Source of the DNA: an uncultured Tateyamaria sp.
GTDB taxonomy: Bacteria; Pseudomonadota; Alphaproteobacteria; Rhodobacterales; Rhodobacteraceae
Assembly (NCBI RefSeq): GCF_947503415.1
Contig: NZ_CANNDS010000002.1
Location: forward strand, 248,001 to 312,000
DNA length: 64,000 nt
Direction: 5' to 3'
The notes beneath the pieces are model-generated. The model was not told the DNA's origin. It searched no databases and saw only the letters and a program-made list of their open reading frames with translations. A program made the translations under genes and the position numbers. This document shows, one piece after another, positions 1-64,000 of this stretch; position 1 is the stretch's first letter; every line of letters begins with the position of its first letter.

Positions 1-185
1 ATCTCTTCCAGCACGGTCTCGGCGTTGTGTTCGATGATCTCGAGCGCTTCTTCGGTCAGCACTTCGAAATTGGGGATGTTGCGCTCGATGAACCGGGCGG
101 TCTCGAACGACACCGCACTGCGCTCGGCCCGCCGTGCGGCCCCACCGCCTCCGCGTCCCCGTCTGCGTGTCGCTGCCTCGGCCAT
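1..185 (-). CDS. Trimethylamine methyltransferase (MttB) family protein, N-terminal part
   Basis: The reverse strand encodes about 61 residues from an ATG at 185 and runs off the left edge. The start is a basic, Gly-rich leader ([20 protein letters not shown]) followed by [20 protein letters not shown] and [16 protein letters not shown]. This arrangement matches the N terminus of MttB-family methyltransferases of Rhodobacterales. Those proteins usually lack pyrrolysine and act on quaternary amines such as glycine betaine, passing the methyl group to a corrinoid protein. The catalytic barrel lies outside the window, so the substrate cannot be judged. It is divergent from guaA. Confidence 0.75.
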
Positions 186-291
186 GACCCATCCCCTTTT
201 GCATGTGACTTAGGTGCCCCGGTGATTACCGCATCGCAGCACCCGTCGCAGGCTCATAGCGCCCCTCAAGGGAAAAAAGCGACATGTCGGT

Positions 292-338
292 TTCTTCTGA
301 CGAAAATAAACCGGGGTCTGGGCTGGAACCCCAGTCCG
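292..338 (+). repeat. Dispersed hairpin repeat, copy A
   Basis: The element begins TTCTTCTG, continues with an AAAATA tract, then CCGGGGTCTGGG, and closes with CCCAGTCC to form a hairpin (CTGGG 318-322 with CCCAG 330-334). The same order of blocks recurs at 63592-63638 and, in weaker form, at 32580-32629. This copy lies between the divergent MttB-family and guaA genes, upstream of guaA. A transcription or RNA-stability role is possible but inferred. Confidence 0.65.
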
Positions 339-377
339 ACGCTTGCCACCCGTTGCCCGCGCCCCTATTGCAGCGGC

Positions 378-1952
378 ATGACCGATCTGACCCATGACCG
401 CCTCCTCATCATCGACTTTGGCAGCCAGGTGACGCAGTTGATTGCGCGCCGTTTACGCGAGCTGGATGTGTATTGCGAAATTCATCCGTACCAGAACGTG
501 ACTGATGACAGTCTGCGCGACATGGCGCCTAAGGCAGTGATCCTGTCAGGTGGACCAGACAGCGTGACGCGTGACGGATCACCGCGTGCGCCAGAGGCAC
601 TTTGGGATATGGGCGTACCCGTCCTTGGCATCTGTTACGGCCAACAGGCGATGATGCAGCAGCTTGGCGGTCACGTTGACGGCGGCAAGATTTCCGGCGG
701 CGGCGGCACAGCCGAATTTGGACGGGCATTCGTCACGCCCGAAGGCGAGCTTGATCTGCTCGACGGCTGGTTCGCCGACGGCAACGAGCAGGTCTGGATG
801 AGCCACGGCGACCACGTGTCGAAACTGGCACCGGGGTTCAAGGTCTACGGCACCTCCCCCAACGCGCCTTACGCCATTACCGCAGACACCGAACGTCACT
901 TCTACGCCGTGCAATTTCATCCTGAAGTTCATCACACACCAAAGGGCGCGACGCTCTACGAAAACTTCGTGCGGCTTGCCGGGTTCTCCGGAGACTGGAC
1001 CATGGGTGCCTACCGTGAGGAAGCGGTGGAACGCATCCGCGAACAGGTTGGCGACAAAAAAGTCATCTGTGCTTTGTCGGGCGGCGTCGATAGCTCGGTT
1101 GCCGCAGCCCTCATCCACGAAGCCGTTGGCGACCAATTAACCTGCGTGTTTGTCGACCACGGGCTGCTGCGCAAAGACGAAGCGCAGGAAGTCGTGGGCA
1201 TGTTCCGCGACCACATGAACCTGTCGGTCATCCACGCCGACGAAACCGAGCTGTTTCTTGGGGAACTCGACGGCCAGTCCGACCCCGAAACCAAGCGCAA
1301 GATCATCGGTCGCTTGTTTATCGACGTGTTCCAGAAATACGCCGATCAGATCGAAGGGGCCGAATTCCTTGCCCAAGGCACCCTCTACCCCGATGTAATC
1401 GAAAGCGTCAGCTTCTCCGGCGGGCCATCGGTCACCATCAAGTCACATCATAATGTCGGCGGCTTGCCGGAAAAGATGGGCCTCACATTGGTTGAGCCGT
1501 TGCGTGAGTTGTTCAAGGATGAAGTGCGCGCCTTGGGCCGCGAATTGGGTCTGCCGGATCATTTCATCGGTCGGCACCCCTTCCCCGGCCCCGGCCTTGC
1601 CATCCGCTGCCCCGGAGAGATCACGCGGGCCAAGCTCGACATTCTGCGCGAAGCCGATGCCGTCTATATCGACCAAATCCGCAAGCACGGTCTGTATGAC
1701 GAAATCTGGCAAGCCTTCTGCGCCATCCTGCCAGTGCGCACTGTGGGCGTAATGGGTGACGGTCGGACATATGACTATGCCTGCGCCCTGCGTGCCGTCA
1801 CATCCGTGGATGGGATGACGGCCGATTACTATCCTTTCACCCATGAGTTTCTGGGCGAAACCGCCACGCGCATCATCAACGAAGTGCCGGGGATCAACCG
1901 GGTAACGTATGACATCACGTCAAAACCTCCGGGCACCATCGAATGGGAGTGA
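378..1952 (+). CDS. guaA: GMP synthase (glutamine-hydrolysing)
   Basis: It converts XMP, glutamine and ATP to GMP, the last step of guanine nucleotide synthesis. The 524-residue length fits the family. The N-terminal class I amidotransferase domain has its nucleophile in GICYGQQ (Cys86) and the rest of the triad in FHPEV (His181, Glu183). The PP-loop SGGVDSS is at 234-240, and the C-terminal dimerisation domain ends [10 protein letters not shown] chose the ATG at 378 because the protein then begins [17 protein letters not shown]. The open frame extends back to 27, but that part is not family-like. The next gene starts inside its last 10 bases. Confidence 0.97.
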
Positions 1953-2221
1953 CACTGGACGGGTTTCTGCGCTGCGCGTCAGAGGATGAGGCCGCGCGCG
2001 TGCGTGCCGCCCTGCCCCAACATGTGCAACTGACGCGGGCCGAACCGGGCTGCATTCGATTTGACGTTACGCCAACAGATGACCCGCTGGTCTGGACCGT
2101 GTCCGAAGAGTTCACCGACCCCGCCGCCTTCGACGCGCACCAAACCCGCGCAGGCGCCTCCGACTGGGCACGCGCGACGGCAGGCATTGCACGGGACTAC
2201 ACCATCAAAGGCATGCCATGA
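1943..2221 (+). CDS. Antibiotic biosynthesis monooxygenase-like (ABM/YgiN) protein
   Basis: This 92-residue protein looks like a single ABM-type ferredoxin fold. [30 protein letters not shown] and [17 protein letters not shown] follow the strand-helix-strand order of YgiN-like proteins, which are usually dimers. Its substrate is unknown; relatives act on quinols or small aromatics, and many have no proven activity. The ATG lies within the end of guaA (10-base overlap) and its own end overlaps the following transporter by 4 bases, so it is probably co-transcribed with both. Whether it is an enzyme is uncertain. Confidence 0.7.
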
Positions 2222-3087
2222 GCCCCGTCCTCAAGGCCGCACTTTGGATGAGCGGCTCTATTGCGTCGTTCTCGACCATGGCGGTTGCAGGGCGCGAGGT
2301 ATCGGACAGCCTCGATACATTCGAAATCATGATGTACCGCTCTGTCGTGGGTGTTTTTGTGGTCTGCGTCCTGGCCGCGGCCACCGGTGCGTGGCGCAAC
2401 GTCCAGACGGCGCGGTTGGGTACGCATGTGGTGCGAAATCTGGCCCATTTCACCGGTCAGAACCTTTGGTTCTACGCTGTGACAGTGATTCCGCTGGCGC
2501 AGGTCTTTGCCCTCGAATTCACATCACCCATCTGGGTCATCGTGCTGAGCCCGCTGATTCTGGGGGAACGCCTGACACCCGTGCGCGCCTTGGCGGCCAT
2601 CATGGGGTTCATCGGCATTCTGATCGTCGCTCGACCGGACATGGCCGGAATCAATGCCGGTGTGATCACGGCAGCCTCCTCTGCCATCTTCTTTGCGATC
2701 ACCATCATGTTGACCAAAAAACTCACGCGCACCGAAGGGATCACGTCCATCCTGTTCTGGCTCACATCCATGCAGTTGGTCATGGGGATCGTGATGGCAG
2801 GGTACGACGGAGACATCGCGTGGCCCGATCTGCAGACGGGCCCTTGGGTGTTCCTGATCGGGTGTGCGGGGCTCTTGGCGCATTATTGCCTAACGAACGC
2901 CCTGTCGATTGCGCCGGCAACAGTCGTTGTCCCGATCGACTTCATCCGCCTTCCAGCCATCGCGGTGATTGGAATGCTCGTTTACGGGGAAGTCGTTGAT
3001 ATCTGGGTGTTTGTGGGCGCCGCCATAATATTTGCGGGCAATTACGTTAATATACTGGTGGAATCGCGCCATACGAAGGCGTTGTGA
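2218..3087 (+). CDS. EamA/DMT-family inner membrane transporter
   Basis: This 289-residue protein is very hydrophobic, with about ten membrane segments arranged as two EamA halves. PLAQVFALEFTSPIWVIVLS closes the first half and PIDFIRLPAIAVIGMLVYGE the second, both typical of drug/metabolite exporters. The substrate cannot be predicted. It starts at an ATG overlapping the stop of the ABM-like gene by 4 bases, so translation is probably coupled. It is not closely similar to the second EamA protein at 4515-5450. Confidence 0.88.
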   Translation: MSPVLKAALWMSGSIASFSTMAVAGREVSDSLDTFEIMMYRSVVGVFVVCVLAAATGAWRNVQTARLGTHVVRNLAHFTGQNLWFYAVTVIPLAQVFALEFTSPIWVIVLSPLILGERLTPVRALAAIMGFIGILIVARPDMAGINAGVITAASSAIFFAITIMLTKKLTRTEGITSILFWLTSMQLVMGIVMAGYDGDIAWPDLQTGPWVFLIGCAGLLAHYCLTNALSIAPATVVVPIDFIRLPAIAVIGMLVYGEVVDIWVFVGAAIIFAGNYVNILVESRHTKAL

Positions 3088-3154
3088 CCTGAATGTCACA
3101 AACTTGTGACGCTCCGTCACAAGGGGACCTCTGCCCTAGCGTCAATATTGACGC
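3082..3154 (+). promoter_or_regulatory. Operator cluster upstream of the FadL-type gene
   Basis: Four copies of one heptamer alternate in orientation: TTGTGAC 3082-3088, GTCACAA 3095-3101, TTGTGAC 3104-3110 and GTCACAA 3116-3122. The second and third form a perfect inverted repeat with a 2-base spacer. Just downstream is a separate perfect 16-base palindrome, GCGTCAATATTGACGC, at 3139-3154. The cluster lies 80-155 bases before the start at 3236 and overlaps the end of the preceding transporter gene. It probably binds one or two dimeric regulators, whose identity is unknown. Confidence 0.65.
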
Positions 3155-3235
3155 ACACCCCTTGAAACCTGCTTATACAGTCCCAACGCGCACTTCACTC
3201 GACATCACTAAAGCGCGCCTTTGGGAGGAATTGAA

Positions 3236-4405
3236 ATGAAAACCCGTCTTCTGACGGTCGCGGCGTTGTTGGCGTCGTCGACATCCGCCTTTGCCGTTGG
3301 CTTGGACCGTTCCGGGCAAAATATCTCGCCTTTGTTCGCAACCGGGAACCACCTTGAGTTTTCGCTGGCCTACACTGACCCGAGCGTTGACGGGACCACC
3401 AACTCGACCTTTCCAGTTCCATCCATTGCAGGCCAACCGATTGGCAACGTTGGTGACTCTTATCTGACATGGTCCGGCGCAATCAAATACGACGCCACAG
3501 ACAAATTGTCTTTTGCGTTAATCGTCGACGAACCCTACGGCGCGGATACATTATACGGTGAGGACCCAGCCGCCTCGGCCCTTGGTGGCACCGGTGCTAC
3601 CGTGGACAGCATTGCGTATACAGCGCTCGGGCGCTACAAATTCAACGATAATTTTTCGGTCCACGGCGGTGTGCGTTATCAGGAAGTGTCGGCATCCGTA
3701 TCCTTGGGTGGAGCCGCATTTGGCGCTTTGAGCGGCTATAACGGCAACTTCGAGTCGGACGGCGATATTGGCTATGTGCTTGGCGTGTCCTATGAAATCC
3801 CGGACATTGCGCTCCGGGTTTCACTAACCTACAACTCCAGCACAACGCATGACCTGCGCACCACAGAAACGATCAATGGGGTTTCCGTTGCAGCGCTTCC
3901 GTTCGGGTTGGCGGCAAACACTCTCACTGAGGTCGAAACACCTGAAAGCCTGAATCTCGATTTCCAAACGGGAATCGCGCCCGACACCTTGCTATTCGGC
4001 AATCTTCGCTATGCGCGATACTCTGACACGGTTGTTGTGCCAGCAGGGTTTGACGCTCTCACACCGGCCTCTTCGAACACGGCGCTGACTGACCTCGAAG
4101 ACGGTTTCGATTTTTCCATCGGCGTCGGCCGTCGCTTTAATGAAAAGTGGTCCGGGTCGGTATCCGCGGGGTTCACAACCAGAGGTGACGATGACCTTGT
4201 GTCCCCACTTGCCCCGAGCAACGGGTCACAGTTCATAGCTATTGGTGCGAAATATGACGTGAACGAAAAATTCGCAGTGTCCGGTGGCGTAAGATATACC
4301 AACGCCGGTGACGCGATTTCTGCGCCGGGTGGATCAAGCGAAGTTGCTCAATTCGACGGTAACGACGCGGTCTCTGTTGGTCTGCGCTTCGAGTACAAAT
4401 TCTAA
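3236..4405 (+). CDS. OmpP1/FadL-family outer membrane protein
   Basis: This 389-residue outer membrane beta-barrel probably takes up long-chain fatty acids or other hydrophobic compounds. It has a signal peptide (MKTRLLTVAALLASSTSAFA, likely cut after residue 20), then a mature start VGLDRSGQNIS and many alternating strands ending in the aromatic-terminated VGLRFEYKF. The ATG at 3236 has a GGAGGA site about 6 bases upstream; an in-frame TTG at 3221 lies before that site and is not credible. The gene stands alone between an operator cluster and a strong terminator, which suggests its own regulation. Confidence 0.88.
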   Translation: MKTRLLTVAALLASSTSAFAVGLDRSGQNISPLFATGNHLEFSLAYTDPSVDGTTNSTFPVPSIAGQPIGNVGDSYLTWSGAIKYDATDKLSFALIVDEPYGADTLYGEDPAASALGGTGATVDSIAYTALGRYKFNDNFSVHGGVRYQEVSASVSLGGAAFGALSGYNGNFESDGDIGYVLGVSYEIPDIALRVSLTYNSSTTHDLRTTETINGVSVAALPFGLAANTLTEVETPESLNLDFQTGIAPDTLLFGNLRYARYSDTVVVPAGFDALTPASSNTALTDLEDGFDFSIGVGRRFNEKWSGSVSAGFTTRGDDDLVSPLAPSNGSQFIAIGAKYDVNEKFAVSGGVRYTNAGDAISAPGGSSEVAQFDGNDAVSVGLRFEYKF

Positions 4406-4408
4406 GTC

Positions 4409-4425
4409 TGTCCCCGCGGGGACAA
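4409..4425. repeat. Shared 17-base palindromic sequence, copy 1
   Basis: The sequence TGTCCCCGCGGGGACAA contains a perfect 16-base palindrome directly after the FadL-type stop codon. The identical 17 bases occur at 21661-21677 inside the 3' end of recG. I noticed no other copy. It sits just ahead of a separate rho-independent terminator. Confidence 0.6.
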
Positions 4426-4430
4426 CTTGC

Positions 4431-4461
4431 AAACCCCGCCCCTCGTCCGGGCGGGGTTTTT
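4431..4461 (+). terminator. Rho-independent terminator of the FadL-type gene
   Basis: AACCCCGCCC (4432-4441) pairs with GGGCGGGGTT (4449-4458) across a 7-base loop and is followed by a T-run. It ends transcription of the outer membrane protein gene 25 bases after its stop codon. Confidence 0.9.
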
Positions 4462-4514
4462 CTTTGCGCAGGTTCCGGGTGGCAGGCCATCTGCAAGCCT
4501 GACAGGGTGCAAGC

Positions 4515-5450
4515 ATGATACCTCAGAAAACCCTGTCTGGCCGCGCATGGGCCGAATTGCTGCTGCTTGGTCTGATCTGGGGCGCATCTTTTCTGTCGAT
4601 CCGCATCGCGCTGGATGAAATCTCTCCGCTGACCAGCATCGCCCATCGGACCTTCTGGGCGATGTGTGTCTTGTGGATTGTTGTGGCGGCCATGCGCTTG
4701 CCTGTGCCCCGCGCCCCACGCGTCTGGGTCGGATTTTTGGGGATGGGCCTCTTGAACAACGCCATTCCATTTGGGCTGATGGCGTGGGGGCAGTTGCATA
4801 TCGAAACGGGGCTCACGTCGATCCTGAATGCGGCAACGGCCATTTTTGGCGTGGTCGTTGCGGCGGTCTTCCTGGCAGATGAACGGTTCACGATGCGCAA
4901 GGGCTTTGGCGTCTGTCTGGGCTTTTTCGGAGTTGCCGTCGCCATCGGGCTGGAGAATTTCCGGAATTTCGATGTGCGCAGTCTGGCGCAGCTTGCCGTG
5001 ATCGCGGGCACCGTCAGCTATGCGTTCGCAGGCGTCTGGGCGCGGACCTTTCTGGGTGGGTTGCCGCCGCAGGTTGCGGCCGCGGGTATGTTGACGGGAT
5101 CATCCCTCATCACGGTGCCACTTGCGTGGATTGTGGATGGCCCCATCACCCTTTCGCTGCAAACCGATACGCTGCTTGCGATTGGCTATTTCTCGATTGT
5201 CGCGACGGCCGGCGCCTATTTGCTGTATTACCGGGTGCTTGCGATGGCGGGGGCCGGAAACCTGATGCTGGTCACGCTTGTCATTCCGCCCGTTGCCATT
5301 GTCCTCGGCGCAGCCGTGCGGAGTGAAACGCTCAATCCCAACGCATTCGCTGGCTTTGCCCTTCTGGCTCTGGGCCTTGCGATCCTTGATGGTCGCATCC
5401 TGACCCTCCTGCGCCGTCGACACGTTGACCCCCAAACGCCCCAAGGCTAG
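4515..5450 (+). CDS. EamA/DMT-family inner membrane transporter
   Basis: This 311-residue protein has about ten membrane segments in two EamA repeats. The opening LLLLGLIWGASFLSIRIALDE and the second-half segment YRVLAMAGAGNLMLVTLVIP are typical of YdcZ/RhaT-like exporters. The substrate is unknown. The start is the ATG at 4515, 50 bases after the terminator of the preceding gene, so it needs its own promoter. A small ATPase gene follows 33 bases later on the same strand. Confidence 0.88.
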   Translation: MIPQKTLSGRAWAELLLLGLIWGASFLSIRIALDEISPLTSIAHRTFWAMCVLWIVVAAMRLPVPRAPRVWVGFLGMGLLNNAIPFGLMAWGQLHIETGLTSILNAATAIFGVVVAAVFLADERFTMRKGFGVCLGFFGVAVAIGLENFRNFDVRSLAQLAVIAGTVSYAFAGVWARTFLGGLPPQVAAAGMLTGSSLITVPLAWIVDGPITLSLQTDTLLAIGYFSIVATAGAYLLYYRVLAMAGAGNLMLVTLVIPPVAIVLGAAVRSETLNPNAFAGFALLALGLAILDGRILTLLRRRHVDPQTPQG

Positions 5451-5483
5451 GACAAGCCAAACCGCAAGAACGGTACGGGGACG

Positions 5484-6362
5484 ATGACACAGATGCTTTA
5501 CCGCGATGCAGATCACTGGCGCGCGGCGCCGTCCAAGCGGGTGCTGGTCTATGGCATGTCGGGACTGGGCAAGACCCATATGTCCACCACGGTCCGCGAC
5601 AGCGGCACCTGGTTCCACTACTCGATCGATTACCGCATTGGCACGCGATACATGGGTGAACGCATCGCTGACAATGCCAAGGCCGAGGCTATGAAGGTCC
5701 CGTTTCTGCGTGACCTCCTGATGACCAACAGCATCTATATCGGGTCGAACATCACCTTCCATAACCTGTCCCCCGTCTCAACCTATCTGGGAAAGCCCGG
5801 TGATCCGGCCAAAGGCGGGCTGCCCATAGATGAGTACAGGCGGCGGCAGGAACAGTTTCGCCAATCCGAGATCGCAGCACTCAACGACACCGGCTATTTC
5901 GCCGAGCGGGCGCTGCAACTCTATGGCTATCCCAACTTCATCTGCGATACCGGCGGGTCAATCTGCGAATGGGTGGACCCCGCTGATGATCATGACCCCC
6001 TGATGACAACGCTCAGCACAGTTGCCCTGCCCATCTGGATCAAAGGGGACGAGGCGCACACGGCGGCCCTGATCGCGCGCTTTGACAAGGCTCCCAAACC
6101 GATGGCCTACCAGCCCGAATTTCTGCTAGACTGCTGGACGACCTACCTGTCCGAAACCGGGGAAGCACAGGACAAGGTCGATCCCGACACCTTTGTCCGC
6201 TGGACCTATGCCCGCGCCCTCGCCCACCGCCAGCCTCGCTACGAAGCCATGGCCCGCTGGGGTGTGACCGTGACAGCGGACGAGGTTGCCTCGCTCAATG
6301 GTGAAGCGGATTTCGTCAATCTGGTTGCAGCTGCCCTTGAGCGTCGGGGCTTGGCAGCTTAA
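5484..6362 (+). CDS. Uncharacterised P-loop ATPase
   Basis: This 292-residue soluble protein has a clear Walker A motif, GMSGLGKT, at residues 24-31, preceded by the strand KRVLVY. FICDTGGSICEW near residue 155 is a plausible Walker B strand. The rest is unlike common AAA, GTPase or kinase families, and I do not recognise a named family. No membrane segment or signal is visible. It lies between an EamA exporter and metA on the same strand, with 33 bases to metA. It could be a kinase-like enzyme or a regulatory NTPase. Confidence 0.7.
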   Translation: MTQMLYRDADHWRAAPSKRVLVYGMSGLGKTHMSTTVRDSGTWFHYSIDYRIGTRYMGERIADNAKAEAMKVPFLRDLLMTNSIYIGSNITFHNLSPVSTYLGKPGDPAKGGLPIDEYRRRQEQFRQSEIAALNDTGYFAERALQLYGYPNFICDTGGSICEWVDPADDHDPLMTTLSTVALPIWIKGDEAHTAALIARFDKAPKPMAYQPEFLLDCWTTYLSETGEAQDKVDPDTFVRWTYARALAHRQPRYEAMARWGVTVTADEVASLNGEADFVNLVAAALERRGLAA

Positions 6363-6395
6363 GTCCGGCCTTCAGACTTCAACTGGAACAGACCC

Positions 6396-7343
6396 ATGCC
6401 CATCAAATTACCATCTGACTTGCCCGCCTACGACGTTCTGACGAACGAGGGCGTGATGGTCATGGACGAGGCGCTGGCCAGCCGTCAGGATATTCGCCCG
6501 CTCAAGATCGGGCTGCTGAACCTGATGCCCAAGAAGATCCAAACCGAAACGCAGTTTGCGCGATTGATCGGGGCCACACCGTTGCAGATCGAGCTGTCGC
6601 TGATCCGCATGTCGGATCACGAGACCAAGAACACGGCCGCGGCACACATGGAGAGCTTTTATCGCACCTTTCAGGATGTGAAGGACCAGAAGCTTGATGG
6701 CCTGATCATTACTGGCGCTCCCATTGAACATCTCGATTTCGAGGATGTGGATTACTGGTCCGAGCTGGAAGAGATCATGGACTGGACCCAGACCCACGTG
6801 CATTCGACGTTCGGCGTGTGCTGGGGTGGCATGGCAATGCTTCACCACTTTCACAAGGTCTCGAAACATCTGCTGGGATCGAAACTGTTCGGGGCGTATC
6901 GGCACACAAATCTGGCGCCCGCGTCCCCCTATTTGCGCGGCTTCTCGGATGATTGCGTAGTGCCGGTCAGCCGCTGGACAGAGGTGCGTGCGCCCGAGGT
7001 CGAAGCCGCTGGTCTGCCCATCCTTTTGGGATCGGACGTCACTGGTCCATGTTTGATCGAGGACCCCGCACACCGTGCCCTGTATATCCTCAACCACTTC
7101 GAGTACGACAGTGACACGCTGAAACAGGAATACGACCGAGATCTGGCATCCGTTCAGGTGGAAGGGGCCGAAATTGCCCTGCCCGTCGGCTACTTTCCCA
7201 GTGATGATCCCGCGCAAACTCCCGCCAACCGTTGGCGCAGTCACGCCCATCTTCTTTATGGCAATTGGCTGTCCGAGATTTATCTGACAACCCCGTATGA
7301 TATGGACCGGATCGGACAAGACACCACCGATCTGAGGGGGTAA
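6396..7343 (+). CDS. metA: Homoserine O-acyltransferase, probably acetyl-CoA specific
   Basis: It activates homoserine in methionine synthesis. The 315 residues carry the MetA motifs: catalytic Cys142 in FGVCWGG, His234 and Glu236 in NHFEYD, and the oxyanion-side [13 protein letters not shown]. Residue 111 is Glu ([10 protein letters not shown]). In the MetA family Glu at this place is linked to acetyl-CoA use and Gly to succinyl-CoA use, so this protein is more likely an O-acetyltransferase despite the metA name. An alpha/beta hydrolase gene follows 4 bases later. I see no SAM riboswitch in the 33-base gap upstream. Confidence 0.95.
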
Positions 7344-7347
7344 GCGC

Positions 7348-8319
7348 ATGAAATCAGGACTGTTTGTTCTTCTGGGCCTTGTCGTCCTGTGTGTCGCGGT
7401 GGTTCAGTTGTTTGCACTGAAACGCGAACGCGACGCCGAAGCTGCATATGCGGCCATGGGCCAAATCGTTGATGTGGATGGCGTGGGCGTGCATGCCCAG
7501 CAGATGGGCGACGGTCCAGATCTGGTCTTGATCCATGGGGCATCCGGTAACACGCGCGACTTCACCTTTGCGTTTGCCGACATGGTGAAGGATCGGTACC
7601 GCGTTACAATTCTGGACAGGCCCGGCCTCGGATGGACCGAGCAGATGTCCCCAAAGCACAAATCCTCTTGGACAACGGCGCATGCCAGCCCGGCGGAACA
7701 GGCGCGACTGCTCCGGGCCGCAACAGACCAGTTGGGCGTGCGGAACCCGATTGTGCTTGGACATTCCTTTGGCGGGATCGTGGCCCTGGCCTGGGCGTTG
7801 GAATTTGATGATTTGGCGGGCATCGTGTCCGTCGCAGGCGTCGCAAATCCGTGGCCGGGAGAGTTGGATTGGACATACAAGGTCAACGGTTCAACGCTTG
7901 GCGGCGGCCTTGTGGTGCCGTTGCTGTCCGCATTTGTGCCTCAGACCTATGTTGATACCGTCGTGTCGAACATCTTTGCGCCGCAAGACGCGCCGGATGG
8001 GTACATCGACCATGTGGGCCCTGCCCTGATCCTGCGCCGCGCATCGATGCGGGCCAATGCACGTCAGGTGAACTGGCTGCGTCCGCATGTTGTTCGCATG
8101 TCTGCCGAGTACGACAAAATCACCGTGCCGGTCGAAGTTGTTCACGGGGATGCAGATACTATCGTTCCGCTGGACGTGCACTCGGCGAAGCTGCCCGACC
8201 AAATCGACGGCGCCAACGTCACTGTTCTGGCCGGTGCCGGTCATATGCCGCAGCACACTCACCCCGAGACGGTCATCGACGCAATTGATCGCGTCGCGAC
8301 ACGTGCGGGTTTGCGTTAA
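7348..8319 (+). CDS. Membrane-anchored alpha/beta hydrolase
   Basis: This 323-residue serine hydrolase has an N-terminal hydrophobic segment (residues 3-24) that probably anchors it to the inner membrane. The oxyanion region LIHGASGN (61-68), the nucleophile elbow GHSFGG (Ser140), the acid in HGDADTIVP and the catalytic His in GAGHMPQ are all present. Substrates of such hydrolases cannot be read from sequence. It begins 4 bases after metA and is probably in the same transcript, but a role in methionine metabolism is not implied by the motifs. Confidence 0.88.
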   Translation: MKSGLFVLLGLVVLCVAVVQLFALKRERDAEAAYAAMGQIVDVDGVGVHAQQMGDGPDLVLIHGASGNTRDFTFAFADMVKDRYRVTILDRPGLGWTEQMSPKHKSSWTTAHASPAEQARLLRAATDQLGVRNPIVLGHSFGGIVALAWALEFDDLAGIVSVAGVANPWPGELDWTYKVNGSTLGGGLVVPLLSAFVPQTYVDTVVSNIFAPQDAPDGYIDHVGPALILRRASMRANARQVNWLRPHVVRMSAEYDKITVPVEVVHGDADTIVPLDVHSAKLPDQIDGANVTVLAGAGHMPQHTHPETVIDAIDRVATRAGLR

Positions 8320-8375
8320 GCGCCGCGCTCCCCCATATTGGATGTTAAGAGCAGTAACTTTTGGGGCGATGAGCC

Positions 8376-9245
8376 ATGAGCCTTCCCTTCGACGGCGCGA
8401 TCACCGACTTCTTTGAAACCGGTGCGCCTGAAGACATTCGCGGCAAGATCACTACGGCGGACAAGGGTGACATCCTGACGCCGACCTATCCGCATGACGA
8501 GCGGATGGGCAAAAAGAAGTATGAGCGCGAGATGGAGGCTCTGCAGATCGAGTTGGTCAAGATGCAGGACTGGGTGTCAAACACCGGTGCGCGCGTGGCC
8601 TGTGTGTTCGAAGGGCGGGATGCAGCTGGCAAGGGCGGGACAATCAAGCGCTTTCGCGAGAACCTCAATCCGCGCGGCGCACGCGTTGTGGCCCTGTCCA
8701 AACCGACCGAGACGGAAGCGACGGAGTGGTATTTTCAGCGATACGTCAGGCAGTTACCTGCAGGCGGTGAGATCACGTTCTTTGACCGCAGTTGGTACAA
8801 CCGAGGTGTGGTCGAACAGGTTTTCGGCTTTTGCACGCCCAAACAACGCGAACATTTCTTTGTCCAGGTGAACCCGTTTGAATCGATGATGGTCGATGAC
8901 GGCATCCATGTGTTCAAGTTCTGGCTGAACGTCTGTCGGGCCGAGCAGTTGCGCCGCATTATGGCGCGCGAACGCGACCCGCTGAAGCAATGGAAACTCA
9001 GCTGGATTGACGTTGAGGGGTTGAAGAAATGGGACGCCTATACTGACGCCATTCGAGAAACGCTGGAGCGGTCCCATACCAGTCACGCGCCTTGGACTGT
9101 CGTACGGTCTGACGACAAGAAGCGGGCGCGGCTGAACGCGATCCGCACTGTTCTGCATGGCCTTGACTACACGAATAAAGACCCGCAAGCGATTGGAAAG
9201 ATAGACAAAGACGTTTGTGGCGGACCGGACATCTGGGATGCCTAA
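8376..9245 (+). CDS. ppk2: Polyphosphate kinase 2 family protein
   Basis: It transfers phosphate between polyphosphate and nucleotides. The 289 residues contain Walker [10 protein letters not shown] (80-88), the lid-region start [11 protein letters not shown] and Walker [10 protein letters not shown] (Asp137), the standard PPK2 layout. The length and single domain fit class I PPK2 enzymes, which phosphorylate nucleoside diphosphates; that class assignment is inferred. A TetR-type regulator starts inside its last codons, so the two are translationally coupled. Confidence 0.93.
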
Positions 9246-9855
9246 ACGCGGCTACCATCACGGTAATTTGCGACAAGCCCTCATCGAAGCAGCTCTCAAG
9301 TTGATCGAAGAGAAGGGCCCGACCGGGTTCACCCTGTCCGAAGCGGCCAAGCAGGCCGGTGTGACACCGGCAGCCGTCTATCGGCACTACGAAGGACGCG
9401 AAGACCTGATCGCAGAATGCGCGCGTCAGGGCTATGGCATCTTCGCTGACCTGATGGAGCATGCGTATCAATCCGGCCAACCATCGGCTCTGGCAGCCTT
9501 TGAGGCCACGGGCCGCGCCTATCTGGCCTTTGCGCGCCGCTTCCCCGGACACTACATCGCGATGTTCGAAAGCGGAATTTCGACCAACCGCACGCCGGAA
9601 CTTGCGGATGTGGCAACACGCGCCAATGCGGTGCTGGAAAAGGCCGCTTCGGATTTATCCCAACATATTCCGGAAGATAAGCGCCCTCCGGCCTCCATGT
9701 TCTCGGCCCATATCTGGGCGATGAGCCATGGCGTGGTTGAGCTTTTTGCGCGCAACTCGCCCGGCCGCGCATCGCCCTTTCCGCCCGAAGACCTTCTGGA
9801 AACCGGGATCGGCATTTATCTGCGGGGTCTCGGACTGCTCAAACCGGACGCCTGA
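9238..9855 (+). CDS. TetR/AcrR-family transcriptional regulator
   Basis: This 205-residue regulator has an N-terminal helix-turn-helix: [19 protein letters not shown], then [20 protein letters not shown] with the family's [11 protein letters not shown] recognition helix. The C-terminal ligand domain is helical. The ATG at 9238 gives the common [10 protein letters not shown] start and overlaps ppk2 by 8 bases; a GTG at 9217 lies further inside ppk2. The ligand and target are unknown. The tight coupling suggests it senses something tied to phosphate or stress and may regulate its own operon. Confidence 0.88.
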
Positions 9856-9869
9856 CAACATCGTATCGA

Positions 9870-10820
9870 TCAGCTGCAAATGGCTTGCGTCAGTTTTTGT
9901 ATCCCCCTGAACCGCATTTGCTGCGCCACACTGCGTTTCAGTGCGGCCTTCGGAATGGTCTGCCAATCGCGGATCAGTCGCGCCTTGCAAAGAAAGGCCA
10001 CGACCGCATCGTCCGGCCCGGTCAAGGTGTAGCCATTGAAGAATGGCCCCAGATCTATTCCGGGAAGCGGGCCATCGCCCCGCGCACCGGGCGCGGCGCA
10101 AAGTGTACCGTAGTGGCAGAACAGGCGCGCAAGGTCGTGCCCAACCGGCAAAAGCCCCGGCGCGCCATAATCCAGCCCGCATGCCTGGTCCCCGTCAATC
10201 AGGATATTGCGCATGTTCAGGTCACCATGTCCCACTGCTGCGATTGTTGTGCAATCCTCAGGTTCTGGTGCGGATTCAATGGTGTGCTGCAGAAAGGCCT
10301 GAAACGCTTTGCGCTGGGGTATGCGAAACGTGCCATCCCTGACCGACCCATGCAGTTTGTGCAGATGGGACAGGGTAAACTTGGGTTGAAAGCGGCGCGG
10401 CTCAAACCTGTCATGCCGGTGAAAGCGATCAACCCAATGGCCTGCGACCTTCAGTGCGCGTGCGTGATCTGCAACCTTGCGGCCTGTACACAGGTCAAAG
10501 AGAGTTTCGCCGGGAACGAAATCCATAAGCACCATTTGTACATCCGGATCTACTGCGTGGATGTGCGCGCCCTGCCCCATGGCCGCGGTCACGGCCCGTT
10601 GGCGATCCGCGGATTTCGCAAATGCGTCCCGATCGTGCGGTCGGAACACCAGCTTGGTGACAAGTGGCGCACGCCCCGGTGCGGTCAGTTTCACGACCAC
10701 ACGGTGCATCACCGCATCATCCCGGCGCGACAGGCGATGCGCGTTCCATCCATCGGTCGGCAGCCCTGCGCGCCCCAACAATGGACGAACCATTTGCATG
10801 ACCTGCGAGACTTCGTACAC
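9870..10820 (-). CDS. Aminoglycoside phosphotransferase (APH/choline kinase-fold) protein
   Basis: This 316-residue protein-kinase-fold enzyme has the catalytic loop GHGDLNMRN (198-206) and the metal-binding Asp217 in GLDYG. MVLMDFVPGETL marks the hinge. Such chromosomal APH-like proteins usually phosphorylate small metabolites, not antibiotics, and I cannot name the substrate. The frame begins with GTG at 10820; an ATG at 10799 is a possible alternative. It is convergent with the TetR gene, 14 bases apart, and lies downstream of the rplM-rpsI terminator on the same strand. Confidence 0.8.
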   Translation of the reverse strand: MYEVSQVMQMVRPLLGRAGLPTDGWNAHRLSRRDDAVMHRVVVKLTAPGRAPLVTKLVFRPHDRDAFAKSADRQRAVTAAMGQGAHIHAVDPDVQMVLMDFVPGETLFDLCTGRKVADHARALKVAGHWVDRFHRHDRFEPRRFQPKFTLSHLHKLHGSVRDGTFRIPQRKAFQAFLQHTIESAPEPEDCTTIAAVGHGDLNMRNILIDGDQACGLDYGAPGLLPVGHDLARLFCHYGTLCAAPGARGDGPLPGIDLGPFFNGYTLTGPDDAVVAFLCKARLIRDWQTIPKAALKRSVAQQMRFRGIQKLTQAICS

Positions 10821-10955
10821 GGCATACCTTTTCTGCGGACACGGACGTAGAGCCAGCTTAGATCAGGCAGCGCACAGGCGCACCGAAGAAGCCGGACCGC
10901 GATGCTGAATTGGCCAGACCTGTGACAGTTCGGCTCATGCCCACTTCAAAACACA

Positions 10956-10985
10956 AAAAGGCCGCTCTGAGAGGAGCGGCCTTTT
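10956..10985 (-). terminator. Terminator of rplM-rpsI
   Basis: AAAAGGCCGCTC (10956-10967) pairs perfectly with GAGCGGCCTTTT (10974-10985). On the reverse strand the stem ends in a T-run 20 bases after the rpsI stop codon. The symmetric A/T flanks mean it could also work on the forward strand. Confidence 0.9.
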
Positions 10986-11005
10986 CGAAAAGATGGGTGT
11001 ACAGC

Positions 11006-11509
11006 TTAGCGTTTGGAGAACTGGAAGCTCTTACGCGCTTTGGCCTTACCGTATTTCTTACGCTCAACGACACGGCTGTCGCGGGTAAGGAAGCCCGCCG
11101 CTTTCAGCGCACCGCGCAAGGAAGGATCATACAGTTGCAGTGCCTTGGACACGCCGTGCTTGACCGCACCAGCCTGACCGGAAAGCCCACCACCCTTGAC
11201 CGTGGCAACCACGTCAAACTGGCCTTCGACACCGGCCACAGTGAAGGGCTGCGCGAGGATCATCTGCAAAACGGGGCGTGCAAAGTAGGTGTTCATGTCT
11301 TTGCCGTTGACGGTGACCTTGCCCGAACCGGGCTTGATCCAGACACGGGCAACCGCGTCTTTCCGTTTGCCGGTGGCGTAGGAGCGACCAAATTCGTCAC
11401 GGACGGGGTCGCGCGCGACCAGCTCTTCGGTGCCTTGAACGCCGCCGATATCGTCGGTGACGGCCGCTTGCAGGTCTTCGAGTGTGTTGATTTCGTCAGC
11501 CATGCTCAT
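11006..11509 (-). CDS. rpsI: Small ribosomal subunit protein uS9
   Basis: This 167-residue protein is part of the 30S head. The core [21 protein letters not shown] and the invariant C-terminal SKR tail, which reaches the P-site tRNA, are present. About 35 acidic residues precede the core, an extension common in Alphaproteobacteria. The ATG at 11509 overlaps the rplM stop as ATGA; a second ATG two codons later is equally possible. Expression follows the rplM promoter and stops at the hairpin downstream. Confidence 0.97.
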
Positions 11510-11967
11510 GCGCTCCGGGTGTTTTTCTTGTTCATGGATTTCACGTCCAGAACGTCGGGGCTTTGTGCTTCATGCGGGTGCTCAGCACCGGCATAGACAC
11601 GCAGGTTTGTCATGATCTGACGGCTCAGACGGTTGCCGGGCAGCATCCGCTTGACGGCCAGTGTCACAACGCGCTCGGGATGTGCGCCCTCAAGGATCTG
11701 TTCCTTGGTGCGCGACTTGATCCCGCCGGGGTGGCCGGTGTGCCAGTAGTGGCTTTCCTGACGCTTGTTGCCGGTCAATTGGATCTTGTCCGCGTTGATT
11801 ATGATCACGTTGTCGCCACAGTCCATGTGGGGTGTGAACGACGGCTTGTGCTTGCCACGCAGACGCATGGCGACGATCGAGGCAAGACGGCCCAGAACAA
11901 CGCCTTCGGCGTCGATCAGGATCCATTTCTTGTCGATGTCCGCAGGTGTTGCGGTATAGGTTTTCAT
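11506..11967 (-). CDS. rplM: Large ribosomal subunit protein uL13
   Basis: This 153-residue 50S protein begins [19 protein letters not shown] and contains [20 protein letters not shown] and the [12 protein letters not shown] segment, all characteristic of uL13. It is the first gene of the two-gene rplM-rpsI operon, the standard bacterial arrangement. The AT-rich stretch 12000-12100 upstream should hold its promoter, but I could not assign unambiguous -35 and -10 boxes. Confidence 0.97.
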
Positions 11968-12124
11968 AAGGTGAATCCCTTGAAGGGTGGAATTTCAGAT
12001 TGCGCGGTTATACAGCAGGGCAAATGCAGGTCAATGGCAGCATGACTGTTTTTAATAAGCAAAAACAGATGGTTAAAAATAAGGTATTGTATTACCCCAT
12101 AAATCCGGCGGGATTTGGTGGCGC

Positions 12125-12442
12125 ATGCTCCTAGACCTTGCCGCCCCTGCCCTTGCCACCCTGTCGCTGCTCGCCTTTGCAACGGCTCTTGGCATTCCCG
12201 CAATGCGCAAGCTGATCGTGGTCTACGAGGCCAAACACGAGCTGAAACACGGCTCTGCCGGTTGGTTGCGATCCCTGCGCGGGTGGTCGTTGGTCGCCTT
12301 CTGGCTGATGACCACATGGTTCATCGCAACCATCATAGGCGATTGGGGCGTGAACGGCGATCTTGGGGCAGCCATCGACCGGGGCTGGCTGCGCCTTCGT
12401 GTCCTGCTTGAGATTGCCATGGCGATCATGGAGTCCGATTGA
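12125..12442 (+). CDS. Small inner membrane protein of unknown function
   Basis: This 105-residue protein has two hydrophobic segments, about residues 5-25 and 55-73, joined by a charged linker (VYEAKHELKHGSAGWLRSLRG). I recognise no named domain. Its TGA overlaps the ATG of the next gene by one base, so it is probably co-translated with the zinc-ribbon membrane protein and may work with it. Confidence 0.65.
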   Translation: MLLDLAAPALATLSLLAFATALGIPAMRKLIVVYEAKHELKHGSAGWLRSLRGWSLVAFWLMTTWFIATIIGDWGVNGDLGAAIDRGWLRLRVLLEIAMAIMESD

Positions 12443-13488
12443 TGGACGATCTGACCGCCGCACAGTCCGAACTGCAATGCGCCAATTGCGCGGGGCAATG
12501 TATCTACGACCCGGCACAACAGGCGCTTGTGTGTTCCAGTTGCGCCACGCGGTATGGGTTAGAGACGGACAACGATGCCGAGGCTGCGAGCGAATTCAAC
12601 TTCGATCCCGATGCGCCCGACGTCGATGCGCCGGCGGTGGCTGAAACCCGCGTGCATCACTGCCAGACCTGCGGCGGCGATGTGGTGTTTGTGGGCCAGG
12701 CCCTGTCCGAGCGTTGCGCCTATTGTGACGGGCCGGTGGTGCTGGCGACCAGCGACACAGGCTACCAAACCAAGGCATTGATCCCGTTCCGTGTGCCTGA
12801 GAGCGATGCGCAGGCAGCGGCGCTCGATTGGGTGGCCCGGCGATGGGCAGCGCCATCGGATTTGAAAACCGTGGTATCCAAGGCGCGCGTGGCAGGCCTC
12901 TATGTCCCGTTCTGGACCTTCGACAGTGAAGAGGCTGTGAACTATTGGGCCAAGTACAAAGTCCGTCGGAACAAGCGAACGGTGGTGCGCCGGACATCCG
13001 GCGGGCTGCGCATCACCTTCGATGACCTGCTGGTGCCAGCTTCGCCCCATGTGACGCCCTTGATCCGCGACGGTATCCTGCATGATTTCGAACCGCGCCG
13101 GTTGCGCCCCTATCGTCCCGGCTACCTCTCGGGCTTTGGGGCTGAGCGGCATCACCAGTCTGTAGCCGAAGGGCTTGAGGCCAATGCCGACGACAAGGAT
13201 CTGCTGATCCGCAACCGTATCAAGGGGCATGTGGGCAAGTCTGGCGTGCATGACGTGCGCTACATCACTGATACCAGCGGCATCCGATACAGGCGCATCC
13301 TGCTGCCTGTCTGGATCATGCACTACCAATATGGTGGCGACGCAATGAAGGTCGTCGTCTGCGGAATGCAGGGCCGCACATATGGGGAACGACCGTTTTC
13401 ATGGGTCAAACTGGCCGGTTATGCGGCAGTGCTGTCTGCCGCGACGATTGGGTTTGGTTTGGCCTGGGGCGCGGGCGGGCTGCTTTAG
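12442..13488 (+). CDS. Double zinc-ribbon protein with a C-terminal membrane segment
   Basis: This 348-residue protein has two four-cysteine ribbons near the N terminus: CANC with CSSC, then CQTC with CAYC. The middle has LIPFRVPESDAQAAALDWVA, LYVPFWTFDSE and a YRRILLPVWIMHYQYGG strand. The end is a hydrophobic helix (GYAAVLSAATIGFGLAWGAG). Similar proteins are often mislabelled as PriA helicase fragments, but no helicase motif is present here. The ATG at 12442 overlaps the previous stop. A membrane-tethered metal-binding or assembly role is possible but unproven. Confidence 0.7.
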   Translation: MDDLTAAQSELQCANCAGQCIYDPAQQALVCSSCATRYGLETDNDAEAASEFNFDPDAPDVDAPAVAETRVHHCQTCGGDVVFVGQALSERCAYCDGPVVLATSDTGYQTKALIPFRVPESDAQAAALDWVARRWAAPSDLKTVVSKARVAGLYVPFWTFDSEEAVNYWAKYKVRRNKRTVVRRTSGGLRITFDDLLVPASPHVTPLIRDGILHDFEPRRLRPYRPGYLSGFGAERHHQSVAEGLEANADDKDLLIRNRIKGHVGKSGVHDVRYITDTSGIRYRRILLPVWIMHYQYGGDAMKVVVCGMQGRTYGERPFSWVKLAGYAAVLSAATIGFGLAWGAGGLL

Positions 13489-14900
13489 ACCCCGATCTGG
13501 TCAGGTGGGTTGTCCAGAAGAACGCGCAGCCGTTCGAATGCCGCCTCGAACGATTGAAGGCTGACACCTGCATTGATGGCAATGCGCACCGCATGGGGCG
13601 TGCGCGCATCGCGGCAGGCGTAGTCTTCGGCGGCACGGATGCCTACACCTTGTTGCGCGGCTGCTTGCACAAAAGCGCCCGCGCGCCACCCTTCTGGCAG
13701 GCGCAGCCAAAGGAATGGAACGTCCTTGCGCCACGTGATGTCATAACCGCCCAGTACGTTTACGGCACGCTGCACATAAGTGCCGATCCCCTTGCGCGCA
13801 TCGGCCATCAGGTGCGGCAGGTCCGGGTGCACCAGCAAGGCCGCAAAAAGATCGGTGAGCGGCGTGGCGAGACCGAAGAACGAGTATTCCGCCGTGCGCC
13901 GCAAGATGTTCGCCTGTCCCTTGGGGGCCACGGCAATACCGAGGCGCAAGGCGGGCGTGATGGATTTGGAGATCGACGAAATGTACCAAGTGCGTTCTGG
14001 TACAATCATCCGGTAGCTGGGGGCCTGTGCCTGCCCCAAACGGTAACAATCATCTTCAAGGATACTGAGGTCATTGCGCCTTGCGGCATCCGCAATCGCT
14101 TCGCGGCGTTCGACGGGGGTAAAGCCGCATGTGGGGTTGTGGACCTCCGGCGAGGTGCAGAACACCTGCGCGTCATGGCTTTTGGCAGCCGTTTCCAGCG
14201 CTTCGGGGATGACGCCATGTTCGTCCATTTCAACCGGAATTACATCGGCCCGCAACAGTTCTGCCGCCCGTCGGAAGCCGGGATAAGCAAGGTCTTCCAC
14301 CAGGATCGCGGGCCGCCGACCCTTGAGAAGTGCCTGAAAGATCAACAAAATCGCATTCTGCCCACCATTGGCCAGCACGATGTCATCGGCGTTGAATGAC
14401 CCTATGGGTGCATCGCCCAGCCACGCGGCTGCCGCGGCCCGCGCGGGCGCGCCTCCAGTGCGCGTTGGATAATGCATCATGCCCGACGGCGGATCCTGTG
14501 CCACATCCGCCAGCAGTTTGCGGATCAGGGTCGCCTGCCCCACGCTGGGCAGATGGGGCGAGAACAGATTGACGTTCCAAGTCTGCGCTTCGGCATTGTG
14601 CCTGGCACTGTCCACTTCCAACGGCACATCCGCATAAAGCGGCCCCTTTTCATCGGGTTGTGCAACGAAGGTGCCGCGCCCGACCTCGGCCATCAGAGTG
14701 CCGTCATCGGTCAGCAGCGTATAAGCACGCGCCACGGTGCCGGGGGTTATCCCAAGGCTCCACGCCAGATCGCGCACAGGCGGCAGCTTGTCCCCTGGCG
14801 TAAGGTCATGGTCCAAGATGCGCTGACGGATCGCCTGCATCACAGCCTTGTATTTCGGCCCCTGCCCATCCAGCAATTCCGGCGACCAAATTGTACTCAT
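13485..14900 (-). CDS. MocR-type regulator (GntR HTH fused to a PLP aminotransferase fold)
   Basis: This 471-residue protein has an N-terminal winged helix (KLPPVRDLAWSLGITPGTVAR, about 38-58) and a fold-type I aminotransferase domain with the likely PLP lysine in YISSISKSITP. MocR proteins sense amino acids or vitamin B6 compounds through PLP and usually regulate the divergent gene. The ATG at 14900 lies in the middle of an ATTGTA-N5-TACAAT inverted repeat, which suggests tight self-repression. The convergent neighbour shares its stop codon in TTAG. Confidence 0.9.
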   Translation of the reverse strand: MSTIWSPELLDGQGPKYKAVMQAIRQRILDHDLTPGDKLPPVRDLAWSLGITPGTVARAYTLLTDDGTLMAEVGRGTFVAQPDEKGPLYADVPLEVDSARHNAEAQTWNVNLFSPHLPSVGQATLIRKLLADVAQDPPSGMMHYPTRTGGAPARAAAAAWLGDAPIGSFNADDIVLANGGQNAILLIFQALLKGRRPAILVEDLAYPGFRRAAELLRADVIPVEMDEHGVIPEALETAAKSHDAQVFCTSPEVHNPTCGFTPVERREAIADAARRNDLSILEDDCYRLGQAQAPSYRMIVPERTWYISSISKSITPALRLGIAVAPKGQANILRRTAEYSFFGLATPLTDLFAALLVHPDLPHLMADARKGIGTYVQRAVNVLGGYDITWRKDVPFLWLRLPEGWRAGAFVQAAAQQGVGIRAAEDYACRDARTPHAVRIAINAGVSLQSFEAAFERLRVLLDNPPDQIGV

Positions 14901-14980
14901 TACAATGTTTCCATAGCGTTGCGATAATCTGCATTGTATCACTTACCCATGGCATTCACGCCACATTGTGTCAATACAAT
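14890..14980. promoter_or_regulatory. MocR operator region between divergent genes
   Basis: Three sites of one type are visible: a perfect inverted repeat ATTGTA-N5-TACAAT at 14890-14906, a lone ATTGTA at 14933-14938, and a near-perfect ATTGTG-N4-TACAAT at 14965-14980. The first covers the MocR start codon. The third ends 13 bases before the DUF1127 start and would overlap its promoter or leader. Binding by the adjacent MocR protein is inferred. Confidence 0.65.
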
Positions 14981-14993
14981 TTAGGAGATTCCC

Positions 14994-15227
14994 ATGACAC
15001 ACCATATGCAATCGCCCGCCTCACACCTGGCTTACCTGACTGCGCAGAACCGCATTCCGGCAACCTCGGTCATCGCGTTGCGCGTCGCAGTGGTGCTGTC
15101 GAAATGGGCCGAGCGTCGCCGCAGCAGACTGGCACTGCACCAGCTGCCCCCACACTTGCTGCGTGACGTCGGACTGACACCCGCCGAGGCCGATTTTGAA
15201 GCGCGGCGCGTGTTCTGGCGGGTGTGA
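14994..15227 (+). CDS. DUF1127 small protein
   Basis: This 77-residue basic protein ends in the DUF1127 (YjiS-like) motif LPPHLLRDVGLTPAEADFEA followed by RRVFWRV. The N-terminal 30 residues form a predicted helix. Short DUF1127 proteins in Alphaproteobacteria have been linked to phosphate and carbon homeostasis and RNA turnover, but the role here is unknown. The ATG at 14994 has a TAGGAG site. The divergent MocR gene and the shared operators suggest that MocR controls it. A strong terminator follows. Confidence 0.85.
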   Translation: MTHHMQSPASHLAYLTAQNRIPATSVIALRVAVVLSKWAERRRSRLALHQLPPHLLRDVGLTPAEADFEARRVFWRV

Positions 15228-15261
15228 CATCCCCGTGGCACTTGCCAGACCTCTTCCCTTG

Positions 15262-15301
15262 CGGCCGGGCTTCAGGTTGGTCCCTGACCCGGCCGTTTTT
15301 T
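15262..15301 (+). terminator. Terminator of the DUF1127 gene
   Basis: CGGCCGGG (15262-15269) pairs with CCCGGCCG (15288-15295), with an inner TCAGG/CCTGA extension, followed by six Ts. The T-run overlaps the stop codon of the convergent thioesterase gene by two bases. Confidence 0.9.
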
Positions 15302-15749
15302 ATTGCGGCAGATCAACACCCTGTGGCGGGATCGCATAGGTCAGGCTGGCCCTTGCAACAGGCTTTTCGTCCCCTTCCGAGAACAGCAATACGTCGCTGA
15401 CGGACAACTGCTTGCCCAGTTTCAGCAGACGGCCGTGGGCAATCAGGTCCACCCCTGCCTTGGGCTTGCGCATGAAGTCGATCGCGCAATTCGTCGTGAC
15501 AGCCAGCGCACGCGGCCCGATATGGGCCAGCGTCACCATATAGGCAGTGACATCCGCCAGCCCGAACATCGCCGGACCTGAAATCGTGCCGCCGGGGCGC
15601 AGATGTCTGTCCTGGACCAGCAATCGCAGGACAACGCCTTCTTCTGTCACCTCCTCGACGTGAAACTCGCCTGCAACCTCCAAAAACACTTTTTGCAAAA
15701 ATGCGTTCATCTCGGGCGCGGTCATAACAACTGCCATACTTTCCCTCAT
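15300..15749 (-). CDS. PaaI-family (hotdog-fold) acyl-CoA thioesterase
   Basis: This 149-residue hotdog protein has LVQDRHLRPGGTISGPAMFG and LADVTAYMVTLAHIG followed by TTNCAIDFMRKPKAGVD, the usual PaaI/YbgC-like order. It probably hydrolyses an acyl- or aryl-CoA. Two ATGs, at 15749 and 15737, are both possible starts. An enoyl-CoA hydratase gene starts 45 bases away in the divergent direction, so the pair may serve the same acyl-CoA pathway from a shared promoter region. Confidence 0.85.
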   Translation of the reverse strand: MRESMAVVMTAPEMNAFLQKVFLEVAGEFHVEEVTEEGVVLRLLVQDRHLRPGGTISGPAMFGLADVTAYMVTLAHIGPRALAVTTNCAIDFMRKPKAGVDLIAHGRLLKLGKQLSVSDVLLFSEGDEKPVARASLTYAIPPQGVDLPQ

Positions 15750-15794
15750 GCCTTCCCTGGCCTAGGGTGAGCCGCAAATCTGCGGGAGGGCAAG

Positions 15795-16580
15795 ATGGCA
15801 ATTCTGGAACGTGAGGTCACGGACGCGGTGGCGCATCTGAGGATGAACGCACCTGAACGGCTAAACGCCCTGTCGGACGAGATGATTGCAGCCGTTCACG
15901 GCGCGCTGGATGAAGTGGCGGAGGACCGATCGGTCCGGGCTGTTGTCCTGTCGGGTGCGGGTAAAGCTTTTTGCGCGGGTCACGATCTGAAGCAGATGAC
16001 GGCGGGGCGACAAGCCGAGGATGGTGGCGCCGCCTATTTCAAAGACTTGTTCGACCGCTGCGCCGCCATGATGGCGCGGGTGCAGTCCCTGCCCCAACCG
16101 GTCATTGCGCAGGTCCACGGCATCGCCACGGCGGCGGGCTGTCAACTTGTGGCGACATGCGATCTGGCCTTGGCTGCACAAGGCACCCGCTTTGGCGTGA
16201 ACGGCGTGAATATCGGGCTGTTCTGTTCAACGCCCATGGTGGCGCTCAGCCGCAATATCCCACGCAAGCAGGCGTTCGAGATGCTGACTACAGGTGAATT
16301 CATTGAAGCCGACCGCGCTGCGGAATTGGGGCTTGTTAACCATGCTGTGCCGATGGATGAGCTTGGAAGTGCAACTCAAAACCTTGCCGCGCAGATTGCG
16401 GACAAACTGGGAAGTGCGGTGAAAATTGGCAAACAGGCGTTCTACAACCAGCTGCAAATGCCCATCGATCAAGCCTATGCCTATACCGGTGATGTGATGG
16501 TGCAGAACATGTTGGACCGCGACACCGCCGAGGGCATTGATGCCTTCATCGAAAAGCGGCCTCCAAACTGGACGCAATAG
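15795..16580 (+). CDS. Enoyl-CoA hydratase/isomerase (crotonase) family protein
   Basis: This 261-residue crotonase-fold protein has the oxyanion-hole segments SGAGKAFCAGHDLKQM and QVHGIATAAGCQLVATCDLA. Tail-end IEKRPPNW is also typical. The second hydratase glutamate is not obvious in the GVNIGLFCSTPMVALSRNI segment, so an isomerase or other crotonase reaction is possible. It is divergent from the PaaI-type thioesterase and has no gene directly downstream. Confidence 0.85.
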   Translation: MAILEREVTDAVAHLRMNAPERLNALSDEMIAAVHGALDEVAEDRSVRAVVLSGAGKAFCAGHDLKQMTAGRQAEDGGAAYFKDLFDRCAAMMARVQSLPQPVIAQVHGIATAAGCQLVATCDLALAAQGTRFGVNGVNIGLFCSTPMVALSRNIPRKQAFEMLTTGEFIEADRAAELGLVNHAVPMDELGSATQNLAAQIADKLGSAVKIGKQAFYNQLQMPIDQAYAYTGDVMVQNMLDRDTAEGIDAFIEKRPPNWTQ

Positions 16581-16620
16581 CCGCTGCATACTCTTTAAAA
16601 TCCGAGACGATTTTTGGTTG

Positions 16621-16687
16621 TTTCCAAATCGTGACCCGACTATTTCCAAATGATCACTGGTAATTTGGGCACAAATGGGGCACAAAT
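16621..16687. repeat. Short direct repeats in an AT-rich gap
   Basis: TTTCCAAAT occurs at 16621-16629 and 16643-16651. GGGCACAAAT then occurs twice in near-tandem at 16667-16676 and 16678-16687. The surrounding 16581-16842 carries no convincing gene. The pattern could be a regulatory site or a relic of recombination. Confidence 0.4.
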
Positions 16688-16842
16688 AAGTCACGGTTAA
16701 CCACCGACGACGATTTTGGGTCGCCGTATGCGGAAGGTCCCTCCAGGTCAGCCTCTCTCTGACCGACCATCCCCGCAGCGGCGACCCCAAAACTCCCCAA
16801 CCTCCTGAAAAACGTCTCGGAACCGCCGAAAGCTGTGTATTC

Positions 16843-16995
16843 TCAGGTTACAGGCCCGCAATCGCCGGGCGGTGAGACAACCACCGGATCCTCGGGTCCA
16901 CAGGGTTCACCGCTGATCGGGTAGCGATCCGGTTCCTCGCATGCTTGAAGAGCAATGAGTGCCGCAATCACACCAATGATTTTGAGACGTGTCAT
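16843..16995 (-). CDS. Predicted 50-residue lipoprotein
   Basis: This short reverse-strand frame reads MTRLKIIGVIAALIALQAC followed by EEPDRYPISGEPCGPEDPVV and a Cys-containing tail ending GDCGPVT. It has a positively charged start, a hydrophobic core and a lipobox (LQAC) with the lipidated Cys at residue 19. The mature part is about 32 residues with two further cysteines that could form a disulfide. AGGACACG precedes the ATG at a usable distance. No family name is assigned. It is divergent from trmFO. Confidence 0.6.
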   Translation of the reverse strand: MTRLKIIGVIAALIALQACEEPDRYPISGEPCGPEDPVVVSPPGDCGPVT

Positions 16996-17123
16996 TTTCG
17001 TGTCCTGTCTTGTTGTGCTCTGTAGTTAGACGAGGCGGCGCGCGCCCATGTTGATTTTTGTCAAAGCCGCTGACCGCAGGCGTATGGATTGCGCGACCGC
17101 TCGGCATGCCCTACATCCGCGCC

Positions 17124-18476
17124 ATGACACAGATCCTTCACATCGTGGGCGGCGGCATGGCCGGGTCCGAAGCTGCATGGCAGGCCGCCAATATGGGCGT
17201 GCAAGTCGTCATCCATGAAATGCGCCCGAAGGTCGGCACTTTTGCCCACCAGACGGGTTTGTTGGGCGAGATGGTGTGCTCAAATTCCTTCCGGTCGGAT
17301 GACAGCGAACAGAACGCCGTCGGCCTGCTGCATTGGGAGATGCGGGAAGCCAATGGCCTGATCATGCAGACCGCCGACAAGCACCGTTTGCCTGCCGGTG
17401 GTGCGCTGGCTGTGGACCGTGACCCTTTCGCGCAATCCGTGACCGACGCGCTGATGGCGCACCCGAATGTGTCGGTAGAATATGGTGAGATCACCGCCCT
17501 GCCCGATGATGGTCACTGGATTTTTGCCACAGGGCCACTGACCTCAACCGCGTTGGGGCAATCCATCGCAGCCGAAACGGGAACCGAGGCGCTGGCGTTC
17601 TTCGATGCCATCGCGCCCATCGTCTATTTCGACAGCATCGACATGGAAAAAGCGTGGATGCAGTCCCGCTATGACAAGGGCGAGACCGAAGAAGAGCGGA
17701 CCGCTTACCTCAACTGCCCTATGGACAAGCAGCAATACGATACTTTCATCGACGCGCTGCTCGCCGCCGACAAAACCGAGTTTCATGAGGGCGAAACCGC
17801 GGGCTATTTCGACGGTTGCCTGCCCATCGAGGTGATGGCCGAACGGGGGCGGGAAACGCTGCGGCATGGCCCGATGAAGCCCGTGGGCCTGACCAATCCA
17901 CATCAACCCGACGTAAAGGCGCACGCCGTCGTTCAACTGCGCCGCGACAACAAGCTGGGCACGTTGTATAACATCGTGGGCTTCCAGACGAAAATGAAGT
18001 ACGGCGCGCAAGCCGATGTTTTCAAATCTATTCCCGGTCTCGAAAATGCACGCTTTGCCCGCCTCGGCGGCATCCACCGCAACACGTTCCTGAACAGTCC
18101 AACATTGCTGACAGACGATATGCGCCTCAAATCGCGACCCAATATTCGCTTCGCTGGCCAGATCACTGGGGTCGAAGGCTATGTAGAATCCTCCGCCATG
18201 GGTCTTTTGGCCGGTCGCGCGGCCGCCACCGAGATTCTGGGCGGCACACTTGATATGCCCCCCAATACCACCGCCATGGGTGCCCTGATCACCCACATCA
18301 CCGGCGGGGCCGAGGCCAAGACATTCCAACCCATGAACGTGAATTTCGGACTGTTTCCCCCGGTTGAAGGCCTCAAAGGCGGGCGGCGCGGGCGCAAAGA
18401 CCGCTACAAGGCCTATACCGACCGGGCAAAAGCAGATTGGCAGGCCTGGTTGGCGCCGCAAGCGGTCGCTGCCTAA
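17124..18476 (+). CDS. trmFO: Methylenetetrahydrofolate-tRNA-(uracil-5-)-methyltransferase
   Basis: This FAD- and folate-dependent enzyme makes m5U54 in the tRNA T-loop. The 450 residues begin with the dinucleotide-binding [51 protein letters not shown] and [12 protein letters not shown] are TrmFO signatures. The ATG at 17124 gives the family-typical [11 protein letters not shown] start; the open frame extends 22 codons further without homology. A methyltransferase gene and gluQRS follow on the same strand, so the group has a tRNA-modification flavour. Confidence 0.96.
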
Positions 18477-18517
18477 GGCACTGGACGGACGCGCTGCGCG
18501 CCCGTTACTCTGCCTCC

Positions 18518-19123
18518 ATGACTGGATTTCTGGACAAGGCCTATACGGCCCGTGACGCGGCCTCGACCCGCGCACTTTACGACGATTGGGCTGCAAGTTA
18601 CGAAGCAGAAGTGGCTGAGAACGGCTACGCGACACCGGGCCGTTGCGCCGATGCTTTGAAGTCTCATGTTTCTGACGTGTCATCCCCAATTCTGGATTTT
18701 GGCTGTGGAACCGGGCTGTCGGGACTGGCCCTGAAACTTGCCGGGTTCGAGGTCATCGACGGCGTGGACCTGTCTACGGAGATGCTGGACGGCGCACGCG
18801 CCAAAGGAGCCTATCGTCATCTGGACCAAATCGAAGCAGGCAGCGCGTTGCCGCGCCAGGGATATGCGGCCATGGCGGCCATTGGTGTGATCGGAGCCGG
18901 CGCAGCGCCCATCGATGTACTGCACACATTGATGCGTGCGTTGCCCAAGCGCGGCAAACTGGTCTTTTCCTTCAACGATCACGCGCTTGAAGATCCAGCC
19001 AACCAGCAAGGTGTGTCCGAGTGGACAGATTGCGGTGCCGCACACCTTCTGTTCAAGGAGCATGGCGATCACCTTCCGGGCATTGACTTGAAGTCTACCG
19101 TCTACGTGCTTGAAAAAGCGTGA
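18518..19123 (+). CDS. Class I SAM-dependent methyltransferase
   Basis: This 201-residue Rossmann-fold methyltransferase has motif I ILDFGCGTGLSGLALKLAGF and an acidic motif II, VIDGVDLSTEMLDGAR. The YDDWAASYEAEV opening resembles TPR-less UbiE/WBSCR27-like proteins. The substrate is unknown. The ATG at 18518 was chosen because it starts the conserved region; upstream codons overlap the end of trmFO. Its stop overlaps the GTG start of gluQRS by 4 bases. Confidence 0.85.
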   Translation: MTGFLDKAYTARDAASTRALYDDWAASYEAEVAENGYATPGRCADALKSHVSDVSSPILDFGCGTGLSGLALKLAGFEVIDGVDLSTEMLDGARAKGAYRHLDQIEAGSALPRQGYAAMAAIGVIGAGAAPIDVLHTLMRALPKRGKLVFSFNDHALEDPANQQGVSEWTDCGAAHLLFKEHGDHLPGIDLKSTVYVLEKA

Positions 19124-20046
19124 CCTTCGTCACCCGCTTTGCCCCGTCGCCAACAGGGCCTTTGCACCTCGGGCACGCATATTCAGCCATGCTTGCCCAC
19201 GATATGGCCCGCGCCGAAAACGGCACGTTCCTGTTGCGGATGGAAGACATCGACCAATCCCGCGCCCGGCCAGAGTGGGAAGAACAGATCTACGACGACT
19301 TGCGCTGGCTGGATGTCGAATGGGATGGCCCCGTGCTGCGCCAATCAGACAACCTGGATGCCTATTCCAGGGCACTGGACACTCTGTGGCGGCGCCGCCT
19401 GGTCTACCCCTGCACCTGCACACGTGCCGACATCAAGGCAGCGACAAGCGCCCCTCAGGAAGGTGTGCCAACCCATGGCCCGGACGGTTTGATCTATCCC
19501 GGGACTTGCCGCGAAATGACATGGGAACGTACATTCCCGGACACCCATCCACGCCCGCAGGGCGAAACACTGCGCCTTGACATGGCCCAAGCAGTCTTGG
19601 AAGCGGGGTTTGAGTACCGGATTGATGGAACCGGCCCTTGGGCGTCGTATCTAGGGTTCACAGAAAGCGGTGCCGGGCCAAACGGTGAAAAGGGCCGGAT
19701 CGAGTTTGGGCCAGACATGCTGCCCAACACCGCTGGTGATATCGTTCTTGCGCGACGGGATATGGGCACATCCTATCATCTGTCGGTAGTTGTAGACGAT
19801 GCCGTGCAGGGCATCACGCATGTTGTGCGCGGCGCGGATTTGTTCGACGCGACTTCAATCCATGTTCTGCTGCAGCGCCTGCTCGGTCTCCCGACGCCCA
19901 CATATCATCACCACAACCTGATCCGCGACGACACCGGCAAGCGTCTTGCCAAGCGGGATGATGCGCGCGCGATCTCAAAATACCGCGCAGATGGGGCCAC
20001 GCCGGAAGACATCCGCGCGATGGTCGGTCTACCTTCTCTGATCTGA
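19120..20046 (+). CDS. gluQRS: Glutamyl-queuosine tRNA(Asp) synthetase
   Basis: This truncated GluRS paralogue attaches glutamate to queuosine at position 34 of tRNA(Asp). The 308 residues include the HIGH-type APSPTGPLHLGHA, the zinc ligands CTC with YPGTC, and a KMSKS-like KRLAKRDDA. The anticodon-binding domain of true GluRS is absent, which separates it from gltX. The start is a GTG at 19120 overlapping the methyltransferase stop, giving (M)TFVTRFAPSP. It is convergent with hisI. Confidence 0.93.
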   Translation: MTFVTRFAPSPTGPLHLGHAYSAMLAHDMARAENGTFLLRMEDIDQSRARPEWEEQIYDDLRWLDVEWDGPVLRQSDNLDAYSRALDTLWRRRLVYPCTCTRADIKAATSAPQEGVPTHGPDGLIYPGTCREMTWERTFPDTHPRPQGETLRLDMAQAVLEAGFEYRIDGTGPWASYLGFTESGAGPNGEKGRIEFGPDMLPNTAGDIVLARRDMGTSYHLSVVVDDAVQGITHVVRGADLFDATSIHVLLQRLLGLPTPTYHHHNLIRDDTGKRLAKRDDARAISKYRADGATPEDIRAMVGLPSLI

Positions 20047-20085
20047 AAAAAACTCGGGGAGTGAGAACGAGGGGTCAGGCAGATT

Positions 20086-20448
20086 CTAACCCATTGGCGC
20101 CATCAACTCGACCTCGGACCCTTCGGTCACATCCGTGTAGAAACACGTCCGCCGTCCGGTGTGGCATGCAGGCCCCGTCTGGCGCACATGCATCAAAATG
20201 CAATCCCGGTCACAATCCACACGCAGAGACACAAGCTCCTGCACATGGCCCGATGTCTCGCCCTTGATCCAGAACGCTTGCCGCGAGCGGGACCAATAGG
20301 TCACGCGGCCGCTTTCAAGTGTCTGCGCCACAGCTTCGGCGTTCATCCATGCCATCATCAACACTTCGTGGCTGTCCGCATCCTGCGCGATGGCAGGGAT
20401 CAGACCCTGATCATTGTATGTCAAGCTCTTGGGATCAAAGGCGGTCAT
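20086..20448 (-). CDS. hisI: Phosphoribosyl-AMP cyclohydrolase
   Basis: It opens the ring of PR-AMP, the third step of histidine synthesis. This is the 120-residue single-domain form without a HisE fusion. It has MMAWMNAEAVAQTLESG, YWSRSRQAFWIKGE and the zinc site with RVDCDRDC and HTGRRTCFY. The ATG at 20448 gives MTAFDPKSLTYNDQG; the longer open frame into the iscU-like gene is not conserved. It is divergent from the IscU-like gene and stands apart from other his genes. Confidence 0.95.
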   Translation of the reverse strand: MTAFDPKSLTYNDQGLIPAIAQDADSHEVLMMAWMNAEAVAQTLESGRVTYWSRSRQAFWIKGETSGHVQELVSLRVDCDRDCILMHVRQTGPACHTGRRTCFYTDVTEGSEVELMAPMG

Positions 20449-20523
20449 CGCAAAACCTTTTGCATCTGGGATCGAGCCGCTTAAATAGGAGGAAAGCAAA
20501 CGCGACACCAGAGCGGAGGGGCC

Positions 20524-20976
20524 ATGCCCGCCGATACCGACCTGATCAAGCTCTATTCCTCCCGCATTCTGGGATTGGCTGCGGACATTCCGCACCACAC
20601 TCGGCTGAACGCGCCTGACGCAACGGTCAAGAAACGGTCGCCCCTGTGCGGCTCGACCGTGACGGTCGATGTCTCGGTGTCAGATGGGCACATCACCGCA
20701 TTCGGGCAGGACGTCAAAGCCTGTGCTCTTGGTCAAGCCGCCGCCGCGGTCACCGGTGGTGCCGTGATCGGACGTACGTTGGAAGAGTTGCAGGCCGGCC
20801 GCGATGCTTTGCGTGCGATGCTCAAGTCCGGTGGCCCGGTTCCACCCGCTCCATTCGATGGATTCGAAGTGTTGGAACCCGCGCGCGACTACAAAAACCG
20901 CCACGCCTCAATCCTACTGAGTATCGAGGCTGCGGCGGAAGCCATGGAGCAAGCTTTGCAGTCCGATTGCGCCTGA
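20524..20976 (+). CDS. IscU/NifU-like iron-sulfur scaffold protein
   Basis: This 150-residue protein has the SufU/IscU-N fold order: LIKLYSSRILGLAAD, the first Cys in SPLCGSTV (Cys42), the second in KACALGQAAAAV (Cys67) and a candidate third at the C terminus (Cys149). The IscU-type Asp two residues after the first Cys is a Ser here, so scaffold activity is less certain. It is a stand-alone copy, divergent from hisI, not in a suf or isc operon. Confidence 0.75.
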   Translation: MPADTDLIKLYSSRILGLAADIPHHTRLNAPDATVKKRSPLCGSTVTVDVSVSDGHITAFGQDVKACALGQAAAAVTGGAVIGRTLEELQAGRDALRAMLKSGGPVPPAPFDGFEVLEPARDYKNRHASILLSIEAAAEAMEQALQSDCA

Positions 20977-21363
20977 CAGCTCTCTTGCCAGTTCAGGAAT
21001 ACTGTGGGTCAAGCAATTTGGCACGCTACAACGATTTTTGACCACGCCATGACCGCATGATTTCGCAGTTCCAATAAACGCTGTTTCAACGCGTTTGCAT
21101 GGCACTGCAATGGTTTGGGTCATTCAAAATGCAGAGCGACTGAAAGGTCCACTTCACGCGCGCCGCCCAAGCCCCACCTGTAAAAAAAAAAGCGCCGCAC
21201 ATCCGGGCGGATGGCGGCGCGAGGAAAGCGTCTCTTGCGTGGGACAGATCCGGGGACCCCGAGGCAAACGGGGGGCGTCTTGATCGGCAGGCAGAGCCGA
21301 CATGACGCGAGACAGCACCTGGGACGGGCGCGGTAAGGGATCAAGCAAGATCGCAGGCAGAAC
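20977..21363. other. Gap with no convincing gene
   Basis: The 387 bases hold the reverse-strand terminator at 21182-21220 and about 140 bases between it and the small membrane protein gene. Reverse-strand frames of 60-75 codons here are Pro/Arg/Cys-rich and have no usable ribosome site. The stretch 21221-21363 is probably the 3' untranslated part of the small-protein transcript. I see no tRNA or known RNA fold in it. Confidence 0.5.
21182..21220 (-). terminator. Reverse-strand terminator
   Basis: GCGCCGC (21192-21198) pairs with GCGGCGC (21214-21220), with an inner ATCC/GGAT extension. On the reverse strand ten Ts follow. It should end the transcript of the small membrane protein gene at 21364-21492, leaving an unusually long 3' untranslated region. 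Confidence 0.88.
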
Positions 21364-21492
21364 TCAGATCAAAGCGGGGATGTGAAGACCGACAACCAGC
21401 ATCACCAACAGGGCGGCAGCACCGGCGGCATCCTGAAGCAGTGTGGCTTCGGCGCGTGTGGCGATATCCTTGATCTGGCGTAACGTGGTCAT
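21364..21492 (-). CDS. 42-residue single-pass membrane protein
   Basis: The frame reads MTTLRQIKDIATRAEATLLQ, then a hydrophobic helix DAAGAAALLVMLVVGLHIPA and ends LI. A GGAGA site lies about 8 bases before the ATG at 21492. The amphipathic N-terminal helix followed by one membrane segment is typical of small regulatory membrane proteins. No function is known. It lies downstream of recG on the same strand with its own AT-rich upstream region (21500-21590). Confidence 0.65.
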   Translation of the reverse strand: MTTLRQIKDIATRAEATLLQDAAGAAALLVMLVVGLHIPALI

Positions 21493-21593
21493 GTCGGCGT
21501 CTCCGTCTTCGAGTTGCCCCTTTGTTCTCACATTCTTAACGATTGGTAAAGAACTTTTTGAGAACATTTGTGAACTTTTCGGAACGCGCGCGG

Positions 21594-25810
<4,217 letters not shown>

Positions 25811-25884
25811 TTATCCGACCAAGAGATAAAAGCCCAAGCCTACAGGGTCCAGTCATTGATGACGCGGGCACATCGAAGACAAGA

Positions 25885-25920
25885 AAAAAGCCGACACACC
25901 ACATGGCGTGCCGACCTTTT
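25885..25920 (-). terminator. Terminator of ctrA
   Basis: Bases 25905-25915 and 25890-25900 form an 11-pair stem on the reverse-strand RNA, with three positions as G-U pairs, followed by six Ts. On the forward strand the same three positions would be A-C mismatches, so the reverse strand is the functional one. It lies 20 bases after the ctrA stop. Confidence 0.85.
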
Positions 25921-25940
25921 CAGAGGGAAATCGTGTAGGG

Positions 25941-26660
25941 TCAGGCGCCGATTGCGAGCGGCGTGTCGTCCGGCATCTCGGCGGGCTGTGGATCGCGCAG
26001 AACATATCCGCGACCCCAGACTGTTTCGATGTAATTGTGACCACCCGTTGCCGTGCTCAGCTTCTTACGCAGCTTGCAGATGAAAACATCGATGATCTTG
26101 AGTTCGGGTTCGTCCATACCGCCATACAGGTGGTTGAGGAACATTTCCTTGGTGAGCGTCGTGCCTTTGCGCAAGCTCAGCAGTTCCAGCATCTGATACT
26201 CTTTGCCCGTCAGATGCACCGTCTTGTTGTCAACGCTGACAGTTTTGGCATCGAGGTTGACGGAGATCGCACCGGTTTCGATGACGGATTGGGAATGCCC
26301 CTTGGACCGGCGGATGATGGCGTGGATGCGCGCCACCAATTCTTCCCGGTGGAATGGTTTGGTCAGGTAGTCGTCCGCGCCGAACCCAAATCCCTTGATC
26401 TTGTTTTCCGTATCGTCCGCGCCGGACAGGATAAGGATCGGTGTTTCAACCCGAGCGAGCCGAAGCTGACGCAGCACCTCGTGACCGTTCATATCTGGCA
26501 AATCCAAATCAAGAAGGATGAGGTCGTAATCATAGAGCTTTGCCAGATCGATCCCTTCCTCCCCCAGATCCGTCGCATAGACGTTAAGGTTGGCATGGGT
26601 CAGCATCAGTTCGATGCTTTTGGAGGTCGTTGGATCATCTTCTACAAGCAGCACGCGCAT
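25941..26660 (-). CDS. ctrA: Cell-cycle response regulator CtrA
   Basis: This OmpR-type master regulator, phosphorylated through the CckA-ChpT relay, binds TTAA-N7-TTAA boxes. In Rhodobacterales it mainly controls motility, gene-transfer-agent and cell-cycle genes and is often not essential. The 239 residues show the receiver domain with VEDD and phospho-acceptor Asp51 ([11 protein letters not shown]), Lys in [13 protein letters not shown], and the winged helix [19 protein letters not shown] to [12 protein letters not shown]. The ATG at 26660 starts MRVLLVEDD. The adjacent sciP gene encodes its inhibitor. Confidence 0.97.
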
Positions 26661-26718
26661 TCTTCGGGTCTCCACACAAGGGGTGTTCAGGTGTTGAACC
26701 AAACGTGAACCGAAAAGG

Positions 26719-26733
26719 TTAACCACACGTTAC
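26719..26733. promoter_or_regulatory. Candidate CtrA site upstream of ctrA
   Basis: TTAA-N7-TTAC, one base off the CtrA consensus, lies 59 bases upstream of the ctrA start. A TTAA-N4-TTAA sequence follows at about 26751-26762. Autoregulation of ctrA is known in Caulobacter; here it is inferred. Confidence 0.5.
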
Positions 26734-26759
26734 CCTTGATGCGTTCTTACGTTAACAAC

Positions 26760-27038
26760 TTAAAGTTGTCTATACTTTTGTACGGCTGTGGCCTTCAAAG
26801 CGTCCTCTCCGTGTGTGGAAACTGCGCGCGTCCACTCATGGAATTCATCTTCGCTCAGCCCATATCGTTCCAGCGCCGCCTCTTGCGTGATCAGGCCATA
26901 GAGAACGCCGCGCACCACCGCAGCCTTGCGTGACGCCACCCATCGCCTCGTCGAGGCGGGTGGCAAATCCGCCTGCGTCAGCACCGTGCCGTCCGGCAAG
27001 GTTATGGCCCGTGGCCCATCTACTTTCTTCAGATACAT
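26760..27038 (-). CDS. sciP: SciP-type small inhibitor of CtrA (DUF1153)
   Basis: This 92-residue helix-turn-helix protein has the family's order: PRAITLPDGTVLTQADLPP, STRRWVASRKAAVVRGVLYG and LITQEAALERYGLSEDEFHEW. In Caulobacter SciP binds DNA-bound CtrA and blocks transcription from CtrA promoters in newborn cells. I chose the ATG at 27038, which has GAAGGA about 11 bases upstream; the ATG at 27050 sits directly on that site. It ends 100 bases upstream of ctrA on the same strand, and a perfect CtrA-type box lies 47 bases before its start. Confidence 0.9.
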   Translation of the reverse strand: MYLKKVDGPRAITLPDGTVLTQADLPPASTRRWVASRKAAVVRGVLYGLITQEAALERYGLSEDEFHEWTRAVSTHGEDALKATAVQKYRQL

Positions 27039-27084
27039 CGCACCGCTCATCCTTCGTGTTGGCGACAAGATTGAGCGATGGCCT

Positions 27085-27099
27085 TTAATGCGTAGTTAA
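27085..27099. promoter_or_regulatory. Perfect CtrA-type box upstream of sciP
   Basis: TTAA (27085-27088), seven bases, then TTAA (27096-27099) match the CtrA consensus exactly. It lies between the divergent sciP and mnmA genes, 47 bases before the sciP start and 65 before mnmA. CtrA drives sciP in Caulobacter, and the same loop is inferred here. Confidence 0.7.
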
Positions 27100-27163
27100 A
27101 CGGGGCCTTGAGACTATTTCGGATTTTCATATATATGCGTCCAATTCCTCCCGGAGACGTCTC

Positions 27164-28303
27164 ATGCTTGACCAAACTGGTCCGCTCAATTCACTGGGCT
27201 TTGCCAAGGCCCCTGCCGATACCCGCGTTGTTGTCGCCATGTCCGGTGGCGTCGACAGTTCCGTTGTGGCGGCAGAGCTGAAAAGCCAGGGCTATGACGT
27301 CGTGGGCGTGACGCTGCAGCTGTACGATCATGGAGCGGCACTGGCGAAAAAGGGCGCGTGCTGTGCGGGTCGTGACATTCACGATGCGCGCCGGGTGGCA
27401 GAGGAAATGGGATTTCCCCATTACGTTCTGGACTATGAAAACGTCTTCCGCGACGCCGTGATTGACGAGTTTGCAGACAGCTATCTGGGTGGTGCCACGC
27501 CGGTGCCCTGCATCCGCTGCAATGAGCGGGTCAAATTCAAGGATCTGCTTGAAACAGCTAAGGATCTTGAGGCTGACTGCATGGCCACTGGCCACTACAT
27601 CCAGCGCAAAATGGGTGATCTGGGACCCGAGTTGCATGCCGCGGCAGACTCCAACCGTGACCAAAGTTACTTCCTGTTTTCAACCACACCGGAACAGCTG
27701 GACTACTTGCGGTTTCCCCTTGGCCATTTGCCGTCCAAGGACGATACACGTGCGCTGGCGGAGAAGTACGGGCTGAGCGTGGCCGACAAGCCCGACAGTC
27801 AGGACATTTGCTTTGTGCCGGACGGTGATTATGCATCTGTCATTCGCAAGCTGCGCCCCGAGGCAGCCGCGCCCGGCGACATCGTCGATACGCAAGGCCG
27901 CGTACTTGGGACCCACGATGGTGTGATCAACTACACGATCGGGCAGCGCCGCGGGCTTGGTATCGGCGGCCTTGCCGACCCGCTTTACGTGGTCAAGCTG
28001 GACGCGGAAAACCGCCAAGTGGTCGTTGGACCGAAGGATATGCTGGCCACCCGGACCGTTCCGGTCCGGGAAATCAACTGGTTGGGCGACACCCGATTCG
28101 ATGATCAGGACGCATGGCATGTGGCGGTCAAAGTCCGTTCCGCCCGCCCCCCGACCGAGGCGATCATTCGCCCGATCAGTGCCACAGAGGCAACTGTTGA
28201 ACTGGTCGCGGCCGAAGCTGGCGTATCCCCCGGGCAGGCTTGCGTCTTCTATGACCGCGACAGCAGCCGCATCTTTGGCGGCGGGTGGATCCACAAAGGC
28301 TAA
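27164..28303 (+). CDS. mnmA: tRNA-specific 2-thiouridylase
   Basis: It thiolates U34 of tRNA(Lys), tRNA(Glu) and tRNA(Gln). The 379 residues contain the PP-loop [13 protein letters not shown], the catalytic Cys in [14 protein letters not shown], the second catalytic Cys in [13 protein letters not shown] and the C-terminal beta-barrel [12 protein letters not shown]. The start at 27164 has a CGGAGA site. It is divergent from sciP with an AT-rich promoter region between (27100-27150). Confidence 0.97.
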
Positions 28304-28377
28304 GGCGCGCGCCTTGTCACGGTGCAGTCGATCCGCTTAACTGAACGTATGTTCATATTGCGCGGAGGCTTGTCGGC

Positions 28378-29133
28378 ATGAAACTAGACACAACCAGGGC
28401 GGTAGTGACCGGCGGGGCCTCGGGTCTAGGCGAGGCGACAGCCCGTCATTTCGCAGCGCACGGAGCGCAAGTTACCCTTCTGGACCGCGATTCGAATCGT
28501 GGCACACAGGTCGCGGAGGAGATCGGCGGGCACTTCGCCGAGACGGACGTGACGGACGAAGATTCGGTCACGGCGGCCATTGATCTGGCACGCGACAAGA
28601 TGGGCGGCCTGTCGGCAGCAGTGAATTGCGCCGGTATCGCCTTTGGCATCAAGACCGTTGGCCGTGACGGACCACACCCCCTGCCCGCCTTTCAGAAAAC
28701 CATCGACATCAATCTGGTGGGCAGCTTCAACGTGGCGCGCCTAGCCGCCGCTGCCATGGCGGACAATGAACCGGAACCGGATGGGGCGCGTGGTGTGATC
28801 ATCAACACCGCCTCTATCGCCGCCTTTGACGGGCAGAAGGGTCAGGCGGCCTATGCTGCTTCCAAGGGCGGCGTTGTCGGAATGACGTTGCCGATGGCCC
28901 GCGATCTGGCGTCAAGCGGTGTGCGGGTGATGACAATCGCTCCGGGCATCTTCAAGACACCCATGCTGGCCGGATTGCCGGACGACGTGCAGGCGGCCTT
29001 GGCGGCCGATGTGCCGAACCCCGCGCGACTTGGTGATCCCGACGAATACGCGCGTCTTGCCGCCTTCATCGTGGAGATGGGGTATCTGAATGGCGAGGTG
29101 ATCCGGCTTGATGGCGCTTTGCGGATGCGGTGA
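28378..29133 (+). CDS. Short-chain dehydrogenase, 3-hydroxyacyl-CoA dehydrogenase type 2-like
   Basis: This 251-residue SDR has the NAD-binding [11 protein letters not shown] (11-21), [12 protein letters not shown] and the catalytic Tyr159 and Lys163 in YAASKGG, with the active-site Ser in [12 protein letters not shown]. The [12 protein letters not shown] and [15 protein letters not shown] segments fit the HSD17B10/type 2 3-hydroxyacyl-CoA dehydrogenase branch, so a role in branched or short acyl-CoA oxidation is likely. The acetyltransferase gene starts on its last base. Confidence 0.88.
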
Positions 29134-29678
29134 TGCCCACAGAACGCCAAAAGATGGAGGCAGGTGGATGGTACACGTGCCTTGATGACGAGCTGGAGTC
29201 GTTGCGCATGGTTGCGCTTGATGCCGTACATGCACATAACCACCTGCCCCCGTCGGAGCGCCGCACACTCAGTGCGCCGCTGTGCGACTTGTTTGGTGAT
29301 CCCGGAACCGGTTGCCTGATCGAAGCGCCCTTTCATTGCTCGTACGGGTGCCACATCCGGCTTGGCGCAGAGGTCTTTATTAACAGCGGTTGCGTGATCC
29401 TGGACAGTGCCCCTGTGGCAATTGGGGATGGCACCATGATCGGCCCCGGTGTTCAGATCTTGTGCGCAGATCACCATCGCGACCCCGTCAAACGGCGCGC
29501 AGGCATTGAGATTGCTTATCCTGTAACCATCGGAGCGGATGTCTGGATCGGCGCTGGTGCAGTCATCATGCCGGGCGTCACCATCGGAGATCGTGTGATC
29601 GTCGGTGCCGGTGCCGTTGTAACGAAGGACGTCTCTGACGACGCTACGGTCGTTGGCGTGCCTGCAGGGCCAATCTAG
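29133..29678 (+). CDS. Sugar O-acetyltransferase (Maa/NodL/LacA type)
   Basis: This 181-residue left-handed beta-helix acetyltransferase has the Maa domain at the N terminus ([19 protein letters not shown]) and hexapeptide repeats with the catalytic His in ADHHRD. The C-terminal [20 protein letters not shown] closes the coil. It transfers acetyl from acetyl-CoA to a sugar hydroxyl; the acceptor is unknown. The ATG at 29133 overlaps the SDR stop by one base. Its TAG is shared with the convergent gene's stop in CTAG. Confidence 0.9.
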
Positions 29679-30604
29679 TCACGTGACATGGCGCGCGGGA
29701 TGCGCGGTTGTCCCAATTCAGATGTCAGCGCCGCCTGATCCCAATTGCCCAGTGTCGCAGCAGCATCGAACGTGGCTTGAAGAAACGAAAGCAAAATGGC
29801 TGCGGGATCGTCCGCCTCTGCCACGATCCGGTAGGGCAATAGAAATTCGCCGAGGTCTGTGTCGAAATACGCGCCGTCGGGTCCCGCCGGTTCATCTCCA
29901 AAGCCTTCGGGCACAGGATAGGCATAGCTATAGAACATCGCCTCATCAGCGCCATTGCCACCCGCCCAGAACCCGGCGGATGATACTTCGTGGCTGTACG
30001 CCTCTTGTGTCACCGCGTCCGGCAAGGCTGGGAATCCACCGGGGTGAAGCGGTGCAGAGCGACCGGAAAATCGTGTCACCGCCAGGTCAAATGATCCCCA
30101 GAACAGGTGAACGGGGCTGACCTTTCCCAAGAATCCTGTTCGGAATGTCTGAAAAACCGGAACCATGGCCACAAGCGCTTGCCACCAAGCACGGGCAGCG
30201 TCCCGGTCATAGCTGCCCTCGTCCGTTTGATCCCGGAACGGTATCGGATCGGGAACTTCGTTTGGGAAGTGATGATAGTCCGTAGGGGCACCCACCCGCG
30301 TCAGCGCGGTCTTGAAGGTCGCATCGAAGTCGGCGACGGACATCGACCTGAGGTCGAACCCCGTCTGCGCACCGGATGTGGCCGTCACAGCAAGGCGATG
30401 ATCGATCAGATCAAACCGCACCTCGAAACCACCGGGGATCAGCCCGGTCGTCAGGCCGCGCGCATCAGGATACAGGGTCGCGTGCCAGGAATGGTTCACC
30501 CACGGTGTCTGCGCGAGCCGGAACTTCCCGACGATCTGCGCCCACATGTGAAGGCTGTGCCCTGTATCCTTCCAGGCGGGATAACTCAGATTTGGCCAAT
30601 TCAT
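29675..30604 (-). CDS. DUF5996-family protein
   Basis: This 309-residue soluble protein begins [20 protein letters not shown] and has [34 protein letters not shown] and [20 protein letters not shown], which fit DUF5996. The function of the family is unknown; the conserved Trp/His-rich segments suggest a binding pocket. It is convergent with the sugar acetyltransferase and lies downstream of the ABC-F gene on the same strand, 35 bases away. Confidence 0.8.
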
Positions 30605-30639
30605 TCCGGCATCCTATCACATGCGGCAACGACCGGGCA

Positions 30640-32451
30640 TCAGGCTTCGGCCTTTTCCTCCAGCGTCAGCCACTCCTCCTCGGCTGCGTCGAGCTTGGCT
30701 TGGCGCGCCGTTAGCGCTTCCGTGGCTTTGCGGAATTTAACGGGCTCGCGGCTGTAGAGGTCAGGATCGGATAGCAGCTCTTGCAACTTGACCATTTCCG
30801 CCTCCAGCCGTTCGATTTCGGCGGGCAATGCTTCAAGCCGGTGCTTTTCGGTGAAGGACAATCCGGTCTTGGGTGCCTTTGCAGGCTTGGGCGCAACGGT
30901 CGCGGATTTACGCTCCGGATCAGTGCGTTCCTCGACTTCCCTGGGGCCGCGTTGCGTTTGATAGTCGCTCCAACCCCCGGCATACACGGTGGCCTTGCCA
31001 TCGCCTTCCATGGCAATTGTGGTGACAGCCACCCGGTCAAGGAAATCACGGTCGTGGCTGACAAGCAGGACCGTTCCATCATACTGACCCAACAAATCCT
31101 GCAGCAGATCAAGCGTTTCGACATCCAGATCGTTGGTCGGTTCGTCCAGCACCAGAACATTTGACTGCCGCGCCATGATGCGCGCCAGCAAAAGACGCGC
31201 TTTCTCGCCCCCGGACAATGACCGAACGGGCGCGCGGGCCTGCGCTTCGTCAAACAGAAATTCTTTAAGATATCCAACGACATGCTTCGGCGTACCACGC
31301 ACCATGACCTGATCCGCCTTGCCGCTCACGCGCATATCCGGGTCACTGGTCAGGCTGTCCCAAAGGCTTGCGTTCGGATCGAGCTTTGAGCGGGCCTGAT
31401 CAAAGACGGCGAGTTCGAGATTGGTGCCCATGTTGACGGTGCCCGTGTCGGGGGCAACCTCTCCGATCAGGATCTTGAGCAATGTGGTCTTGCCAACACC
31501 GTTGGGACCGACAAAGGCGATGCGGTCGCCGCGTTGCACCTTCAGAGAGAACGGCTCCAGGATGACTTTCCCGCCGTAAGACTTTGATATGCCGACTGCT
31601 TCAAGCACTTTGCGACCGGATTTCGGCCCGGCATCAAGCGCCATTGCAGCCGCGCCTTGTCGCTTGATCTGCGACGCACGTTCCGCACGCAGATCCTGCA
31701 ATGCACGCACCCGGCCCATGTTGCGTTTGCGGCGTGCACTGATGCCTTCGACGGCCCATCGGGCCTCGGCCTTGATCTTGCGGTTGAGTTTGTGACGGGC
31801 GGTGTCTTCCTCTTCCCACGTGCTGTCGCGCCAGGCTTCGAACGCATCAAACCCCTTCTCTTGCCGCTTCACACTTCCCCTGTCGATCCAAAGGGTTGCG
31901 CGGGTAAGCTCACGCAAGAATGCACGATCGTGGGAGATCAGGACAAAGCCTGCGCGGGTCGATTTCAGTTCGGATTCCAGCCATGCGATGGCTTCGATAT
32001 CGAGGTGGTTCGTGGGCTCATCGAGCAGCATCAGGTCGGGCGCTTCGGCCATCAGGCGGGCCAAGGCTGCACGGCGCCGCTCCCCGCCCGAGGCGGTTTC
32101 GACGGGGCGTGCCGGGTCGAACTTCAACCCCTCACCTGCACGCTCCACCTTGTACAGGTCTGATGGTTCCAACCCGTGAATTGCAAAGTCACCCAAGGTC
32201 GCAAAGCCCGACATGTCGGGGTCCTGTTCCATGTATCCGACATTCACGCCGGGGCCCGGAACCACCTCGCCCCGGTCTGGTTCGACCAGTCCACCCATCA
32301 CTTTCAAAAGCGTGGACTTGCCCGACCCGTTGCGGCCCACAAGCGCCACACGGTCGCCGGGCTGAATCACGAGGAACAGGTCGTCAAAGACGGGATCACC
32401 ACCAAAGGTAAGCGAAATATCGGATAGCTGCAGCAGGGGTACACGGGCCAT
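30640..32451 (-). CDS. uup: ABC-F ATPase, Uup-like
   Basis: This 603-residue soluble protein has two ABC domains and no membrane segments: Walker A GRNGSGKST and GPNGVGKTT, signatures SGGERRRAAL and LSGGEKARLLL, and Walker B LMLLDEPTNHLD and LVLDEPTNDLD. A charged linker and a C-terminal coiled coil (IERLEAEMVKLQELL) fit Uup, which acts on ribosomes and affects transposon excision and replication. Antibiotic resistance is not implied. The 120 bases upstream hold GC-rich repeats and a possible leader frame. Confidence 0.9.
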   Translation of the reverse strand: MARVPLLQLSDISLTFGGDPVFDDLFLVIQPGDRVALVGRNGSGKSTLLKVMGGLVEPDRGEVVPGPGVNVGYMEQDPDMSGFATLGDFAIHGLEPSDLYKVERAGEGLKFDPARPVETASGGERRRAALARLMAEAPDLMLLDEPTNHLDIEAIAWLESELKSTRAGFVLISHDRAFLRELTRATLWIDRGSVKRQEKGFDAFEAWRDSTWEEEDTARHKLNRKIKAEARWAVEGISARRKRNMGRVRALQDLRAERASQIKRQGAAAMALDAGPKSGRKVLEAVGISKSYGGKVILEPFSLKVQRGDRIAFVGPNGVGKTTLLKILIGEVAPDTGTVNMGTNLELAVFDQARSKLDPNASLWDSLTSDPDMRVSGKADQVMVRGTPKHVVGYLKEFLFDEAQARAPVRSLSGGEKARLLLARIMARQSNVLVLDEPTNDLDVETLDLLQDLLGQYDGTVLLVSHDRDFLDRVAVTTIAMEGDGKATVYAGGWSDYQTQRGPREVEERTDPERKSATVAPKPAKAPKTGLSFTEKHRLEALPAEIERLEAEMVKLQELLSDPDLYSREPVKFRKATEALTARQAKLDAAEEEWLTLEEKAEA

Positions 32452-32490
32452 ATCGGGGCAGCTAGTTGGTCAATCGGGGGCCGTCAACCG

Positions 32491-32536
32491 GGGTGTCACC
32501 CCCCGTGCACCCTGCGTGCACCCCCTGTACACCCCC
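32491..32536 (-). repeat. G-rich near-repeats upstream of uup
   Basis: On the reverse strand GGGGGTGTACA, GGGGGTGCACG and GGGTGCACG follow each other, ending in the palindromic GGGGTGTCACCCC. They lie 40-85 bases before the uup start. A 25-codon frame from an ATG at 32573 to a TGA at 32496-32498 runs through them. Confidence 0.45.
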
Positions 32537-32579
32537 AACGCACGCAGGACCCATCATGCGCGCAACGCATCATCCTGCC

Positions 32580-32629
32580 TTTTGGCCGAAAATACTTTGG
32601 GACGTCTGGGGAACAATGGCCCCCGAGAC
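32580..32629 (+). repeat. Dispersed hairpin repeat, copy C (degenerate)
   Basis: TTTTGGCCGAAAATAC, then GGGACGTCTGGGG and a CCCCCGAGA arm follow the block order of the copies at 292-338 and 63592-63638, but the hairpin is imperfect. Confidence 0.45.
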
Positions 32630-32633
32630 GGTC

Positions 32634-32655
32634 GGATCGGGGCAACCCGATCCGG
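32634..32655. other. Perfect 9-bp hairpin downstream of olsB
   Basis: CGGATCGGG (32634-32642) and CCCGATCCG (32647-32655) pair perfectly around a four-base loop that reads GCAA on the forward strand. It lies 6 bases past the olsB stop on the reverse strand. No T-run follows, so it is more likely a stability hairpin than a classical terminator. Confidence 0.55.
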
Positions 32656-32660
32656 AATCC

Positions 32661-33383
32661 CTATCCCGCGATCACGCGCAGCAATCGCTTTCTGGCGGGT
32701 GGGATGGATCCGATTTCGACCCCCGTGAACACATGCAGCGTGTTCATCTTGTCGTCGACCACCGCATGATCGCTGACCCAGCCGCCCATCATCAGGTACG
32801 TGCGCAACAGCGGGGGCATGCGTAGCATCGCCTTTTTCGCATCCGGCTTGCGGCGCAGCCTTGCGGCATAGTTGAAAACCTTGGGTGCCTTGACCCGTGG
32901 CAACCAGTGTGACGGCGCCAGATGGCGGGCTTTCAGCATGGCAAAGGCGTCAAGATAATCGCTCGTTTCCGTGCCTGCAAAGGACGAACACCCAAACAGC
33001 AACTCGATTCCGTTTGCATCCACGTAAGCGGTCATTGCGCCCCAAGCCACGCGCAGGATGTCCGGGTCGATGGCCGCCGGATCAATGCAGAACCGGCCCA
33101 TCTCGACCATCTTGCCGTCGAAGGCCGCAAGCGCGCTGAGTTCGTAATACTGTGCCGAGTAGCTGCGGGTGATCGTCGAACCGGTCAGCGGCATCAAACG
33201 GAAACAACAGACAAGAACGTCGTCGGACACCCGATGGATCAGGATGTGCGTGCAGCGGTCATCATAGTCATCTGTGTCTGCCGCCAGTCCAAAGCACCGC
33301 GCGCGCAGTTCTTGTGATTCTTGAATGTCGGATGCGTTTGCGGCTTCGCGCGCAGTGTACGCCCCTTTTTTCAAACGGATCAC
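32661..33383 (-). CDS. olsB: L-ornithine N-alpha-acyltransferase (OlsB-type)
   Basis: This 240-residue GNAT-related enzyme is proposed to transfer a 3-hydroxyacyl group from ACP to ornithine, giving lyso-ornithine lipid. VCCFRLMPLTGSTITRSYSA, MVEMGRFCIDP, DILRVAWGAMTAYVDANGIE and LFGCSSFAGTE match the OlsB/hemolysin-like acyltransferase family. The second enzyme, OlsA, is not adjacent; the flanking genes are uup and bamE. Ornithine lipids are phosphate-free membrane lipids common in marine Rhodobacterales. Confidence 0.82.
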   Translation of the reverse strand: MIRLKKGAYTAREAANASDIQESQELRARCFGLAADTDDYDDRCTHILIHRVSDDVLVCCFRLMPLTGSTITRSYSAQYYELSALAAFDGKMVEMGRFCIDPAAIDPDILRVAWGAMTAYVDANGIELLFGCSSFAGTETSDYLDAFAMLKARHLAPSHWLPRVKAPKVFNYAARLRRKPDAKKAMLRMPPLLRTYLMMGGWVSDHAVVDDKMNTLHVFTGVEIGSIPPARKRLLRVIAG

Positions 33384-33457
33384 GCCCTCACCCCGTGTCG
33401 ACGCAAATTCCCGCCCCCCGGAAAGGGACAGGCGACCGACAGTATGAGAGCAAGGGC

Positions 33458-33910
33458 TCAGAGAACGCCCTCTGGCCCGATGCGTCCGATGTTTCCGAAC
33501 AGCTGCCGCAGGAATGTGGTATCCTGCACGCCGCTTTCGGTCACACGGCGGGACAGCGTGACAACGCGCCCATCTTCCAACCCGAAGCGTTCGATGTTTT
33601 GCACGACCCCCTCGGGATCAAAGGTGATGGCCAGCACTTGCCGCTCGACCACTTGGGGGCGGCGTGGTCCAAACGTTCGGACCGTGCTGCGGACGTAGAA
33701 GTAATCGCCACCTTCCAAAACCCCACCTGCGGTCGGTGGGCCAACCAGATCCTCTACGGAAGCGCGGGTGTCGATACCGACGACCAGTTCCGCAAGATCT
33801 TCTTCCGGCGGAACATAGCCATGATTCCGGAATGTCGGAGAGCATCCCGCGACCCCAAGCGAAAGGATCAGGGCAAGCCCCGCTGCGGAAAGTGGTGTAA
33901 AGGTCCCCAT
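33458..33910 (-). CDS. bamE: Outer membrane assembly factor BamE (SmpA/OmlA)
   Basis: This 150-residue lipoprotein component of the BAM complex has a signal peptide with lipobox LGVAGC (Cys23). The BamE fold has the GIDTRASVEDLVGPPTAGG helix-turn and DYFYVRSTVRTFGPR followed by VLAITFDPEGVVQNIERFG. The terminal 40 residues are longer than in E. coli, as in other Alphaproteobacteria. It is divergent from the DUF177-rpmF operon. Confidence 0.92.
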   Translation of the reverse strand: MGTFTPLSAAGLALILSLGVAGCSPTFRNHGYVPPEEDLAELVVGIDTRASVEDLVGPPTAGGVLEGGDYFYVRSTVRTFGPRRPQVVERQVLAITFDPEGVVQNIERFGLEDGRVVTLSRRVTESGVQDTTFLRQLFGNIGRIGPEGVL

Positions 33911-34012
33911 TTGACCCCCCTTATCATGCGCCGCCCCTTGCTCCGGAGGCGTGGTGCTTTTATCTCGACTTACTCAAGCTTTGGCCTTGGTTCAAGAAAC
34001 GAAAGTCGGTCC

Positions 34013-34567
34013 ATGTCCCAGACACCCCCTTCGACAGGTGCATTGCGCGTCAGCGGATTGGCCCAGAATGCCGCCACGCCGTTCACCATTGTGCCCGATC
34101 AACGGACCTTGGAAGCCATGGCCGAGACACTGGACCTGACCGGATTGCGCAAGGTTCGCTTTGAAGGTCAGGTGGCGGCCCACGGCGCAAGGGACTGGTT
34201 GTTGACAGCACAGCTGGGCGCGACCGTGACCCAACCGTGCGCCGTGACCCTCGTGCCCGTCACAACCCGTATCGATGTGCCCGTGCGTCGCCTGTTCCTG
34301 CGCGACTATGAAGAGGTGGACACGCCAGAAGCAGAAATGCCCGAGGATGACGAGGTCGAGCGTCTGGGTGTCTGGATCGACCCGGAGGCGGTCCTGATCG
34401 AAGCGCTGAGCCTTGCCGTACCTGATTTTCCGCGCGCCGACGGGGCGGAGCTGGGACAGATCGTTCTGACCGAACCCGGTGTTGCCCCGCTGACGGATGA
34501 GGCCGCCCGCCCCTTTGCCGGCCTTGCCGATCTGAAGTCCAAGCTGGAAGGCGACAAGAACAACTGA
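34013..34567 (+). CDS. DUF177/YceD-family protein
   Basis: This 184-residue acidic protein has the YceD layout: [40 protein letters not shown] and [14 protein letters not shown]. YceD is usually co-transcribed with rpmF and is linked to 23S rRNA and 50S biogenesis. The ATG at 34013 gives [16 protein letters not shown]; the long upstream frame overlaps bamE and is not conserved. No strong ribosome site is visible. A 194-base gap precedes rpmF. Confidence 0.88.
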
Positions 34568-34761
34568 TTTGCCCTTGCGTCCGGGGCAAGGATGCGTATT
34601 TTGCCGCCCTCACGAGATTTTGGGTTGGACATGCTGCGGCGCTTTGCCTAAACGCTGCTCAACCCGCACTTGGACGAGCCCAAAGCCCGTACATGGGCGA
34701 CCTGATACAACTCGCATCCGCGCATGATCCGCGGCGCTGCCCGAACCGAAGGCCCAATTCA

Positions 34762-34968
34762 ATGGCTGTGCAACAGAATAAAGTGTCGAAATCGCGCCGC
34801 AACAACCGCCGCGCCCACGACAGCTTGACCCCCGCCAACCCCAACGAATGCCCCAACTGCGGCGAGCTGAAACGCCCGCACCATATTTGCGCGGCATGCG
34901 GTCACTATGACGACAACGAGATTGTTGCTATGACCGACGAGGTTGATCTGGAAGACGACGCAGCCTAA
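34762..34968 (+). CDS. rpmF: Large ribosomal subunit protein bL32
   Basis: This 68-residue protein begins [20 protein letters not shown] and carries the zinc-type [18 protein letters not shown] motif, so it is the zinc-dependent C+ form. The tail is acidic. It follows DUF177 and precedes plsX, the usual operon. An in-frame ATG at 34693 upstream is not conserved and is rejected as the start. Confidence 0.97.
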
Positions 34969-35002
34969 GCGGCGTTGCTAACGGCAAGGCAAGACATCGC
35001 GC

Positions 35003-36094
35003 ATGACGGCCTCTAAACCTGACCCGGCCGACGCCTCAGCCAAGCTTGCCTTTCCAATTATTCTATCTGTCGACACGATGGGCGGGGACATGGGCCCCGC
35101 TGCCGTCGTGTCTGGCTGTTCCACATCCGCCAAGAAAAACCCCGATCTGGGCTTTATCCTGCACGGTCCGCAGGAGGAATTGGAACGCCTGCTTGCGCGG
35201 CGCAAGAATTTGCAGGGTCGCTGCGTGATCCGCAATGCGGATGGCGTCGTGACGATGGACGACAAGCCAAGCCATGTGGTGCGCAATGGCAAGGGCACGT
35301 CCATGTGGTCCGCCATCGAATCTGTGCGCACGGGCGACGCGGATGTGGTTGTGAGTTGCGGCAACACCGGTGCGCTCATGGCGCTGTCGATGATCCGTTT
35401 GCGCAAGCTGCCCGGTGTGAACCGACCTGCCATCGCCGTCCTTTGGCCCAGCCGGAACCCGCAGGGCTTCAACGTCATGCTCGACGTGGGTGCGGATGTG
35501 CGGGCCGATGCGGACGATCTGCTGCGTTATGCTCTGATGGGTGCCTCATACGCACGCAACGGGATGGACCTGCCCCGCCCGCGAATCGGTCTGCTGAATG
35601 TCGGGACGGAAGAGCACAAAGGCCGGGCCGAGTTGAAAGAAGCCTTCGAGCTGATTGGTGCCCAAGCCGATGCCGCCGAATTTGACTTTGTCGGTTTTGT
35701 CGAAGGTGGCGATATTCAGGGCGACAAGGCCGATGTGATCGTGACGGACGGGTTTACCGGCAATGTGGCGATCAAGACAGGCGAAGGCACGGCGAGCCTG
35801 ATCGGTGATCTGCTGCGCGAAGCCTTCAAGTTCACCCCCCTCTCCCGTCTGGCTTACCTGCTGGCCTTCACCTCGATGCGGCGCCTGCGCAAGCGCATTG
35901 ATCCGCGCCGTGTGAATGGCGGCGTGTTCCTTGGTCTCAATGGAACGGTTGTCAAATCGCACGGGGGCGCAGATGCTACAGGTGTTTCGGCAGCCATCAA
36001 ACTGGCCGCCCAATTGTCCGAACAGGGCTTTAACGACAAGCTGGCCGCCCGGGTCGCCCGGGCCACTGCGCTGGCAGAGGAGAGCAAGTCATGA
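35003..36094 (+). CDS. plsX: Phosphate acyltransferase PlsX
   Basis: It makes acyl-phosphate from acyl-ACP for phospholipid synthesis. The 363 residues contain LSVDTMGGDMGPAAVV, DVVVSCGNTGALMALSMIRL, ARPxIAVLWPS-type VNRPAIAVLWPS, IGLLNVGTEEHKG and VTDGFTGNVAIKTGEG. It peripherally binds the inner membrane. The stop overlaps the fabH ATG by 4 bases. The start at 35003 is 34 bases after rpmF. Confidence 0.97.
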   Translation: MTASKPDPADASAKLAFPIILSVDTMGGDMGPAAVVSGCSTSAKKNPDLGFILHGPQEELERLLARRKNLQGRCVIRNADGVVTMDDKPSHVVRNGKGTSMWSAIESVRTGDADVVVSCGNTGALMALSMIRLRKLPGVNRPAIAVLWPSRNPQGFNVMLDVGADVRADADDLLRYALMGASYARNGMDLPRPRIGLLNVGTEEHKGRAELKEAFELIGAQADAAEFDFVGFVEGGDIQGDKADVIVTDGFTGNVAIKTGEGTASLIGDLLREAFKFTPLSRLAYLLAFTSMRRLRKRIDPRRVNGGVFLGLNGTVVKSHGGADATGVSAAIKLAAQLSEQGFNDKLAARVARATALAEESKS

Positions 36095-37062
36095 CGCTTC
36101 GTGCGGTCGTGCGCGGCGTGGGGCACTATCTGCCTGCACGTGTGGTTGAGAATGCGGAGTTCGAGAAAAGCCTCGATACCAGCGACGAATGGATTCGCAG
36201 CCGCTCGGGCATCGAGCGCCGCCATTTCGTGACCGAAGACGACACAACGTCCAGCATGGCGACCGCTGCTGCACAGGCGGCCTTGAAGGATGCCGGTCTG
36301 GGCCCGGATGATCTTGATGCGATTATTCTGGCAACATCGACTGCCGATCTGACCTTTCCATCTGCCGCGACCATGGTGCAGGCGCAGTTGGGCATGACGG
36401 GCGGCTTTGCCTTTGACGTGCAGGCCGTTTGCGCGGGCTTTGTCTATGCCCTGTCGAATGCGAACGCGTTGATCGTGTCGGGTCAGGCCAAGCGTGTTCT
36501 TGTCATCGGGGCAGAGACGTTTTCCAAGATCATGGACTGGACCGACCGGGGCACGTGCGTGCTGTTTGGTGACGGTGCCGGAGCCTTGGTTCTTGAGGCG
36601 CAGGAGGGCGCAGGAACCGCGGCTGATCGCGGTATCCTTGCCACTGACCTGAACTCTGACGGGCGACACCGCGATCTTTTGTACGTGGATGGTGGTGTCA
36701 GCACAGGCACCAGCGGCTACCTGCGCATGCAGGGCAATCAAGTGTTTCGCCATGCCGTTGAAAAGCTGGCCGCAACGGCAGAAACGGCCATGGAGCGCGC
36801 AGGCGTGACGTCGGACGATGTTGATTGGATCGTGCCGCATCAAGCCAATATTCGCATCATTCAGGGCACTGCCAAAAAGATGGGCGTCGAGATGGACCGG
36901 GTCATCGTGACCGTTCAGGATCACGGCAACACATCGGCGGCATCGATCCCGCTTGCTATGTCGGTGGGGCGTGCCAATGGGCAGATCAAGGACGGTGATC
37001 TGCTGGTCACCGAAGCCATTGGCGGCGGATTGGCATGGGGCGCGGTGGTGCTGCGCTGGTAG
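36091..37062 (+). CDS. fabH: 3-oxoacyl-ACP synthase III (KAS III)
   Basis: It starts fatty-acid synthesis by condensing acetyl-CoA with malonyl-ACP. The 323 residues have the catalytic Cys114 in VQAVCAGF, His250 in VPHQANIRII and Asn280 in GNTSAASIP, plus the GxGAGA-type GDGAGALVLEA. It is coupled to plsX. In related genomes ihfA normally follows directly; here two reverse-strand AraC genes lie between (37065-38670). Confidence 0.97.
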   Translation: MTLRAVVRGVGHYLPARVVENAEFEKSLDTSDEWIRSRSGIERRHFVTEDDTTSSMATAAAQAALKDAGLGPDDLDAIILATSTADLTFPSAATMVQAQLGMTGGFAFDVQAVCAGFVYALSNANALIVSGQAKRVLVIGAETFSKIMDWTDRGTCVLFGDGAGALVLEAQEGAGTAADRGILATDLNSDGRHRDLLYVDGGVSTGTSGYLRMQGNQVFRHAVEKLAATAETAMERAGVTSDDVDWIVPHQANIRIIQGTAKKMGVEMDRVIVTVQDHGNTSAASIPLAMSVGRANGQIKDGDLLVTEAIGGGLAWGAVVLRW

Positions 37063-37064
37063 CT

Positions 37065-37991
37065 CTACCTCCGGGCACGTGCAGCGCCGGGTGTTACCCC
37101 TGTTATCTTGCGAAACACGGTTGTGAAATGTGCCTGACTTGAAAATCCGCACGCGTAAGCAATCTCGATCAGGCTGGTGTCCGTCGACAGCAGCAAATGC
37201 AAGGATTGATCCACGCGCAACTGGATCAGGTATTGGTAAGGCGACCGCCCTGTCCGCGCCTTGAACCCACGGGAAAAGGCGAACGCGTCCATATTCACGG
37301 CGTCCGCAAGGTCCTGCACGGTCACCTGCGACTCGAGGCGCTCCATCAGAAGATCATGCACCTTCTTGAAGGATACTGGATCAAGCGGCTGGGACTTGCG
37401 TTGCGTATCGGTAAGTGTGCCCGCCCGGCGCATCAATTGACACGAGAGTGCCCAGAGCGCCTCATCCATGAACAGCTCATCGCGCCATGCGCCCACAAAC
37501 GCGGCGCGGCTCAGTTCCTGCGCCATCCAGAAGATTGACGAATCGTGGAAGTAGATCTCGAACAGGGCGTCGAATTCAGGTGGTCCACCGTTTCCAATCG
37601 CGTCCGATGTGCGCTGGAAGATACCCTTGGGCAATGACACATGGATGCTGGAAAATTTACCCTCCACCGCAATATCACCTGGTAGATAGGGGCGGCTCAT
37701 TCCGATCTGGCCGGGGCGTGCGTAGGATTCGCGGACAACGCCGCCAAAACTGTCGTACGTCTTGCCGCCACCTTCGATCAGGATGTTCACGTGGAAATCG
37801 TCAAAGGCGGGCGCTTCGAATTCCCCGCCCGGGCAATCGTGCTGCACCAACACGCCCGCACCGAAAGGACCGTCCAGCTTGTTTTGTGTGACGTGGCCAA
37901 AGAAAAGGTCAGTGTCCGGGTCTTCGCTCTGGCCCTGCAAAGACATGACATTTCTGGCAGCGGTGTCCGGCGCAACAGTAGTTTTCGCCAT
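37065..37991 (-). CDS. AraC-family transcriptional regulator
   Basis: This 308-residue regulator has an N-terminal sensor domain and a C-terminal double helix-turn-helix: VTVQDLADAVNMDAFAFSRG, FKARTGRSPYQYLIQLRVDQ and SLIEIAYACGFSSQAHFTTV, then FRKITGVTPGAARARR. The start at 37991 has a GGAGGAGG site 6 bases upstream, whereas the longer frame to 38054 lacks one. The ligand is unknown. It is convergent with fabH, 3 bases between stops, and transcribed toward it. Confidence 0.9.
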   Translation of the reverse strand: MAKTTVAPDTAARNVMSLQGQSEDPDTDLFFGHVTQNKLDGPFGAGVLVQHDCPGGEFEAPAFDDFHVNILIEGGGKTYDSFGGVVRESYARPGQIGMSRPYLPGDIAVEGKFSSIHVSLPKGIFQRTSDAIGNGGPPEFDALFEIYFHDSSIFWMAQELSRAAFVGAWRDELFMDEALWALSCQLMRRAGTLTDTQRKSQPLDPVSFKKVHDLLMERLESQVTVQDLADAVNMDAFAFSRGFKARTGRSPYQYLIQLRVDQSLHLLLSTDTSLIEIAYACGFSSQAHFTTVFRKITGVTPGAARARR

Positions 37992-38162
37992 ATCGATACC
38001 TCCTCCGAGGCCAGCGGAGCCATTGAGTGACGTGCGTGTCCAAAGGTTGGCCAAAGTACGCTCGTCCGGCCGAGCATACGCGCCCGTACCCTCCGCAATG
38101 CAGCTTAGCTAGCACGAGAGCGGCGAATTTCCCTCAGTTTCCCGGACAGGCGCAAAAGTGTC

Positions 38163-38175
38163 GCCCAAATTGGGC
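38163..38175. promoter_or_regulatory. Inverted repeat between the two AraC genes
   Basis: GCCCAA-A-TTGGGC is a perfect 13-base inverted repeat about 170 bases upstream of the first AraC gene. It could be an operator. No T-run follows, so a terminator is unlikely. Confidence 0.35.
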
Positions 38176-38226
38176 AAGAAACCGCCGTTTCAACTCGAGT
38201 TCTGCCCATTTTGCAGGCACGGGTGG

Positions 38227-38670
38227 TCAGAGCGCCACGCTGACACGCAAAGCCTGCGGGCGAACACGGAGTGTCTGCAGGCAGGCGTTTGTCAGTTCTT
38301 CGGCATTATGCAGACCGGTCACATACGCGATCTGGTTCAGGTCAAACCGGGTGTCGATCAGCAAGCGAACGGCCATATCGACCCGCATCCACATCAGATA
38401 CAGCATGGGAGGCATGCCAGCATGCGCCTCGAACGCGCGACGGAAGGCAAACTTGCCCATCGGGCTGAGGTCACACAACATCTCTTCTGTGATGTGCTCA
38501 TCGATCCGGGCGCGCATCCACGTGATGATGCGTTCATATGCGCTGGGGCTCAGACTGTAACCGCGTCGTTCCTGAGCCTGCCTGCTTCCCCGTTCGGCGC
38601 ATGGATCCGGCACAGGGGTGATCGTGGGAATGTTCAGGATTTCCTTTAGAACTGCGGCATGATGCGACAC
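38227..38670 (-). CDS. Short AraC-type regulator (DNA-binding domain only)
   Basis: This 147-residue protein has only a short N-terminal segment and the AraC/XylS DNA-binding domain: YERIITWMRARIDEHITEEM, CDLSPMGKFAFRRAFEAHAG, MPPMLYLMWMRVDMAVRLL and FDLNQIAYVTGLHNAEELTN. It resembles MarA/SoxS in size, but could be a remnant of a longer regulator. The second recognition helix is weaker than usual. It lies upstream of the other AraC gene on the same strand. Confidence 0.72.
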   Translation of the reverse strand: MSHHAAVLKEILNIPTITPVPDPCAERGSRQAQERRGYSLSPSAYERIITWMRARIDEHITEEMLCDLSPMGKFAFRRAFEAHAGMPPMLYLMWMRVDMAVRLLIDTRFDLNQIAYVTGLHNAEELTNACLQTLRVRPQALRVSVAL

Positions 38671-38905
38671 GGTTTCTCCTCCCAGAGCATAATCTACGGT
38701 TGAAAATACCTTATTTTGGGCGTTTCGTCTTTCGCGATCTGGCGGCTGTTTTTCCGCAATCGATCATTTCTGCGGATTTTCGCCCATATGACCGGTACGG
38801 CGGCGTATAGAAGGCACAGCAGTATGCAATGCGTGGGAATTGTGCCGAAAAAGCTTATATCCGGCCAGAAATGGTACATCCGGTGTTCTGGCCAAGGTCT
38901 TGATA

Positions 38906-38935
38906 TTGACTCGTAATTTCCCTGCGCCCTATGCT
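38906..38935 (+). promoter_or_regulatory. Candidate sigma-70 promoter of ihfA
   Basis: TTGACT (38906-38911) and TATGCT (38930-38935) are separated by 18 bases and end 19 bases before the ihfA start. A dedicated promoter is expected because the reverse-strand AraC genes cut ihfA off from the fabH operon. The rest of the gap 38671-38905 shows no convincing gene. Confidence 0.55.
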
Positions 38936-38954
38936 TTGCCAAAGGGGAGTTCTC

Positions 38955-39257
38955 ATGACTGACAAGACATTGACGCGCATGGACCTGAGCGAAGCGGTAT
39001 TTCGTGAGGTTGGATTGTCGCGGAACGAAAGCGCGCAACTGGTTGAAAGCGTGCTGGATCACATGTCGGACGCGCTGGTGCGCGGCGAACAGGTCAAGAT
39101 TTCATCCTTTGGTACATTTTCCGTACGAGACAAATCCGCGCGTGTGGGTCGCAACCCCAAGACGGGTGAAGAAGTGCCGATCAATCCCCGCCGCGTGCTG
39201 ACCTTCCGGCCTTCGCATCTGATGAAAGATCGCGTGGCTGCGGGCAACAAGTCCTGA
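38955..39257 (+). CDS. ihfA: Integration host factor alpha subunit
   Basis: This 100-residue DNA-bending protein forms a heterodimer with IhfB. It has [20 protein letters not shown], the beta-arm segment [20 protein letters not shown] and [20 protein letters not shown] with the intercalating Pro. The ATG at 38955 has GGGGAG upstream. The MerR gene follows 4 bases after its stop, as in many Alphaproteobacteria. Confidence 0.96.
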
Positions 39258-39261
39258 GCTG

Positions 39262-40461
<1,200 letters not shown>

Positions 40462-40530
40462 GAAGATCAGGACTCCCTTGCCAATTCCCCCTTGCCCCCG
40501 GCCAGAAATCGGGTATGACACCCCTCACGT

Positions 40531-40607
40531 CGGGCTATGGCGCAGCCTGGTAGCGCGTCCGTCTGGGGGACGGAAGGTCGCAGGTTCGAGTCCTGCTAGC
40601 CCGACCA
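40531..40607 (+). tRNA. tRNA-Pro (anticodon GGG)
   Basis: The 77-base gene folds as a complete cloverleaf. The acceptor CGGGCTA pairs with TAGCCCG, the D arm is GCGC/GCGC, the anticodon stem TCCGT/ACGGA holds loop CTGGGGG with GGG at 34-36, and the T arm is GCAGG-TTCGAGT-CCTGC. CCA is encoded. It lies between merR and dcd. Confidence 0.97.
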
Positions 40608-40673
40608 ATACACTTCGCCCCGGCGCTACGGGGTCGCTGACACCAAGCCTCGGCCAGTGCTAAAGGGGGCAGC

Positions 40674-41756
40674 ATGATCGGCGTACTTCCAGACACAGAA
40701 CTCAAGGCGATGACGGAACGTGGTGAAATCACCGCGGAGCCTTCGGTGATTCCCGAGCAGGTCCAACCCGCCAGCCTTGATTTGCGCCTCGGCACCGTCG
40801 CCTACCGTGTGCGTGCATCATTTCTTGCGGGGCAAGACGCGCGCGTCGCCGATCGGCTGGCCGAATTTCAGATGCACGAAGTCGATCTGTCCGGCGGTGC
40901 TGTGCTTGAGAAGGGGTGCGTGTACGTCGTGCCTTTGATGGAAGCCTTGGACCTTCCGGACAACGTGCAGGCCGTCGCGAATGCCAAAAGCTCGACAGGA
41001 CGTCTGGACCTGCTGACACGCACCATCACGGATGGCGGAACTGAATTCGACCGTATTCCACCCGGATACGCCGGCCCGCTTTACGCCGAGATATGCCCGC
41101 GATCTTTTTCCGTCCTTGTGCGGCCGGGCATGCGATTGAACCAGATCAGGTTTCGCGCAGGCCAGGCAGTGCTCAGCGACGCTGAGCTAAGCGCACTGCA
41201 CACCGAAATGCCCTTGGTAAACGGTGAGGCTGTGATTGACGAAGGCTTGGGCTTTTCGGTTGATCTGCGCCTGCCCGATACGACGCTGGTCGGTTACCGC
41301 GCCAAACCCCACACTGGCGTCATCGATCTGGACAAGATCGGGCATTACGACCCGACCGAGTTCTGGGAAGAAGTGCATGCCCGCGATGGCCACATCATCC
41401 TCGATCCCGGAGCATTTTATATCCTTGTGAGCCGCGAAGCGGTGCATATCCCGCCCGACTATGCCGCCGAAATGGCACCCTATCTTGCGATGGTTGGTGA
41501 ATTTCGCGTGCATTACGCGGGGTTTTTCGATCCCGGGTTCGGGCACGATGCGGCCGGTGGAACCGGCTCGCGTGGTGTGCTTGAGGTGCGCTGCCACGAA
41601 GCGCCGTTTGTCCTTGAGCACGGCCAGATCGTGGGCCGATTGATCTATGAACGAATGGCAGCACAACCCACCCAGCTATATGGCGCAGGCATTGCGTCAA
41701 ATTATCAGGGTCAGGGCCTGAAGCTGTCCAAGCACTTCGCCGCGCCAGCGTCCTAG
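40674..41756 (+). CDS. dcd: 2'-deoxycytidine 5'-triphosphate deaminase, two-domain form
   Basis: It deaminates dCTP to dUTP. At 360 residues it is about twice the length of E. coli Dcd (193) because two trimeric dUTPase-fold domains are fused, as in many Alphaproteobacteria. The first half has IPEQVQPASLDLRLGTVAYR, NAKSSTGRLDLLTRTITDGG and PLYAEICPRSFSVLVRPGMR. The second half repeats the fold (HIILDPGAFYILVSREAVHI to VLEVRCHEAPFVLEHGQIVG). An AGGGGG site precedes the ATG. Its stop shares CTAG with the convergent gene. Confidence 0.93.
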   Translation: MIGVLPDTELKAMTERGEITAEPSVIPEQVQPASLDLRLGTVAYRVRASFLAGQDARVADRLAEFQMHEVDLSGGAVLEKGCVYVVPLMEALDLPDNVQAVANAKSSTGRLDLLTRTITDGGTEFDRIPPGYAGPLYAEICPRSFSVLVRPGMRLNQIRFRAGQAVLSDAELSALHTEMPLVNGEAVIDEGLGFSVDLRLPDTTLVGYRAKPHTGVIDLDKIGHYDPTEFWEEVHARDGHIILDPGAFYILVSREAVHIPPDYAAEMAPYLAMVGEFRVHYAGFFDPGFGHDAAGGTGSRGVLEVRCHEAPFVLEHGQIVGRLIYERMAAQPTQLYGAGIASNYQGQGLKLSKHFAAPAS

Positions 41757-42988
41757 GCTTCGGCCTTTTCGGCTTCGCTTTCGGCAGCCTTTTCAGCCTG
41801 TGTTTCAGGTTGGAAGATGCGTTTCCCAGCTGACTGGATTGATGCAAACGCGTCTTCCGCCATGAAGCCCGACAGAAATGCGATGAAGGCCACCGTATAC
41901 GGGCTGAGCTCTACATCATTGGCCGGTCCACTGCCTTGCGTCAACGCAAGCATTCCGGCACCGGAGAACAGGAAGATGGCGATGGCCGCTGCAATGCCCT
42001 CTCCGACATTCACGAACAGTCGGGACAGGGTAAGCTGATCCGAATGCTTGGACGAATAATACCGGCGTGAAAAGGCGACGACCGTACCAAGCCCGCCCGC
42101 TGCAATCGTCACGATCAGCGTCAGAAAGATGGTCGGGAAACTGACGAGACGCATCAAGATGTCGGGAATCCACGGTATATTCAATGACAGAGCCGACAAG
42201 CGCGCCCGTGACGGATTTCCCGGAGGGAGTGTTTCCTGAAGGGCCAACACCTCGGCTTGAAAGCCGTCCCAACGCCGCTGCAACTCATCCACCTTGTCCA
42301 TCACGGCTTTGCGTTGCGCTTGAATGTCATGGGACCCTGCATTCGCCTGCCCGACCGCCGTCGCAAGCCGATCCAGATTTTCTGTGGCCCGCGTTTGCAT
42401 CGCCACGAACCGTTCCTTGGTGTCCAGATCGACCCCTCCGGCAGTCTCAAATTCCGATGCTGCCACGGTCATCAACGTGCGAACGCGGTAGTCGGCCGTC
42501 AAGATTCGGGCGTTCTCACCTGAACTGGAGGCTGTCAGATCCATCTGTGTGACCACGCTTTCAAACTTGCTGCGTCCGGGTCCCGGCAGCGCGTATTGAA
42601 ATTCGATCAGATCGGCCATGGTCGAATCCACCTCGGCCTGCAGTGCCGCCTTGGCATGTGCGATCGCCGTGAAGGACTGCGCGACGAGCGAATCAAACTC
42701 CGTCACTTCGCCCCGCAACGCCTGTAGATCGACCGTCAGGCGCTGCTTGGCGCGGTCAAGGTCCTGCTCGCGTTTGAGGATGAACAGAAGGCTGTCGATG
42801 TCCTGAGAACTGATGGTCGGGCCGTCCGGCGCAATGCCTGCACTGGCATCCACCTGCCAACCTGTGCGGTAGATGTAACTGCCGAACCCGAACGTGACCA
42901 AAGACACAAAGAGCGCGTAGAGCACGATAACCGTGACGCCCAAGGACAATGATCCGACCAGAACCGTGGGCGCATTCTTTTCTGCCAT
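41753..42988 (-). CDS. Coiled-coil inner membrane protein of unknown function
   Basis: This 411-residue protein has one N-terminal membrane helix (about 10-38), a large helical/coiled-coil domain (60-270, rich in Asp, Glu, Gln and Arg), and three C-terminal membrane segments (LVSFPTIFLTLIVTIAAGGL, EGIAAAIAIFLFSGAGMLAL, PYTVAFIAFLSGFMAEDAF). The tail is charged (ETQAEKAAESEAEKAEA). It resembles membrane-anchored filament or stress-tether layouts, but I recognise no family. It is convergent with dcd. Confidence 0.7.
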   Translation of the reverse strand: MAEKNAPTVLVGSLSLGVTVIVLYALFVSLVTFGFGSYIYRTGWQVDASAGIAPDGPTISSQDIDSLLFILKREQDLDRAKQRLTVDLQALRGEVTEFDSLVAQSFTAIAHAKAALQAEVDSTMADLIEFQYALPGPGRSKFESVVTQMDLTASSSGENARILTADYRVRTLMTVAASEFETAGGVDLDTKERFVAMQTRATENLDRLATAVGQANAGSHDIQAQRKAVMDKVDELQRRWDGFQAEVLALQETLPPGNPSRARLSALSLNIPWIPDILMRLVSFPTIFLTLIVTIAAGGLGTVVAFSRRYYSSKHSDQLTLSRLFVNVGEGIAAAIAIFLFSGAGMLALTQGSGPANDVELSPYTVAFIAFLSGFMAEDAFASIQSAGKRIFQPETQAEKAAESEAEKAEA

Positions 42989-43094
42989 GGCTAAAATCCC
43001 CCAACTTAAACAATGGGGATTACGCTACGTCAGCGTTACGGACCAATCAACGGTGGTATTCCCCACCTTCCAACACTGTAGGGTTTTGAATTTG

Positions 43095-43325
43095 CTACTT
43101 TCGCGCAGCTTTTGCCGCTTGCCGGGCCTGTCGTGCGGCGCGCTTGGCTTGCCGCTGCTTGCGCACTTCGGCCTGGGTCGGACCGTCGTGATCATCCAGT
43201 TGCGCGTGTTGCTGAGGCTGTTGACGCCCACGCGTCGCGCGGTTCACACCCGCATCGATGCCCTTGTTGATCGCTTTGCGCATGATGATGCGCATGATCA
43301 TATTGATGATCTGGTTTGCATTCAT
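43095..43325 (-). CDS. Small basic protein of unknown function
   Basis: This 76-residue protein begins MNANQIINMIMRIIMRKAIN, an amphipathic helix with isoleucine/methionine and arginine faces, and continues with a Gln/Arg/Ala-rich tail (VRKQRQAKRAARQARQAAKA). GGAG lies upstream of the ATG at 43325. It lies between the scpB-scpA operon and the coiled-coil membrane protein gene. Membrane-surface or nucleic-acid binding is possible. Confidence 0.7.
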   Translation of the reverse strand: MNANQIINMIMRIIMRKAINKGIDAGVNRATRGRQQPQQHAQLDDHDGPTQAEVRKQRQAKRAARQARQAAKAARK

Positions 43326-43397
43326 GGGACTGCTCCGCCCTTGTTCGCCTGCCCTTAACATAGCGCCGAATGCGGCGATTATCAGGCTGTTTGTGCT

Positions 43398-44060
43398 TTA
43401 GTCTTCGAAAAGCTCGGACTGCCCCTCTTCGCTTTCTTCTTCCGTGTCGGTTTCGGGCCCGGGCAAGGTGCCGGGCGGCGGGCGGTTTTCCAACAGGCCT
43501 GCCGCGCGTAATTCCTTGAGCCCCGGCAGATCACGCGCATTCTCAAGCCCGAAATGATCAAGGAACGATTGCGTCACGACAAAGGTCACGGGCCGACCGG
43601 GTGTCATCTTGCGGCGGCCGAAGCGAATCCATTCGAGCTCCAGCAATTGATCAACCGTGCCGCGGCTGACGCTGACGCCCCTGATCTCTTCAATCTCTGC
43701 CCGTGTGACGGGTTGGTGGTAGGCGATAATCGCAAGCGTTTCGATGGCGGCACGGGACAGTTTGCGCGTCTCGACGGTTTCCTTTTGCATGAGGAAGCCC
43801 AGATCGGCAGCGGTGCGGATGGCCCATGCATCACCCACCTTCATCACTTGCACGCCACGCCCCTCGTAACGCTTCCGCAGATACACCAATGCCTCTGCCG
43901 CATCGCAACCGTGGGGCATGCGCGCTTCCAGTTCGCGGGTCGTGATCGGCTCGGTCGTTGCGAACAGGATCGCCTCAACCATCCGTTCCTGTTCGGCCAT
44001 CGGTGGCGCCTCGAACAGGCTTTCCTCTTGATCTTCAGTTACTTCTGTCACGATGCTCAT
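43398..44060 (-). CDS. scpB: SMC-ScpAB complex subunit ScpB
   Basis: This 220-residue winged-helix protein of the chromosome-condensing SMC complex has MVEAILFATTEPITTRELEA, SRAAIETLAIIAYHQPVTRA and the EIEEIRGVSVSRGTVDQLLE segment. The last 40 residues are acidic and Pro-rich. Its start overlaps scpA by 26 bases, so the two are coupled. Confidence 0.95.
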   Translation of the reverse strand: MSIVTEVTEDQEESLFEAPPMAEQERMVEAILFATTEPITTRELEARMPHGCDAAEALVYLRKRYEGRGVQVMKVGDAWAIRTAADLGFLMQKETVETRKLSRAAIETLAIIAYHQPVTRAEIEEIRGVSVSRGTVDQLLELEWIRFGRRKMTPGRPVTFVVTQSFLDHFGLENARDLPGLKELRAAGLLENRPPPGTLPGPETDTEEESEEGQSELFED

Positions 44061-44838
44061 CTCTCTTGCGCAACTGTATGGGCGCGAATGTCTCGGACTG
44101 GCGGATCTCCAGATGCCCTTCTTTCACCAACTCAAGACTGGCGGCAAAGGTGGCGGCCGTTGCCGAGCGGCGCTTGCCCGGGTCCATCTCCCAGCCTTCG
44201 GGCAGGTAGGACAGGATATCGGTCCAGTCCCCTGCATAGCCGATCAGACCCCGCATCCGGTCCAAGGCCTGTTCCATGGTGAAAACCGCATCGCGGTCCA
44301 TCACAAAGGGGCGAAATTCGTCCCGTGTGCGGATGCGGGCATACCCCTGCATCAGGTCCAGCAGAGTCGCCGTGTACGTCACTTTGCGCACCCGTGTGAC
44401 CATCTCGGACTGACCGCGGGCAAAGAAGTCGCGACCAAGCTGATCACGGGCCATCAAGCGCGCGGCGACATCGCGCATCGCCTGAAGCCGTTCGAGTTGA
44501 AAAGCAAGATGGGCGGCCAGTTCTTCGCCGCTGGGCCCCTCTTCGGTCGGGTCCGGGGGAAGCAACAGGCGGGATTTGAGAAAGGCCAGCCAAGCCGCCA
44601 TGACCAGATAATCCGCCGCCAGTTCCAGGCGCAGCTGCTTGGCTTTTTCGACAAACACAAGGTATTGCCGCGCCAGTTGCAGGACGGAGATTTTACGCAG
44701 ATCGACCTTTTGGGTACGGCTGAGCGTCAGCAGCAGATCCAGCGGCCCTTCGAAGCCGTCGACATCGACAATCAGCGCCTCCGCCGCGAGGCGGTCGGCG
44801 ACCGAAATCCGGTCTTCCTCGAATGTATCGTCAGCCAT
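44035..44838 (-). CDS. scpA: SMC-ScpAB complex subunit ScpA (kleisin)
   Basis: This 267-residue kleisin bridges SMC heads. It has VDGFEGPLDLLLTLSRTQKV, DLRKISVLQLARQYLVFVEK and AADYLVMAAWLAFLKSRLLL at the N terminus and the winged-helix end SATAATFAASLELVKEGHLE. The ATG at 44838 starts MADDTFEEDR; the open frame upstream overlaps nagZ and is not conserved. It lies 10 bases from the nagZ stop on the same strand, so nagZ, scpA and scpB are probably one operon. Confidence 0.95.
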   Translation of the reverse strand: MADDTFEEDRISVADRLAAEALIVDVDGFEGPLDLLLTLSRTQKVDLRKISVLQLARQYLVFVEKAKQLRLELAADYLVMAAWLAFLKSRLLLPPDPTEEGPSGEELAAHLAFQLERLQAMRDVAARLMARDQLGRDFFARGQSEMVTRVRKVTYTATLLDLMQGYARIRTRDEFRPFVMDRDAVFTMEQALDRMRGLIGYAGDWTDILSYLPEGWEMDPGKRRSATAATFAASLELVKEGHLEIRQSETFAPIQLRKRDEHRDRSN

Positions 44839-44848
44839 GCCCCACGCT

Positions 44849-45850
44849 TTAACCTGCCCCGCCCAAAAGCGCCTCAAGTTCGGCGCTGAGCTCGGCAATG
44901 TCAATGTCGTCGGGTGTTTTGCGGGCCGCAAGGGCGGCTTCGGCGCGGGCTTGGGCCACGTCCGTCATCTGGCCCGCCGCGTTGGCGGATGCGATGCGGT
45001 GCGACAAGGGTGCGTTGCAATGCAGGATCACGTCGCACCCTGCGTCAAGCGCGCGGCGCGCGATCTGATCGGGCGTGCCGTCCAGAGCCTTCATGCCGAT
45101 GTCGTCGGTCATGATCAGCCCGTCAAAGCCGATGTCACTGCGGATCAGGTCCATCGTATCCTTTGACAACGTGGCAGGCGTCTCGTCCACCGCCTCGTAG
45201 ACGACATGCGCAGTCATCCCTATCGGCAGATCGTTGAGATCGCGAAAGGGCGCAAAGTCGGTTTCGCGCAGGGTATCCAGGCTCACGTCGACCCGTGGCA
45301 GGTCATGGTGGCTGTCAAGGTCCGTCCGGCCATGACCGGGTATATGTTTGAGCACAGGCACCACGCCGCCATCCAGATGGCCCTGCGCCGCAGCACGACC
45401 CAACGCTGCAATGTCACCCGGCGACGACCCGTAACACCGGTTGCGCAGGAAGTCGTGCGTTTCGCGCACCACGAGGTCAACCATCGGGGCGCAGTTGCTG
45501 TCTATTGTCAGCTCTTTGAGTTCATGTGCGATGTGCCGATAACGCAAATACATTGCGCGTTCCGCATCGTCGCCAGCGGCTTGGACGAAATCCAGAGGCG
45601 GCAACCATTCCATCCAAGTGGGTCCGCGCAGGCGCTGCACGCGCCCCCCTTCCTGATCAATGGTAATCGGGGCTTCGCGGCCCACGGCGTCGCGGAATTC
45701 GGAACACAGCCCATAGACCTGGTCAGGCGTGTCAATGTTGCGAGCAAACAGAATGAAGCCGAACGGATCAGCATCGCGAAAGAATGCCCGTTCGTCCTTG
45801 TTCAGACGCAGACCATCCGCGTCGAGGATGGTTGCGCCGAAATTGCTCAT
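44849..45850 (-). CDS. nagZ: Beta-N-acetylhexosaminidase NagZ
   Basis: This cytoplasmic GH3 enzyme removes GlcNAc from recycled muropeptides. The 333 residues have ITIDQEGGRVQRLRGP, the KHIPGHGRTDLDSHHDLP loop with the catalytic His-Asp pair, and the nucleophile Asp in LIMTDDIGMKAL. It starts at an ATG overlapping the SPOR gene's stop by 4 bases. Its place between a SPOR protein and scpA links wall turnover to division genes. Confidence 0.95.
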   Translation of the reverse strand: MSNFGATILDADGLRLNKDERAFFRDADPFGFILFARNIDTPDQVYGLCSEFRDAVGREAPITIDQEGGRVQRLRGPTWMEWLPPLDFVQAAGDDAERAMYLRYRHIAHELKELTIDSNCAPMVDLVVRETHDFLRNRCYGSSPGDIAALGRAAAQGHLDGGVVPVLKHIPGHGRTDLDSHHDLPRVDVSLDTLRETDFAPFRDLNDLPIGMTAHVVYEAVDETPATLSKDTMDLIRSDIGFDGLIMTDDIGMKALDGTPDQIARRALDAGCDVILHCNAPLSHRIASANAAGQMTDVAQARAEAALAARKTPDDIDIAELSAELEALLGGAG

Positions 45851-46839
45851 CGCGTGACGACCGGAATGCAGTCTGCGCCTTCGGCCACAAGGGCCGAGCA
45901 GAAGCGACGCGCGTCGCTCAGGTCGGCAAACCCATGCGCGCGCAGGCGATAGAACGTGCGCCCACCAGACTGGGCCTGCTGCACGATCCGGTCCTTGTCG
46001 CGCAGAAGATCGCCAAAGCGGCCCTGCATCTTGTCCCACTGCGCGCGGGCGACGTCGGGGCTGTCGAACGCACCAAGCTGCACAAGCCGCGTGCCCGACG
46101 GAATAGTGCCGGCGTCAATGTCAGACGTCTGAGGCTCCGTCGATGCTACCGACGCAGGTGTTACGGTCTGTGGGGCGGAAGCTGGACGCAGTTGCGGGCG
46201 CTTCGATGCCTTCGGGCCCGGACCGGTCACAACGGCAGGCACTGGCGTTGGCGTTTCAGGCAATTCCGCAGCGGTGATGCTGGCGAGCACCGGCTCAACT
46301 TCAAGCGGGGCGGCATCAATGCTGTCCACGCCATCCGTGAGTTGATTGACAACTTTTTCGACGTCACCAGCCAACAGTGCGGCGGCCACGTCAACCTCGG
46401 GCACCTCTAAGCTGGCGGCCACATCAAGCGGAGCGGGTTGTTGCACAGGTGCCACCGTTTGGGCGGGCATTGGCTGATCTTCATCCAAAAGATCAACCGG
46501 GCGCGGAGCCAGCACAACCTGATCCACAGGACCCGACGCCTCACCCACGGCTGCAATCTCGTTCACCGCAAGACCGGTATTGCGGGCCAGTTGCCCGCCC
46601 GGAATTTCAGGGCGCACGCGCATGTCGCCTTCGGCAGCGCGTACAACCGGAATGCCGGAGACATCGCGCATTACCAGCTTGTAACCCCAGACCGAGACAC
46701 CGGCGATCAAGGCAAGTGACACCGCCGCGCCAGCGAAGTTCGTGAGGTTTTTCAAGGAATTGGATCGCGACATTGACGTGTCATCCTGCGCGTCATAGCC
46801 CGCGTGCCCCATGTCGTGGGTGTAGTGCATATCTGCCAT
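45847..46839 (-). CDS. SPOR-domain membrane protein
   Basis: This 330-residue protein has a cytoplasmic N terminus, one membrane helix (FAGAAVSLALIAGVSVWGYK), a long Pro/Val/Ala-rich periplasmic linker and a C-terminal SPOR domain (TRLVQLGAFDSPDVARAQWD to FYRLRAHGFADLSDARRFCS). SPOR domains bind denuded peptidoglycan at the septum, so it probably acts in division or wall remodelling. The ATG at 46839 has GAGG upstream. It follows argS and precedes nagZ. Confidence 0.9.
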   Translation of the reverse strand: MADMHYTHDMGHAGYDAQDDTSMSRSNSLKNLTNFAGAAVSLALIAGVSVWGYKLVMRDVSGIPVVRAAEGDMRVRPEIPGGQLARNTGLAVNEIAAVGEASGPVDQVVLAPRPVDLLDEDQPMPAQTVAPVQQPAPLDVAASLEVPEVDVAAALLAGDVEKVVNQLTDGVDSIDAAPLEVEPVLASITAAELPETPTPVPAVVTGPGPKASKRPQLRPASAPQTVTPASVASTEPQTSDIDAGTIPSGTRLVQLGAFDSPDVARAQWDKMQGRFGDLLRDKDRIVQQAQSGGRTFYRLRAHGFADLSDARRFCSALVAEGADCIPVVTR

Positions 46840-46962
46840 CGTGTGCCTCATTGCCCGCGCGGATACGTGCCCGCGCAAGTCATCTTGTTGGTGGTGCCCG
46901 CCCACGAACTCAATCGCGACGTGCTTTGGGATATGTGCCTGTGTGCCCCTTTTGGCGGGGCC

Positions 46963-48705
46963 TCAACGCAGCTCTTCGGCTGGTTCGACCCCAAGAATAC
47001 CAAGGCCCGCTGCAATTACAACGGCGGAGGCGCGGGCCAGTGCAATTTTTGCCTGTGACGTGGCCGTGTCGTCCTGCAGAAAGCGCAGTTCCGGCAGTTC
47101 ATTGCCCCGGTTCCAGAGGCCGTGGAACACGCCCGCAAGATCATAAAGGTAGAAGGCCACCCTGTGCGGCTCGTTCGTGCGGGCGGCCGTTTCGACCAGC
47201 CGGGGCCATTCGGCCAGCTTGGCCGCCAGCGCCAGTTCCGCCTCGTGATCCAGCTTGGACAGGTCTGCACCCGCCAGCGTCGCATGATCAACGGCGACAC
47301 CTGCTTCATTCGCCTTGCGCAGCACGGATGTAACGCGCGCATGCGCGTACTGCACGTAGAACACCGGATTTTCCTTGGACTGCTCAAGCGCTGCATCCAG
47401 ATCAAAATCGAACATCGCATCGTTCTTGCGCGTCAGCATCATGAAGCGCGTGACGCCCGGCCCAACCTCGTCCACCACATCGCGCAGGGTCACGAACGTC
47501 CCTGCCCGCTTGGACATCTTGAACTCCTGCCCGTCCTTGAACAGCTTCACCAGCTGCGTCAGCTTGATATCAAGCGGCACCTTGCCATCCGACAGTGCAG
47601 AGACTGCGGCCTTCATCCGTTTGACATAGCCGCCGTGGTCCGCGCCAAGCACGTCGATCAACGCATCGAATCCGCGCTGAATCTTGTCGTAATGGTACGC
47701 GATGTCGGGCGCGAAATAGGTCCATGCGCCGTCCGATTTCATCACGGGCCGGTCCACGTCGTCGCCGTGGTCGGTCGATTTGAAAAGCGTCTGCTCGCGC
47801 GGTTCCCACCCCTCGGGCTTTTTACCCTTCGGCGGCTCAAGCACACCTTCATAGATGAGACCCTTGGACCGCAGATCGTCCAGCGCCGCCTCGATCCGGC
47901 CTGTGCCGTAGAGCGATTTTTCCGAATAGAACACGTCCATTTTCACGCCAAGCGCAGAAAGATCGTCGCGGATCAGATCCATCATGGCGTCAGTTGCGAA
48001 CTCGCGCACCTCCGCCAGCCAGAACTGTTCGCCTTTGCCGACCAAGGCGTCGCCGACCTTGGCTTTCAACTGCTCACCTACACCGATCAGGTAGTCACCG
48101 GGATAGGTGCCGTCCTCGAACGCGACCTCTTGGCCATGCGCTTCGAGATAGCGCAGGTAGACAGACCGGGCGAGCACATCGACCTGCGCGCCGCCGTCAT
48201 TGATATAGTATTCGCGGGTGACATCGTGGCCTGAGAAATCCAGCAGGCTTGCCAGCGCGTCGCCAAAAACCGCGCCCCGCGTATGACCCACATGCAGCGG
48301 ACCGGTCGGATTGGCCGAGACGTATTCGACATTCACCTTCTTGCCCGCACCAAGATCAGAGCGGCCAAAGTCGGTGCCCGCCTCAAGAACGGCGCCAACG
48401 ACGCCCTGCCAGACCACAGGTGCCAGACGCAGGTTCAGAAAGCCCGGGCCTGCGACCTCGGCACTTGTGATCCGATCATCTTCGGCCAGCCGTTTGGCCA
48501 GCACTTCGGCGATGTCGCGCGGCTTCATCTTGGCGGGTTTTGCCAGCACCATTGCGGCGTTCGTTGCCATATCCCCATGCGCCGCATCGCGCGGCGGCTC
48601 AACCGTGACATTTTGTGTTGCCAGATCAGCGGGCAATTCCCCCGCCTCGACCATGGCGGCAAGGTTGGTTAGCACGAGGGCGCGGATGTCGGCAAAGAGG
48701 TTCAT
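46963..48705 (-). CDS. argS: Arginyl-tRNA synthetase
   Basis: This 580-residue class I enzyme charges tRNA(Arg). It has the N-terminal additional domain ([20 protein letters not shown]), the HIGH-type [20 protein letters not shown], and [10 protein letters not shown] in the KMSKS position. The C-terminal anticodon domain is DALRVAFYL-like ([20 protein letters not shown]). The ATG at 48705 starts [11 protein letters not shown]. It lies between dgt and the SPOR gene on the same strand. Confidence 0.97.
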
Positions 48706-48765
48706 TTGGGGCCTATTCATTGGTTGCGCGGGGTGTATCACGCGCACCCCAAGCGTCAAGCGCGC

Positions 48766-49899
48766 TCAGCCAATCAGGCGGGCATGTTCCTGCAACGCAA
48801 AGCGATCCGTCATGCCCGAAATATAGTCGGACACGCTGCGCGCGAGCGCCACCTCGTCCCGCGCATCGACGTTGCGGCGCCATTCGGCGGGCAACAGATC
48901 GGGCTTGGACAGAAACAGCGGGAACAGGTCATTGACGATGCACGTGACCTCTTCGCGCTTCTCCATGACGGACGGCGCGCGGTACATGTTGTTGAACAGA
49001 AAGCTGCGGATCTGTTGCAGGTCAGACCACAGCGCGTCCGAGAACCTGATCACCGGACGACCCAGATGACGGATATCGTCCACTGATTGTGCGCCCGATT
49101 GCTCCAGCAGGTCGCGTGACGTGGCGACCACATCACTGACCATCGCGCCAAAGACGCGGCGCAACCCTTCATGCCGTCTTCGCATCGTTTCAAGCCCGGG
49201 ATGCATGGCATCCACCTCGGCAAAGGCAGGGCCGATCATGGGCAGATGGCAGATGTCAGCCTCGTCAAACAGGCCCGCGCGCAGCCCGTCATGCAGATCG
49301 TGGTTGTTGTAGGCGATGTCGTCGGACAGCGCCGCCACCTGCGCCTCTGCACTGGCATGGGTGCTGAGCTCAAGGTCGTGTTCGGCGTCATATTCGGCCA
49401 GCGCATAGGGCAGATCGCCCGTGACGGGACCGTTATGCTTCGCAATTCCTTCAAGGGCTTCCCAGGTGAGGTTCAACCCATCAAAGTCGGCATAGTGACA
49501 CTCCAGCCGCGTCACGATCTTGATGGCTTGGGCATTGTGATCGAACCCACCAAAGGGTTCCATCAGGAACTGCAACGCGTCTTCGCCCGTATGGCCAAAG
49601 GGCGGGTGACCAAGGTCATGCGCGAGCGCCACGGCCTCTGTTAGGCAGTCGTTCAGCCTGAGCGCCCCCGCGATCGTCCGCGCGACTTGAGCCACCTCAA
49701 TCGAGTGGGTCAGACGCGTGCGGTAATAATCGCCCTCATGCTCTACAAACACCTGTGTCTTGTGCTTGAGCCGCCGAAAGGCGGAGGCGTGGATGATCCT
49801 GTCCCGATCCCGTTGAAAGGCAGAGCGGAAGGAGAACTCTTCCTCCGGCCAGCGCCGTCCACGTGCGCGGGCAGGATCAGAAGCATATGGGGCGGACAT
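48766..49899 (-). CDS. dgt: Deoxyguanosinetriphosphate triphosphohydrolase-like HD protein
   Basis: This 377-residue HD-domain enzyme hydrolyses dNTPs to nucleosides and triphosphate. It shows RRLKHKTQVFVEHEGDYYRT, RLTHSIEVAQVARTIA and the metal-binding AHDLGHPPFGHTGE, with a later Asp in LSDDIAYNNHDLHDG. It belongs to the shorter dGTPase-like group 2. The ATG at 49899 has AAGGA at good spacing; an ATG at 49935 is an alternative. It is divergent from the ErpA-type gene. Confidence 0.92.
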   Translation of the reverse strand: MSAPYASDPARARGRRWPEEEFSFRSAFQRDRDRIIHASAFRRLKHKTQVFVEHEGDYYRTRLTHSIEVAQVARTIAGALRLNDCLTEAVALAHDLGHPPFGHTGEDALQFLMEPFGGFDHNAQAIKIVTRLECHYADFDGLNLTWEALEGIAKHNGPVTGDLPYALAEYDAEHDLELSTHASAEAQVAALSDDIAYNNHDLHDGLRAGLFDEADICHLPMIGPAFAEVDAMHPGLETMRRRHEGLRRVFGAMVSDVVATSRDLLEQSGAQSVDDIRHLGRPVIRFSDALWSDLQQIRSFLFNNMYRAPSVMEKREEVTCIVNDLFPLFLSKPDLLPAEWRRNVDARDEVALARSVSDYISGMTDRFALQEHARLIG

Positions 49900-49980
49900 G
49901 TCCGGTGATCCTTGTCGGCTCTCTCGCAGATGCATATATTGCACACGCAGCACGATTGAAACCGTTCGGAGCCGACGCAG

Positions 49981-50304
49981 ATGCAATTGCCACCCACAGT
50001 GACCGACCGCGCCTTTGAACGCCTGGCCGAGATTGGCGCCGCCGATCAGGGCCAAGCCCTGCGTGTGGCTGTCGAGGGTGGCGGCTGTTCCGGGTTTCAG
50101 TATGAAATCGCGCTGGACGACCCCAAGGAAGACGACCTCGTATTGGAAGGCGCGGGCCAGAAAGTTGTTGTCGACAGCATCAGCCTGCCCTTCCTTTCCA
50201 ATGCCGTGATCGACTTTTCCGAAGAGTTGATCGGCGCGCGGTTCGTCATCGAGAACCCGAACGCAACCAGTTCGTGCGGTTGCGGCACGTCGTTTTCGAT
50301 GTAG
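49981..50304 (+). CDS. ErpA/IscA-type iron-sulfur insertion protein
   Basis: This 107-residue A-type carrier passes Fe-S clusters to target proteins. Three conserved cysteines are present: Cys36 in EGGGCSGFQY, and Cys99 and Cys101 in SSCGCGTSF. The fold segments FERLAEIGA and VVVDSISLPFLSNAVIDFSE match. In Rhodobacterales this divergent pairing with dgt is common. ErpA and IscA are not separable on sequence alone here. Confidence 0.92.
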   Translation: MQLPPTVTDRAFERLAEIGAADQGQALRVAVEGGGCSGFQYEIALDDPKEDDLVLEGAGQKVVVDSISLPFLSNAVIDFSEELIGARFVIENPNATSSCGCGTSFSM

Positions 50305-50307
50305 GCA

Positions 50308-51363
50308 TCAGGCCCGCGCGAACACCTCGAAGAAGGCTTCGAAATGCGCGGTGGAAGCGACCGTTGCTTCCAGTACGGCTGCTGCATCTTCATCAAGCAT
50401 GCTGAAGACATAGTCGCACATATGTGCCCAGTCGTTGCTTCGGGTTTTGGCAGCAGCAAACAAAGCTGCGGATACACCGCGCAAAGCACCGGCACCGTAG
50501 GTGTTTTGGCGAAATGTGGCGCGGCCGACGGGAATGGCCAAACTGGTGTCATCGAACCCAAGCGCGCGCACGGCCCACGTCGACACCAGGTATTCATGGT
50601 AGTCGTCGCCCGCTGCGCCCTCCGCCTCGGTCACTATGGAAAAGTCGGATGACGCGCGGCGCACCGCATCGATCCAAATTGGATCAGGCGTTTGGCCCGA
50701 TTGGTGCAGGGCAACACATACCTCGGCCAGCAGATCGATGTTCTGATCCAGATGCGCCAGGATCCCTGCATATTCAAGACTGCGCAAAGCCCGATCATCA
50801 AGGTGAGGATCGCAGCGACCATATTCAGACAGGTAAAAGACAATATGCGTCAGCTCATAGGCCGCTTTCTTGTTGGGCAACGCAAAGGTGTCGGACCGGC
50901 CAATAAAGGCGCGCAGTCGCGCATCCAAGCCTGCATCGACTGTGGAACACTGGACACCCCTGCGGGTCAAAAGGCGTCGGGCTTCAGCGCGTTGCAAATC
51001 GCTGAGTTCCGCATCCGGCAACCCTTGGCGCGCCACACGGTGGCACAACGCCTCCATCTGCCCGCCAGCCATGCCCAGATCCTCAAGATCCAGACCGATC
51101 GACAAAAGAAATCGGTAGTATTGCGGAAAGAATTGAAGCCGGTCGGACAGCCCCTCGTAAAACCCGAAATGCGGAGCCAGCGCTGCTTTTGACACGCGGG
51201 TGCCCGTACATTCCAGTATGCTGAGCAGTTCCGCGTTTTCCTTCAGCCAGAATACGTCATCCTGAATGCGGCGCTGCGTCGCGAAAAGGTCGATCAGCGT
51301 GTCTGCCCGTTCGGACAGACGCTGACGGCGCGGCGGGACGTTAAGAGCAATGATGTTCGACAT
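50308..51363 (-). CDS. Helical protein of unknown function paired with a repeat protein
   Basis: This 351-residue protein begins MSNIIALNVPPRRQRLSERA and is almost all helix, with repeated 35-40 residue helical hairpins. One conserved-looking block is KKAAYELTHIVFYLSEYG near residue 185, where a His sits in an aromatic helix; similar His-containing blocks occur in some uncharacterised alpha-toroid-like families. No catalytic motif, signal or membrane segment is clear. AAGGA precedes the ATG at 51363. The repeat-protein gene ends 47 bases upstream on the same strand, so the two form an operon. A processing or binding partner of the repeat protein is one possibility. Confidence 0.7.
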   Translation of the reverse strand: MSNIIALNVPPRRQRLSERADTLIDLFATQRRIQDDVFWLKENAELLSILECTGTRVSKAALAPHFGFYEGLSDRLQFFPQYYRFLLSIGLDLEDLGMAGGQMEALCHRVARQGLPDAELSDLQRAEARRLLTRRGVQCSTVDAGLDARLRAFIGRSDTFALPNKKAAYELTHIVFYLSEYGRCDPHLDDRALRSLEYAGILAHLDQNIDLLAEVCVALHQSGQTPDPIWIDAVRRASSDFSIVTEAEGAAGDDYHEYLVSTWAVRALGFDDTSLAIPVGRATFRQNTYGAGALRGVSAALFAAAKTRSNDWAHMCDYVFSMLDEDAAAVLEATVASTAHFEAFFEVFARA

Positions 51364-51410
51364 GGTAGATGTGTCCTTGTTCCTGCTGTGAATACGCCCC
51401 GCCATCGGGG

Positions 51411-51809
51411 TCATGAGCCTGATGAAAACAGGCCGGTGACATCGCCCTGAGACGTCGTGCCTGTGATGGGGCCGGAACCGGATGAGAACATCTCGATCTT
51501 GTCGCCTGCCGCAGTGTCAGATGTCAGTGGCGTGCTACTGGTCGAGAACATCTCAACCCCGTTGCCTGTGACCGTGTCTCGTGCCGCTGGTGCACTGCTC
51601 GTCGAGAACATCTCGACCCCTTCGCCGCGAATAGTGTCGCGTGCCGCCGGTGAGCTGCTGGTGGAGAACATCTCGACCCCGTCGCCCAATACGCTGTCGC
51701 AGGTCACTGGCGCGCTGCTGGTGGAGAACATTTCAACACCGTCCCCAGTGTGCAGTCCGCCGAAGGAAGTGGTGTCGAGAGCGGTGTTAATTTTACGTTG
51801 AGCAGTCAT
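51411..51809 (-). CDS. Protein of exact 20-residue tandem repeats
   Basis: The 132-residue protein has a 21-residue leader (MTAQRKINTALDTTSFGGLH plus T), then five 20-residue repeats and an 11-residue partial repeat. The repeat consensus is G-D/E/N-GVEMFSTSS-x-P-x3-DT-x2. The first four repeats keep GVEMFSTSS unchanged; the fifth reads KIEMFSSGS and the last VTGLFSSGS. There is one Cys (repeat 1). The repeats are Ser/Thr/Gly-rich with no membrane segment. The ATG at 51809 has AAGGGA nine bases upstream. It could be a multi-core peptide precursor, a fibre or coat protein, or a scaffold read by the neighbouring helical protein. No known family is assigned. Confidence 0.75.
   Translation of the reverse strand: MTAQRKINTALDTTSFGGLHTGDGVEMFSTSSAPVTCDSVLGDGVEMFSTSSSPAARDTIRGEGVEMFSTSSAPAARDTVTGNGVEMFSTSSTPLTSDTAAGDKIEMFSSGSGPITGTTSQGDVTGLFSSGS
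51414..51746 (-). repeat. Tandem 60-base coding repeats
   Basis: GAGAACATCTC or a near match occurs every 60 bases, starting at 51484, 51544, 51604, 51664 and 51724, with a partial unit at 51424 (GATGAAAACA). The period is exact, and third-position differences are common, so the unit is maintained at protein level. Confidence 0.9.
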
Positions 51810-51911
51810 TGCGATGATCCCTTTCATCCTTGGGTTGTGATGCCCAAATCGTTGCCCGTTAAAGGCGATTAGAAAAAGGGAAATTCTTGCCAAAGGCGAG
51901 TAAGCCCAAGG

Positions 51912-51920
51912 TTATCCACA
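51912..51920 (+). promoter_or_regulatory. DnaA box 1
   Basis: TTATCCACA is an exact match to the bacterial DnaA box. It lies about 100 bases upstream of the repeat-protein start. Confidence 0.6.
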
Positions 51921-51989
51921 TAAGGAAAGCCGCAGAAGCACCTGACCGCGCCCAGCTTCTCTTCAGAAAATTTCGGAACAAAAAATTTT

Positions 51990-51998
51990 ATCCACAGC
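51990..51998 (+). promoter_or_regulatory. DnaA box 2
   Basis: A second exact TTATCCACA lies 78 bases from the first in the same orientation, at the end of an AAAAAATTT tract. I noticed no other copy in the window. Confidence 0.6.
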
Positions 51999-52064
51999 CC
52001 TGTTTTTGCTGGGATTTTTGCCGTTTTGACTTGTGGCAGCTCAACTTTAACCCGAATCGAAAAG

Positions 52065-52079
52065 TTAAGAAATAGTTAA
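52065..52079. promoter_or_regulatory. Perfect CtrA-type box
   Basis: TTAA-N7-TTAA lies 92 bases before the xth start, 7 bases after a GAATC (CcrM-type) site. The box is symmetric and could serve either divergent gene. Confidence 0.6.
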
Positions 52080-52170
52080 TTCACGGTGTGAGGAGCGTCG
52101 TCGCGCAGGGGCTTGCCGCGCGGCGCGGGATGGGCGACACCGGACAGATACAGATGACGGGGGGCCTGGC

Positions 52171-52953
52171 ATGAAAATCGCGACGTTCAATATCAACGGC
52201 ATCAAGGCACGGATCGATGCCCTGCCCCGCTGGCTCGATGCCGCAACCCCGGATGTTGTACTGCTTCAAGAGATCAAGTCCGTAGACGAGACTTTCCCTC
52301 GCGAGGTGTTCGAGGATCGTGGATATAACGTCGAAACCCATGGCCAGAAGTCATTCAACGGCGTCGCCATCCTGTCAAAGCTACCGCTTGAGGATGTGAC
52401 GCGCGGCTTGCCCGGCGATGATGAGGACGAACAGGCCCGCTATATCGAAGCCACCGTCATGGGTGACAATCATGCGGTGCGTCTGTGCGGGCTGTACCTG
52501 CCCAACGGAAATCCGGTGCCCGGTCCCAAGTACGACTACAAGCTGGCATGGATGGAGCGCCTGCGCCTGCGCGCTCAGGAACTGCTCGCGCAAGAGACGC
52601 CGTTCCTGATGGCCGGCGACTACAACATCATCCCGCAAGCAGAAGACGCCAAGCGCCCCGACGCGTGGCGCGAGGATGCGCTGTTCCGCATGGACAGCCG
52701 CACCGCGTTCCGCAAGCTCCTGAACCTTGGCCTGACAGAGGCGTTTCGCGCGCGCACCTTTGGCCCCGGTCACTATTCCTTCTGGGACTATCAAGCCGGT
52801 GCCTGGAACCGCGACGACGGCATTCGCATCGACCACTTCCTGCTCAGCCCCGGCTGCGCCGACCTTATGACGGATTGCCAGATCGACAAGGCCGTGCGCG
52901 GCGAAGAGAAGCCATCGGACCATGTTCCGGTATGGGTTGATCTGGCAGCCTGA
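52171..52953 (+). CDS. xth: Exodeoxyribonuclease III
   Basis: This 260-residue AP endonuclease/3' exonuclease acts in base-excision repair. It has MKIATFNINGIKARIDALPR, the metal-binding Glu34 in LLQEIKS, LYLPNGNPVPGPKYDYKLAW, the AGDYNIIPQAEDAKRPDAW loop and the closing KPSDHVPVWVDL with the catalytic His. The start ATG at 52171 gives the standard MKIATFN. A regulatory region with DnaA and CtrA-type sites precedes it. Confidence 0.96.
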   Translation: MKIATFNINGIKARIDALPRWLDAATPDVVLLQEIKSVDETFPREVFEDRGYNVETHGQKSFNGVAILSKLPLEDVTRGLPGDDEDEQARYIEATVMGDNHAVRLCGLYLPNGNPVPGPKYDYKLAWMERLRLRAQELLAQETPFLMAGDYNIIPQAEDAKRPDAWREDALFRMDSRTAFRKLLNLGLTEAFRARTFGPGHYSFWDYQAGAWNRDDGIRIDHFLLSPGCADLMTDCQIDKAVRGEEKPSDHVPVWVDLAA

Positions 52954-53058
52954 GCCTGCCCAACTTCACAACGCTACACAGTCGCGTTGAGCGGCTGGCA
53001 TTCCTTTTGTGGCGCCTCACCTCTTGTCCAAGTCTTTGCACAAACAGGAGAGAGTCAC

Positions 53059-53514
53059 ATGCCATCCCGTCGTAAACTGTTGATCATGGCCGCAACTTTG
53101 CCCGCGGTCACTTTGACGGCCCGCTATGCCGTGGCCCAAACCCCAGCTGTCTACGCAAACAGCGGCGTTGCCGTCGACAGCAGTGACGTGGTCGCCTATT
53201 TCACCGAAGGCCGGCCCGTCAAAGGATCGTCCGAGTTCACGCACAGCTGGAACGGGGTTGAATGGCGCTTTGCCAGCGCTGCAAATCGCGACCGTTTCGC
53301 CGCCGATCCAAGTGCCTACGCACCGCAATACGGCGGTTACTGCGCCTGGGCGGTCAGCCAGGGCTATACTGCATCCACCATTCCCGAGGCGTGGAAGATC
53401 GTGGATAGCAAGCTGTACCTGAATTTCAATCGCCGCATTCAACGGCGTTGGGAGCGCGACATTCCCGGCCACATCGCGGCGGGTGATGCAAACTGGCCAA
53501 GCGTTCTGGCCTGA
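53059..53514 (+). CDS. Exported YHS-domain protein
   Basis: This 151-residue protein has a twin-arginine-like signal (MPSRRKLLIMAATLPAVTLT, SRRKLL). The mature part carries a YHS domain: VAVDSSDVVAYFTEGRPVKG, FTHSWNGVEWRFASAANRDR and YAPQYGGYCAWAVSQGYTA. YHS proteins bind metals or act in redox processes in the periplasm. The ATG at 53059 has AGGAGA about 8 bases upstream; the frame to 52987 is rejected. It is convergent with the HNH gene. Confidence 0.88.
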   Translation: MPSRRKLLIMAATLPAVTLTARYAVAQTPAVYANSGVAVDSSDVVAYFTEGRPVKGSSEFTHSWNGVEWRFASAANRDRFAADPSAYAPQYGGYCAWAVSQGYTASTIPEAWKIVDSKLYLNFNRRIQRRWERDIPGHIAAGDANWPSVLA

Positions 53515-53519
53515 CTGGG

Positions 53520-54104
53520 CTAGGCCTGCAGTTCCGCATCCCAGTACAGAAAATCCATCCAACTGTCGTGCAAGTGGTTGGGTGGAAACTTGCGGCCCAT
53601 ATTGCGCAACTCTTCCGCGCCGGGCTGACGCGGGGGCTTGCGCAGGGAAAGGCCGGTGCGATGCAGTGGCTTCGACCCTTTGCGCAGGTTGCAGGGGCTG
53701 CACGCCGCCACCACATTCTGCCAACTGGTCACACCACCCGACGCGCGCGGCACGACGTGGTCAAAGGTCAGATCGCCCTTGGCGCCGCAATACTGGCACC
53801 GAAATTCGTCCCTCAGAAATAAATTAAAGCGCGTGAAGGCCACGCGCTTTTGAGGTTTTACGTAATCTTTCAAAACGACGACAGACGGTATTCGGATCTC
53901 GGTACTCGGGGACCGGACGACCTCGTCATATTCAGCGACGATATCCACCCTGTCGAGCCACGCAGCCTTGACCGCCTCCTGCCAGGGCCACAACGACAAG
54001 GGGTAATAGCTGAGCGGCCGGTAATCCGCATTCAGCACCAGCGCCGGGTGCTGTTTCAGCGCAGAGGGGCTGCGCGTAAATTCTGTCCTGAAATCGCCGT
54101 CCAT
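53520..54104 (-). CDS. HNH endonuclease
   Basis: This 194-residue protein has the HNH core: FRCQYCGAKGDLTFDHVVPR, ASGGVTSWQNVVAACSPCNL and RKG, with two CxxC zinc pairs. The N-terminal region LVLNADYRPLSYYPLSLWPW and VVLKDYVKPQKRVAFTR are typical of a housekeeping HNH family common in Proteobacteria, not of phage homing enzymes. The cellular role is unknown. The ATG at 54104 gives MDGDFRTEFTRSPS. Confidence 0.88.
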   Translation of the reverse strand: MDGDFRTEFTRSPSALKQHPALVLNADYRPLSYYPLSLWPWQEAVKAAWLDRVDIVAEYDEVVRSPSTEIRIPSVVVLKDYVKPQKRVAFTRFNLFLRDEFRCQYCGAKGDLTFDHVVPRASGGVTSWQNVVAACSPCNLRKGSKPLHRTGLSLRKPPRQPGAEELRNMGRKFPPNHLHDSWMDFLYWDAELQA

Positions 54105-54287
54105 TCTGACTCCGTGCTCGCCCTGTCTGCCCGTTTTGGCACCAGAGCGGGGAACCCGCCCCGGCTTTATATGGTGACTATATATTGTGGAAAGCGTCTG
54201 ACAAGTGCCCAACTGACCACGAGATGTCGCAGATCGCATAGGGTACCAACATGACGGCCATATGACGCCTATTCAAAGAATGCGCAC

Positions 54288-54881
54288 CTAGTCGCAGTGT
54301 CCTGCGTCCGCAGGACCGCTCGTGAGCGCCACCAATGGTCGGGCACGCGCACTGACCAACGAAAGATCAGCAACTCGTCGGCTTGTCACGGCCCGTTGCG
54401 ACAGGCGGTATACGAGTTCTGCCAGACAGGCCTCGCTCAGCGTTCCGGCGCTGTTCAGATTGACGAAATGCACATCAAGCATCTGCCCGTTGCGTACATT
54501 CCACTGAAAGGATTTGAATTTCTGCGTCGGTGCCGCGCTGTGCAGATGGGCTGCAAAAAGCGTGTGCAGCGGGCTCGATTTCAACCACTGGGTGTCCGAC
54601 CAATCCTGCAGCCCGACAACCCAGACATCGGCATCGGTCAAATCCGCCACATCCCGGGTACGATCGATCAAGCCTGCGCTGGCATCAAGGTCCAAGATCA
54701 ACTTGCCGAACGCGCCCGGCATGCGCACGGATCGCAGCACGATTGCTCTGTTCAGTTCGGTATCCATTGCAGCCGATGTTGTCGTCAGCCGGTCGACGTT
54801 CAATGCTGATGCCGGTGCCGTCCAGACAGCCCCCATCAGTGCCATTCCCAAGGCCAAGCCCCGTGTCAGCGCCATGCTCAT
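54288..54881 (-). CDS. Secreted protein of unknown function
   Basis: This 197-residue protein has a signal peptide (MSMALTRGLALGMALMGAVW, likely cut after PASA at residue 26). The mature part has LNVDRLTTTSAAMDTELNRA, VWVVGLQDWSDTQWL and FQWNVRNGQMLDVHFVNLNS, and one Cys pair (ACLAELV and GHCD). No family is recognised. It lies between the HNH gene and the carboxylesterase operon on the same strand. A GC-skewed leader precedes it. Confidence 0.65.
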   Translation of the reverse strand: MSMALTRGLALGMALMGAVWTAPASALNVDRLTTTSAAMDTELNRAIVLRSVRMPGAFGKLILDLDASAGLIDRTRDVADLTDADVWVVGLQDWSDTQWLKSSPLHTLFAAHLHSAAPTQKFKSFQWNVRNGQMLDVHFVNLNSAGTLSEACLAELVYRLSQRAVTSRRVADLSLVSARARPLVALTSGPADAGHCD

Positions 54882-55025
54882 GCCGCGTTCCCCTGTTGCA
54901 CACTGTTTTTCTTATGACCTCAGTGCGCCACAGGTTTTGAAAAAGGGGAAGAAAAATGTGGCGATGTGCTGCCAAGTCAAGGCGTTTGGCGAAAAATGCG
55001 GTCGAATTACGCAGTATTGTTCCTG

Positions 55026-55691
55026 CTAAAGGCCCAATTTGTCCCGCATGAAGGCCAGTGCCACGCTCAATCCATCCGGAGCGATTCCGTGTGCCGTCCC
55101 TTTCATCACATGGGCGTACACGTCTTTCCAACCGGCCCCTTGCAGTGCCTCCGCCGCTTGCGGCAGCGATTGCGGCGGCACAACGTCGTCCTGATCGCCA
55201 TGAACCAGAAGGACCGGTGGACGGCTCACAACCTCATCAGCCAGCACTTCGGGGTTCAACAGGCGACCCGAGAAGGCGACAATGCCCGCCACCGGATCCT
55301 CGCGGCGCGGTGCCACATGCAGCGACATCATCGTGCCTTGGGAAAAACCGAAAAGCACCACCTGTTCGGGCAACACATCCTCGTCCACCATCAACGCATC
55401 CAGAAACGCGTTCAGATCGTCCGCCGCCGCGTTCAGTCCACGCTCCGCCTCTTCCTCGGAGGAGCCATCGATCCAAGGGATCGGAAACCACTGGAAGGCG
55501 CCCGGCATCATGTCGATGCCCTCCGGCGCGTCGGGGGCCACAAACAGCGTATCAGGCAAATGCTCTGCCAGCGGGTCGGCAAGCCCCAAAAGGTCAGCAC
55601 CATTGGCACCATAGCCGTGTAGAAACACCACGATAGACCGCAAGTCACCCGATTGCGGCTCAACCCGCCCTGCCTGTAGCACCCGTGTCAT
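55026..55691 (-). CDS. Phospholipase/carboxylesterase-type alpha/beta hydrolase
   Basis: This 221-residue cytosolic esterase of the YpfH/acyl-protein-thioesterase group has FLHGYGANGADLLGL, the nucleophile in LFGFSQGTMMSLHVA, the acid in VHGDQDDVVPP and His in GTAHGIAPDG. It hydrolyses short-chain esters or lysophospholipids. The ATG at 55691 overlaps the glycosylase gene's stop by 4 bases, so cobK, the glycosylase and this gene form one operon. Confidence 0.9.
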   Translation of the reverse strand: MTRVLQAGRVEPQSGDLRSIVVFLHGYGANGADLLGLADPLAEHLPDTLFVAPDAPEGIDMMPGAFQWFPIPWIDGSSEEEAERGLNAAADDLNAFLDALMVDEDVLPEQVVLFGFSQGTMMSLHVAPRREDPVAGIVAFSGRLLNPEVLADEVVSRPPVLLVHGDQDDVVPPQSLPQAAEALQGAGWKDVYAHVMKGTAHGIAPDGLSVALAFMRDKLGL

Positions 55692-56317
55692 GTGATCCCT
55701 TCCCGTCCCTTTGCGACACGGTAGTAGGTGAAGAACAGCCGCGCAGCAACCGCACGCCAAGGTGACCAATCTTCGGCCATCTGCCGCAATGCCTTTTCCT
55801 TGGGGCGGTCGGACAACCCAAAGATCATGCGCGCGGCCTCTTGCAAGGCCAGGTCCCCCGGAGCGAAGACATCCGCCCGGCCCAACGCGAACATGGCATA
55901 GATTTCAGCGGTCCAGACCCCGATGCCTTTGACAGCTGTCAGGGTCTTGATGACGTCGGCATCGGGGGCTTGCCGCAAGGCATCATAGTCGATCCCTGCC
56001 TCGGCCAGCGCCAGTGCATAAGCGATCTTTTGACGGCTTAGCCCAGCTGCGCGCAGCCCATCCTGTCCCGCGTTCAATACCGGTTCTGGCTGGATCAACC
56101 CGCCCGCCTCCATGCGCCCCCAGATCGCCGCCGCCGACGCGGTGCTGACCTGCTGGCCGACAATGGCGTTGAGCAATGCGGCGAACCCGTCCGGCCTGCG
56201 ACGCAAGGGCAACGGACCCGCAAGTTCATACGCGAGCGCCAAGGCGGCATCGCGCTGCGCCAGCCAATTCGCCCCTTCGGCAACATCAGCCTCCGTCTCA
56301 ATGATGCGACCCGTCAA
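55688..56317 (-). CDS. DNA-3-methyladenine glycosylase II-type protein
   Basis: This 209-residue HhH-GPD glycosylase removes alkylated bases. It has FAALLNAIVGQQVSTASAAA and the HhH-GPD block LTAVKGIGVWTAEIYAMFAL with the catalytic Asp in FAPGDLALQEAA. It lacks the N-terminal domain of E. coli AlkA. The TTG at 56317 overlaps the cobK stop as TTGA; that coupling and the lack of an ATG make it the likely start. The product otherwise matches the short alkA-like family. Confidence 0.85.
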   Translation of the reverse strand: MTGRIIETEADVAEGANWLAQRDAALALAYELAGPLPLRRRPDGFAALLNAIVGQQVSTASAAAIWGRMEAGGLIQPEPVLNAGQDGLRAAGLSRQKIAYALALAEAGIDYDALRQAPDADVIKTLTAVKGIGVWTAEIYAMFALGRADVFAPGDLALQEAARMIFGLSDRPKEKALRQMAEDWSPWRAVAARLFFTYYRVAKGREGIT

Positions 56318-56997
56318 AGCGCTGCCACCCAAGACACCAGATCGTCTATTTCAGTAAACGCATGATCAACGCCCGATTTGGGCTGGGCAATCAGGACCAT
56401 TGGCAGACCCAGCGCGCGGGCCGCCGCGACCTTGGGATACCCGCTTGTGCCGCCGGTGTTCCTGGCCAGCACGACGTCAATCTCCAGTTCCCTGAACAAT
56501 GCCTCTTCGCCCGCCGCATCATATGGGCCATCGCCAAACACATATGTGCATCCTTCCGGCGCAGGATCGTCATGCCGATGCAGTTGACGCAAAAACACCG
56601 GACCGTCGTGGTGGGTGAGCACCTCGGCACTGTCCCGGCCCGACGCTGCAAACACACACGCTCCGGACGGAAGCGCTGCAACCGCCTGTTCCACCTTATC
56701 CACCTGTGTCCACGCGTCTGCACCGTCGGGGTGCCAGGGCGCACGACCCACCCGCGCGCGTGGCAACTGCGGTGCCATCGCGACCGCGATGCCTCGCAAC
56801 GTCTGGTCGAAAGGGTGCGTTGTATCCACGACTGCATCCGCTTCGGCCAAAGCAGCGCGCAGGTTCGACACCGTGGACAATTCCGACCCATGCGGGCCGC
56901 GCGACCAGTACACACGTACCTCGTGTCCGGCCTGTATCAATGCGTGTGCGGCAGGTTCGGTCAGCGCCGATCCCCCCAGAACAAGGACCCGTCTCAT
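56314..56997 (-). CDS. cobK: Precorrin-6A reductase
   Basis: This 227-residue NAD(P)H-dependent enzyme of cobalamin synthesis begins VLVLGGSALTEPAAHALIQA and has the DTTHPFDQTLRGIAVA motif and the C-terminal ARNTGGTSGYPKVAAARALG. It stands alone: no other cob gene lies nearby, and it shares an operon with a DNA glycosylase and an esterase. It is divergent from the MFS gene. Confidence 0.88.
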   Translation of the reverse strand: MRRVLVLGGSALTEPAAHALIQAGHEVRVYWSRGPHGSELSTVSNLRAALAEADAVVDTTHPFDQTLRGIAVAMAPQLPRARVGRAPWHPDGADAWTQVDKVEQAVAALPSGACVFAASGRDSAEVLTHHDGPVFLRQLHRHDDPAPEGCTYVFGDGPYDAAGEEALFRELEIDVVLARNTGGTSGYPKVAAARALGLPMVLIAQPKSGVDHAFTEIDDLVSWVAAL

Positions 56998-57088
56998 GAC
57001 GACACCCTAGCCCCCTGCTCCGCATGCGCAACCACCTGTGCTCAATCGCACGCTTGCCCGGAACCACGTGCGGGGATAGTCAACGCTT

Positions 57089-58312
57089 ATGACCCAAGTT
57101 GATGACACCCGCGCCAAGCGCAACGTGGCCGTTCTGGTGGCCGCCCAAGCCTTTCTGGGCAGCCAGATTACCATGATGTTCGTGGTTGCAGGATTGGCCG
57201 GACAACAGCTCAGCCCGATTGCCTGCCTTGCCACCCTGCCCATCTCGCTGATTGTGTTCGGGTCCATGACAACAGCCCCGTGGCTGTCGACGGTCATGCA
57301 GCGGTTCGGCCGCAAAACAGGTTTCATCGTCGGTGCCTTCGGAGGACTTGTCGGCGCTGCCATCGGCGTCTGGGCACTGAGCATCGGCAGTTTCTGGTTG
57401 TTCTTGGCGGGCAGCTTTCTGACAGGTATCTACATGTCGGCCCAGGGGTTCTACCGCTTTGCCGCCGCCGATACCGCGTCCGAGGCGTTCCGCCCCAAGG
57501 CCATATCTTACGTCATGGCGGGCGGGCTCTTGTCCGCCATCATCGGCCCACAAGTCGTGGGATATGTCACCGCAGGTGCCGCGGACGCAACGGTCGCGCG
57601 CTATATCCCGATCTATTGGGTCGCGATGGGCTTCAACGTGATGGGCATGGCGCTGTTTCTGTTCCTCGACATCCCCAAGCCGCCCGCACCTTCGGCCACG
57701 GATGGCCCGGGCCGGTCACGCCGCGAATTGCTGGCGAGCCCCAGTATCGCGGTGGCGGTGATCTGTGCGGCGGTCTCCTATGCGCTGATGAACCTCGTGA
57801 TGACATCGACGCCACTGGCCGTGGTTGGCTGCGGATACACGGAACCCGACGCGGCCAATGTGGTCACTGTGCACGTGCTGGCCATGTTCGCGCCGTCTTT
57901 CTTCACCGGTCACCTGATCGCCTGCTTTGGGGTGGAACGGATCATGGGCTTGGGCCTCGCCATTCTCGGCGGTGCTGGCATCGTCGCTTTGCAAGGCGTG
58001 GACATCGCCAATTTCTACGGCGCGCTGTTCCTGCTGGGCCTCGGCTGGAACTTTGGTTTTATCGGAGCCACCACAATGCTGGCCGGAGCACACACCCCAC
58101 AAGAGCGTGGCCGGATGCAGGGCATGAACGACCTGATCGTGTTTGGCTGCGTGACCGTGGCATCGCTGGCCTCGGGCGGGTTGATGAACTGCGCAGGCGG
58201 TGACCCGGTCGAAGGCTGGGCCGCGGTCAATATCGCGATGGTGCCCTTCCTTGTGTTGGCAGGTGGGTCGCTGATCTGGCTGGTCATGCGGCAACGCACC
58301 GCGACTGCGTAA
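57089..58312 (+). CDS. Major facilitator superfamily transporter
   Basis: This 407-residue protein has about 12 membrane segments. Motif A-like sequence between helices 2 and 3 is PWLSTVMQRFGRKTGFIVG, and the second half has GATTMLAGAHTPQERGRMQG. It is similar to proton-coupled drug or metabolite exporters. No substrate can be named. The gene starts 91 bases from the divergent cobK and is convergent with the NDUFAF6-like gene. Confidence 0.9.
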   Translation: MTQVDDTRAKRNVAVLVAAQAFLGSQITMMFVVAGLAGQQLSPIACLATLPISLIVFGSMTTAPWLSTVMQRFGRKTGFIVGAFGGLVGAAIGVWALSIGSFWLFLAGSFLTGIYMSAQGFYRFAAADTASEAFRPKAISYVMAGGLLSAIIGPQVVGYVTAGAADATVARYIPIYWVAMGFNVMGMALFLFLDIPKPPAPSATDGPGRSRRELLASPSIAVAVICAAVSYALMNLVMTSTPLAVVGCGYTEPDAANVVTVHVLAMFAPSFFTGHLIACFGVERIMGLGLAILGGAGIVALQGVDIANFYGALFLLGLGWNFGFIGATTMLAGAHTPQERGRMQGMNDLIVFGCVTVASLASGGLMNCAGGDPVEGWAAVNIAMVPFLVLAGGSLIWLVMRQRTATA

Positions 58313-58330
58313 GGCGGATCCTGATCCGCC

Positions 58331-59095
58331 TTAGACCCGCGGCAGGCCCGTCAATGCGGCAAGGCTCAAGCGCCACGGTGCAACAGGCGGCAGCCGATCT
58401 TGTGCGACGGCAGCGGGGTCGCGTCGCACCTGATCCAACAGCCGGGCGGCCCCCAATGCAGGCCAAAGCGCCGGGCGCGCAGATGACGGCAAACGCGGCA
58501 CGGTAAGGCGCATCCCGATGCGCCCCGCCAACACAGCGACCCCGTCTGTCGTCCCATCGAGCAAAGGAATACGCCCCGCCGCCTCCAACTTGGGCACGGC
58601 CCGCAAGAACGCCGCCAGACCGGCCACCATCGCAACAGACCGCACCGCCGCTTCCTGATCCGCAGGCGCATCCAAAAGCTGTGCCGCCGTCCACATCAGA
58701 TGGCCTGCCGTCTGATCCAGATACCGTTCGAAATGCGCTTCATCCTCGAACGCATCACGGTACACATCCCAGCGTCGCGCAGCCACGCCCTCATCCAGAC
58801 GGCGCGCCATCGCGGGGGACAATACGTCCGCCAATGGCGTCGTCACCTCATGCTTGCGCACGCCCGCGCCTGTCGCGATCTCCTCCAACGCATCTCGCCA
58901 CCATTGCAAACGCATTTCGGCAATCATCGCCTCTTGCGTCACCCAAGGTGCGCGCGACACTTCGACATTCAACGCATAAAGCGGAAACAACATCGCCCGC
59001 GCCGCCACGGGCGCCGCCATCACTGTGCGGAACCGGTCCGCGTCCCCCTGTTCCACAATCCGCGCGCAGGGAATGACGGCCTCGGGCAGGCTCAT
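58331..59095 (-). CDS. Squalene/phytoene synthase-fold protein, NDUFAF6-like
   Basis: This 254-residue protein has the trans-isoprenyl synthase fold: ARAMLFPLYALNVEVSRAPW, EMRLQWWRDALEEI and YLDQTAGHLMWTAAQLL. The two DxxxD metal motifs of real synthases are not visible, as in the mitochondrial complex I assembly factor NDUFAF6 and its alphaproteobacterial relatives. A role in complex I assembly is inferred. It overlaps the methyltransferase stop by 4 bases. Confidence 0.78.
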   Translation of the reverse strand: MSLPEAVIPCARIVEQGDADRFRTVMAAPVAARAMLFPLYALNVEVSRAPWVTQEAMIAEMRLQWWRDALEEIATGAGVRKHEVTTPLADVLSPAMARRLDEGVAARRWDVYRDAFEDEAHFERYLDQTAGHLMWTAAQLLDAPADQEAAVRSVAMVAGLAAFLRAVPKLEAAGRIPLLDGTTDGVAVLAGRIGMRLTVPRLPSSARPALWPALGAARLLDQVRRDPAAVAQDRLPPVAPWRLSLAALTGLPRV

Positions 59096-59817
59096 TCCGG
59101 CGCCACAATCAACAAGGCATAGGCAATCTCGTCCTGCGCCGCACGCCAGCGGTCAACCTCGGTCTGGTTCTCTTCCACAGCCGCCAGCACCATCGGGTCC
59201 GTCGCGGTAGCACGCAAATGCTCCATCCGCTCAACGATCGGATCGTAGTAGGTCTGCCAAGGCGCCCCAACGATCGTCCGATGCCTGAGCACCCGATACC
59301 CGGCCGCGTTAACCCGCGCCTCGATCCCGGCCAAATCCGTGATCTGCGGATATTCCTCCCAGAACGCCGCAGCCTCGGCTGACAAGGGCCCCAAGGTCAC
59401 AGGTTCCGAAAACACGACGTGCCCGCCGGGCTTCAGCGCATCGCGCCACAAGGTCAGCCCTTCGGTCACACCCAGAAAATACAAGGCCCCCGCACACCAG
59501 ATCAGATCATAAGGCCCATCCGCATCCGCCATGCTTGCCAGCTCTACACGCACCCGGTCACCAAACCGGGCCACACGCGCCTGAGCCTGCGCAACAAACG
59601 TTTCGGTGGTGTCCACGGCCCGAATGCGTGCCTCTGGCAGCGTCTCTGCCAATGTCACCGTGTCAGCACCGGGCCCGCAGCCCGCATCAAATATTTCGAC
59701 CGGCCCCGACAGGCCCAACTGCTGCGCGGCCCAGAGCACATCCTCGGGCGCGCCCGGCCCTTCGCGCGGCAGGTCGTTATGCACTTCCAGAAACGCTGCC
59801 CATTCTTCGGGTGTCAT
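59092..59817 (-). CDS. Class I SAM-dependent methyltransferase
   Basis: This 241-residue methyltransferase has motif I VEIFDAGCGPGADTVTLAE, an acidic motif II in IRAVDTTETFVAQAQARV and DLIWCAGALYFLGVTEGL. LKPGGHVVFSEPVTLGPLS fits motif III. The substrate is unknown. The ATG at 59817 gives MTPEEWAAFLEVHN and overlaps the cimA stop by 4 bases; the NDUFAF6-like gene follows. Linkage to complex I assembly is possible. Confidence 0.85.
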   Translation of the reverse strand: MTPEEWAAFLEVHNDLPREGPGAPEDVLWAAQQLGLSGPVEIFDAGCGPGADTVTLAETLPEARIRAVDTTETFVAQAQARVARFGDRVRVELASMADADGPYDLIWCAGALYFLGVTEGLTLWRDALKPGGHVVFSEPVTLGPLSAEAAAFWEEYPQITDLAGIEARVNAAGYRVLRHRTIVGAPWQTYYDPIVERMEHLRATATDPMVLAAVEENQTEVDRWRAAQDEIAYALLIVAPE

Positions 59818-61430
59818 GCCACACCATCCTGCACCAGCTTCCAACGGATCGCATCCAGCAGCGCTTCAAACGAGGCATCCACTATGTTCGCGCTCACGCC
59901 CACGGTCGACCAGCGCCGCCCCTGCCCGTCTTCGCTGTCAATGATGACACGGGTCACAGCCTCGGTCCCACCTTGGGTGATGCGCACCTTGAAATCGACG
60001 AGCCGTATGTCCTCGACATAGGTCTGGTAGCGACCCAGATCCTTGGCCAGCGCCTTGGCCAGCGCGTTCACGGGGCCACGGTCGGTACCATGTTCATCCA
60101 TGCTCTCGGAGACAGACAGCATCTTCTTCCCATCCACCTTCACCACAACGACGGCTTCGGACAGTGACACCATCCGGTCCCGCTTGTTCTTGCGCCGTTC
60201 GATGGTCACCCGGTAGCGCTTGACCTCGAAAAACTCGGGCAGCAGGCCCAACTCATCCCGCGCCAACAATTCAAACGACGCTTGTGCGGTGTCATAGGAG
60301 TATCCCGCATCCTCGCGCGCTTTTATCCGGTCCAGAATACGCGGCAGCGCGGGGTCCTTGGGCGCGACCTCCAACCCCATTTCAGCCAACCGCTTGCGCA
60401 GGTTCGACTGCCCGGCTTGGTTCGACATCGGAATGATGCGCGCATTCCCGACGGATGCCGGGTCGATATGCTCATATGTTGTCGGGTCCTTGAGGATGGC
60501 CGACGCATGCAGCCCCGCCTTATGGGCAAAGGCCGACGCGCCGACAAAGGCCGCCTGCTTCTGCGGAACCCTGTTCAAGATGTCATCCAGCATACGCGAG
60601 GTGCGCGTCAGCCCCTCCAACGCTTCACGGCTCACCCCGATCTCGAACCGGCTGGCATAGGGCTCTTTCAACAGCAGGATCGGGATCAGAGCCGTCAGAT
60701 TGGCATTCCCGCACCGCTCGCCCAATCCGTTCAACGTGCCTTGGATTTGCCGTGCGCCTGCGTCCACTCCAGCGAGCGATCCTGCGACCGCATTCTCGGT
60801 GTCATTATGAGTGTGAATACCCACATGGGTGCCGGGAATACCGCTGTCGATCACCGCCTTGGTGATGCGGTAGATTTCATGAGGCAACGTCCCGCCATTG
60901 GTGTCACACAGAGCGATCCACCGCGCCCCGGCGTCAAAGGCTGCATGGATGGCTTCAAGCGCGTAGTCGGGGTTGCTCTTGTAGCCGTCAAAGAAATGCT
61001 CGGCATCAAAGATCGCTTCGCGATCGTTGGCGACCAGATGGGCGAAACTCTGCGAGATATTTGCCGTGTTCTCGGCCAGTGAGATGCCAAGGGCCTTGTC
61101 GACGTGGAAATCATGGGTCTTTCCGACCAGACAGACGGCCGGGGTTCCGGCGTTCAAAACGGCGGAGAGGACGTCGTCATTTTCGGCGCTGATGCCCGCC
61201 CGCTTGGTCATCCCAAAGGCTGTGAAGGTTGCGCGGGTCTTGGGCTGGTCCTCGAAAAAGGCGCTGTCGGTGGGGTTGGCGCCGGGCCAGCCGCCCTCGA
61301 TATAATCGATGCCGAGAGCATCCAAAGCCTGCGCGATCTGGTGCTTTTCAGGGGTCGAGAATTGGACGCCCTGCGTTTGCTGGCCGTCGCGCAGGGTGGT
61401 GTCAAAAAGGAAGAGGCGTTCGCGGGTCAT
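59814..61430 (-). CDS. cimA: (R)-citramalate synthase
   Basis: It condenses acetyl-CoA and pyruvate in a threonine-independent isoleucine route. The 538 residues have the catalytic LFDTTLRDGQQTQGVQFS, the TIM-barrel HTHNDTENAVAGSLAGVDAG and GTLNGLGERCGNANLTALIP, and the C-terminal LeuA-like regulatory domain (ALAKALAKDLGRYQTYVEDI). CimA is separated from LeuA by GWPGANPTDSAFFE. The ATG at 61430 is the start; a weak ribosome site lies upstream. It is the first gene of a three-gene unit. Confidence 0.92.
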   Translation of the reverse strand: MTRERLFLFDTTLRDGQQTQGVQFSTPEKHQIAQALDALGIDYIEGGWPGANPTDSAFFEDQPKTRATFTAFGMTKRAGISAENDDVLSAVLNAGTPAVCLVGKTHDFHVDKALGISLAENTANISQSFAHLVANDREAIFDAEHFFDGYKSNPDYALEAIHAAFDAGARWIALCDTNGGTLPHEIYRITKAVIDSGIPGTHVGIHTHNDTENAVAGSLAGVDAGARQIQGTLNGLGERCGNANLTALIPILLLKEPYASRFEIGVSREALEGLTRTSRMLDDILNRVPQKQAAFVGASAFAHKAGLHASAILKDPTTYEHIDPASVGNARIIPMSNQAGQSNLRKRLAEMGLEVAPKDPALPRILDRIKAREDAGYSYDTAQASFELLARDELGLLPEFFEVKRYRVTIERRKNKRDRMVSLSEAVVVVKVDGKKMLSVSESMDEHGTDRGPVNALAKALAKDLGRYQTYVEDIRLVDFKVRITQGGTEAVTRVIIDSEDGQGRRWSTVGVSANIVDASFEALLDAIRWKLVQDGVA

Positions 61431-61524
61431 TTGGAGGTGTCCCACGCTGGGACAAGCGCGAGACCACGCCATTTCAAAGGGTTACAGTGGCGCATTAACG
61501 ATTTGGCAAAGATTGGGGTGTGGT

Positions 61525-63027
61525 TCATATCAGGGCCTCCAGCTTGGAAGGATCGAAGTCCAGGCCGGGAACCAGCGTCACGCCCCCCTTGCCCATGCGG
61601 ACCTCGACACCAGCATCGATCAGCGCGGTCTTCATGGCATCAACCGATTCAAAATCCTTGCTTTCGAGCGCCTTGGTGCGCATCCGCGTGAACCGAATAC
61701 TGAGTTCCTGCAGGATTCCGGCATAACTTGAATTGGCGCCAAATGCTTCAACCTGGCTGCTTATCTGGTTAGGAAATGCCGGAACATTTGCTTCGCTCGC
61801 AATTGCTGTTGCACTGCAGTATCTGCCCACCAGATGGCTCGGCTCAAACCCAAGCATGACCAAACTCGCGGCTAATTTTTCAGGTTGCCAATCTCTTGCG
61901 TATTGGCGCGCTAAGGTTATCGCCAATGATGTGTTTAAATCGTTGGCAAGTGCCGCAATTATCTCTTCTGGCGGCTTCACCGGCGTTCGACCAACATACC
62001 CTCTGTGCGCCACAAACTGTTCATTTAGCACAACCGCCCACTTCCGCAGCGTCACCTCCGCCTCCGCCCGCTTCTTCTCGGTCCAGTCCATCGGCTTGCG
62101 GTAATGCGTGCTGAGCATCACGAAGCGGATCACCTCGCCCGGCACACCCTGACCCAAAAGATCGCGCACGGTAAAGAAGTTGCCCAAGGACTTGGACATC
62201 TTCTTGCCCTCGACCTGCAACATCTCGTTGTGCAGCCACACATTGGCAAAGCCGTGGCCCGCGCATTTCGACTGCGCGATCTCGTTCTCATGGTGCGGAA
62301 ACTGCAAATCATTGCCGCCGCCATGAATATCAAACGTATCGCCCAACAGCTCATAGGCCATGGCAGAGCATTCGATGTGCCACCCGGGCCGTCCCCGACC
62401 CCACGGGCTGTCCCAACCGGGCAGCGCGTCATCCGATGGCTTCCACAGCACGAAATCCATCGGGTCTTCTTTATAAGGAGCCACTTCAACCCGCGCGCCC
62501 GCGATCATGTCATCGACGGACCGGCCCGACAGCTTGCCGTACTCCGCATATTCCCGCACCCGGAACAGCACATGCCCGTCATTTTCATAGGCAAAACCCT
62601 TGGCGATCAGATCCTCGATCATCGCCACCATCTGCGCAATAAAGCGCGTCGCGCGGGGTTCATGTGTCGGGCGCAATGCACCGAGCGCATCCATATCGGC
62701 GTGATACCAACCGATTGTCTCGTCAGACCGCTCCGCCACTAACTCTTCAAGCGTCCCCGCGGCCCCGGCCTCTTTCCGGGCCAGGGCGGTGGCGTTGATC
62801 TTGTCATCCACATCCGTGAAGTTCCGCACGTAAGTCACTGCGTTTTCGCCATAAACATGGCGCAGCAGGCGAAACAGGACATCGAACACCAGCACGGGGC
62901 GCGCGTTGCCCAGATGGGCGCGGTCATAGACCGTGGGCCCGCAGACATACATGCGCACGTTGCCCTCATCGATAGGCTCAAAAGCCTCTTTCCGGCGGGT
63001 CGCGGTGTTGTAAAGCTGGATCGTCAT
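61525..63027 (-). CDS. cysS: Cysteinyl-tRNA synthetase
   Basis: This 500-residue class I enzyme charges tRNA(Cys). It has the zinc/HIGH-region [20 protein letters not shown], the zinc-ligand block [20 protein letters not shown] and [14 protein letters not shown], and [15 protein letters not shown]. The C-terminal part (residues about 330-430) has a very different base composition from the rest; its codons look foreign, although the frame is intact. The ATG at 63027 starts [14 protein letters not shown]. Confidence 0.95.
61741..62040 (-). other. Low-GC patch in the cysS C-terminal coding region
   Basis: My hand count gives 151 G+C in these 300 bases (about 50%), while the adjacent line 62041-62100 is 41/60 (68%). 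The patch encodes the helical region after the catalytic core ([20 protein letters not shown] onward to [16 protein letters not shown]). The reading frame is uninterrupted. It suggests replacement of this part by recombination with a divergent donor. Confidence 0.6.
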
Positions 63028-63232
63028 GGTGCAGGCCTCGCAAGCGCAGCAGGGTTGGCGCGGGCCTAGCAATTCTGATCTGTCATGGAAACAAAGAACC
63101 GGCCCGCTGAAGAAATCAGCAGATAATGCAGCAAATGATGCAGGTGTTCCGGGTCATGATCTGTCAGTAGCGCGCATGGGGAACAACGGTCAACCCTTGT
63201 CTGAAACCAGACCACCCGGCACACTCACCCCC

Positions 63233-63589
63233 ATGACCCTTGATGACGCAAATCGCATCTGCGCCGCCCTGCCCGGCGCGTGGTATCATTCAAACGCCGA
63301 TGGCGGGCTTGAGGCGTGGAAGGTGGGGGACAAGATGTTCGCCTGCTACGGCCACGCGCTGGATGGCATTTCGGTCAAGACGGCAGACCCTGAAAGCGCG
63401 CAGTTCCTGATCGAGATCGGGGCCGCCATCAAGGCCAAATACTTCCATCGCTCCTGGGTGCGCATCCCCTTCGACCATCCCGGCACAGACGCGCTCAAGG
63501 ACCGCATCCACACCTCCTACAGCCTCATCCGCAACAGCCTGCCCAAGACGGCCCAGGCCGAACTCGCCGCGTGGCAAGACGGCACCTGA
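63233..63589 (+). CDS. MmcQ/YjbR-family protein
   Basis: This 118-residue protein has the MmcQ/YjbR fold: DANRICAALPGAWYHSNADG, EAWKVGDKMFACYGHALDGI and the SWVRIPFDHPGTDALKDRIH segment. Family members bind DNA weakly or act as single-domain CyaY-like folds; the function here is unknown. The ATG at 63233 is chosen over the long upstream frame that overlaps the cysS start. The dispersed repeat follows its stop. Confidence 0.85.
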   Translation: MTLDDANRICAALPGAWYHSNADGGLEAWKVGDKMFACYGHALDGISVKTADPESAQFLIEIGAAIKAKYFHRSWVRIPFDHPGTDALKDRIHTSYSLIRNSLPKTAQAELAAWQDGT

Positions 63590-63591
63590 TC

Positions 63592-63638
63592 TTCTTCTGG
63601 CCAAAAATATCCCGGGGTCTGGGGCAGCGCCCCAGTCC
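63592..63638 (+). repeat. Dispersed hairpin repeat, copy B
   Basis: TTCTTCTGGCCAAAAATAT, then CCCGGGGT and a hairpin CTGGGGC (63619-63625)/GCCCCAG (63629-63635) with a 3-base loop. It starts 3 bases after the MmcQ-type stop, so it may act as a 3' end signal. It is the best-formed of the three copies in the window. Confidence 0.7.
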
Positions 63639-63702
63639 ATGTGTTGACATCCGCTCACCCCTCTGGCCCCTTCGCGCCACCACCCGCCAAGGAGCGCCGA
63701 AG

Positions 63703-64000
63703 ATGAACATCTCCCAACGTATGCAAACCCTGACAGGCGGCGGATCAGATGGTTGGGATGTGTTCATCAAGGCCCGCAAGATGATCGCCGCAGGCACCCC
63801 CGTGACCGAGTTGACCATCGGCGAACATGACATCCGCACGGCGGCCCCGATCCTGCAGGACATGCACGGCAGTGCCATGAACGGGCATACCGGTTATGCC
63901 ATGGTTCCGGGCACGGACCGGCTGCGCGATACGGTGGCGCAACGGACAACCGACCGCACGGGCGTGCCCACGGCGCGCGACAATGTGTTGATCACACCGG
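63703..64000 (+). CDS. PLP-dependent aminotransferase (class I/II), N-terminal part
   Basis: The ATG at 63703 starts MNISQRMQTLTGGGSDGWDV and runs off the right edge after about 99 residues. IAAGTPVTELTIGEHDIRTA, GHTGYAMVPGTDRLRDTVAQ and ARDNVLITP match the start of aspartate-type aminotransferases (G-Y-x-x-x-G-x-x-x-L-R). The active-site Lys lies beyond the window, so the substrate is unclear. Confidence 0.82.
   Translation, partial: MNISQRMQTLTGGGSDGWDVFIKARKMIAAGTPVTELTIGEHDIRTAAPILQDMHGSAMNGHTGYAMVPGTDRLRDTVAQRTTDRTGVPTARDNVLITP

What the first reader, a model, noticed from the sequence alone, without database searches (positions are those of the whole stretch)
50308..51809. Two-gene system: exact 20-residue repeat protein and a helical partner
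The first protein has a 21-residue leader, five 20-residue repeats and a partial sixth, with GVEMFSTSS unchanged in four repeats while DNA third positions vary. The second is a 351-residue helical protein of unknown function in the same operon. A leader plus identical cores resembles a multi-core peptide precursor with a modifying or binding partner; a structural or surface polymer is another possibility. Neither protein matches a family I can name, and the pair has its own elaborate upstream region.
Basis: partly seen in the sequence, partly recalled or inferred. Interest (0 to 1): 0.85.

Follow-up and report, generated by a model that had tools for sequence, protein, structure and literature searches.

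The report
Multi-copy peptide precursor and modifying enzyme
A marine bacterium and many relatives carry a small gene that spells out the same short peptide many times over, a different peptide in different species, next to an enzyme related to peptide epimerases and behind a promoter with replication-initiator (DnaA) boxes, which looks like an undescribed kind of modified-peptide signal or weapon.

Summary
In detail: a 132-residue protein (21-residue leader, five 20-residue units, partial sixth) is encoded 47 nt upstream of a 351-residue helical protein. Nearest named relatives are Tateyamaria. The partner is Pfam DUF6902, related to DUF6895; a DUF6895 member is called a lasso-peptide epimerase in a 2026 paper's title (title only seen). 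The pair is near-obligate: of 198 family genomes 55 have DUF6902, 52 of them the repeat gene; only 2 marginal, unexamined repeat hits lack DUF6902. In 119 distinct precursors the core (mostly F-x-x-x-x) has 37 versions; 775 of 852 units carry their own protein's version, in 589 DNA spellings, so selection on the peptide, not copying alone, keeps copies alike. Spacers vary. An EamA-like transporter gene follows in 69 of 117 loci, not in this genus. Perfect DnaA boxes lie upstream in 76 of 111 loci, typically at about -110 and -186; 0 of 17 xth promoters without the cassette have one. Most likely a multi-core RiPP-like cassette: DUF6902 modifies (probably epimerises) each core, unknown proteases release it, and a short species-specific peptide results, perhaps timed by DnaA. 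Chemistry, cleavage, export, DnaA control and function are inferred, not shown.

The parts
51411..51809 (-). multi-core precursor (repeat) gene, 132 aa
   Evidence: no Pfam match up to E 1, one meaningless NCBIfam match far below its cut-off, no PADLOC match up to E 0.1
51747..51809 (-). leader, 21 aa, with a conserved start M-x-A-x-x-K
   Evidence: sequence; in alignment A4 of 40 N-termini M1 is invariant, A3 and K6 at least 90%
51687..51746 (-). unit 1, GDGVEMFSTSSAPVTCDSVL
51627..51686 (-). unit 2, GDGVEMFSTSSSPAARDTIR
51567..51626 (-). unit 3, GEGVEMFSTSSAPAARDTVT
51507..51566 (-). unit 4, GNGVEMFSTSSTPLTSDTAA
51447..51506 (-). unit 5, GDKIEMFSSGSGPITGTTSQ (FSSGS-type core)
51414..51446 (-). 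partial unit 6, GDVTGLFSSGS; the protein stops at the end of the core
   Evidence: the same stop at the core end in 89 of 119 precursors
50308..51363 (-). DUF6902 protein, 351 aa; proposed modifying enzyme, related to DUF6895
   Evidence: PF21843 E 1.7e-150, PF21836 E 9.9e-22; model; motifs around H173, D210/E214 and Y255-H256
51912..51920 (-). proximal perfect DnaA-box sequence (TGTGGATAA read toward the gene), about -110 from the start codon
51988..51996 (-). distal perfect DnaA-box sequence, 76 bp further upstream
52065..52079 (.). CtrA-type site TTAA-N7-TTAA, about -270; a site at -267 to -298 occurs in 16 of 19 loci of the genus
   Evidence: weaker case than the DnaA boxes (see full report)
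52171..52953 (+). divergent neighbour, xth-like (exonuclease III-like) gene; not part of the cassette, shares the intergenic region
   Evidence: PF03372; used as control

Best explanation
A two-gene (in many relatives three-gene) cassette for a ribosomally made, modified peptide. The small gene encodes a cytoplasmic precursor: a leader starting M-x-A-x-x-K, then 2 to 20 copies of a core (F-x-x-x-x after a G-[DE]-x-[VT]-x-x lead-in) separated by variable spacers. SHOWN: gene order, near-obligate pairing, core identity within and diversity between proteins, homology of the partner to DUF6895, an EamA-like gene next door in 69 of 117 loci, DnaA-box sequences at a fixed distance. INFERRED: the DUF6902 protein recognises the leader or lead-in and modifies every core, most likely by turning one residue to its D form with residues of the His/Asp/Glu set (H173, D210, E214, H256) shared with DUF6895; unidentified proteases free the core at its C-terminal end (where most precursors simply stop); where present, the EamA-like protein exports the product. 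Since copies are kept alike within a species but differ between species, the product probably acts through a matching recognition partner, as a signal or a narrow-range antagonist. The promoter suggests timing by DnaA, with CtrA possible in some lineages.
For: Pairing: 52 of 55 DUF6902 genomes hit by the precursor profile, 2 of 143 others marginally (E 0.009-0.010, not examined); Fisher p 1.7e-41 with those two counted against. The other three: G099 has a divergent two-copy MMCCS precursor, G139 is a contig-end fragment, G039 has no repeat gene recognised upstream and its protein lacks both His motifs. Core: 37 pentamers in 119 proteins; with units defined by flanks only, 775 of 852 carry the protein's commonest tetrapeptide, in 589 DNA versions; within-protein identity at +1 to +4 is 0.85-0.91, between-protein 0.38-0.63, spacer positions -10 to -7 and +7 to +13 0.21-0.34 within proteins. 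Sister loci L037 and L124: enzymes 94.8% identical, all 7 parsed cores FTSGS in one, all 6 FSSGS in the other. Spacing 20 or 21 in 661 of 718 steps but 8 in 24. Enzyme: PF21836 match. All 3 loci outside the family that passed the DUF6895 cut-off (L200, L201, L202) have precursor-like ORFs with two repeats or two paralogues just upstream. A DUF6902 locus of another class (L234) has a three-copy GCYT precursor, DUF6902 and EamA in a row. EamA-like gene: 69 of 117. DnaA boxes: 76 of 111 upstream, 0 of 112 downstream, 0 of 1524 random pieces; 77 of 111 against 0 of 17 xth promoters.
Against: No reaction, cleavage or product is shown. The epimerase link rests on one paper title about a related family (paper not held) and on a partial homology (profile 19-245 of 289; 17-21% identity). 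Of the nine hits over the DUF6895 cut-off, L201 and L234 have a precursor, L235 has no upstream sequence, L236-L239 show no precursor that I recognised, and L240-L241 only Gly-rich small ORFs about 2 kb away. No protease gene was recognised beside the pair; in the window's genus the EamA motif is missing in 19 of 19 loci and the own genome's best EamA match has 27-29% identity. Copies are not all alike: 47 of 119 proteins have at least one deviating unit, and all nine FSTSS precursors end in FSSGS. A model of the repeat protein shows regular short strands, at mean pLDDT 58. 35 of 111 loci lack a perfect DnaA box.
Confidence: 0.62

Rival explanations
1. The same RiPP-like cassette, but DUF6902 does other chemistry (for example cyclisation, crosslinking or dehydration in the Ser/Thr-rich core) or only binds the precursor, the epimerase activity being special to a branch of DUF6895.
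For: Cores are rich in Ser and Thr; no PDB relative of DUF6902 by sequence or by Foldseek at E 0.001; only 17-21% identity to DUF6895 proteins.
Against: The His, Asp/Glu and Tyr-His motifs are shared between the families, and the one homologue lacking both His motifs has no precursor recognised.
Confidence: 0.2
2. A structural or scaffold repeat protein (for example a beta-solenoid or intracellular polymer) with a helical chaperone or cap.
For: Spacing of 20 or 21 in 661 of 718 steps; low-confidence model with short strands in each unit.
Against: Steps of 8, 13, 15, 17 and 19 also occur, 8 and longer ones in one protein (L140, L184); spacers vary while the core is fixed; the fixed residues differ between near-identical sisters; the partner's homology.
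Confidence: 0.1
3. A replication or cell-cycle regulator: the repeats are linear motifs that bind a host factor, and the DnaA boxes mark feedback on replication.
For: DnaA-box pair at a fixed distance from the precursor start; TTAA-N7-TTAA in 24 of 111.
Against: 143 of 198 family genomes lack DUF6902; the motif turns over quickly between species, unlike one that binds a conserved host factor; EamA-like gene in 69 of 117 loci.
Confidence: 0.06

Closest known systems
DUF6895 (PF21836) lasso-peptide epimerase (Shi et al., ACS Catal. 2026; title seen in the reference list of PMC13352647, nothing else)
   Same: Homologous domain; shared motifs around H173, D210/E214 and Y255-H256; a precursor-like ORF beside the three DUF6895 genes that I read outside the family.
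   Different: DUF6902 is a separate Pfam family; its substrate would be a multi-core precursor with conserved F-x-x-x-x cores; whether the catalytic residues agree is unknown to me.
MslH, metal-dependent epimerase of lasso peptide MS-271 (PMC10406935; start of abstract in search listing)
   Same: Epimerises a residue of a ribosomal precursor.
   Different: Acts on the C-terminal Trp of a lasso precursor; I did not compare its sequence with DUF6902.
Multi-core precursors such as fungal dikaritins, cyanobactins and yeast alpha-factor (recalled)
   Same: Many copies of one short peptide in one precursor, separated by spacers.
   Different: No secretion-type N-terminus here; another adjacent enzyme family; DnaA-box promoter.
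EamA-family transporters (PF00892)
   Same: The L234 neighbour matches PF00892; other neighbours were called by a motif.
   Different: Known mainly as metabolite exporters (recalled); no role with such a cassette seen in the 12 of 30 papers listed.

Membership tests
DUF6902 (PF21843) | Profile match above cut-off over the whole length | tested here: met
   501.2 bits against cut-off 27; 1-351 of 351
DUF6895 (PF21836) | Profile match above cut-off | tested here: met
   78.1 bits against 23.8, but partial, profile 19-245 of 289
DUF6895-type peptide epimerase | L-to-D conversion of a precursor residue | not testable with these tools
   needs protein chemistry; only shared motifs seen
RiPP (ribosomal, modified peptide) | Gene-encoded precursor with leader and core(s) | tested here: met
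   conserved start and core pattern in 119 precursors; a sequence pattern, not proof of processing
RiPP (ribosomal, modified peptide) | Partner enzyme that modifies the precursor | tested here: inconclusive
   near-obligate DUF6902 partner; activity unknown
RiPP (ribosomal, modified peptide) | Modified product | not testable with these tools
   mass spectrometry needed
Lasso peptide | B protease and C cyclase genes | not tested
   no search for B or C genes was run; the two flanking genes checked in the window match PF03372 and PF01521
Secreted or surface repeat protein | Hydrophobic N-terminal signal | tested here: not met
   0 of 114 precursors have a 15-residue stretch of mean hydropathy over 1.6 in the first 40 residues; a crude test
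Known anti-phage defence protein | PADLOC match | tested here: not met
   no family up to E 0.1 for either protein

The most novel reading that the evidence does not exclude
A replication-timed, species-specific peptide pheromone (or kin-discrimination toxin) system of Rhodobacterales: DnaA, with CtrA in some lineages, fires a multi-core precursor in step with replication, DUF6902 epimerises every core, and the released D-residue pentapeptide lets cells tell their own species from others, its sequence switching in all copies between sister species.
Probability: 0.2. Interest if true: 0.93.

Novelty: new variant of a known kind. Interest (0 to 1): 0.8.

Why it matters
If right, this gives a role to a Pfam family of unknown function present in 55 of 198 sampled genomes of the family (one per genus), adds a multi-core peptide kind with a ready series of natural core variants (37 pentamers in 119 precursors), and ties peptide production to the replication initiator, which would make replication-coupled communication directly testable in culturable marine bacteria. 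Sister species with every parsed core switched (L037, L124) are a clean case for asking how repeated cores change together.

Tried and rejected
Origin of replication: the boxes suggested oriC. In the single-contig genome G055 a dnaA-like gene (recognised by eye, not Pfam-tested) lies in the first 20 kb and the locus at 2.58 Mb, just past the GC-skew sign change seen between the samples at 2.20 and 2.42 Mb, so it lies on the terminus side; rejected for that genome only (20 samples of 20 kb).

Boxes belonging to xth: rejected. None of 17 xth orthologues from genomes without DUF6902 has a perfect box within 500 nt upstream. The boxes keep their distance to the precursor start (median 111, IQR 109-116, n 70), not to xth (IQR 202-257); the pair spacing is 76-77 bp in 34 of 40.

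CtrA sites: enrichment is against random pieces (24 of 111 against 3 of 1524), but the upstream regions are AT-richer (GC 0.50 against 0.62) and the xth control has 1 of 17, so CtrA control is a suggestion only.

Unit duplication or gene conversion as the sole cause of core identity: same-residue codon differences are about as common in the core as in the spacers; but recent duplication is visible in some precursors (L034; L037).

Mobile element: no match in plasmids, phages or viral contigs. RNA element: no Rfam match at gathering score in 49900-52400. Defence: no PADLOC match. PDB fold: nothing at E 0.001; weak terpene-synthase matches (TM about 0.4) not used. VIA-align was not available.

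Papers: DUF6902 none; PF21843 or PF21836 none; DUF6895 one paper, a reference title. In the listings I recognised no paper on this cassette (20 of 30, 20 of 23, 2 of 2 and 12 of 30 listed). PMC13352647, PMC6473078 and PMC2877005 were seen as passages only.

Caveats of parsing: unit finding allows two mismatches and picked up a few false units (first unit of L166, L150 and L154); one search uses flanks only, on the same 119 proteins. The profile was built from precursors of some of the same genomes, so its positives are not independent; its lack of strong lone hits is. EamA was called by a motif; Pfam was run only for L234, and start positions were read for three. From 154 loci 119 remain after dropping 27 duplicates, four with fewer than two parsed units (L077, L082, L085, L177), two with masked N (L053, L163) and two fragments (L086, L087). 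Not examined: the DUF6895 matches below cut-off (two, one each) and the two marginal precursor hits G157 and G180. L203 (weak partial match G530) was listed and not pursued.

Full report
WHAT IS THERE. The nearest named relatives of the window's enzyme are Tateyamaria (61-74% identity). On the minus strand a 132-residue repeat protein (51411-51809) is followed after 47 nt by a 351-residue protein (50308-51363). The partner matches Pfam DUF6902 over its full length and, more weakly and in part, DUF6895. The repeat protein matches no Pfam family up to E 1 and no PADLOC family up to E 0.1.

PAIRING. In 198 genomes of the family (one per genus) DUF6902 occurs in 55. A profile of precursor N-termini hits 54: 52 with DUF6902 and two marginal ones without (E 0.009-0.010), not examined. 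The three DUF6902 genomes not hit are G099 (a divergent precursor, MMCCS twice), G139 (contig-end fragment) and G039, a diverged homologue that lacks both His motifs and has no repeat gene recognised upstream. In the genus 19 of 20 genomes have the enzyme; all 18 loci besides the window have a repeat gene upstream. The genome-contig scan found 371 relatives, of which the best 80 were kept; their titles name Rhodobacterales genera (as I recall the taxonomy), family-level bins or unnamed alphaproteobacteria. DUF6902 also occurs in two genomes of another class of the phylum (class not named in the calls): in L234 it lies between a three-copy GCYT precursor and an EamA gene, in L235 the contig ends at the enzyme.

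CORE. From 154 loci, 119 distinct precursors with two or more units were parsed. They hold 2 to 20 units; 89 of 119 stop exactly at the core's last residue; all 14 with Trp at the fourth core position carry an extra tail. With units defined by flanks only, 775 of 852 have the protein's commonest tetrapeptide after the aromatic residue, written in 589 DNA versions; 72 of 119 proteins have all units identical there. Between proteins the same positions agree 38-63%; the G at -6 and the aromatic residue are conserved everywhere, the P at +6 in most. So identity is largely kept by selection on the peptide. On the enzyme tree (118 rows, quick search, many weak branches) the 17 core groups with more than one member need at least 33 changes, where 16 would be the least possible: cores change often and some recur. 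L037 and L124 show a complete switch (7 of 7 parsed cores FTSGS, 6 of 6 FSSGS) with enzymes 94.8% identical. In Tateyamaria one clade of nine has FSTSS cores but keeps FSSGS in the last one or two units. Spacing is 20 or 21 in 661 of 718 steps but 8 in 24, with runs such as FTSGSTAL in L140, which argues against a strict structural period.

ENZYME. Conserved blocks are WLKENAE, FPQYYRF, SDLQR, PNKKAAYELTHIVFYLSEYG, DLLAE and DxYHE. Against DUF6895 proteins L200 (9443-10441), L201 and L202 the shared residues lie around H173, D210/E214 and Y255-H256; the second L200 ORF in the alignment, not Pfam-tested, lacks them. The model is confident (pLDDT 92.9) without a close PDB fold. One DUF6895 protein is described as a lasso-peptide epimerase in the title of a 2026 paper (passages of PMC13352647; paper not held). 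The three DUF6895 loci outside the family over cut-off (L200, L201, L202) carry precursor-like ORFs before the gene, L200 also a papain-like protease. Of the nine over cut-off, L236-L239 show no precursor that I recognised and L240-L241 only Gly-rich small ORFs about 2 kb away. In L240 a DUF6895 stretch (E 1.1e-8) is fused to a D-aminopeptidase, which would fit D-residue chemistry but is one weak match.

EXPORT AND LOCATION. No hydrophobic N-terminus in 114 precursors. By motif, an EamA-like gene follows the enzyme in 69 of 117 loci; in the three starts that I read it begins at or within 2 nt of the enzyme's stop. It is missing in all 19 loci of the window's genus, and the own genome has only distant EamA proteins (27-29%).

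PROMOTER. TTATCCACA occurs within 400 nt upstream in 76 of 111 loci, against 0 of 112 downstream regions and 0 of 1524 random pieces, mostly in one orientation (116 of 124), at about -110 and -186, 76-77 bp apart in 34 of 40 pairs. Upstream regions are AT-richer than the random pieces (GC 0.50 against 0.62), but xth promoters of genomes without the cassette have no box (0 of 17, against 77 of 111; Fisher p 2.4e-8). The own genome has 28 perfect boxes in 4.87 Mb against 22 for the reversed control pattern, so boxes as such are hardly enriched genome-wide; the two here are the closest pair in the list. TTAA-N7-TTAA occurs in 24 of 111, at -267 to -298 in 16 of 19 loci of the genus, but also in 1 of 17 xth controls. 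That these are the DnaA and CtrA boxes is recalled knowledge. 35 of 111 loci lack a perfect DnaA box.

JUDGEMENT. The multi-core precursor reading is well supported by sequence; the epimerase step, cleavage, export, DnaA control and biological role are inference. Loci are related, so counts are not independent events.

Noticed in passing
L240 4484-6175 and L241 5302-7128: In L240 a D-aminopeptidase (Peptidase_M55) with a DUF6895 stretch in its C-terminal half, near an ATP-grasp protein and small Gly-rich ORFs ending in SIGSINVSG; L241 looks alike by eye. A possible separate peptide cluster.
   Followed up: partly
L200 4819-11276: DUF6895 neighbourhood with, by eye, a transporter and a methyltransferase, a papain-like protease (Pfam), two paralogous short precursors and a further ORF after the DUF6895 gene.
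   Followed up: partly
L085 5923-6996: Diverged DUF6902 homologue lacking both conserved His motifs and without a recognised repeat gene upstream: a possible natural loss case.
   Followed up: partly
L234 3732-6259: Cassette in another class of the phylum: three-copy GCYT precursor, DUF6902 and EamA in one apparent operon.
   Followed up: partly
L038, L044, L050, L051, L052, L054, L058, L059, L060, L062, L066, L067, L152, L171: The 14 precursors with Trp in the core all carry a short tail after the last core, unlike most others, hinting at a different C-terminal cut.
   Followed up: no
L092 and L099 (precursors): Single odd cores (FSTCS, FSSGL) inside otherwise uniform precursors.
   Followed up: no
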